A DNA stretch of 32,183 bases from Gammaproteobacteria bacterium. GTDB lineage: Bacteria; Pseudomonadota; Gammaproteobacteria; Pseudomonadales; Azotimanducaceae. The stretch covers positions 108,270 to 140,452 of the forward strand of contig NYVG01000015.1 of assembly GCA_002684495.1 (NCBI GenBank). The letters are read 5' to 3'. The first letter of the stretch is position 1. Each line of letters starts with the position of its first letter. The translations under genes were made by a program, and so were the position numbers. Shown here in pieces: positions 1 through 32,183 of this stretch. The notes beneath the pieces are model-generated. The model was not told the origin of the DNA and did no database searches. It saw only the letters and a program-made list of their open reading frames with translations.

Positions 1-388
1 CTCCGTCGTGCAATGGGTCGCGATAGGCCGCAAACCGTTCATGGGTTTGCTCATCGGCAAACGAAATCAACTCGCCACTCTGATCATAGGCCAGCAACAG
101 GCCTGCCTCTTCAAAGGTCTCGCGGATCGCCGCGATCCAGAAGCCGCGCCACTCATCTCCTAGGGCTTTGACTTGGGGCGCCTGAGCCTCGGTGGGCCCA
201 TGCCGATAGGCGTCGTATTTGTGCAGGTGGTCGTCCGCATCAACGCGCCCTCCCGGGAACACATACATGTCCGAGGCAAAGCTGGCTTTACTGGTGCGTT
301 TGAGCATGAAAATTTCGTAACTCGATGATGCTTCACGCACTACGATAACCGTCGCGGCAGGCCGAATCGGCTGAACTGGTTTGGACAT
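1..388 (-). CDS. NUDIX hydrolase, 3' end cut by window edge
   Basis: The 129 visible codons begin at ATG 388, preceded by a GGGGGG Shine-Dalgarno tract three bases away. The N-terminus (SKPVQPIRPAATVIVV, then FMLKRTSKASF and YVFPGGRVD) is the first strand region of a NUDIX fold. The core of the NUDIX box is RETFEEAGLLL at about residues 93-103. An insertion separates the PGG glycines from this RExxEE core, as in the NUDT19-like branch whose members act on CoA-type or other bulky diphosphates. That substrate is a family-level guess. The C-terminal part lies outside the window. The gene is divergent from the symporter genes and shares a 162-bp intergenic region with them. Confidence 0.85.
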   Translation of the reverse strand, partial: MSKPVQPIRPAATVIVVREASSSYEIFMLKRTSKASFASDMYVFPGGRVDADDHLHKYDAYRHGPTEAQAPQVKALGDEWRGFWIAAIRETFEEAGLLLAYDQSGELISFADEQTHERFAAYRDPLHDG

Positions 389-513
389 ATTCCCCCCTAA
401 AAGGGTTCAAGGCTAACGACAATTGGGAATGAGGTCGATCCCCTGTCGCCCGTCTTAATACATCGGTAATAGAGAGTGTTCCCTGACAACGTGGTTTCGG
501 GTACTTTGTGTGT

Positions 514-530
514 GCCCACCGGCCGTGGGC
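514..530 (+). promoter_or_regulatory. Leader hairpin ahead of the symporter operon
   Basis: A perfect inverted repeat, GCCCAC-CGGCC-GTGGGC, lies within the 389-550 intergenic region. It ends about ten bases before the GGAGGGG Shine-Dalgarno (540-546) of the DUF4212 gene. No T-run follows, so it is not a Rho-independent terminator. It could be a translational or RNA-stability element in the leader. I found no convincing -35/-10 pair in the region. Confidence 0.35.
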
Positions 531-550
531 GCTGTCTTTGGAGGGGTGTA

Positions 551-817
551 ATGGACAATCAGGATTATTGGAAAGCGAACATTCGATTAATGTTGGTACT
601 GCTGGCCATATGGTTCACGGTTTCTTTTGGTTTCGGCATTCTGCTGGTTGAACAACTCAACCAGATTACTTTTTTTGGCTTCAAATTTGGTTTCTGGTGG
701 GCTCAGCAGGGCTCTATCTATGTGTTCATTGGCCTCATCTTTTATTACACCTTTAAGATGAAAAAAATTGACCGTCAATTCGGCGTTTCCGACGACGACG
801 ATGAGGATGACGCCTAA
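551..817 (+). CDS. DUF4212 small subunit of sodium:solute symporter
   Basis: This is an 88-residue protein with two hydrophobic spans (about residues 12-33 and 45-65). It begins MDNQDYWKANIRLM and ends in an acidic tail of Asp/Glu. The length, YWKxNIR start and FGFWWAQQGS segment match DUF4212 proteins, described as the small partner of VC_2705-type sodium:solute symporters. An upstream in-frame start at 476 would add 25 residues without membrane character. ATG 551 was chosen because it has a GGAGGGG ribosome site. The stop codon is one base from the start of the large subunit, so the two are surely co-transcribed and probably translationally coupled. Confidence 0.9.
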   Translation: MDNQDYWKANIRLMLVLLAIWFTVSFGFGILLVEQLNQITFFGFKFGFWWAQQGSIYVFIGLIFYYTFKMKKIDRQFGVSDDDDEDDA

Positions 818-818
818 T

Positions 819-2591
819 ATGGATGCCCAACAACTTACTTACCTCTTCGTTTTCCTGTCGTTTTCTCTGTATATCGGCATTGCCATCTGGTCCCGGGCTG
901 GATCGACAGACGAGTTTTATGTCGCTGGGGGTGGCGTTCACCCTATTGCCAACGGCATGGCTACAGCAGCGGATTGGATGAGTGCTGCGTCGTTTATCTC
1001 GATGGCGGGCATCATCGCCTTTATGGGATATGACGGTACGGTCTATCTTATGGGCTGGACCGGCGGCTATGTAATTCTGGCTCTGCTATTGGCGCCTTAT
1101 CTGCGCAAATTTGGCGAATTCACGGTGCCGGACTTTATCGGTTCACGCTACTACTCCACCGCTGCCCGAGTGGTTGCGGTGATCTGTCTGATTCTGATTT
1201 CTTTCACCTACGTTGCCGGTCAAATGCGCGGGGTCGGCATTGTATTTTCGCAATTTCTCAACATCCCTATTTTTTGGGGTGTGGTGGTAGGTATGGCTAT
1301 TGTATTCATGTATGCCGTACTGGGCGGAATGAAAGGCATAACCTATACTCAGGTCGCCCAATACTGCGTGCTGATCTTTGCCTATCTGGTGCCGGCCATA
1401 TTTATTTCTATGCTGGTTACTGGCATTCCGATTCCGCAAATCGGCCTGGGCGCTGAAGTTGCCGACGGCTCTGGTTTATCGGTGCTGCAAAAACTCGACA
1501 ATACGCTGGTGGAGTTAGGGTTCGCGCCTTATACCGAGGGGATGAAAAGCAAGATTGATGTCTTTGCCATCACTATGGCGCTGATGATCGGAACGGCCGG
1601 ACTGCCCCATGTAATTGTGCGATTCTTTACCGTTCCGAAAGTTTCGGATGCGCGTAAATCCGCGGGCTATGCGCTGCTGTTTATCGCACTTTTATATACC
1701 ACCGCCCCTGCTGTCGGCGCTTTTGCGCGGCTTAACTTTGTCGATACTGTGCACAATACCCAATACACCGAAGTGGCAGGCTGGTTCAAAAGCTGGGAAG
1801 ACATTGGCCTGATCGGCTGGCAAGACAAAAATAACGACGGACGTATTCAGTACCATCCGGGGGCCCCATTCGATGGCAAACCCAGCTTTGACGATACGCG
1901 CCGTCCCGACGGCTCTCGCACCGTAACCAACACGCCTACCGCGTCTGACAACGAGGTCTATGTGGATCGCGATATTATGGTGTTAGCCAACCCTGAAATA
2001 GCGCAACTGCCTGGATGGGTAATCGCTCTGGTGGCTGCTGGGAGTCTGGCGGCCGCCTTATCTACTGCGGCGGGGCTACTACTGGTTATTTCTACGTCGA
2101 TTTCTCATGACTTGTTGAAAAAGACCATGGCTAAGGGTCTTACTGATCGCCAGGAACTCTTTTATGCCCGTGTTGCTGCGGTTACCGCGATTTTGATCGC
2201 CGGCTATCTGGGCATCGATCCGCCGGGTTTTGTTGCCCAGGTGGTGGCCTTCGCATTTGGGCTGGCTGCGGCCTCGCTGTTTCCGGCGATTCTGCTTGGC
2301 ATATTTGATCGCCGCATGAATAAAGAGGGCGCGATCAGCGGCATGCTGGTGGGATTAATCTTCTGCTTCAGCTACATCGTGTTCTTTAAGTTTGTGGCAC
2401 CGGAGTTAAACTCTGCTGAACACTGGTGGTTTGGAATTTCACCCGAAGGTATCGGCACAGTCGGTGCGTTGCTGAATTTCTCGGTGGCTTTTGCGGTCTC
2501 TCGACTAACGCCGGATGTACCCGATGATGTACAGCAGTTGGTGAATAACATTCGGATCCCCAAGGGAGTTGGCGACCCTAGATCCCACTGA
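819..2591 (+). CDS. Sodium:solute symporter large subunit, VC_2705 subfamily (ActP-like)
   Basis: This 590-residue inner-membrane protein is an SSS-family transporter with about thirteen membrane spans. SSS hallmarks include EFYVAGGGVHPIANGMATAADWMSAASFISMAG near the N-terminus and GLPHVIVRFFTVP in the middle. It probably takes up a short carboxylate such as acetate with sodium; the substrate is inferred from the ActP-like family, not read from sequence. A hydrophilic insert at about residues 325-395 contains DKNNDGRIQY, an EF-hand-like Asp-rich loop typical of this subfamily and absent from classical ActP. ATG 819 follows a GAGGAT ribosome site and the upstream stop by one base. A start at 768 would overlap the DUF4212 gene and add an unrelated leader. 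Confidence 0.88.
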   Translation: MDAQQLTYLFVFLSFSLYIGIAIWSRAGSTDEFYVAGGGVHPIANGMATAADWMSAASFISMAGIIAFMGYDGTVYLMGWTGGYVILALLLAPYLRKFGEFTVPDFIGSRYYSTAARVVAVICLILISFTYVAGQMRGVGIVFSQFLNIPIFWGVVVGMAIVFMYAVLGGMKGITYTQVAQYCVLIFAYLVPAIFISMLVTGIPIPQIGLGAEVADGSGLSVLQKLDNTLVELGFAPYTEGMKSKIDVFAITMALMIGTAGLPHVIVRFFTVPKVSDARKSAGYALLFIALLYTTAPAVGAFARLNFVDTVHNTQYTEVAGWFKSWEDIGLIGWQDKNNDGRIQYHPGAPFDGKPSFDDTRRPDGSRTVTNTPTASDNEVYVDRDIMVLANPEIAQLPGWVIALVAAGSLAAALSTAAGLLLVISTSISHDLLKKTMAKGLTDRQELFYARVAAVTAILIAGYLGIDPPGFVAQVVAFAFGLAAASLFPAILLGIFDRRMNKEGAISGMLVGLIFCFSYIVFFKFVAPELNSAEHWWFGISPEGIGTVGALLNFSVAFAVSRLTPDVPDDVQQLVNNIRIPKGVGDPRSH

Positions 2592-2634
2592 TTAGCAGGT
2601 TTGCGGGCAAGCTTTCTGGCGGGAAATGCTGTTG

Positions 2635-3435
2635 CTAGCTGCGAACGCCGCCGCTGGCGAGTAGCACTTCACCGGTGATCCAATTGGATTCTGGTATGCA
2701 CATCAGGTAAATCGCGTTGGCTGCGTCCTCGACACTGCCAATTCTGCCTAGCGGCGAGGCTGCCTCGGCCTGTTTTATCTGCCCAACACTCAGCCCTACC
2801 TTGCGCGGCTGACCCTTAACTATCGATATGTTGGGTTCGTTTTCATACGGGCTGGTTAGGCGCGTATCAATTGCGCCAAAAGCTACCGCGTTGACTGTGA
2901 CGTTAAAACGCCCCCATTCTTTTGCTAGGGTTTTTGTAAGGCCCACAACCGCTGCCTTGCCTGCTGAGTAAGCAAGCTGGGTAGCGCCGCCATGCAGCCC
3001 CATAGTGGAGGATATGTTGACTACTTTGCGCACTGGCGAGGTCTGGTCTGCTACGCCACGCAACCAGCGCCCATAGGCACGAAGGATGCGGAACTGCGCA
3101 CTGGCGTGAATGTCCAGCATGGCGTCCCACTGTTCGTCCGTCATGTTATGGATGGCGCTATGCCAGATATAACCGGCATTGTTAACGACGATGTCGAGAC
3201 TACCGAATGCTGATAATGCAAACTCGACCAGTTCGTCTGCCGCTGCGGCTTCAGTTAGATCGGCCGGGTACGCCACAGCACCATCAAGCCGAGCCGCCAC
3301 CGCTGCCGCAACATCTGCGTCTAGATCATTGACCAGAACCCGGGCACCCGCTGCGGTTAATTTCTCGGCTGTCGCCGCGCCGATACCGCGACCGGCACCG
3401 GTTACCAGAGCAAACTTTCCGCTGAGACTTCCCAT
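2635..3435 (-). CDS. SDR-family oxidoreductase (FabG-like)
   Basis: The product has 266 residues and is a classical short-chain dehydrogenase. Its N-terminal Rossmann motif is TGAGRGIG (residues 12-19), the NNAG motif follows strand 4, and the catalytic set is Ser in NISSTMG with YSAGK. It probably oxidises or reduces a hydroxy/keto group with NAD(P). The substrate cannot be told from sequence. An insert of about 20 residues (YENEPNISIVKGQPRKVGLSVGQIKQ) after the catalytic core is typical of the variable substrate loop. It lies 15 bp downstream of malate synthase on the same strand, suggesting co-transcription. It converges on the symporter with a 43-bp gap in which I see no good terminator. 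Confidence 0.85.
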   Translation of the reverse strand: MGSLSGKFALVTGAGRGIGAATAEKLTAAGARVLVNDLDADVAAAVAARLDGAVAYPADLTEAAAADELVEFALSAFGSLDIVVNNAGYIWHSAIHNMTDEQWDAMLDIHASAQFRILRAYGRWLRGVADQTSPVRKVVNISSTMGLHGGATQLAYSAGKAAVVGLTKTLAKEWGRFNVTVNAVAFGAIDTRLTSPYENEPNISIVKGQPRKVGLSVGQIKQAEAASPLGRIGSVEDAANAIYLMCIPESNWITGEVLLASGGVRS

Positions 3436-3450
3436 ACTATTACCCGCCGC

Positions 3451-5655
3451 TTAAGTGCCTGCGTATTTCGCTTTAGCCTCGCGGCGACGCGCATGCAGTA
3501 CCGGCTCGGTATAACCGCTTGGCTGCTCCAGTCCCTTGAAGATGAGGTCGCATGCGGCTTGGAATGCGACGCTGTCCCCAAAATTTGGCGCCATCGCGCG
3601 GTACTCGCCATCACCCGCGTTCTGCTCGTCCACTACCGCAGCCATGCGCTGCAAGGTTTCCAGCACCTGTTGTTCTGAACAAATGCCGTGATGTAACCAG
3701 TTACTTATGTGCTGACTGGAAATCCGCAGCGTCGCCCGATCTTCCATAAGACCTACGTCGTTGATATCGGGCACTTTCGAACATCCTACGCCCTGATCAA
3801 TCCATCGCACCACGTATCCCAAAATGCCCTGGGCATTGTTGTCTAGCTCACTTTGTACTTCGTCTGCGGCAAGGTTCTTACCTCCAAGCAAGGGGATTTG
3901 CAGGATGTCGTCAACACTGGCGGGCGTTCGCGCTTGCAGTTCTTGTTGTACCGAAGCGACACTGACTTCGTGATAGTGCAGTGCATGCAGTGACGCTGCT
4001 GTAGGCGACGGCACCCATGCGGTACTCGCACCCGCTTGGGGGTGAGCGGCTTTTACTGCCAACATCTCCGCCATCTCATCAGGTTTAGGCCACATACCTT
4101 TGCCGATCTGACCCTTACCGCGAAATCCAGTAGACAGTCCGACGTCTACATTTGAGTCCTCGTACGCCTTGATCCAGGTCTGTGCCTTTAGCTCTTCCTT
4201 GGCCAGTACTGGACCCGCCTGCATGCTGGTATGAATCTCGTCACCAGTGCGATCGAGGAATCCGGTGTTGATAAATACGATGCGGTCTTTGGCCTCGGCA
4301 ACGCAGGCTTTTAAATTAATACTGGTGCGACGCTCTTCGTCCATAACACCGATTTTTAACGTATTACGGGTTAACTCCAGTGTTTCTTCGATCTGATCGA
4401 ACAATGCAACCGCCAACGCCACTTCGTCTGGCCCATGCATTTTGGGCTTTACGATATAGACGCTGCCGGCACGCGAGTTGCGCACTGGCCCTGCCCCTTG
4501 AAGATCGTGTATGGCCGACAGTGCGGTGACGAAACCATCAAGAAATCCCTCTGGGACTTCATTGCCCTGGGCATCCAGCACTGCGTCGGTAGTCATAAGA
4601 TGACCCACATTACGCACTAGCATTAGACTACGGCCGTGCATGCTCAGCGGCTGCCCCTGAAGGTCGGTATATTGACGATCCGGATTGAGTTTTCGCACCA
4701 CGCGTTGACCACCCTTCTCCATGCCTTCTTCAAGATCGCCTTTCATAAGGCCAAGCCAGTTGCCGTATACAACGCACTTGTCTTCTGCATCTACGGCAGC
4801 TACCGAGTCCTCACAGTCTTGGATGGTGGTTATGGCAGACTCTATCTCAACGTCCTTCACTCCTGCCGGATGCACCCCACCGACCGGGTGACTGGCGTCG
4901 ATTAAAATATCTAGGTGCAGGCCGTTGTGAACCAGCAAAATACTGCTGGGTTCAGGCTCGCCAACAAATCCCACAAATTGATTGGGATCAGCGAGTGGGG
5001 TGTTACCCCCGTCTTGCAAAATCGCGCGCAATTGGCGCTGACCATCATCATTGGCGCCGATGCCGTAGGCTACAACGTCACTATGACTGCCCTGAGCAAG
5101 CGGCACCATGGCATCCAGCACTTCCGCCACTCGCGCAACCACTAATTCACCCCGGGCCGGGTTATAACTGGTGCCTTTTTCTTTGCCCGGCGACTCGGGA
5201 ATGATGTCAGTGCCGTAAAAGGCATCGTACAGGCTACCCCAGCGGGCATTTGCAGCATTCAACGCATAACGCGCGTTCATGACTGGTACCACTAACTGGG
5301 GTCCGGCAATCTTGGCGATCTCGTCATCAACCTTAGTTGTGGTAATCGTTACTGAGTCGGGTTCTGGCAGCAAGTAGCCAATGTCTTGCAGGAATACTTT
5401 GTACTCTGCCGCATCAATGGCTTGGCCCTTGCGGTCTAAGTGCCACTGATCAATCTGTTGCTGAAATTCGTCTCGCAGTGCCAATAATTTCTTGTTTACC
5501 GGTCCCAATTCGGTCAGACAGCGTTCGAATCCAGCCCAAAAATCCTCTATCGACACACCGGTGTCCGGAATAGCGTGATCTAGGATCAATGCGTCGAGCT
5601 CTGAGGCCACCTGCAAGCCACCGCGTTGCACTCTGGATACAGCCTGTTCTGTCAT
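3451..5655 (-). CDS. glcB: Malate synthase G
   Basis: The 734-residue length fits the monomeric class G enzyme (about 720 residues), which condenses glyoxylate with acetyl-CoA to malate. Recognisable blocks are [20 protein letters not shown], a central [26 protein letters not shown] with active-site acidic residues, and [14 protein letters not shown]. The start at 5655 ([10 protein letters not shown]) has an AAGAGGA ribosome site. An upstream in-frame start at 5694 would overlap a TATAAT box and lacks a ribosome site. The enzyme uses glyoxylate from the glyoxylate shunt, glycolate or purines, and fits the acetate-type symporter next door. No isocitrate lyase or glycolate oxidase gene is in the window. 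An SDR gene follows 15 bp downstream. Confidence 0.96.
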
Positions 5656-5784
5656 TCTTTTTTCCTCTTGTCGGGATCCGAAACGGCGCAGCATTATACA
5701 CTGGTATGGTTTTATTCCTCACGCTTTCGTCAGCGCTAGGACAATCTGCGTGCTAGCCTTAGTTCTTTTTGCTGGAGCACAACC
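5656..5784. promoter_or_regulatory. Divergent promoter region between glcB and the dehalogenase group
   Basis: These 129 bp must hold the promoters for both leftward malate synthase and the rightward SDR-fold group. On the minus strand a perfect TATAAT hexamer lies at 5698-5693, about 40 bases before the malate synthase start. No good TTGACA sits at the matching distance, which hints at activator-dependent transcription. On the plus strand, GGAG at 5774-5777 is the ribosome site for the gene starting at 5785. Confidence 0.45.
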
Positions 5785-6468
5785 ATGACACAGCGCCTAC
5801 TGAATAAACGCGTACTCATTACCCAAGCCGACGACTACATGGGTCCTGCGACTGCAGAACTCTTCACTGCTGAAGGTGCGGTCGTCACTACCGATACCTC
5901 TGATTTACGCGCTGCTGGCCGCTGCGAGGAGCTGGTGAAAAGTGCCGGGGACATCGATGTATTGATCGCAAATCTGGCGTCGGCAAACTTTAGCGGCATT
6001 GCAACGGCTGAACTCAATGACGATGACTGGCATACAGCTTTCGACATCATGGTACATCCTTTGCATCGACTGTGCCGAGCCGTGCTGCCACAAATGATGC
6101 AACGCGGGGCGGGCAAAATTGTTGTCTATGGCAGTGCTGCAGCGTTGCGTGGCATGCGTACACTCGCCGCCTACAGCGCTGCGCGCGCAGCTCAGGTGGG
6201 CTATGTGCAGGCTCTGGGCGTTGAGGCGGCCCCGCATAATGTTCAGGTCAATCTGATCGCCCAGAATTATGTGGAAAATCCCGTTTATTATCCCGAATCC
6301 CTGCGCGAGCAGGAATCGTTTAAAAAATCTCTGCGACGCCAGGTGCCTCTTGGACGGTTGGCAACCGCTAAGGAGGATGCGGAGTTCGCGCTGTTTTTGG
6401 CATCTGACAACAGTGACTTTTTCGTCGGCCAGGCTATACCTTTTAGCGGCGGCTGGGTGCAGCGGTAA
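5785..6468 (+). CDS. Halohydrin dehalogenase-like SDR protein
   Basis: This 227-residue SDR-fold protein lacks the NAD-binding glycine motif. In its place is Thr13-x4-Tyr18-x-Gly20 (TQADDYMG). The catalytic set is Ser117-x12-Tyr130-x3-Arg134, with Arg replacing the usual Lys. These are exactly the two motifs used to define halohydrin dehalogenases, which turn vicinal haloalcohols into epoxides without cofactor and open epoxides with halide, azide, cyanide or nitrite. The post-catalytic segment QNYVENPVYYP resembles the halide-pocket loop of HheC (PNY...YFYP), followed by LGRLATAKEDAEFALFLAS. It is shorter than HheC (254). The start has GGAG seven bases upstream. The next genes are a glyoxalase and a GST. 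Activity is inferred from motifs; a distant non-dehalogenating SDR is possible. Confidence 0.78.
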   Translation: MTQRLLNKRVLITQADDYMGPATAELFTAEGAVVTTDTSDLRAAGRCEELVKSAGDIDVLIANLASANFSGIATAELNDDDWHTAFDIMVHPLHRLCRAVLPQMMQRGAGKIVVYGSAAALRGMRTLAAYSAARAAQVGYVQALGVEAAPHNVQVNLIAQNYVENPVYYPESLREQESFKKSLRRQVPLGRLATAKEDAEFALFLASDNSDFFVGQAIPFSGGWVQR

Positions 6469-6635
6469 CATGCCAGCAATTCAAGACCAGCGCCTTCGAA
6501 GCAAGGCTGGCTAATGGGTATGCCTAGACATGGAGTTGTTTTGCTGAGGAGTACCTTGCATGCCACTGCTTTTTCAATGGGTAGCCGGGAACCTGCGGTT
6601 GCCGCTACACTGGGTTTTTTGCCACTGTGATTGTT

Positions 6636-7055
6636 ATGCAATACCTCCACACTATGGTTCGGGTTTCTGACCTCGATGCGTCGCTGAAGTTTTACTGTGA
6701 TGCCCTAGGCCTTGAAGAACTGAGGCGCTATGACAACGAGCAAGGGCGTTTCACTCTGGTATTTCTCAGTGCACCCGGAAACGAGAGCGCGCAAGTCGAG
6801 CTGACTTATAACTGGGATCCTGAGTCATACTCTGGGGGTCGTAACTTCGGTCATCTGGCCTATCGAGTCGACGACATCTATGCCACCTGTGAGCGCTTGG
6901 CCAGTAACGACGTGGTTATTAACCGGCCGCCGCGAGACGGGCGCATGGCCTTTGTTCGATCACCTAATGGTATATCTGTTGAATTACTCCAGGCCGGCGA
7001 GGCGTTAGCGCCCGCGGAGCCCTGGCTGAGCATGGAAAATATTGGCGAGTGGTAG
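6636..7055 (+). CDS. gloA: Lactoylglutathione lyase-type VOC protein (GloA-like)
   Basis: The 139-residue protein matches glyoxalase I in length and in metal ligands. These are His5 (YLHTMVRV), Glu55 (QVELTYNW), His73 (GHLAYRV) and Glu116 (SVELLQ), close to E. coli GloA His5, Glu56, His74 and Glu122. Glyoxalase I isomerises the methylglyoxal-glutathione hemithioacetal to S-lactoylglutathione. An in-frame GTG at 6627 is an alternative start; ATG 6636 gives the family-standard N-terminus, though neither has a clear ribosome site. It lies 167 bp after the dehalogenase-like gene and 39 bp before a GST, so glutathione chemistry is common to both. It may act on another glutathione adduct instead. 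Confidence 0.85.
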   Translation: MQYLHTMVRVSDLDASLKFYCDALGLEELRRYDNEQGRFTLVFLSAPGNESAQVELTYNWDPESYSGGRNFGHLAYRVDDIYATCERLASNDVVINRPPRDGRMAFVRSPNGISVELLQAGEALAPAEPWLSMENIGEW

Positions 7056-7094
7056 CCTTAAGCCACACAACTTAACTACAACTGGGGGGAATTT

Positions 7095-7709
7095 ATGAAA
7101 CTGTATAACTCTGTGGGGCCAAACCCCCATGTCGTACGTATGTATGCTGCTGAATGCGGCGTGGCGCTTGAACTTGAAGCGGTGGATTTGATGGCCGGTG
7201 CGAATCGTCAGGCGCCTTACCTGACTTTAAATCCAGCAGGCCAAATGCCTTGCTTAGAAATGAGTAATGGCGAAATTTTGGCTGAGATTACAGCAATTTG
7301 TGAATACCTTGACGAGCAAGCTGAAGGTATTACGTTGATGGGCGATTCTGCTGAGGCCCGGGCCAACACGCGAATGTGGACACGGCGGGTAGATCTGAAT
7401 ATTTGCGAACCGTTGACTAGCGGATTCCGCTATAGCGAGGGATTGCCTTTATTTCAAGAGCGCATGACAACGATCCCTGAGGCTGCCGATGGCCTCAAGC
7501 AGATCGCACGCGAGAAAACTGCTTGGCTGAACGATTTGATGGCTGATGGACGTACGTTCATTGGGGGCGAGCAAATCAGTATGGCTGACGTATTACTCTA
7601 CTGCTTCCTAACCTTTGGCGGCTCTGTAGGGCAACCCTACGATCAAGAACTGACTCACATTCACGCATGGTATGAGCGCATGGCCGCACGCCCCAGTGCC
7701 GCTGCGTAG
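7095..7709 (+). CDS. Glutathione S-transferase
   Basis: The product has 204 residues with an N-terminal thioredoxin-like domain (about 1-80) and a helical C-terminal domain. NPAGQMPCLEM carries the cis-proline glutathione-binding loop. EITAICEYLDE is the position of the usual E-S-x-A-I motif, with Thr replacing Ser. The C-terminal FIGGEQISMADVLLYCFL has the conserved Asp N-capping box. The start has a GGGGGG tract five bases upstream. It probably conjugates glutathione to an electrophile in the cytoplasm. Its place after a dehalogenase-like, epoxide-forming gene and a glyoxalase suggests an epoxide or halide substrate, which is inference only. Confidence 0.9.
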   Translation: MKLYNSVGPNPHVVRMYAAECGVALELEAVDLMAGANRQAPYLTLNPAGQMPCLEMSNGEILAEITAICEYLDEQAEGITLMGDSAEARANTRMWTRRVDLNICEPLTSGFRYSEGLPLFQERMTTIPEAADGLKQIAREKTAWLNDLMADGRTFIGGEQISMADVLLYCFLTFGGSVGQPYDQELTHIHAWYERMAARPSAAA

Positions 7710-7724
7710 TCAGTTTTTACCGAC

Positions 7725-7749
7725 GCGCCCCGAGCACTGATAGGGGCGC
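7725..7749 (+). terminator. GC-rich hairpin after the GST gene
   Basis: A 7-bp perfect stem, GCGCCCC/GGGGCGC with an 11-base loop, begins 15 bases after the GST stop. No T-run follows, so it is not a canonical Rho-independent terminator. It may protect the 3' end or act with Rho. Confidence 0.4.
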
Positions 7750-7750
7750 A

Positions 7751-7906
7751 ATGAAACCCATGGCAATAGCTGCGAACCCAGCGGCTATTGTCAGTACCCT
7801 TGCTGGAAACTGCGACGCCCATTACAGAGGGCACGATATTTCGGATGAGGCTCAAGTCGGCGCTTTTAGCCAGCCTGGATGCCTTGCTGACTCATTACGC
7901 ATGTAA
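7751..7906 (+). CDS. Small ORF, possible gene remnant
   Basis: A 51-codon frame opens directly after the GC-rich hairpin. Its middle reads TLAGNCDAHYRGHDISD, which loosely recalls the N-terminal YRGYDI segment of citrate or methylcitrate synthases. There is no ribosome site and it stops after LADSLRM. It could be a decayed citrate-synthase start or chance. From its end to the next gene (7907-8057) I see only a palindrome (8015-8029) and AT-rich leader sequence. Confidence 0.15.
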   Translation: MKPMAIAANPAAIVSTLAGNCDAHYRGHDISDEAQVGAFSQPGCLADSLRM

Positions 7907-8014
7907 CTTTCACGTTCCGTTGAGCCCAACCCCTTTACCGTTCTTTACTTTCTGTTGATTGACTTTTTAGCGGTAGCACTTTGGCGAACTTTTGGCTATC
8001 TTAAGCGGCCTTTT

Positions 8015-8029
8015 GTTACGATTAGTAAC
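8015..8029. promoter_or_regulatory. Candidate repressor operator upstream of the RND operon
   Basis: The perfect inverted repeat GTTAC-GATTA-GTAAC lies 28 bases before the adaptor start codon, inside an AT-rich leader. RND efflux operons are often controlled by TetR- or MarR-type repressors binding such palindromes. No regulator gene is adjacent, so any regulator would be encoded elsewhere. Confidence 0.4.
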
Positions 8030-8057
8030 GTACATTCTAACCACTGCGGACTGATTC

Positions 8058-9185
8058 ATGCGTTCCACCTATATTTGGGCCACTACTATTGCTGTTTTCC
8101 TGACTGTTTGGCTGTTGTCCGGTCAGATAAATTCGGCACCTGCTGTGATTGACCCGTCCATTGCAGAGCAGAATCGCATTAAAGAAGAAATCGGCAGTGA
8201 TTCGATCCCAACGCGGGTGCGCGCAGAGCGCATTCGCGCTGTTGAGAAAATTCGCTACACCAACATTCGTGGCAAAACCCAGAACAAACGCACCGTGAAT
8301 GCCCGTGCCGAACTTGTTGGCCGCGTAGTCGAGCGGCGCGTTGAGCGCGGTGATGTAGTGGCAACAAATGCGGTGCTCTGTGAACTGTCGATAGAAGACC
8401 GTCAGACTGCACTCATTGAGGCTCAGGAGCTCGTCAGCCAAGCGCGTATTGATTATCAAGGGGCGTTAAAGCTAGAAGCCAAAGGGTTTAACTCGGACAG
8501 CGCAATTGCGGCAGCTAAGGCTCGCTTGGCCAGCACCGTGGCGCAACTGAAGCGGCGCCAGCTGAATATCGAAAAGACCTTAATTCGTGCGCCATTTGCT
8601 GGCGTGGTGGAAGATGTGCATGTAGAGATCGGTGACTACGTTAATCTTGGACAAGGTTGCGCGACCATTGTCGACCTCAACCCAATGTTGATGGTTGGCC
8701 GGGTATCGGAAAAAGATGTCCTCGATCTGAAACTTGGTGAATTGGCTACTGGCGTATTGGCTGATGGCCGCACTGTGCGGGGTCCCGTGACCTTTGTCGG
8801 TCAACAGAGTGATCCGCAAACCCGCACCTACGCAGTAGAGATTCAGTTGGATAATGCTGACGGCGCCCTGCGCTCGGGCATCACCGCCGAAATAAAAATC
8901 CCTGTGGATCGAGTCTTGGCACAACGCGTTAGCCCTGCCTTGTTCGCATTGGACGACCGTGGCGACATTGGGATTCGGGTGTTGGACAGCGACAACATCG
9001 TGCATTTCCACAACATCGAAATCATCACTGAAGGCCCCGACGGAGTCTGGGTAACCGGTTTGCCGAACGAAACAGCGGTTATTACTGTAGGCCAGGAAAT
9101 GGTGGTTGCCGGTGAACGGGTTGATCCAGATTTTCGCGACCGCTTTACTAGCGCGGTTGCGCAGTCGCTAAACACAGGCACTTAG
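8058..9185 (+). CDS. RND efflux periplasmic adaptor (membrane fusion protein)
   Basis: The 375-residue protein starts with one hydrophobic anchor (about residues 5-22) and no lipobox, so it is probably tethered by an uncleaved segment. Then comes a beta-barrel and lipoyl-type adaptor: ARAELVGRVVERRVERGDVVATNAVLCEL is the first lipoyl half, an alpha-hairpin of about 60 residues follows, and TLIRAPFAGVVEDVHVEIGDYVNLGQ is the second half. The hairpin is short compared with AcrA. The role is to link the inner-membrane pump to an outer-membrane channel. The pump gene follows after seven bases. No outer-membrane channel gene is present, so a shared TolC is likely. Confidence 0.92.
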   Translation: MRSTYIWATTIAVFLTVWLLSGQINSAPAVIDPSIAEQNRIKEEIGSDSIPTRVRAERIRAVEKIRYTNIRGKTQNKRTVNARAELVGRVVERRVERGDVVATNAVLCELSIEDRQTALIEAQELVSQARIDYQGALKLEAKGFNSDSAIAAAKARLASTVAQLKRRQLNIEKTLIRAPFAGVVEDVHVEIGDYVNLGQGCATIVDLNPMLMVGRVSEKDVLDLKLGELATGVLADGRTVRGPVTFVGQQSDPQTRTYAVEIQLDNADGALRSGITAEIKIPVDRVLAQRVSPALFALDDRGDIGIRVLDSDNIVHFHNIEIITEGPDGVWVTGLPNETAVITVGQEMVVAGERVDPDFRDRFTSAVAQSLNTGT

Positions 9186-9192
9186 TTCAAGC

Positions 9193-12100
9193 ATGTTCAG
9201 ATTCCTCGAAGCTGCGATTAGCCGATCGCGTACTACCCTGCTATTGCTGTTCATGATTCTGCTGAGCGGTATGCTCGCGCGCTGCTCAATTCCGGTCGAG
9301 GGTGATCCGGATATCAGCGTACCCTTCTTCGTGATCACCGTGGTGCACGAAGGTATTTCCCCCGAGGACGCCGAGCGACTGTTGGTTATGCCGCTGGAAA
9401 TCGAGTTACGCCAGGTGGAGGGTATAGAAGAGATTAACGCCTACGCCTCTGAAAATGCCGGCACAGTGATGGTGGAATTCGACCCCGACTTTGACCTTGA
9501 TCAAGCGCTAATGGACACACGGGAAGCCGTAGATCGCGCCAAAGTTGAATTCCCGAACACGGCAGAAGAGCCGATCATCCAAGAGCAGTCGACTAGCGAA
9601 TTTCCTATCATTCAGGTGAATCTGATCGGTGATGTGCCCGAGCGCATGCTGTACACCCTGGCGCTGGATCTGCGCGATCTAATAGAAGCGCAGCCCGATA
9701 TCTTGTCTGCCGACTTGCAGGGCTCGCGGGAAGAACTTCTAGAAGCAATTATTGATCCTAAAGAACTCGAAACCTACGGCCTTTCGTCAGAACAGATCAT
9801 CAATAGTATTGCGCGCAATAATCGACTGATCCCTGCTGGCAGTCTTGATAACGGTGAGGGTCGTTTCGCCGTCAAGGTGCCGAGCGTCATCGAAAACTAC
9901 AGCGACATTTACGACATCCCTGTTAAGTCAAATGGCGACACAGTAATCGCTCTTAGCGACGTCGCAGAAGTGCGTCGCACATTTAAAGACCGCACCCAGT
10001 ATTCGCGGGTGGACGGCAAAAAAACGATTGCTCTAAATATCGTAAAACGCGCCGACAGCAATGTTATTCAAGCCATTGAGAATGCAAAAAAGGTCACCGA
10101 GGCATTCCGTGAAAACTTACCAGCCAAGGTCGACATCTTCTATTCGCAAGACCAAGCCCCCTACGCAGAAAGCCAGGTTGTAGAGCTTGAAGGCAACATT
10201 CTTACCGCTCTGTGCTTAGTGATGGTTATCGTCGTCGCCGCCATGGGCATCCGCAGCGGCCTGATTGTTGGCTTTGGTATTCCTGCCTCATTCCTGTTTT
10301 CTCTGATTTTCATCTACCTGTTGGGCTACTCATTCAACTTCATGGTTATGTTCGGCATGCTGCTGGGCTTGGGCATGTTAATCGACGGCGCGATTGTGGT
10401 AACGGAATATGCCGACCGCAAAATGATCGAGGGCTATGCCAGTAGAGACGCGTATTTGGCCGCTGCAAAACGTATGTTTTGGCCGGTGACAGCCTCTATC
10501 GCGACAACTTTAGCCGCTTTCTTACCGCTGATGTTCTGGCCAGGCGTGTCCGGAAAATTCATGCGCTTTCTGCCCGTGACCGTATTTACCGTACTCAGTG
10601 GGTCCCTGCTCTACGCCCTGGTTTTCGGACCGGCCATTGGCGCCATTATCGGGCGCGCGGGCAATAAGGATAAAAAAGCGCAAAAGAAACTGGATATTTT
10701 GGAGCAAGGCGACCCTAGGGAATTGCGCTCTTTAACCGGTTTTTACGCACGAGTTCTAGGTCTTGCTACCCGCTACAGCCTGGTCACCATGGCTGTTACT
10801 TTAAGCATTTTGTTCACGACATTCTGGGCCTACGGCCAGTATGGCGGTGGCCTTATCTACTTTTCTCAAGCTGAGTCAAAGTTCGCCAGCGTCAGCATCC
10901 GCGCGCGCGGTAACTTGAGCATTGATGAAACCAACGCTTTGGTTAAGGAGGTTGAGGAACAAGTATTAGAAATTGAGGGTATAGAGCATTTAAGTGTGCG
11001 CACGCAAATGTCTGGACAACCCAGCCGTAATGGCGGCGGCGATCGCATTGGCAGCATGTTTCTCGAACTCTACGATCAACCCCAGCGTCGCAACACTGCA
11101 ACCGAGATTCTGGAAGAGATACGCGCGCGTTCAGCCAATATCTCGGGCATCCAGGTCGAGGCCCGGGCAGAAGATATGGGCCCACCGGTGGGTAAAGATC
11201 TCAACATTGAGTTGTCTTCGTACAATCGAGACCTGCTAGAACCTGCCGTAGAAAAAATCGTCAACTACATGCGTTCTGAGGTAGACGGTCTGCGAGACAT
11301 TGACGACACCCGTTCCCTCCCTGGTGTTGAGTTCAAACTTAACGTCGACCGCGCGCAGGCTGCGATTTATGGTGCTGATGTGAGCCAAGTCGGTGTTGCC
11401 GTACAGTTGGTGACCAATGGCATCAAGGTCGGCGAATATCGCCCCGACCGAGCAGATGATGGTGTTGATATCAGGGTCCGCTATCCGAGCGAATCGCGAG
11501 GTCTGTTGGCTTTAGACCAGTTGCGCATTAATACTGCTAACGGCTTGGTGCCGTTGTCGAATTTTGTCAGCTTAGAGCCGATTCCCAATGTCGACACCAT
11601 CGAACGACACAACGGCATTCCCATCAAAAAAGTATTAGCCGACGTTGCTCCAGGCATTCTCGCGGACACCAAAGTTAAGGAACTGCAGTCTTGGATGGCC
11701 ACCCAAGACTGGCATCCGGATCTCAACATCACTTTCAGAGGTGCTAACGAGGAGCAAGCTGAGTCACTGGCTTTTGTCGGGGTGGCGTTCTCGCTGTCGC
11801 TATTGCTGATGTTTGTACTGTTGGTGACGCAGTTTAATAGCTTCTATCAAAGCACTTTGATTCTATTCGCAGTGATCTTGTCCACCGCCGGGGTGCTGCT
11901 CGGATTATTGATTACCGGCAATCCGTTCAGCGCGATCTTGACTGGCGTTGGCGTGGTCGCATTGGCGGGCATTGTGGTGAACAACAACATCGTACTAATT
12001 GATACGTATAACAAACTGCGCGCGGAGAACCCCGACCAAGACTATGTGCAGTTGATTGTCCGTACCGGCGCCCAGCGCTTACGGCCCGTTATGCTCACTA

Positions 12101-12354
12101 CGGTAACCACAGTGTTCGGCCTATTGCCTTTGGCCAGTAATCTCAGCATTGACGTGATCAACCGAACCATTGTGCAAGGCGGACAGCTTTCGACTCTGTG
12201 GGTACCGTTGTCTCAGGCCATTGTCTCTGGCTTAACCTTCGCCACGCTCCTGACTCTGGTTACCACTCCGGCTATGCTCGCGATACCTCATCAGCTGAAA
12301 GCGTTGTGGAGACGGCTACCGTTGCCTACGGGTTTGCGGCGCGCTCGGGCCTAG
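9193..12354 (+). CDS. RND efflux pump permease (AcrB/MexB type)
   Basis: The 1053-residue length and duplicated plan (six spans, large periplasmic loop, repeated) are those of an HAE-type RND pump. The N-terminal IPVEGDPDISVPFFVITVVHEGISPEDAERLLVMPLE is the porter-domain start. The fourth membrane span reads GMLIDGAIVVTEYADR, with one Asp where AcrB has two (Asp407-Asp408); single-Asp forms occur in other RND branches. The C-terminal half has RLRPVMLTTVTTVFGLLPL. It exports hydrophobic compounds by proton antiport, substrate unknown. It has no ribosome site of its own and follows the adaptor stop by seven bases, suggesting translational coupling. Its stop overlaps the end of the convergent lyase gene by four bases. 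Confidence 0.93.
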   Translation: MFRFLEAAISRSRTTLLLLFMILLSGMLARCSIPVEGDPDISVPFFVITVVHEGISPEDAERLLVMPLEIELRQVEGIEEINAYASENAGTVMVEFDPDFDLDQALMDTREAVDRAKVEFPNTAEEPIIQEQSTSEFPIIQVNLIGDVPERMLYTLALDLRDLIEAQPDILSADLQGSREELLEAIIDPKELETYGLSSEQIINSIARNNRLIPAGSLDNGEGRFAVKVPSVIENYSDIYDIPVKSNGDTVIALSDVAEVRRTFKDRTQYSRVDGKKTIALNIVKRADSNVIQAIENAKKVTEAFRENLPAKVDIFYSQDQAPYAESQVVELEGNILTALCLVMVIVVAAMGIRSGLIVGFGIPASFLFSLIFIYLLGYSFNFMVMFGMLLGLGMLIDGAIVVTEYADRKMIEGYASRDAYLAAAKRMFWPVTASIATTLAAFLPLMFWPGVSGKFMRFLPVTVFTVLSGSLLYALVFGPAIGAIIGRAGNKDKKAQKKLDILEQGDPRELRSLTGFYARVLGLATRYSLVTMAVTLSILFTTFWAYGQYGGGLIYFSQAESKFASVSIRARGNLSIDETNALVKEVEEQVLEIEGIEHLSVRTQMSGQPSRNGGGDRIGSMFLELYDQPQRRNTATEILEEIRARSANISGIQVEARAEDMGPPVGKDLNIELSSYNRDLLEPAVEKIVNYMRSEVDGLRDIDDTRSLPGVEFKLNVDRAQAAIYGADVSQVGVAVQLVTNGIKVGEYRPDRADDGVDIRVRYPSESRGLLALDQLRINTANGLVPLSNFVSLEPIPNVDTIERHNGIPIKKVLADVAPGILADTKVKELQSWMATQDWHPDLNITFRGANEEQAESLAFVGVAFSLSLLLMFVLLVTQFNSFYQSTLILFAVILSTAGVLLGLLITGNPFSAILTGVGVVALAGIVVNNNIVLIDTYNKLRAENPDQDYVQLIVRTGAQRLRPVMLTTVTTVFGLLPLASNLSIDVINRTIVQGGQLSTLWVPLSQAIVSGLTFATLLTLVTTPAMLAIPHQLKALWRRLPLPTGLRRARA

Positions 12355-13202
12355 CCGCTCTGGCGCTGGGCTTCAGAGTAAGCAATAACCCGCTCTGCGG
12401 CCGCGACGTGCAGATTCTCGATAAGTTGACCGTCTAGCTCAGCAACACCACGTCCTTGGGCCTCTGCCTGCTGCCAAGCGGCGATCACTTCGCGCGCATG
12501 GGCCTCTTCCGAGGAACTGTAGCCAAACACCGAGTTCGCAGTAGCAATCTGCTCCGGATGTATCAACGTCTTGCCATCAAATCCTAGGGCTTTGCCATGT
12601 TCGCAAACCGCTAAAAGGCTATCGGTATTGCGAAAATCCAGATGCACTCCGTCGAGAATTTCTTTACCGAAATGACGCGCCACAGCCACACTGCGCTGTA
12701 ATGCATACCCTAGGTTGTGACGATCAGTGGTATGAGTTGCGCGCAATTCTTGTACTAGGTCACTGGTGCCCATGACGAGGACTTGTACCCGCGGATGCCC
12801 TGCAAATTGCTCCATATCTATCAAGGCTGTAGGGGTTTCAATCATGATCCAAATTGGCATATCTGGGTTGTGTTGCCGCAGGAATTCGTCGATTTCCTCA
12901 ACGTACTGTCGACTCGACACTTTTGGCAACAGCAGCGCATCAATTGGCAGTTGAGCACAGGTGCGCAAGTCATCTCTGCCCCAAGGGGTATCTAAGCCAT
13001 TGACCCGCACAATAAGTTCGCGCCGCCCATACCCTCCTGCCGAAATTTGTGCCACCACATTGCGGCGTGCCTGTTCTTTGCTGGCCACTGCCACGGCATC
13101 TTCTAGATCAAAGATAATTCCATCGCAATGCAAATCACGGGCCTTATCCATCGCACGGGTATTTGCAGCAGGCATGTAAAGCACTGATCGTCTGGGCCGC
13201 AT
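12351..13202 (-). CDS. CitE-like CoA-ester lyase (HpcH/HpaI aldolase family)
   Basis: The 283-residue TIM-barrel protein begins MRPRRSVLYMPAAN, the standard start of citrate-lyase-beta-like proteins. IIFDLEDAVA carries the metal-binding acidic residues. RVNGLDTPWGRDDL, LLPKV, IETPTAL and a late GFDGKTLIHPEQI are all family blocks. Members cleave or form malyl-CoA, citramalyl-CoA or related 3-hydroxyacyl-CoA esters, often releasing glyoxylate or pyruvate plus an acyl-CoA. No CitF or CitD gene is nearby, so it is not part of citrate lyase. If it releases glyoxylate, malate synthase G in this window could consume it; that link is inference. The ribosome site (AGG) is weak. Confidence 0.85.
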   Translation of the reverse strand: MRPRRSVLYMPAANTRAMDKARDLHCDGIIFDLEDAVAVASKEQARRNVVAQISAGGYGRRELIVRVNGLDTPWGRDDLRTCAQLPIDALLLPKVSSRQYVEEIDEFLRQHNPDMPIWIMIETPTALIDMEQFAGHPRVQVLVMGTSDLVQELRATHTTDRHNLGYALQRSVAVARHFGKEILDGVHLDFRNTDSLLAVCEHGKALGFDGKTLIHPEQIATANSVFGYSSSEEAHAREVIAAWQQAEAQGRGVAELDGQLIENLHVAAAERVIAYSEAQRQSG

Positions 13203-13361
13203 AGTTGAACCTAGTTTGTAAGCGAGAGTCTATTCTATGCTGGATCTGCACTGGATTGAGCTGTGTTAGCATCCCTCTGGAAAGCGACTTGGCGTACTTT
13301 TCTCTAGTTGCGACACAGACACTGCAACGACCTATAGGCCGCTGAATTTTTGGAGAGGATT

Positions 13362-14153
13362 TTGAGCACACTTACACCCGCACAAAGCACATTTGACCTA
13401 ACCGACCAAGTGATCGCGATCACTGGTGCGTCATCCGGATTCGGTTACCACTTTGCCGGGGTACTGGCCGCTCAAGGTGCGCGAGTTGTACTCGGCGCTC
13501 GCCGGCTCGAAAAACTCGAAGACTGTGTCGCAGAGATCAAGCAAAACGGTGGTGAAGCACTGGCTGTGACACTGGACGTTCGCGAAAAAGACAGTATCGC
13601 TGGTTTTCTCGACGCGGCCTACGAACACTATGGACGCTGCGATGTGGTAATAAACAATGCGGGCGTTGAGGCAGGTGCAAAGACTTATCACACCATCGAC
13701 GAAGATGACTGGGACTTTGTCCTCGACACTAACTTAAAATCTGCATGGCTAGTTTCCAAGCTCTATACCGACCGCGTGGTGGCGCACAATCAAGATGGCG
13801 GCAATATCATTATGGTGTCGTCTATTACCGACTCGCGCACGATTAAGGGTCAGTTTCCATACGCCGTTTCGAAAGGCGGTATGACTCGAATGACCGAGGT
13901 GATGTCCCTAGAGGCTGCCAAGTACAATATTCGCGTCAACGCGCTGGCGCCCGGATATTTTCTGACTGATGTCAGTCGTATTCTGTTGGAATCACCAATG
14001 GCAGGCGAATTTGTGAAGGGAATCCCTATGCGTCGCACAGGCAATTTTCCAGACTTGGACGGTCCGCTGCTGCTGCTCGCCAGTGATGCTTCTCGCTACA
14101 TGACTGGCTCAGTACTGGTCGTTGATGGCGGTCACATCTGCGCGTCGCTATAA
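13362..14153 (+). CDS. SDR-family oxidoreductase
   Basis: A classical SDR with ITGASSGFG near residue 20, NNAGVE, the catalytic Ser in VSSITDSRTIKGQFPYAVSKGG, and the YAVSK catalytic pair. The C-terminus MTGSVLVVDGGH is typical. No ATG precedes the Rossmann motif, so translation must begin at a TTG. TTG 13362 is six bases from GGAG (13352-13355), giving 263 residues; TTG 13350 lies upstream of that site and is less likely. The epoxide hydrolase gene follows 30 bp later on the same strand, so the two are probably one operon. The enzyme might oxidise the diol or alcohol made by its neighbour; the substrate is unknown. Confidence 0.87.
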   Translation: MSTLTPAQSTFDLTDQVIAITGASSGFGYHFAGVLAAQGARVVLGARRLEKLEDCVAEIKQNGGEALAVTLDVREKDSIAGFLDAAYEHYGRCDVVINNAGVEAGAKTYHTIDEDDWDFVLDTNLKSAWLVSKLYTDRVVAHNQDGGNIIMVSSITDSRTIKGQFPYAVSKGGMTRMTEVMSLEAAKYNIRVNALAPGYFLTDVSRILLESPMAGEFVKGIPMRRTGNFPDLDGPLLLLASDASRYMTGSVLVVDGGHICASL

Positions 14154-14183
14154 CTTAAACGCTCATAATTTGGAGAACTAAGC

Positions 14184-15323
14184 ATGACTAATCTTCAGCC
14201 GTTGACAATCACCATCACTGACGAGGTTATTACGGACCTTAAGAACCGCCTTGCCCTTACCCGTTGGCCAGAGCAAGAGACCGTCACTGATTGGACTCAG
14301 GGCGTTCCTCTGGCTTACCAGCAAAGCCTCATGGATTATTGGGCTAACGACTATGATCACCAGCGCTTAGCCAACCGTCTAAACGCTTATGATAACTTTG
14401 TTACCGAAGTAAATGGCTTAGACATCCACTTCTTACACGTGCGTTCGAGCCACGATCATGCGCGCCCGCTACTGCTCAGCCACGGCTGGCCCGGCTCTAT
14501 TGTGGAATTTTTGAAAGTGATCGGGCCTTTAACTGAGCCTCAGGCCCATGGCTTGGATGCGACACAAGCATTCCATTTAGTGATCCCATCTCTGCCCGGT
14601 TATGGGTTTTCCGGCAAACCTACGCAAACCGGTTGGAGCGTGGAAAAAATGGCAGAAACTTTTGCAATGCTAATGGACCGCCTCGGCTATGACCGCTATT
14701 TGGCCCAAGGCGGCGACTGGGGCTCTGCGATAACTACTGCCATTGGCCGGCAAGACCCAGAGCACTGTATTGGCATCCATCTCAATATGATCACGGTACC
14801 ACCCGACCCTAGTGCCGATGATCTGACCGAGCAGGAATTATCGGGACTAGCAGGATTGGCGCATTACCAAGAATGGGATTCGGGCTACTCAAAACAGCAG
14901 GCCACCCGGCCGCAAACCCTCAGCTACGGTCTGGCCGACTCACCCAGCGGACAAGCGGCATGGATTTTAGAAAAGTACTGGTCTTGGACTGATTGCAACG
15001 GTGACCCAGAAAATATTCTCAGCCGCGACGAAATGCTCGACAACATTATGGTGTATTGGCTAAACAATGCTTCTGCATCTTCAGGGCGACTGTATTGGCA
15101 TAGCTTCGGAAAGGGGCAACAGCCTACCCAAGTGCATGTGCCCATGGGCGGCACGATATTTCCAAAGGAAATTTTCCGCACCAGCCAGCGTTTTGCCGAG
15201 CGCATTTACACAAAGATTATCTATTGGAATGAACGACCGAAAGGCGGCCACTTTGCCGCCTTCGAGCAACCAGAGACCTATGTCGAGGAGGTACGGACGT
15301 GCTTTGCCCTGGTCGGCGACTAG
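14184..15323 (+). CDS. Epoxide hydrolase, alpha/beta fold with EHN domain
   Basis: The 379-residue protein opens with the epoxide hydrolase N-terminal domain (about residues 1-110: ITDEVITDLKNRLALTRWPE). The hydrolase core carries the oxyanion motif HGWPGS (100-105). The nucleophile is Asp178 in GGDWGS, and the catalytic His356 lies in KGGHFAAFEQP. Candidate ring-activating tyrosines lie in YWSWTD and YWLNN. These features match juvenile-hormone/limonene-type microsomal-like epoxide hydrolases, which add water to an epoxide to give a diol. The start follows a TTTGGAGAA ribosome site. The stop overlaps the convergent dioxygenase gene by four bases. With the dehalogenase-like gene at 5785 it could form a haloalcohol-to-diol route, but the two are 8 kb apart. 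Confidence 0.92.
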   Translation: MTNLQPLTITITDEVITDLKNRLALTRWPEQETVTDWTQGVPLAYQQSLMDYWANDYDHQRLANRLNAYDNFVTEVNGLDIHFLHVRSSHDHARPLLLSHGWPGSIVEFLKVIGPLTEPQAHGLDATQAFHLVIPSLPGYGFSGKPTQTGWSVEKMAETFAMLMDRLGYDRYLAQGGDWGSAITTAIGRQDPEHCIGIHLNMITVPPDPSADDLTEQELSGLAGLAHYQEWDSGYSKQQATRPQTLSYGLADSPSGQAAWILEKYWSWTDCNGDPENILSRDEMLDNIMVYWLNNASASSGRLYWHSFGKGQQPTQVHVPMGGTIFPKEIFRTSQRFAERIYTKIIYWNERPKGGHFAAFEQPETYVEEVRTCFALVGD

Positions 15324-16156
15324 CGCGCTGCGGCTAAAGGCACGCCCTCTACGGTAATTCGATGCATTAAACGGCGGTGACCGTGGTAGTCGTTCACCGC
15401 CAAATGCCAGGTCGCGCGATTATCCCAAAACGCCAGAGAGCCAGGCCGCCAATGAAAACGGCAGGTGTGCTCGGGTCGCCCAATATGGCCATACAGGAAT
15501 TGCAGCAACGGTGCGGATTCTTGGACTGACCAACCCTCAAAGTGTGTGGTAAAGCCCGGATTCACATACAAGATCTCACGCTCGGATAGCGGGTGGCGAA
15601 TCACTACGGGATGAACCGCGTCCTGAGTCGCTTGGTCGGCATTGGCAAATAATCCGGTCACATCATCTGGCAACGCTGCTGACTGGCCAAATACATGACG
15701 CGAGGAATGTACCGCCCGCAACGAGCGCAACATGTCTTTAATGCCTTCCGACAAAGTATCGAAAGCGACCCCACAACTGGCAAATAAGGTATCACCGCCG
15801 GTTGTTGGCACCTCTTTGGCATACAGTAAGGATCCTAACGCTGGAATCTGATCGTATGAATGATCGGTATGCCAACCGCCACCAATATTGAATTGCTGAT
15901 CTGGCTCTTTACGCACCTCGGCGATCTGCGGGTAGTTTTCTACTGGTGTAAAGAATCTGTTGATATTGATCTCACCCCAATGTTCAGCGAGTGCGATGTG
16001 CGCCTCCGGGGTTAATTGTTGGTCACGAAAAAACAGCACGCCGTATTGGGCATGGGCCTCGCGCAACTCGGCCAAGGTCGCTGGGTCCAAGTGGTTTAGA
16101 TCGACACCAGCGACTTCTGCGCCCACGGCACCCTGAGGTTGAACCGTTATACCCAT
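15320..16156 (-). CDS. TauD/TfdA-family Fe(II)/2-oxoglutarate dioxygenase
   Basis: The 278-residue protein has the facial triad of the family: His96 and Asp98 in GGWHTDHSYD, and the distal His (about 251) in FWDNRATWHLAV. The 2-oxoglutarate-binding Arg is in the following RRLMHRI segment. Family members hydroxylate a carbon next to a heteroatom, as in taurine or 2,4-D cleavage, or oxidise acyl or aryl compounds; the substrate here cannot be assigned. GTG 16162 is an alternative start, but ATG 16156 has AGGAG eight bases upstream. It is the last gene of the leftward run thioredoxin-fusion/UGSC/MFS/dioxygenase, with a 49-bp gap to the transporter. Confidence 0.9.
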   Translation of the reverse strand: MGITVQPQGAVGAEVAGVDLNHLDPATLAELREAHAQYGVLFFRDQQLTPEAHIALAEHWGEININRFFTPVENYPQIAEVRKEPDQQFNIGGGWHTDHSYDQIPALGSLLYAKEVPTTGGDTLFASCGVAFDTLSEGIKDMLRSLRAVHSSRHVFGQSAALPDDVTGLFANADQATQDAVHPVVIRHPLSEREILYVNPGFTTHFEGWSVQESAPLLQFLYGHIGRPEHTCRFHWRPGSLAFWDNRATWHLAVNDYHGHRRLMHRITVEGVPLAAAR

Positions 16157-16205
16157 GACCACTCTCCTATTGACTGTGTCGATGATCCAACAACTTGGCC
16201 ATGTG

Positions 16206-17477
16206 TCAAGCTGCAGAAGATTGCGCTGATCCTTTCTGTTTAGGCGGCGGCACGAAAAAGATCATGACTCCGGAGGCCACATTCAATCCCGCTACAAGCA
16301 GTAGCGCGCCCGCATATTCGCCAGTCACATCTCGATAATAAGACACCAGCCAGGGCGCTGCGGCGCCAAGGGCTAACGCGTACGGCATGGCAGCGCCACG
16401 AATGCTACCGAGATAACGACGACCAAAGAACGATGCCCAGATGACTTCCTGCATTGGAATCATGCCGCCCCAACCGGTACCAAGGAGAAAGAATGCCGCA
16501 TAGATCCAAAAGATCTCTTGGGCGGCTACTGCAAAGATGATGCAAAACAACGCAACACCGCATATGGATGCCGATATTGCCGCTAAGGGTTTTACCGGAC
16601 TGCGATCAATAAGGTAGCCCCATACAGGTTTCGACAACATTGCTGGAACCGAAGCGACCGCTATGGCCCATGCAGCGATCTCACGGCTGAGGCCGTTATC
16701 GGTCAGGTACGGTAACGCCAGCAGCAGCACCACAATGATGTTGACGGAGAAACAACCAAAGGCCACTACCAGGGCATAAAATGAGAACGTTCGTAGTGCC
16801 TCGGCTCGAGTATAGGAATTAGCAAATTCCGTTTGCGCCCGATCGCCCTCGCCAGCAGCCACCTGTTGCGAGTTCAAACCGTCCGGGTAGAGACCAAAAT
16901 CTTCCGGCGCACGACGCATCATCAAAGCGACCGGATACAACAGCACCGCCGAGCCAATACCCAATACAACCCAAGCCTGTCGCCAGCCGATAGTATCTAC
17001 CAAATAGGTCGCCAATGGCGTTAGGACAATACCGCCAAATGACACACCCATTGCAGCGATCGCCACCACGATGCCACGGTTAACCACGAACCATTTCGAG
17101 AGGGTTACATTGACCACCAAATTACCGATCATGGCGCAGCCGACGGTCACCACAACTCCGTTCAACAACCACCACATCCACAGCGATTGAATCCAGGTGT
17201 GCATGCACAATCCAGCAACCAAAATAGTGGCACCAGTGAGCATAATGGGCCGCCCGCCAAGGCGGTCTACTTTAGTGCCTAGGTAGACCCCGACTGCTGC
17301 CATTACCCCCTGGCCAATGGTACGGGTGAGGGTAAAGTCCGCCCTAGTCCACCCTAACTCGGCCAACATGGGCTCCATAAAGGCCCCGAGGACGTAACTG
17401 TATATGCCAATCGCAACAAATTGCGCGACGAACGCCGCGCCGACTATGTAGTAGCCGTAGTAAATCGGTCTCTGCAA
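16206..17477 (-). CDS. MFS transporter (monocarboxylate/OFA-like)
   Basis: The 423-residue protein has about twelve membrane spans. It starts QRPIYYGYYIVGAAFVAQF, typical of the monocarboxylate porter and oxalate:formate antiporter-like branch. The family loop GTKVDRLGGRPIMLTG lies between spans 2 and 3. The first codon is TTG with AGGGAG five bases upstream. The protein probably imports or exports an organic acid. It sits 48 bp downstream of the UGSC selenoprotein and 49 bp upstream of a TauD-type dioxygenase on the same strand. It may therefore carry the compound these enzymes act on, which is inference from position. Confidence 0.87.
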   Translation of the reverse strand: MQRPIYYGYYIVGAAFVAQFVAIGIYSYVLGAFMEPMLAELGWTRADFTLTRTIGQGVMAAVGVYLGTKVDRLGGRPIMLTGATILVAGLCMHTWIQSLWMWWLLNGVVVTVGCAMIGNLVVNVTLSKWFVVNRGIVVAIAAMGVSFGGIVLTPLATYLVDTIGWRQAWVVLGIGSAVLLYPVALMMRRAPEDFGLYPDGLNSQQVAAGEGDRAQTEFANSYTRAEALRTFSFYALVVAFGCFSVNIIVVLLLALPYLTDNGLSREIAAWAIAVASVPAMLSKPVWGYLIDRSPVKPLAAISASICGVALFCIIFAVAAQEIFWIYAAFFLLGTGWGGMIPMQEVIWASFFGRRYLGSIRGAAMPYALALGAAAPWLVSYYRDVTGEYAGALLLVAGLNVASGVMIFFVPPPKQKGSAQSSAA

Positions 17478-17525
17478 TGGGACTCCCTAGGCTGCGTCTA
17501 TAAGGACGCAGCGGCGATTGGGTAA

Positions 17526-18047
17526 CTATGCGCGCAACGCGGCGATCACTTCGTCAACAATGGCATCTGCCTTAGAGCTCATTTGCTGATCGTCGGCATC
17601 TTGAATCGGATGCGCAACAAATACCCTTTTAGCATCCTGCATGCCTAATGCTTCCGCTTGGGTTCGCGCTGCATCAACAAATTCAGATGACGCTATCGAC
17701 ACTGCCGGAGTACCCTGAATCTCAAACCATACCGTGTCATGCAAACTGCACGAGGTACAAGAGCCTCAGTCAGCTAGGGCCTCAACAACAAAGTCGTTGG
17801 CTGCATTAATCTCGGCACGCAGAGCGTCGGGTGCAGGCTTGGAAAAGGTCGGCTTGGAATATCGCGTTATTTCCACTTGGGGTAGTCGTTGCTCAAACGC
17901 CTCTTGCAGACGATCAAGAAGTACACTGCCACGCGGCTTGGATATATCTAAAAAGGCCACTTTGCCTTTGATCGCTTCAGGTCGCGGCGTGATCTTCCGA
18001 TCGAGAGGCACTGCCTCATTGGTCGGATCGAGAATCGTTAATGCCAT
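17526..18047 (-). CDS. UGSC-family selenoprotein (in-frame TGA read as selenocysteine)
   Basis: One 174-codon gene is split by TGA at 17768-17766. The first part (residues 1-93, MALTILDPTNEAV to VVEALAD) and second part (GSCTSCSLHDTV to EVIAALRA) share the frame and join at Sec94. The product reads Sec94-Gly-Ser-Cys97-Thr-Ser-Cys100, the hallmark of the family databases call UGSC (seleno)protein. The second half alone lacks a ribosome site and a sensible start. ATG 18047 has a perfect TAGGAGG six bases upstream; the frame is open to 18128 but overlaps the preceding gene. KPTFSKPAP before the motif and FVAHPIQD after it are further family blocks. The function is unknown; Sec/Cys spacing suggests redox or electrophile chemistry. 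The cell must have SelA, SelB, SelC and SelD, not seen here. Confidence 0.88.
17731..17756 (-). promoter_or_regulatory. Candidate bacterial SECIS element
   Basis: Read on the minus strand, the RNA after UGA can fold with arms UCGUGCA (17753-17747) and UGCAUGA (17743-17737) around the loop GUU (17746-17744). A lower ACC/GGU helix extends it across a three-base bulge. The apical loop starts 19 bases after the UGA and begins with G. From memory, published bacterial SECIS rules ask for an apical loop about 16-37 bases after UGA with a G in its first two positions, so the geometry fits. SelB would bind here to direct selenocysteine insertion. Confidence 0.75.
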
Positions 18048-18090
18048 TTCTGTCCTCCTATTTTCGCTGAGTTTACAAAAACCTTGGCGT

Positions 18091-19671
18091 TTACGTGCCA
18101 ATTTTTTGTGATACAGGTATGGATCCACGACTGCCTGTTAACCAGCCGTGGAAACTGCCAGTAAATTTTCCTGCCTCACTACCGGCAACGACGATATGAA
18201 TATCAGCATCGTCTTTGAACTTTTCGACCACACGATCAAGTTGTTCGTCACTCATTTGTGCGGCTTGGGCAGGTTTTAAACCAACACCGGACGCATCATC
18301 TGCGATGAGTTGGCGATAGGTTTTCGCGCTGACTTCTTGCATGCGCCGGCGCACATCGGCTTTAGAGAATTCACCGCCTCTATTGAATGTATCCACATGT
18401 TCTGGCGATACCACCAACAATGTATTAGTAAAACTATATGCACGGGCATTGAGGATGGTCTGGTTAGCCTGACCGAGTGTGCCGGCCAATGCCGGTCCGT
18501 CGAGAGAACCCTCATCAACCGTCAATACCGGCCCGCTGGTCATTGCAAAAATAGTGACTACAGACTCGTCCGGTTGATAGCCCCGCTCTACGTGCAGGGG
18601 TTCCCAAGAGGAGCGTTCTTCCCATTCAGCGAAGCACATGGTGAATTTCATCGGATTAGACAGGGTCGAGCGCTCTGTACCCCCAGGTATGGCGCCGCCA
18701 ATGTTGCGCACTGTTAAGCGCAGCGCGCGGCCTATTGTTGCATTCGCTCGGTTTCCCTGACCAAGCGCCCCTATACCCATATTCATGCCTATACGGTGCC
18801 GGATTGGGCCATTTACTACCATCACAGGACTTGCACCCATGGTCGTTGCCATTACCCCGTGGATATTAAAATCATCGGTACAGACGGCTTCAACAGCCGC
18901 GATGACCACGGGTAGATATTCGGGCTTACAACCCGCCATAACGCAATTAATGGCAACTTTTTCCACCGTAACTTCGCCCATATTCGGTGGCATAACGGCA
19001 ATAACTTCTTGCGGGTCGCGACTGGTGCCTGTGAGCATGCGTACCACCCGCTCTGGGGTCGGTGGAATTACCGGCAAGCCATCAGAAAAACCCTGATCGA
19101 ACATAAATTCAAATTCATCATCCAAACTGCCCACCTCTATGCGATGCGCGCGGATAGGACTGTTATCTGCTTCTGCCTGCAAGCGATCCGCATGAGCCGG
19201 GTCTACCGACAACGAACCGCAACCTGGCCGCCACTCGGGCAACGCCGACCAATCTAACCCTAGATCGCCGCCCGGCCCCTGTTCGAGTAATGAGCGAGCT
19301 AAGCTTTGCCAATCGTCTCTTACAAAACCCACCTGCTCGGCAACGACACTGCCTGATGCATCTATGACCAATAGAGTCGGCACTGTCTCAACGTCTGTTG
19401 CAAAGGAGACTTTTAGCGCACTGTCATCGAGTAACGAAAACGGCAGATCAAAGTCCTGCTGGAGCTTTTTATTGCCCTCTGCGGTTTGCCCAATCACTAG
19501 AAAATCCAAGTGTTGCGCCAGCCCACTGTGCATGGCTGCAAGTACGGGCATCACCTCTCGACAGGTCGGACAATCCTCTTTAACAAAACAGACAATACTT
19601 TGGCTATTGCCAGAGAAATCCCGCAGCGAGCCAGAAAGATCGGTCAATTGAAACGGCGACAGTGAAAGCAT
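18091..19671 (-). CDS. Thioredoxin-fold fusion protein, partner of the UGSC selenoprotein
   Basis: The 526-residue protein starts with a thioredoxin/peroxiredoxin-like domain (about 1-130): Cys34-Pro-Thr-Cys37 in KEDCPTCREVMP and the cis-proline in VETVPTLLVID. No signal peptide is visible, so it is cytoplasmic. After a linker with a CGS triplet (151-153) comes a large domain (about 185-526) that I cannot assign. It has DGLPVIPPTPERVVRML, Cys242-x3-Cys246 in NCVMAGCKPEY, and glycine-rich runs (GIGALGQGNRANATIG, NIGGAIPGGTERS). The start has a GAGGGGGG ribosome site. It precedes the selenoprotein by 43 bp on the same strand. A likely role is supplying electrons to, or working as a subunit with, the selenoprotein. 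Confidence 0.8.
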   Translation of the reverse strand: MLSLSPFQLTDLSGSLRDFSGNSQSIVCFVKEDCPTCREVMPVLAAMHSGLAQHLDFLVIGQTAEGNKKLQQDFDLPFSLLDDSALKVSFATDVETVPTLLVIDASGSVVAEQVGFVRDDWQSLARSLLEQGPGGDLGLDWSALPEWRPGCGSLSVDPAHADRLQAEADNSPIRAHRIEVGSLDDEFEFMFDQGFSDGLPVIPPTPERVVRMLTGTSRDPQEVIAVMPPNMGEVTVEKVAINCVMAGCKPEYLPVVIAAVEAVCTDDFNIHGVMATTMGASPVMVVNGPIRHRIGMNMGIGALGQGNRANATIGRALRLTVRNIGGAIPGGTERSTLSNPMKFTMCFAEWEERSSWEPLHVERGYQPDESVVTIFAMTSGPVLTVDEGSLDGPALAGTLGQANQTILNARAYSFTNTLLVVSPEHVDTFNRGGEFSKADVRRRMQEVSAKTYRQLIADDASGVGLKPAQAAQMSDEQLDRVVEKFKDDADIHIVVAGSEAGKFTGSFHGWLTGSRGSIPVSQKIGT

Positions 19672-19761
19672 GCTCCCCCCTCAAGGTGCAAAACGGCTAT
19701 TGACGATTCCCTAGTCTATACCGAGTATTAGCTCACGTTGGGAAAAATCAAGGGGATGGAG

Positions 19762-20955
19762 ATGGCCGCGAGCATGGCTGAATTGCGCGAATTTCGACAA
19801 GACGTAACAGGGTGGCTGACTGAAAATTGCCCAGAAGGTGCCAAAGGGCCGGGACAGCAAGCCAATGGCAGCACGAAAATAACCCTCGAATCTGACGTTG
19901 CCCTGTGGCTCGAGCGCTGCGCCGAAAACGGCTTTACCGCACCCACCTGGCCGACCGAGTACGGTGGAGGCGGCCTTAGTGACGCTGAAGCAAAAATTCT
20001 CTATGAGGAAATGGGGGCCATTAACGCCCGCACCCCACTGGTTGGCATGGGCATGTCGATGATTGGCCCCACTTTGCTGGAGTACGGTAACGATGCGCAG
20101 AAGGCTGAACACTTACCTAAGATTATTCGCGGCGAGGTGCAATGGTGCCAGGGTTATTCCGAACCCAATGCCGGCTCAGACCTTGCAGCGTTGAGTTCGC
20201 GAGCAGAAGATCATGGCGACCACTATGTTATTAATGGCCAAAAGATCTGGACCTCCGGAGCTGCGACCGCGGACTGGATGTTCGCCCTAGTGCGAACTGA
20301 CTTTGATGCACCGAAGCACGAAGGCATCAGTTTTGTCCTCCTGACCATGGATCAGCCCGGCGTTACCGTAAAACCGATCCGCTTGATTTCAGGTTCATCG
20401 CCGTTCTGTGAGACCTTCTTCGATAACGCCATTGCCAGCAAGGACAATCTGATCGGCGATCTGAATAAGGGCTGGACCGTAGGCAAGAGATTGTTGCAGT
20501 TCGAGCGTTCAGGTATTGGTGGCTTGAGCGGCGGCGCACGGCCCGCTCAGACTGGCCCTAGTCTTGCCGATATAGCGAAACAATACATTGGCGAAAACGA
20601 TGGGCGCATCAGCGACCCTGCGATCCGAGAGCAGGTCACCGCTTTGAATATGAACCGCGCGGCTTTTCGCCTTACTGCCTTGCGCGCCAACGCCGAGAAC
20701 AAATCCGGCACACCCGGTGCAGCCACCTCCATATTTAAATTCTGCGGCGCCGCACTGCAACAAGATGGTGCTGAATTGAAACGCGAACTGATGGGCTTCA
20801 GCGGCTTGGGGGCCGACGACGCAATGGGCTTTAGCGAATCTGAGTTAACCGCAACTGAAGAGTGGCTGCATACCAAGGCCACCACTATTTACGGTGGCAG
20901 CAACGAAATCCAAGCCAACATCATTGCTAAGCGCGTTCTAGGCTTGCCCGAGTAG
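19762..20955 (+). CDS. Acyl-CoA dehydrogenase
   Basis: About 397 residues with the complete acyl-CoA dehydrogenase plan. The N-terminal domain has FTAPTWPTEYGGGGLS. The middle FAD-binding block is CQGYSEPNAGSDLAAL, followed by INGQKIWTSGA. The C-terminal helical domain ends TIYGGSNEIQANIIAKRVLG. This variant resembles the branch acting on branched, aromatic or steroid side-chain CoA esters rather than straight-chain FadE; the substrate is unassigned. Candidate starts are ATG 19756, 19762 and 19774; 19762 sits six bases from AGGGG. A TauD-type dioxygenase follows 28 bp later. The gene is divergent from the thioredoxin-fusion/selenoprotein operon across about 90 bp. Confidence 0.9.
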   Translation: MAASMAELREFRQDVTGWLTENCPEGAKGPGQQANGSTKITLESDVALWLERCAENGFTAPTWPTEYGGGGLSDAEAKILYEEMGAINARTPLVGMGMSMIGPTLLEYGNDAQKAEHLPKIIRGEVQWCQGYSEPNAGSDLAALSSRAEDHGDHYVINGQKIWTSGAATADWMFALVRTDFDAPKHEGISFVLLTMDQPGVTVKPIRLISGSSPFCETFFDNAIASKDNLIGDLNKGWTVGKRLLQFERSGIGGLSGGARPAQTGPSLADIAKQYIGENDGRISDPAIREQVTALNMNRAAFRLTALRANAENKSGTPGAATSIFKFCGAALQQDGAELKRELMGFSGLGADDAMGFSESELTATEEWLHTKATTIYGGSNEIQANIIAKRVLGLPE

Positions 20956-20983
20956 GGCCAAATTGGAATTTTGGGGGGATGCT

Positions 20984-21829
20984 ATGGCGACGATAGAGGG
21001 TTATCAATCAATCGAAGTTTCGAGCTTAACGCCGCATATCGGCGCTGAAGTTAGCGGTGTGGATTTACGCCAGCCATTGAGTAACGAGCAGTTCAGCGAA
21101 ATCTATCGCGCTTGGTTGGACTGGCAGGTTCTGGTGTTTCGCGAGCAGGACATTGACCGCGATCAGCACAAATCCTTTGCCCGTAAGTTCGGCACCTTGC
21201 ACGTACACCCGATGCAGCACAGCTATGGCGGCGACCCGGAAATTCTCACGGTAAAAACCACTAAAGATTCTGCCTACACCGCCGGTAACGCTTGGCATAC
21301 CGATGTGACCTGTGATGCGATACCACCGATGGCATCCATGCTCTTGATCAAAGAACCGCCTGTTAACGGCGGTGGCGACACTATGTTTGCGAACATGTAC
21401 TTGGCCTACGACCTGCTGAGCGATGTTATGAAAGAGTTATTGGACGGACTCGTTGCGGTGCACAATGGCGCAATCCCTTATCTCGGGAACTATCGGGTAG
21501 CACCACCAGGGGATAAGGAATATCCACGCAACGAGCATCCGGTGATTGTTACCCACCCAGAGACGGGGAAGAAAGTTCTGTTCGTTAACAGTGGCTTTAC
21601 CTCACACATTAAAGGTATGCGCAATTGGGAGAGTCGCGCATTACTGGACGCGCTGCTGACACATATTGCCACTACCGCACGACTGACGTGTCGCGTGGAA
21701 TGGCAACCGAATACATTAACTTTGTGGGATAACCGCTGCACCCAACACCACGCGGTATGGGACTACTGGCCAGAAAGCCGCTACGGCGAGCGCGTCAGCA
21801 TTTTGGGCAATCAACGCCCTCAGGCCTGA
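20984..21829 (+). CDS. TauD/TfdA-family Fe(II)/2-oxoglutarate dioxygenase
   Basis: The 281-residue product has His105 and Asp107 in NAWHTDVTCD, the distal His at about 255 in LWDNRCTQHHAV, and a GERVSIL tail containing the 2-oxoglutarate Arg. The N-terminus HIGAEVSGVDLRQPLS is the family start. ATG 20984 is preceded by a GGGGGG tract five bases away; the frame is open to TTG 20963, which has no site. This is the second such dioxygenase in the window. The two differ around the active site (HTDHSYD against HTDVTCD), so they probably have different substrates. The stop overlaps the convergent YhcB gene by ten bases. Confidence 0.92.
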   Translation: MATIEGYQSIEVSSLTPHIGAEVSGVDLRQPLSNEQFSEIYRAWLDWQVLVFREQDIDRDQHKSFARKFGTLHVHPMQHSYGGDPEILTVKTTKDSAYTAGNAWHTDVTCDAIPPMASMLLIKEPPVNGGGDTMFANMYLAYDLLSDVMKELLDGLVAVHNGAIPYLGNYRVAPPGDKEYPRNEHPVIVTHPETGKKVLFVNSGFTSHIKGMRNWESRALLDALLTHIATTARLTCRVEWQPNTLTLWDNRCTQHHAVWDYWPESRYGERVSILGNQRPQA

Positions 21830-22347
21830 GGGCGGTCGGCCGGTCTTGCACTGTCCTGAGCCGGCATAGCGGCTTCTAGGACTTCGACTTCTTGATCAGC
21901 TTGCTCAGGTACCGCCTCGCTGTGGTCTGTTGAGGCCGTTGTTTTCGAGTCTAGGGGCGCTTCAACCTGATCTGCGATAACGTCGACTGCGGCAGCGTCT
22001 GAGTCTATTGGATCAGTTGAAGGCTCCTGCAAAGCTGGGCTAGCTGCATAATCCAGCAATGTCGGCACGCCTGCTTCGCCGCAGAGGGCATTAGCGCTCT
22101 TCGCAAGTTGTCTGTGTAGGTCCTCATAACTACGGTTCAGCGCACGAAACTTTTCTGCTGTATCGGTGAATTCTTCGGTGACCCGCTGTTTGTAATCGGC
22201 AAGCTCCGTCTCCGTGGCAGCAAGTGCTTGTTCAAGTTCAACGATACGCGCATGGCCCAAAATACCTGAGCGCAACAAGTAATAGCCCAACAATGCCCCG
22301 GCAATGAAAGCCAGCATTATGATCAGCACCATACTCACTGTTTCCAA
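21820..22347 (-). CDS. yhcB: YhcB/ZapG-family (DUF1043) inner-membrane protein
   Basis: A single N-terminal membrane span (SMVLIIMLAFIAGALLGYYLL) is followed by a coiled coil (ELEQALAATETELADYKQRVTEEF) and the block YEDLHRQLAKSANALCGE. That block matches YhcB's YRQLYQHMAKSSSSL. The last 80 residues are acidic, low-complexity and unconserved. In E. coli, YhcB links division and envelope synthesis. The start is uncertain: TTG 22347 has GGAG eight bases upstream, ATG 22332 lies five codons later, and the frame is open to TTG 22398. The protein is longer than E. coli YhcB (132 residues) because of the tail. Confidence 0.75.
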   Translation of the reverse strand: METVSMVLIIMLAFIAGALLGYYLLRSGILGHARIVELEQALAATETELADYKQRVTEEFTDTAEKFRALNRSYEDLHRQLAKSANALCGEAGVPTLLDYAASPALQEPSTDPIDSDAAAVDVIADQVEAPLDSKTTASTDHSEAVPEQADQEVEVLEAAMPAQDSARPADRPQA

Positions 22348-22499
22348 ATCAGCTACTCCGAAGGGTGTTATTAAGTTAGTCAACGAATCCGCCGCCAACC
22401 CTTACCAGAAGTTTATCACCAGCAGCAAAAATTCGATGCAAAGACTGGACGAAACTGCAAGAATCGCCCTCTTTTTTCTGCCGCTGACACGTTACCGAC

Positions 22500-23906
22500 A
22501 TGGTACAGACTGAACAAACATCATTGGTTGCGTTGCTAAGACCTGTCGCCGTGCTGGGTTGGCCCATGGTGCTGACGCAACTCTTTATCATGGGCACAGG
22601 CTTCATAGACACCGCTATGGCCGGCCACTACGGTGCGATTGATCTGGCTGGCGTCGCCCTAGGCGGAAACTTCATGTGGCCGCTGTTCTTTCTTGCCACT
22701 GGTATCAGCATGGCCTTAATGCCGATCACCTCGCAATTGCGTGGTGCAAACCGCGTAGCGGAAGTCGGTCACCAACTACGGCAAAGCTTGTGGCTGTGTC
22801 TGATCAATAGCATTTTCTTGATCGTCGCGCTGCAATACGCGACCTATATTTTTCTCTATGCGGGAATCGACGCCCAGACCGCGCAGATAGCAGGTGATTA
22901 CCTATACGGCCTATCCTGGGGCATTCCGCCGGTCATCTTTTATATTTCGTTTCGCTACGTACTCGAAGGATTGGGCAATACACGCCCGCCAATGATCATC
23001 GCAGCCAGCATCTTACCGCTGAACGCCTTGCTGAATTACGTGCTGATTTACGGCAAATTCGGTTTTCCGGAACTTGGTGGTGTTGGCTGCGGCTACGCAA
23101 CGGCAATGGTGTTTTGGATAGAATTGGCCTTTATGTTGCTGGTTTTACGCAAACCTTATTTCCGTGCAACACAATTCTTCGCGATTTTCGAAGGCCCGCG
23201 ACTGCAAACCATGGGGAAAATTTTTAAGTTGGGACTGCCCATTGCCCTGACTGTTTTTCTGGAAATGGCATTGTTTGGCGCAATCGGCGTGTTCATTGCC
23301 AAGATCGGCGTGACTGAAATGGCCGCTCACTCCATAGCCGGCAACCTCAACTGGATGACTTATGTCATACCCATGGCGATGGGTAATGCCGCAAGCATTC
23401 GAATCGGGTTTCTAATTGGCAGCGACGACCTGCATGCTGCCCGCGCGACCGCTTGGGCCATGCTGAAGTTCGCTATCGTTTATGCGCTTGGGATAAGTGT
23501 TCTTTTGGTTGCATTGCGCTATCAACTGGTAAGCGTATACACCACTGACGTTGCTGTGACTGCAGTTGCTGTGGTGCTGTTGTTGTTTATCGCGGTATAT
23601 CAGATTGTCGACGACACCCAAGTTGTGTTGGTTAGTGCATTGCGCGGCTATAAAGACACCACTGTGCCTATGGTGATCAGCTTAATCAGTTACTGGCTGT
23701 TGGCGCTGCCCTTGGGTTATGCATTGGCTGAGGGGCTGCTGGGCAATACCCCTCTAGGTGTGTATGGCTACTGGACTGGGCTGACTCTGGCTCTGGCTGT
23801 GGTTGCTATCGGCGCCGCCCTGCGTCTGCGCTACATCAGTAACGACTTCCAGCGAATTCGTCAATTGAGCAAAGCTGACGCGGAAGTTGTTGTCCCCACA
23901 GACTAA
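22500..23906 (+). CDS. MATE-family multidrug/sodium antiporter (NorM-like)
   Basis: This 468-residue inner-membrane protein has twelve predicted spans in two homologous halves. Each half begins with a MATE signature: GWPMVLTQLFIMGTGFIDTAMAGHYG in the first and GLPIALTVFLEMALFGAIGVF in the second. The acidic Glu in the second signature is the usual cation-coupling candidate. It exports cationic or amphipathic compounds using sodium or protons. The ribosome site is weak. It is divergent from yhcB across about 150 bp. No regulator is adjacent. Confidence 0.92.
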   Translation: MVQTEQTSLVALLRPVAVLGWPMVLTQLFIMGTGFIDTAMAGHYGAIDLAGVALGGNFMWPLFFLATGISMALMPITSQLRGANRVAEVGHQLRQSLWLCLINSIFLIVALQYATYIFLYAGIDAQTAQIAGDYLYGLSWGIPPVIFYISFRYVLEGLGNTRPPMIIAASILPLNALLNYVLIYGKFGFPELGGVGCGYATAMVFWIELAFMLLVLRKPYFRATQFFAIFEGPRLQTMGKIFKLGLPIALTVFLEMALFGAIGVFIAKIGVTEMAAHSIAGNLNWMTYVIPMAMGNAASIRIGFLIGSDDLHAARATAWAMLKFAIVYALGISVLLVALRYQLVSVYTTDVAVTAVAVVLLLFIAVYQIVDDTQVVLVSALRGYKDTTVPMVISLISYWLLALPLGYALAEGLLGNTPLGVYGYWTGLTLALAVVAIGAALRLRYISNDFQRIRQLSKADAEVVVPTD

Positions 23907-23978
23907 TAATGCGGGCACATAGACAACCTGACTGCCCAATACTATGCTCCAAACCAAGGGTATATATGGAGAGAGGCA

Positions 23979-25049
23979 ATGGGATTACGTACACCTGCCG
24001 CGCTGATGCTCGCGCTTTTTATGACCAATGGCCATGCTGATATTAAACGCACGGCAGCCGGTCATCCTGACCTGACCGGCACCTATAATGTGGCGACACT
24101 TACGCCACTACAACGCCCTAAGCGCTACGGTGACAAACTAACGATAACCCCAGAAGAAGCCCAAGCAATCGCTGAGTATTGGGCGAGTAACCTTGCCAAA
24201 GACTCTACACCCTCTGACCCAGACCGCGAGGCACCACCAGAAGGTGGCGCGGAAATTTATGTACCGGAATTCAGTGGCGCTGCCGGTAAGGTGGGGGGCT
24301 ACAATGCGTTTTACGTCGATATTGGCGAAAGCAATTTCAAACTAGATGGTGAATATCGCACCTCGATCATTACCCAGCCGGCTAATGGCCGCATGCCTAG
24401 TCTCTCGCACAAGGGCATAAAAGCAGCCCAGGCATTGCAAGCCTTCTACCACGAAAATACCGGCACAGCCTGGTGGATCGATCTGCCTCAGGGACCCTAC
24501 GACGATCCTGAGTTACGACCCTTGGCAGAGCGCTGCATACTCGGCTTTGGATCTACATCTGGACCGCCAGCACTGCCGGTGATGTACAACAACTTCAAAC
24601 GTGTGGTGCAGACCGATGATCACGTGGTGATTATTAACGAAATGAATCACGACGCGCGGGTAATCCCTCTCAAAGGCCAAGCCAGTTCAGCACCCGGCTG
24701 GCTGGGGTCCTCTGTCGGACGCTGGGAAGGCGACACTCTCGTGATCGAAACCCAGAATTTCCATGCAGAGCCAGGGCTTACCATGGCGAGTCAGGAACTG
24801 AAGGTAACCGAGCGCATTTCCCGCGTCGACGACAATACCCTGCGCTACGCCTTTACCGTTGAAGACCCGAATTGGAACGAGCCCTGGGGCGGCGAATACC
24901 CTTGGCCCGCCACCGATGAAAAGATGTACGAGTATGCATGTCATGAGGGCAATTATGCCCTTGGCGGGATTTTACGCGGTGCACGCTTGCTGGAACGCGA
25001 GGCCATCGCCCAAGGTGCGACCAACAACCCCGCCGGCCCAGCGGAGTAG
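23979..25049 (+). CDS. Secreted protein of unknown function
   Basis: The 356-residue protein has a short Sec signal peptide with probable cleavage after NGHA (residue 20). The mature part opens with GHPDLTGTYNVATLTPLQRP, has ERCILGFGSTSGPPALPVMYNN at about 184-205, and SVGRWEGDTLVIETQNF at about 245-261. I recognise these blocks from a large family of uncharacterised periplasmic proteins common in marine and soil proteobacteria and acidobacteria, often in catabolic regions. The family function is not known to me. Trp- and Pro-rich segments (NWNEPWGGEYPWPATDE) suggest a beta-rich fold. The ribosome site GAGAGG is good. It converges on mmsB with no gap. Confidence 0.75.
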   Translation: MGLRTPAALMLALFMTNGHADIKRTAAGHPDLTGTYNVATLTPLQRPKRYGDKLTITPEEAQAIAEYWASNLAKDSTPSDPDREAPPEGGAEIYVPEFSGAAGKVGGYNAFYVDIGESNFKLDGEYRTSIITQPANGRMPSLSHKGIKAAQALQAFYHENTGTAWWIDLPQGPYDDPELRPLAERCILGFGSTSGPPALPVMYNNFKRVVQTDDHVVIINEMNHDARVIPLKGQASSAPGWLGSSVGRWEGDTLVIETQNFHAEPGLTMASQELKVTERISRVDDNTLRYAFTVEDPNWNEPWGGEYPWPATDEKMYEYACHEGNYALGGILRGARLLEREAIAQGATNNPAGPAE

Positions 25050-25949
25050 TTACTGAAAGATCTTTAAGATGCTGGAGAAATCTTTGTCCTGGGCATCCTC
25101 TGCGGATTCTTTAAGCCGCTGAAATAGCGCGTGGGCTTGATCCCCCATGGGCGTTTTGGAGCCTGAAATGTTGCTGGCGTTAGCCGCTAACCCCAGATCT
25201 TTGAGCATGAGCCTTACTAAAAAGCCCCCCGCATAATCATTGCTGGCTGGCACCTCCGGCATCACACCTGGGTAAGGGTTATATTTTTCAAGCGACCAAT
25301 TGCCACCAGAACTTTTACGCATAATCTCCGACAACACCGCTGGATCGAGGCCATTATTAACACCCATCTGCAACGCCTCTGCTGTCCCAGCCATATGCAC
25401 TGCTAGCAGCATATTATTGCAAATTTTGGCCGTTTGTCCGGCCCCGGCCTCGCCCGCACGAAAGATATTCGCCCCCATGGCACCCAGCACCGATTGGGCT
25501 GCTGCAAATGCTTGCTCTGTACCGCCGCACATAAACGCTAATGTACCTGCCTTGGCCGCTCCCACACCACCCGATACCGGCGCGTCTAGGCACCGCAGAC
25601 CCAATCTGTCTGCACACTGATGAACCCGTAAACTGGTCGACACGGCCACAGTTGAGCAGTCAATTAACAGTGCGCCCGAGGGCATCTCTTCCAGCAAGCG
25701 CTGTTCATCGATCAGCAAACTTTCGACGATTTCACCGTTTGGCAACATAGTTATCACTACGTCGGCTGTGGACACCGCCGTAACTGCACTAGCAGCCGCG
25801 GTACAACCGACATCTACCGCTTTTTGCAGCGCCTCTGTGGATACATCAAAAGCATGAACGCTGAACTCCTTGGCGCATAAGTTGGCCACCATGGGGCCCC
25901 CCATGTTGCCCAAGCCGATGAAAGCGACGCTTTGCTCACTACTGCTCAC
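25050..25949 (-). CDS. mmsB: 3-hydroxyisobutyrate dehydrogenase
   Basis: The 299-residue beta-hydroxyacid dehydrogenase has the Rossmann motif FIGLGNMGGPM near the N-terminus, the substrate loop DAPVSGGVGAAKAGTL, and the catalytic Lys in GAGQTAKICNNMLL. It oxidises 3-hydroxyisobutyrate to methylmalonate semialdehyde with NAD in valine breakdown. The frame is open to 25979, which would overlap the preceding gene. GTG 25949 has GAGGGGG eight bases upstream and starts two bases after the hydratase stop, so it is the likely start. It is the third gene of a tight operon with an isobutyryl-CoA dehydrogenase-like and a crotonase gene. Confidence 0.92.
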   Translation of the reverse strand: MSSSEQSVAFIGLGNMGGPMVANLCAKEFSVHAFDVSTEALQKAVDVGCTAAASAVTAVSTADVVITMLPNGEIVESLLIDEQRLLEEMPSGALLIDCSTVAVSTSLRVHQCADRLGLRCLDAPVSGGVGAAKAGTLAFMCGGTEQAFAAAQSVLGAMGANIFRAGEAGAGQTAKICNNMLLAVHMAGTAEALQMGVNNGLDPAVLSEIMRKSSGGNWSLEKYNPYPGVMPEVPASNDYAGGFLVRLMLKDLGLAANASNISGSKTPMGDQAHALFQRLKESAEDAQDKDFSSILKIFQ

Positions 25950-25951
25950 TG

Positions 25952-26740
25952 CTATTCCCCCTCGGTATTGCTTTGCCATTGAGGCGGGCGTTTTTCTAAA
26001 AACGCACTGACACCTTCAAACTGGTTTTCGTCCTGCCACAGCTGGATAAAACGCTGACGTTCCAGCGCGTAGCCTTCGCTTAGGGTCTGGTCCCGCGCAG
26101 CCATAATCAATTCCTTACAGGATTCCACTGCGCTAGGACTTTGTTTTTGTACCGGCGCTACAAGCTCCAGACAATGCTGTAATGCCCCACCAGATTCCAC
26201 AACCTCGGACACCAAACCAATGGTTAGGGCTTCCTGGGCCGACAGCCGCTCACCCAACAGCACCATGCGTTTGGCCCACTGCTCACCCACCAGCCAAGCC
26301 AATTGTTGAGTACCAAGACCACAGGGTAAAAGACCAACAGCACATTCAGGCAACGCTAACTGAGCATGCTGCTCAGCGATACGAATGTCACAGGCAAGGG
26401 CCACTTCAAGACCACCGCCCATGGCGTACCCATTGATAGCCGCAATGCTGATACCCCGATAGGTACTCAATACCTGAAATGCGTCGCCAAAAGCCGTTGA
26501 AAAATCCGTCGCCTGAGCCACGTCACGATGCTGAAAGCGCTGCAGATCTGCGCCGGCAGAAAAGAATTTGTCGCCGGCACCGGTCAAAACAAGGGCACGA
26601 TTGGCGGGATTCACATTCAGCTCTAAGACAATTTGCTGCAACTGGTGCAGACTCTCCGGCGTCCACGTATGCGCTGGTGGATTATTAAATGTCAACACAC
26701 TGACGTATTCACGGTGTTCAACGATTAACGCGTCACTCAT
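25952..26740 (-). CDS. Enoyl-CoA hydratase/crotonase family
   Basis: The 262-residue protein keeps both catalytic glutamates of the family: Glu112 in GGGLEVALACD and Glu132 in LPECAVGLLPCGLG. The oxyanion-hole glycine is in FSAGADLQRF. With both acids present it should be a true hydratase, probably of methacrylyl-CoA given its neighbours, rather than a thioester hydrolase. The start overlaps the dehydrogenase stop by four bases (ATGA), showing translational coupling, and mmsB starts two bases after the stop. Confidence 0.9.
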   Translation of the reverse strand: MSDALIVEHREYVSVLTFNNPPAHTWTPESLHQLQQIVLELNVNPANRALVLTGAGDKFFSAGADLQRFQHRDVAQATDFSTAFGDAFQVLSTYRGISIAAINGYAMGGGLEVALACDIRIAEQHAQLALPECAVGLLPCGLGTQQLAWLVGEQWAKRMVLLGERLSAQEALTIGLVSEVVESGGALQHCLELVAPVQKQSPSAVESCKELIMAARDQTLSEGYALERQRFIQLWQDENQFEGVSAFLEKRPPQWQSNTEGE

Positions 26741-27897
26741 TTTAAATTCTCCGTACCATTGGGCTGTAACAAACGACGGGCGATAATGACTCGCATAACT
26801 TCGTTGGTGCCTTCCAAAATTTGATGGACCCGAGCATCACGAAAAAACCGCTCGATTGGAAAATCGCGCAGGTATCCATAGCCGCCATGCAACTGCATGG
26901 CTTCATTACACACCTTAAACCCGGTATCCGTTGCAAAACGTTTCGCCATCGCACAGTAGGCGGTTTTCTCGGGGTGATCTGAATCTAAGGCCCAGGCAGC
27001 TTTATAGACCATTTGCCGAGCAGCAACGAGTTCCGTGGCCATGTCAGCCAAGCGAAATTGCAGCGCTTGAAAGTCGGCCAGCACCTGGCCGAATTGCTTA
27101 CGCTCGGAGAGATAGCGTTGAGTCATGTCTAGGGTCGCCTGAGCTGCACCTAGGGAGCAAGCCGCTATATTGATACGGCCGCCCTCTAGGCCCCGCATAG
27201 CAATCGAGAAGCCCTCGCCTTCCGCTCCCAGCAGATGATGCCTGGGAATCCGAACATTCTCGAAGCTGATGGCACGGGTGGGTTGGCTATTCCAGCCCAT
27301 TTTAGCTTCATTCTTGCCGAAGCTCAGGCCGGGTGTATCGCTGGGCACGGCAAAGGCGCTAATACCCCCAGGGCCGTCGGCCCCGGTACGCGCCATTACG
27401 ACAAGAACGTCGGTATCGCCAGCACCACTGATAAATGCCTTTGCACCGTTTAACACATAGTCCTCCCCATCACGCCGAGCCGAGGTGACTATGGATGCCG
27501 CGTCTGAACCTGCATTAGCCTCGGTCAAACAATAGGAAGCCAATTTCGTGCCAGCAGCCAACGATCCGGCCCAATCAAGGCGAACTTGTTCGCTGCCCCA
27601 AGTCGCTATCATCCACCCAGCCATATTGTGAATGGACAAGTACGCAGCAGTAGATGTACACCCTTGGGCAAGCTCTTCTAGGATCAGCGCAGCGTCAGTA
27701 CGGGATAGACCGATACCACCGACTTCTGCAGGACAATATAGTCCACAAAACCCCAACTGCCCGGCTGCGCGTATTGTCTCTACTGGAAAAATTTTCTGCT
27801 CATCCCAATTCGCCGCATTTGGTGCTAATTGATCTCGAGCGAATTCTCTAGCTACATCAACAAACGCTGTTTGTTGTTCGCTTAAAGCAAAATCCAT
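26737..27897 (-). CDS. Acyl-CoA dehydrogenase, isobutyryl-CoA-type
   Basis: The 386-residue protein is a canonical short-chain acyl-CoA dehydrogenase. YCLTEANAGSDAASI and LNGAKAFISGAG form the flavin and substrate loops. HGGYGYLRDFPIERFFRD precedes the catalytic-base region ILEGTNEVMRVIIARR. The start has GGAAGAG upstream. As first gene of an operon with crotonase and 3-hydroxyisobutyrate dehydrogenase, it most likely oxidises isobutyryl-CoA to methacrylyl-CoA in valine catabolism. The operon lacks 3-hydroxyisobutyryl-CoA hydrolase and methylmalonate-semialdehyde dehydrogenase (mmsA), which must lie elsewhere. Confidence 0.9.
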   Translation of the reverse strand: MDFALSEQQTAFVDVAREFARDQLAPNAANWDEQKIFPVETIRAAGQLGFCGLYCPAEVGGIGLSRTDAALILEELAQGCTSTAAYLSIHNMAGWMIATWGSEQVRLDWAGSLAAGTKLASYCLTEANAGSDAASIVTSARRDGEDYVLNGAKAFISGAGDTDVLVVMARTGADGPGGISAFAVPSDTPGLSFGKNEAKMGWNSQPTRAISFENVRIPRHHLLGAEGEGFSIAMRGLEGGRINIAACSLGAAQATLDMTQRYLSERKQFGQVLADFQALQFRLADMATELVAARQMVYKAAWALDSDHPEKTAYCAMAKRFATDTGFKVCNEAMQLHGGYGYLRDFPIERFFRDARVHQILEGTNEVMRVIIARRLLQPNGTENLK

Positions 27898-28152
27898 GTC
27901 TCTTCCTTTTCGTTCTGCAACTATCTATCCATCGCCGGCAATCCATTTCATGATTGTAATTTGACCCTAGCTTAACCCCTGTTCGCCACCGAACTCAGCT
28001 TGAAATTAGTTGGATTTCGACGTTCAAACTGATTGATCTGCCGCCCATGCCGTCTGCTTGCCTGATAGGAGCACCAATGACACCGAGGCGTGTTATTCCG
28101 CCACAGGGGTGTTGCTTTATCAGATATCCGCCACCGTCCGTCGGGTCTGGTA

Positions 28153-28167
28153 ACCAAATTTTTTGGT
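28153..28167. repeat. Inverted repeat ACCAAA-TTT-TTTGGT
   Basis: A perfect 6-bp-arm palindrome sits near the middle of the long intergenic region. The string TTTTTTGGTA within it recurs about 245 bases further right (28406-28415). It could be a regulator site for the valine operon or the VOC gene. Confidence 0.4.
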
Positions 28168-28182
28168 AGACTGTTATTAAAT

Positions 28183-28200
28183 TATGCACATTATTGCATA
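28183..28200. repeat. Inverted repeat TATGCA-N6-TGCATA
   Basis: A perfect two-armed palindrome with six-base spacing (one helical turn centre to centre) lies 15 bases from the previous repeat. Spacing and symmetry are those of a dimeric repressor operator. Confidence 0.4.
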
Positions 28201-28382
28201 GGGATTTACGGGGAAACTTAGTGTGCTTAAGGCCCTCTAACGTCGCACAAAAAACGATTTATTTGACTGTCTTTTCACCATAAGTGCGCCATTGTCATTA
28301 CCCATCTGGGTCCGCGATTCGCACTTACCGTGCTCTAAAGGTTTATAGCGGCATAGCCAAAAATAAACTAAAAATTTACTCG

Positions 28383-28398
28383 GTCTGCAATAGCAGAC
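28383..28398 (+). repeat. Hairpin GTCTGC-AATA-GCAGAC
   Basis: A perfect 6-bp stem with a tetraloop. A run of six T begins seven bases after the stem on the plus strand, so a weak Rho-independent terminator for a short rightward transcript is conceivable. Confidence 0.35.
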
Positions 28399-28517
28399 AA
28401 TGCAACTTTTTTGGTAACTTTGGCCGCACAAAAATTTAAACAATATAGACGCTACCTGGGCTTAACCGAAGCGACGCGCCAATTAGAGAAATTCTTGCTG
28501 AGCTATTAAGGAGCAAT

Positions 28518-28934
28518 ATGACTAATACATTTCATCTCGCAATACCTGCGGGCAACCTTGCAGAAACGAAGCGCTTCTACTGTGACGTTTTAGGGTGCGC
28601 CGAGGGTAACCAAGAGCCCGGGCGCTGGGTTGATATCAATTTTTGGGGCAACGAGCTCACCCTGCATCAGAGTGAGGAGCAACTGCCCGGCGTGCGACAC
28701 GACGTAGATATGGGTAACGTCAGTGTGCCGCATTTCGGCGCCCATCTGAGCGAAGCTGACTTTCAAGCATTGAAGGCTCGGATTGAGGCGCATCACATAG
28801 AGTACCTTGATGCCCCCTATCGCCGTTTTGTGGGTGATAAGTTCGAACAGGAAACGTTTTTCATCAAAGACCCTAATGGCAATGTCCTCGAGATGAAAAC
28901 CATGGTTAACCCAGAGGTGCTGTTCGAAAGCTGA
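28518..28934 (+). CDS. VOC-family protein (extradiol dioxygenase/glyoxalase-like)
   Basis: The 138-residue single-copy VOC domain begins TFHLAIPAGNLAETKRFYCDVLG. Metal-ligand candidates are His6 (FHLAIP), His72 (VPHFGAHL) and Glu125 (NVLEMK), the His-His-Glu pattern of dioxygenase-like members. FIKDPNGNVLE is the standard C-terminal block. The substrate is unknown. ATG 28518 has TAAGGAGC at ideal spacing. It stands alone between the long intergenic region and tRNA-Gly. Confidence 0.85.
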   Translation: MTNTFHLAIPAGNLAETKRFYCDVLGCAEGNQEPGRWVDINFWGNELTLHQSEEQLPGVRHDVDMGNVSVPHFGAHLSEADFQALKARIEAHHIEYLDAPYRRFVGDKFEQETFFIKDPNGNVLEMKTMVNPEVLFES

Positions 28935-29014
28935 TGATACGGCGATAAGCGCCTTAGCTGCGCCGAGGGTTCAACCAATCAGGCTCGGTTCCCGGTGTTC
29001 GGCGGTGAAGAAAT

Positions 29015-29090
<76 letters not shown>

Positions 29091-29124
29091 TAAGAGATTC
29101 AGAGCATTAACTCTGGGACGCGGA

Positions 29125-29152
29125 ATTTTATAGAAGTGTTGGTAGGTGTCAA
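29125..29152 (-). promoter_or_regulatory. Sigma70 promoter for tRNA-Gly
   Basis: On the minus strand TTGACA (29152-29147) is separated by 16 bases from TAAAAT (29130-29125), about 35 bases before the tRNA. A GC-rich stretch (CCGCGTCCC) follows the -10, like the discriminator of stringently controlled stable-RNA promoters. Confidence 0.8.
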
Positions 29153-29225
29153 ACGCTATCCGATTTTCTAGCTATTGAGAGAGCCTTAAAGGTGAAAAAA
29201 TCCTCTCATCTTCTTCTCCGGGGGC

Positions 29226-29253
29226 TTGATTTATCCAAGCTCTGGCACATAAT
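29226..29253 (+). promoter_or_regulatory. Candidate promoter of the small RNA
   Basis: TTGATT (29226-29231), a 16-base spacer and CATAAT (29248-29253) form a plausible sigma70 promoter on the plus strand. It would start transcription near 29260. Confidence 0.55.
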
Positions 29254-29290
29254 CATGGTCCCATTAGCAATTATTAAAAGGAGGTGATCA

Positions 29291-29329
29291 GTGTTATCTA
29301 TTGCAAGTTTTAGGGGTCATCTCGCGTAG
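29291..29329 (+). CDS. 12-codon ORF inside the small RNA
   Basis: GTG 29291 lies six bases from the GGAGG core of an extended Shine-Dalgarno and encodes MLSIASFRGHLA before TAG. Its stop codon falls in the first arm of the following hairpin, so a ribosome at the stop would melt that hairpin. That layout resembles regulatory leader peptides, but no downstream gene is served. Confidence 0.4.
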   Translation: MLSIASFRGHLA

Positions 29330-29367
29330 TTGATCCTTAACTACGAGCTGCTCTTAAATGAGCGAAA

Positions 29368-29391
29368 GGGCCGGTCCTCCGGCCCTTTTTT
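29368..29391 (+). terminator. Rho-independent terminator
   Basis: A perfect stem GGGCCGG/CCGGCCC with a TCCT tetraloop is followed by six T (29386-29391). On the other strand only three T follow, so it mainly stops rightward transcription, though it could weakly end the carboxylesterase-like gene too. Confidence 0.9.
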
Positions 29392-29451
29392 GTTGTCTTC
29401 ATTCCTTGTTTTTGCGCTTTGCTGGCCTCGCCGCGAGCGCATTTCGATGCT

Positions 29452-31002
29452 TCAAAGCCCCATGGCTTGCCAATTGTTTGCCATAGCAGTGCCTAAGATA
29501 CGGCTCTGTTTGGCAAACGGCCGCTCAACTATCGTTGGCTGGGGGCCTATTCGCAGGGTCGACTGCTGCTTGCTGTTGTATTCAGGGCAAGGCAGTTCCG
29601 GCAGGCTCGGATCACCATTGCGCGCAAAATTACACCAAGCTCTGCGCATAAGCGCACCGACCTCAGCAGCTGCAGCTGATGGCGGCTCAGCCACAGCGGA
29701 CCTGTCATTACCAAAGATAATCAGATCTGAGCCATGGGCCGCACTTATGGCAGGTGCTGCCTCAGCAAAATAGTAGCAGTAGGTTTTACCAGATCCCCGC
29801 AAGGCATGGCCATGAGCTACGCGCAATGTGGGTAATCGCGCCCAAACATCTCCCAACATAACTGTTTCGATCTGCTCAGGGCTGAGATTAGGTCGTTGTT
29901 CGACGTAAGTAGATAAAAGGCGCTCACGATCTACCCCTGCGGTGGCCAAAATTCGCTCGGCGTATTGGCGAATATGCACAGTTTGCACGGTCATGGCGTT
30001 GTCTGGCGCACTTACCATTTCATCAGCACAAGTCCCGGTCAAATAGTCCAGCTCCAATCCGAATCCGGCATGTGCGGCATCTGCTGGATGCACGGGCATG
30101 GATTCGCTGATTACTGGCAAATAGGGCTGGGGCGCTGCTTGCTGAAGCTTATGCACTGCCGGATACAAGGCTGCTAACTGCGCGCTCGGCACGGCCTGAA
30201 GCGCACTCAAATCACCTGCTTTTATACCCAACTGTTTAAGCACAAGCTCGGCTACGACTTGCGCTGTTTCTGGACGCTGCGCCGCATAAGCACCACTCTG
30301 GGGAATCACTCGATGCGCTAAACCACGGGCCGCCGGCGTCGCAACTAATGCTTGCAGCGTAACCGCACCATCTGCCTGACCAAATAGAGTGACGTTACCT
30401 GCATCGCCGCCAAACGCCGCGATATTCTCTTGAATCCAGTGCAATACCTGCATTTGATCAAGCACGCCGAGGTTGCCGGGACCAATCCCGTGCTGCATCG
30501 CCGATTCGAGGTAGAGGTAACTCTCTGCACCAAGACGACGATTACACGTCACCAGAACTACGCCTTCTCTGGCAAATTGACTGCCATCATATAGCGGCTG
30601 TGAGCCTGAACCTGACAGTTGGTCACCACCATGCATCCAAACCATCACCGGCAAATTTGTCGCGCTCGGATCCGGGGTCCAAATATTCAGGTTTAGACAG
30701 TCCTCGCCATGGGCCAGTAGCCCAGACGCCGCAGCTGGCTGCGGACAAATCGCCCCGAATTTATCGGCAACAAGCACCCCATCCCAGCTCTTGCGTCGCT
30801 CCGGCGCTTTGAAACGCAATGCGCCAAAGGGTGGCTCTGCGTAGGGAATGCCTAAAAACCGATGGACATCCGCACTAATCTCACCCTGGATTGCGCCCGC
30901 TTGAGTTCGCAGAATTGCACTCGGCCGGGCATTGCTGCAGCCGCCTAAAATACTGCCAGTGACCAAGACCCCGGCGCTTATGATGAAATCTCGCCGTCGC
31001 AC
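29452..31002 (-). CDS. Carboxylesterase type B-like lipoprotein lacking the catalytic serine
   Basis: The 516-residue protein has a twin-arginine lipoprotein signal: RRRDFIISAG, then LGG-Cys22. The alpha/beta hydrolase body follows the type B pattern: FLGIPYAEPPFGALRF, EDCLNLNIWTP, and GGDAGNVTLFG leading to the nucleophile elbow. The elbow reads Gly208-Gln-Ala210-Asp-Gly212 where the family has GESAG, so the serine is alanine. The acid (Glu328 in CADEM) and the histidine (His423 in AHGSD) remain. The NYRLG block is also altered (CNRRLGAESY). It is probably not a normal esterase; a binding role like that of cholinesterase-like adhesion proteins, or a changed mechanism, is possible. The GTG start has GGGAGAGG upstream. 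It follows an MFS gene by 17 bp. Confidence 0.88.
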   Translation of the reverse strand: MRRRDFIISAGVLVTGSILGGCSNARPSAILRTQAGAIQGEISADVHRFLGIPYAEPPFGALRFKAPERRKSWDGVLVADKFGAICPQPAAASGLLAHGEDCLNLNIWTPDPSATNLPVMVWMHGGDQLSGSGSQPLYDGSQFAREGVVLVTCNRRLGAESYLYLESAMQHGIGPGNLGVLDQMQVLHWIQENIAAFGGDAGNVTLFGQADGAVTLQALVATPAARGLAHRVIPQSGAYAAQRPETAQVVAELVLKQLGIKAGDLSALQAVPSAQLAALYPAVHKLQQAAPQPYLPVISESMPVHPADAAHAGFGLELDYLTGTCADEMVSAPDNAMTVQTVHIRQYAERILATAGVDRERLLSTYVEQRPNLSPEQIETVMLGDVWARLPTLRVAHGHALRGSGKTYCYYFAEAAPAISAAHGSDLIIFGNDRSAVAEPPSAAAAEVGALMRRAWCNFARNGDPSLPELPCPEYNSKQQSTLRIGPQPTIVERPFAKQSRILGTAMANNWQAMGL

Positions 31003-31019
31003 GCGGCCTCTCCCTATAT

Positions 31020-32183
31020 TTAGTCGGCTTGGGGCTGTACCTGTTCCAATTTACTGCCCCATAGGGGGCTCGAAAGACTTATGAGCACAAGCACTAGGAG
31101 CATACAGAACGCACTGATCACAATGGCTTGTTGGGGCCCAAATAGATCTGCTAAGTAACCGCAGAAGAGGGTGCCGATTGGACCTGCACCCATAAATGAA
31201 AACGCATAAAAGCTCATCACTCGAGCGCGCTGGGACGGCGGTGCTAATTGCTGCATAAGGGTGCGCGACATCGGCATGGCAATACCACCGCAAACACCCC
31301 AAACAAAGACTAAGAACATAAATAGCGGCTGGTTACTCACCAGCCCAGTGGTCAGCAGTACGACCGAGCCCAAACCCTGGGCCATAACCAAAGCACGTCC
31401 CGCCCGGGCGACAAAGCCAAGCTTTAACAGCGCCAATATACTAACGACTAGGCCAAGGGAATTAAGCGCATTCAACACAGCTAAATCTGCAGAGCTGCCA
31501 GCAAACACTTCGCGCATAACCAGCGGAAAACCAACAATGAACGCGCCCATAAAAAAGCAGCCCATGGCTATATTCTGCAACATGACCGTGCGCATAAGCG
31601 GGTTAGAGATCACGGTGCGAGCACCATCGAGCAGGCTCGTGAGCACATCTTCCTGTGGGCCTTCTGAGTCTTGTCTGGGCGCTACTTCGCGCAGTTGCAA
31701 ATAGGCCCAAACACCCAAAAGCAATACCACGCTTTGCACGACTAAAATGATTTCAGCACCTAACGTATCCGCCAGCCCGGCAAATGAGTAACCCAAAATC
31801 TGGAAGCCAAATTGACACAAGCTCGCCTGAATTACCGCCCGCTGAACGTCTGTGCCGGCCACATGATTGAGCAGACCATCACGAGCTGGGGTTAGAAAGG
31901 CAGAAGCACAACCCATCAGGAGCGCATAACCGATCATTACGGCAAAGCTCAGTGCTTGCACATAGACCGCTAGGGCTAAGAATAGTGGCATAAGGCCTGC
32001 GAATAGTTGCGACCAGGCGGCCTGACGCCACTGACCAATTCGATCCGCTAAAACACCGGCTATTAGAATGAACAGCATGCCCGGCAGCAATAATGACATC
32101 TGCGCCAAGCCGACACGCTCGGCTGGCTCTCGCAAAACCATAGTAACCAGCCATGCGAACACCACGGACTGCATGCCGAAGGC
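31020..32183 (-). CDS. MFS transporter (EntS/MFS_3-like), 5' end cut by window edge
   Basis: The 387 visible codons run from the right edge (AFGMQSVVFAWLV) and cover about eleven or twelve membrane spans; the true start lies outside the window. GVLADRIGQWRQAAWSQLF is the span 2-3 loop of the family. FLTPARDGLLNHVAGTDVQRAVIQASL matches the EntS-like branch, whose members export siderophores, macrolides and other compounds. An internal Met (32174) could be mistaken for the start but lies within the first span. The carboxylesterase-like lipoprotein gene begins 17 bp downstream, suggesting an operon. Confidence 0.88.
   Translation of the reverse strand, partial: AFGMQSVVFAWLVTMVLREPAERVGLAQMSLLLPGMLFILIAGVLADRIGQWRQAAWSQLFAGLMPLFLALAVYVQALSFAVMIGYALLMGCASAFLTPARDGLLNHVAGTDVQRAVIQASLCQFGFQILGYSFAGLADTLGAEIILVVQSVVLLLGVWAYLQLREVAPRQDSEGPQEDVLTSLLDGARTVISNPLMRTVMLQNIAMGCFFMGAFIVGFPLVMREVFAGSSADLAVLNALNSLGLVVSILALLKLGFVARAGRALVMAQGLGSVVLLTTGLVSNQPLFMFLVFVWGVCGGIAMPMSRTLMQQLAPPSQRARVMSFYAFSFMGAGPIGTLFCGYLADLFGPQQAIVISAFCMLLVLVLISLSSPLWGSKLEQVQPQAD

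Follow-up and report, generated by a model that had tools for sequence, protein, structure and literature searches.

On the minus strand of the window, the whole 32,183-nucleotide stretch of gammaproteobacterial DNA analyzed here, two short reading frames abut at an in-frame TGA. Are they the remains of a broken gene or the halves of one selenoprotein gene and, if the latter, what might its product do? A sequence-only reading had joined them as a single gene of the UGSC family. The features discussed below are collected in Table 1.

Table 1. Features of the UGSC locus in window coordinates
Feature	Coordinates	Strand	Basis and remarks
UGSC-family selenoprotein gene	17526..18047	-	173 residues, Sec94; sequence reading and profile matches
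In-frame UGA read as Sec	17766..17768	-	TGA kept in relatives; Sec machinery in genome
Shine-Dalgarno sequence (AGGAGG) of UGSC gene	18054..18059	-	Direct reading; 6 bases before the ATG at 18047
Predicted SECIS apical hairpin, CGUGCA-GUU-UGCAUG	17738..17752	-	Bases 17 to 31 counted from the U of UGA
Partner gene: N-terminal thioredoxin-like domain and unnamed core	18091..19671	-	526 residues; 43 bases upstream of the UGSC start
Thioredoxin-like domain of partner, CPTC motif	19318..19629	-	Residues 15 to 118; AhpC-TSA and Redoxin matches
Partner core	18094..19149	-	Residues 175 to 526; conserved DGLP, MAGC, and K342; no family over cut-off
MFS transporter	16206..17477	-	Same strand, downstream; best NCBIfam match (L-lactate/oxalate type) falls below cut-off
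TauD-family dioxygenase	15320..16162	-	Same strand, downstream of UGSC gene

An intact UGSC gene with a selenocysteine codon

Read through its lone in-frame TGA, the frame spans 173 codons and ends at a TAG, and profile matches cross the TGA: the protein scored 157 bits against PF24696 (cut-off 25; residues 4 to 172) and 156.1 bits against NF041046 (cut-off 125; residues 29 to 172). We confirm it as a genuine Sec-containing gene of the UGSC family (PF24696/NF041046), with the coordinates, strand, and TGA site that the sequence-only reading had given. Direct reading also bears out the Sec-Gly-Ser-Cys-Thr-Ser-Cys motif, followed by sequence running to the natural stop, and the perfect Shine-Dalgarno sequence that had been attributed to the first half (18059 to 18054). 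In alignment, the U/C-G-S-C motif of the window protein is in register with that of its homologues, which, as had been expected, run on past the TGA position with conserved sequence rather than all stopping there.

Across 97 related genomes, exactly one TGA was found in 117 of the 121 listed UGSC places, and TAA or TAG in none. Of the four places without TGA, two are fragments that stop short of the motif, one is a sub-cut-off piece (G052:C110), and one is a degenerate copy that has Ser in place of Sec and lacks a partner gene (described below) within 2 kb (G041:C111, also L066). NG86 dN/dS between the window gene and its closest homologue, L055, was 0.032 before the TGA, 0.031 after it, and 0.022 beyond the SECIS region, values to be read with dS near saturation (1.4 to 2.2); dS was not computable in four of the nine comparisons made.

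The genome, a draft that is 98.66% complete with 5.39% contamination, has the machinery for selenocysteine insertion. A search for selA, selB, selC, and selD had been suggested as a check on the gene: selA (540 bits), selB (377 bits), and selD (268 bits) are present, all over cut-off, as is a tRNA-Sec (68.3 bits; Rfam gathering score, 47), which ARAGORN called as tRNA-SeC with anticodon tca. Contig C8 holds selA, selB, and tRNA-Sec, whereas selD lies on the window's own contig, C7. There, selD (G000:C7:14521-15426) and an NADH-oxidase-like match (C7:15640-16263; L007, L026) were each assigned an open frame of 735 residues, probably one Ndh-SelD fusion gene.

We predict a SECIS hairpin just downstream of the UGA. 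It emerged when 26 distinct type-A sequences were folded to a consensus, and subtypes A and B both have it, with just ∼23 to 30% identity between their proteins. Synonymous choice around it is nearly frozen: in subtype A (40 sequences), normalized codon entropy was 0.09 at codons +5 to +11 (6 sites), compared with 0.85 at sites outside +1 to +16 (64 sites), and in subtype C (15 sequences), which has a different hairpin sequence, the values were 0.04 (7 sites) and 0.82 (44 sites). Rank tests for codon freezing gave 2.8e-5 (subtype A) and 1.2e-5 (subtype C) and are indicative, the window of codons +5 to +11 having been picked after the fold was seen and the sequences being related, not independent. 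By itself, the 50-nt fold downstream of the window's UGA is unremarkable (z = −0.90; equaled or exceeded in stability by 39 of 200 shuffles); the evidence for the hairpin is comparative, not that of a single-sequence fold.

That the TGA is a true stop, making the gene a pseudogene or a sequencing error with a dead second half, has in its favor only that translation table 11 reads TGA as stop, and we reject it as having practically no chance of being correct, given the TGA kept in related genomes, the frozen SECIS codons, the low dN/dS after the TGA, and the Sec machinery of the genome. As far as sequence can tell, the product contains selenium. The further claim that automatic annotation would hide such a gene is somewhat too strong: a curated NCBI model (NF041046) exists, and Cys forms carry the label "UGSC family (seleno)protein" in PLSDB/RefSeq tables.

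Distribution and Cys homologues of the family

Our family search found UGSC genes in 59 of the 97 related genomes and in none of 14 named control genomes; the window's own genome holds three UGSC genes, and every one of them has a separate partner gene. In a sample of 398 genomes across the phylum, where scoring was confined to the top 5 to 8 candidates in each, the family was present in 5. A scan of named genomes with a pattern that has C at the Sec position, and so could find Cys forms only, yielded 13 CGSC homologues: four in haloarchaea, four in Methanobacteriaceae, three in sphingomonads, one in a rhodospirillacean, and one in a Cryobacterium metagenome-assembled genome (MAG). On viral contigs, seven stretches matched a search pattern, none of them a relative. 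Plasmids carry both Sec forms (Acidovorax sp. T1 and Paracoccus versutus) and Cys forms (haloarchaea, Roseovarius, Arthrobacter, Variovorax, and Neorhizobium). In Acidovorax sp. T1, the Sec-form UGSC gene and its partner (L145, L154) lie near IS91 and IS1071 elements on p2-T1, an IncP plasmid that also has phn C-P lyase genes and an aroA.

An alignment that included the Cys (CGSC) homologues had been proposed as a second check; in it, Sec/Cys94 and Cys97 were kept in all 92 rows, a count that includes overlapping copies of the same genes and from which two deviant rows, L066 (Ser) and L149 (a Vibrio europaeus fusion, Met), had been set aside beforehand.

A fixed partner gene

Most of the functional information at this locus is carried by the gene directly upstream (18091 to 19671), which was absent from the sequence-only reading. 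No Pfam or NCBIfam model matched its core of ∼350 residues over cut-off, and its plasmid copies are called "hypothetical protein" where annotated (we read the annotation of 12 of 24 plasmid records, picked to spread over lineages; one of the 12 is unannotated).

The partner follows UGSC closely. Our partner-core model matched 60 of the 97 related genomes, compared with 59 for UGSC, and the one extra genome (G037) has a contig-edge fragment only. Of the 121 UGSC places, 116 have a partner no more than 2 kb away, as 117 of the 125 partner places have a UGSC; 115 of 117 pairs are on the same strand, with a median gap of 44 bases between match ends. The exceptions are mostly fragments or sub-threshold pieces; the lone full-length UGSC exception is the degenerate G041:C111, and the partner exceptions also include larger pieces, of 240 to 280 profile positions, without UGSC (G028:C88, G013:C6, and G019:C149). 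Across the phylum, the partner occurs in the same 5 of 398 genomes as UGSC. It is adjacent or nearby at 12 of the 13 Cys loci (haloarchaea, methanogens, alphaproteobacteria, and the actinobacterial MAG), and was not found within the stretch examined at the Methanobrevibacter locus, L135. Phage records gave no partner match.

Gene order was compared in 41 neighborhoods (the window, 39 further loci among the 121 places, and L066). A partner open reading frame (ORF) was recovered in 38; the others are L062, a natural fusion of UGSC and partner in a single 545-residue frame, the degenerate L066, and L075, where ORF picking missed a partner that the partner-core search finds. The partner lies upstream of UGSC in subtypes A and B and downstream in C. 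This shift in gene order with the pair kept, together with the L062 fusion, argues for a complex; we infer that UGSC and its partner form one.

A link to thioredoxin

The N-terminal domain of the window's partner matched AhpC-TSA at 28.3 bits (cut-off 26) and, below cut-off, Redoxin at 24.4 bits (cut-off 26.6). All 20 loci of subtype A, the subtype of the window's gene, have a CxTC motif in the partner N terminus, and none of 18 loci of other subtypes does. On plasmids of Variovorax, Roseovarius, and Arthrobacter, the pair has a gene labeled trxB nearby, joined in Arthrobacter by trxA directly upstream of the partner. With these plasmid proteins as queries, TrxB-like matches were found in 9 of 66 neighborhoods: the three query loci, new strong matches at L073, L080, and L153, weaker ones at L146 and L151, and a partial match at the edge of L060, in the window's own genome. 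By a rough estimate, assuming one or two trxB genes per 3- to 4-Mb genome, chance would place fewer than one TrxB neighbor in 66.

A proposed two-component reductase

With moderate confidence, we propose that UGSC and its partner constitute a two-component, thioredoxin-dependent reductase, because the partner is fixed and is fused to UGSC in L062, because CxTC and trxB tie the pair to thioredoxin, and because Sec/Cys94 and Cys97 are conserved. The partner would bind the substrate and the UGSC subunit would supply the selenolate (or thiolate). Sec94 would attack the bound substrate, or an intermediate, and break a bond reductively; Cys97 would then resolve the Sec94 adduct to a selenenylsulfide, aided in some subtypes by the third Cys of a UxxCxxC motif. 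Thioredoxin would re-reduce the selenenylsulfide, its role being taken here by the CPTC domain fused to the partner and elsewhere by the products of trxB/trxA next door. Electrons would pass from NADPH to TrxB, thioredoxin, UGSC, and substrate, mirroring glycine reductase, whose chain is given as NADPH, thioredoxin reductase, thioredoxin, and selenoprotein in the available parts of PMC3091704 and PMC10298544. Against a thioredoxin-dependent reductase counts the lack of a TrxB-like gene in 57 of the 66 neighborhoods.

Similarity to GrdB and PrdB

A sharper form of this thioredoxin-driven proposal makes UGSC a distant member of the GrdB/PrdB superfamily, the pair acting by Sec attack on a carbon with a leaving group, through a selenoether that Cys would resolve. 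We regard it as a serious candidate that falls somewhat short of probable. In scans of 18950 NCBIfam models, gly_red_sel_B (glycine reductase GrdB) matched 4 of 14 UGSC members (best, 0.015) and 2 of 40 (best, 0.073), PrdB matched 1 of 14, and sarcosine reductase GrdF matched 1 of 40, all below threshold; the L062 fusion aligned with GrdB stretch 333 to 396 at an E value of 0.0075. GrdB was the only outside family to recur among the NCBIfam models, with other, single-family chance matches at similar E values. Using hhalign with three query sets, the Sec/Cys motifs of UGSC and of GRDB-family relatives from the same clade fell in register with P values of 8.4e-5 to 2e-3, ahead of the best of 42 control comparisons (0.0078; controls included a Rossmann-fold SDR cluster), albeit at hhalign probabilities of 14 to 60%. 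GrdB (PF07355, TIGR01917) and PrdB (TIGR04483) also resemble the UGSC pair in having a UxxC/UxxCxxC motif and a second subunit, and their Sec lies ∼80 to 90 residues from the C terminus (Sec350 of 436 in GrdB and Sec152 of 242 in PrdB, according to the available part of PMC3091704), a distance similar to that of Sec94 in the 173-residue window protein.

Other results weigh against such kinship. The window UGSC protein had no GrdB or PrdB match in the NCBIfam scan, Pfam GRDB (PF07355) matched no member of set A1 at E values up to 10, and no UGSC member reached the GRDB cut-off; filing UGSC under PF07355, TIGR01917, or TIGR04483 was rejected for this reason. The partner shows no sequence similarity to GRDB and no NCBIfam match to glycine or proline reductase subunits, including those of the pyruvoyl proprotein kind (GrdE/PrdA); the partner may yet be such a proprotein, a reading for which the sequence gave no support. 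Glycine reductase further differs in having GrdA and GrdC, neither of which is at the UGSC locus. The similarity to GrdB/PrdB is weak but specific, and we treat shared ancestry as a lead, not quite as apt to hold as to fail.

GRDB matches also occur in these genomes: Pfam GRDB matched 35 of the 59 relatives as well as G000:C48:519421-519801 and two more places in the window's own genome. A PrdB-like selenoprotein with the motif U-P-V-C-H-Q-S occurs at 13 of 30 fetched GRDB loci (L099 to L128), sometimes several per genome.

Met-type fusions and a possible non-redox reaction

Plasmid proteins of Vibrio europaeus (L149, 6374 to 8059) and Sporomusa termitida (L150, 6323 to 8047) fuse the partner to a UGSC-like domain that reads "DMGTS" at the Sec motif, so that Met replaces Sec and Cys97 is missing. 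The Vibrio domain has a weak UGSC profile match (1.6e-4); the Sporomusa domain is below profile threshold and was assigned on its resemblance to that of Vibrio. Both fusions adjoin aconitase X and DUF126. As they lack Sec and Cys, a partner can come with a redox-dead domain, which counts against the reductase proposal: either at least part of the family carries out a non-redox reaction, or the Met-type copies have changed function.

One could accordingly read the partner as a lyase or isomerase, with the UGSC domain structural or regulatory and redox merely a switch. Partner Cys248, which 87 of 89 rows and both Met-type fusions retain, would fit this reading, as would the weak resemblance of the partner-core model (pLDDT 77, pTM 0.82) to class I fumarase; that match was the best in Foldseek (E value 5.6e-3, TM 0.27), where nothing reached an E value of ≤1e-3, and we take fumarase kinship no further than a remark, the core having no convincing structural relative. 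K342 behaves differently, being present in 88 of 89 rows and replaced by Glu in both Met-type fusions (some rows are overlapping copies of one gene, and the partner rows L149 and L150 were set aside beforehand). Its loss is correlated with that of Sec/Cys, which suggests that the lysine serves Sec/Cys chemistry. We consider the lyase/isomerase reading unlikely, given the invariance of Sec/Cys94 and Cys97 in all other rows, the cost of keeping Sec for structure, and the thioredoxin linkage.

Predicted fold of UGSC

The accessible parts of PMC2398784 and PMC13188914 call UGSC thioredoxin-like and assign it no function, in line with the statement of the sequence-only reading that the family's biochemical role is unknown. 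The UxxC motif that UGSC has in common with the thioredoxin/peroxiredoxin family fits the supposition that it is a thioredoxin-fold thiol oxidoreductase of general redox defense, but our results make this very unlikely. The structure model (pLDDT 89.8, pTM 0.84) shows the alternating α/β of a flavodoxin-type fold, with Sec94 at the N terminus of a helix directly after a strand. Azoreductases, FMN reductases, flavodoxins, flavodiiron proteins, and lumazine synthases make up most of the 50 Foldseek matches listed, and none of the 50 is a protein of thioredoxin fold; the TM-scores of these matches (0.33 to 0.49) support the general class, not a close relative. None of 40 UGSC members has a Trx-family Pfam match, and the thioredoxin-like domain of the system sits in the partner. 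We therefore disfavor a thioredoxin fold for UGSC and predict a flavodoxin-like one.

UGSC would share its fold class with azoreductase, FMN reductase, and flavodoxin at sequence identities of 10 to 19% among the matches listed; those proteins are known to use flavin, whereas UGSC has a Sec/Cys site instead. A search by sequence for solved relatives found none that is convincing for UGSC, the partner, or the GRDB-like set, and no solved GRDB-family structure for comparison.

Neighboring genes and the substrate

The MFS transporter downstream is possibly part of the UGSC operon; whether the TauD-family dioxygenase beyond it is tied to the UGSC-partner module is uncertain. A second TauD-family dioxygenase (20963 to 21829) lies on the other side, so that the two flank the pair a few kilobases away. 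Other window neighbors encode acyl-CoA dehydrogenases, an epoxide hydrolase, and a CitE-like lyase, and plasmid loci have CoA transferases and parts of TRAP and tripartite carboxylate transporters nearby. These enzymes belong to common families and name no substrate. They suggest catabolism of small organic acids, and the transporters, CaiB, acyl-CoA dehydrogenase, and TauD point to a small organic acid or derivative as the probable substrate, the weakest step of our proposal. A guess at the substrate from Acidovorax sp. T1 was dropped, no paper listed for it being on its catabolism by title.

The label "phosphosulfolactate synthase" occurs near the pair at L142 (3889 to 4356; haloarchaeon) and L152 (4695 to 5483; Arthrobacter). 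With TauD here, that label in two plasmid regions, and an XcbD-like lyase, an organosulfur theme is possible; we do not claim one. The window also contains a tRNA-Gly (gcc) at 29015 to 29090 on the minus strand.

Relation to earlier work and implications

The UGSC literature, as far as its available parts go, consists of selenoproteome surveys (PMC2398784, PMC13188914, PMC9312934, PMC9402790, PMC5029168, and PMC7539508), one of which reports UGSC as 8.2% of the selenoprotein genes in marine metagenomes (PMC9402790). The window gene itself does not differ from the known family: it matches PF24696/NF041046 over its full length, with the same Sec motif and with Cys homologues. UGSC fused to a domain termed "Unknown_1" was reported in PMC2398784, and that domain may be the partner. 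The literature found, in which subscription papers and preprints are largely uncovered, nowhere mentions the obligate pairing, the thioredoxin link, the flavodoxin-like fold, or the similarity to GrdB/PrdB. Relative to it, the fixed partner, the thioredoxin fusion, and the predicted flavodoxin-like fold are additions to a family already known.

In its fullest form, our proposal is of a novel class of thioredoxin-driven Sec/Cys enzymes in archaea and bacteria, partly plasmid-borne, that would cleave bonds reductively in small organic acids and be related by descent to the Sec domain found in glycine and proline reductases; taken as a whole, we hold it tentatively and with some doubt. The partner core, too, is a conserved protein, one to which neither Pfam nor NCBIfam gives a family. 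Together, the fixed partner, the thioredoxin link, and the fold reassignment recast an unknown selenoprotein as a complex open to purification and assay, and the natural Cys forms allow such assays without selenium machinery.
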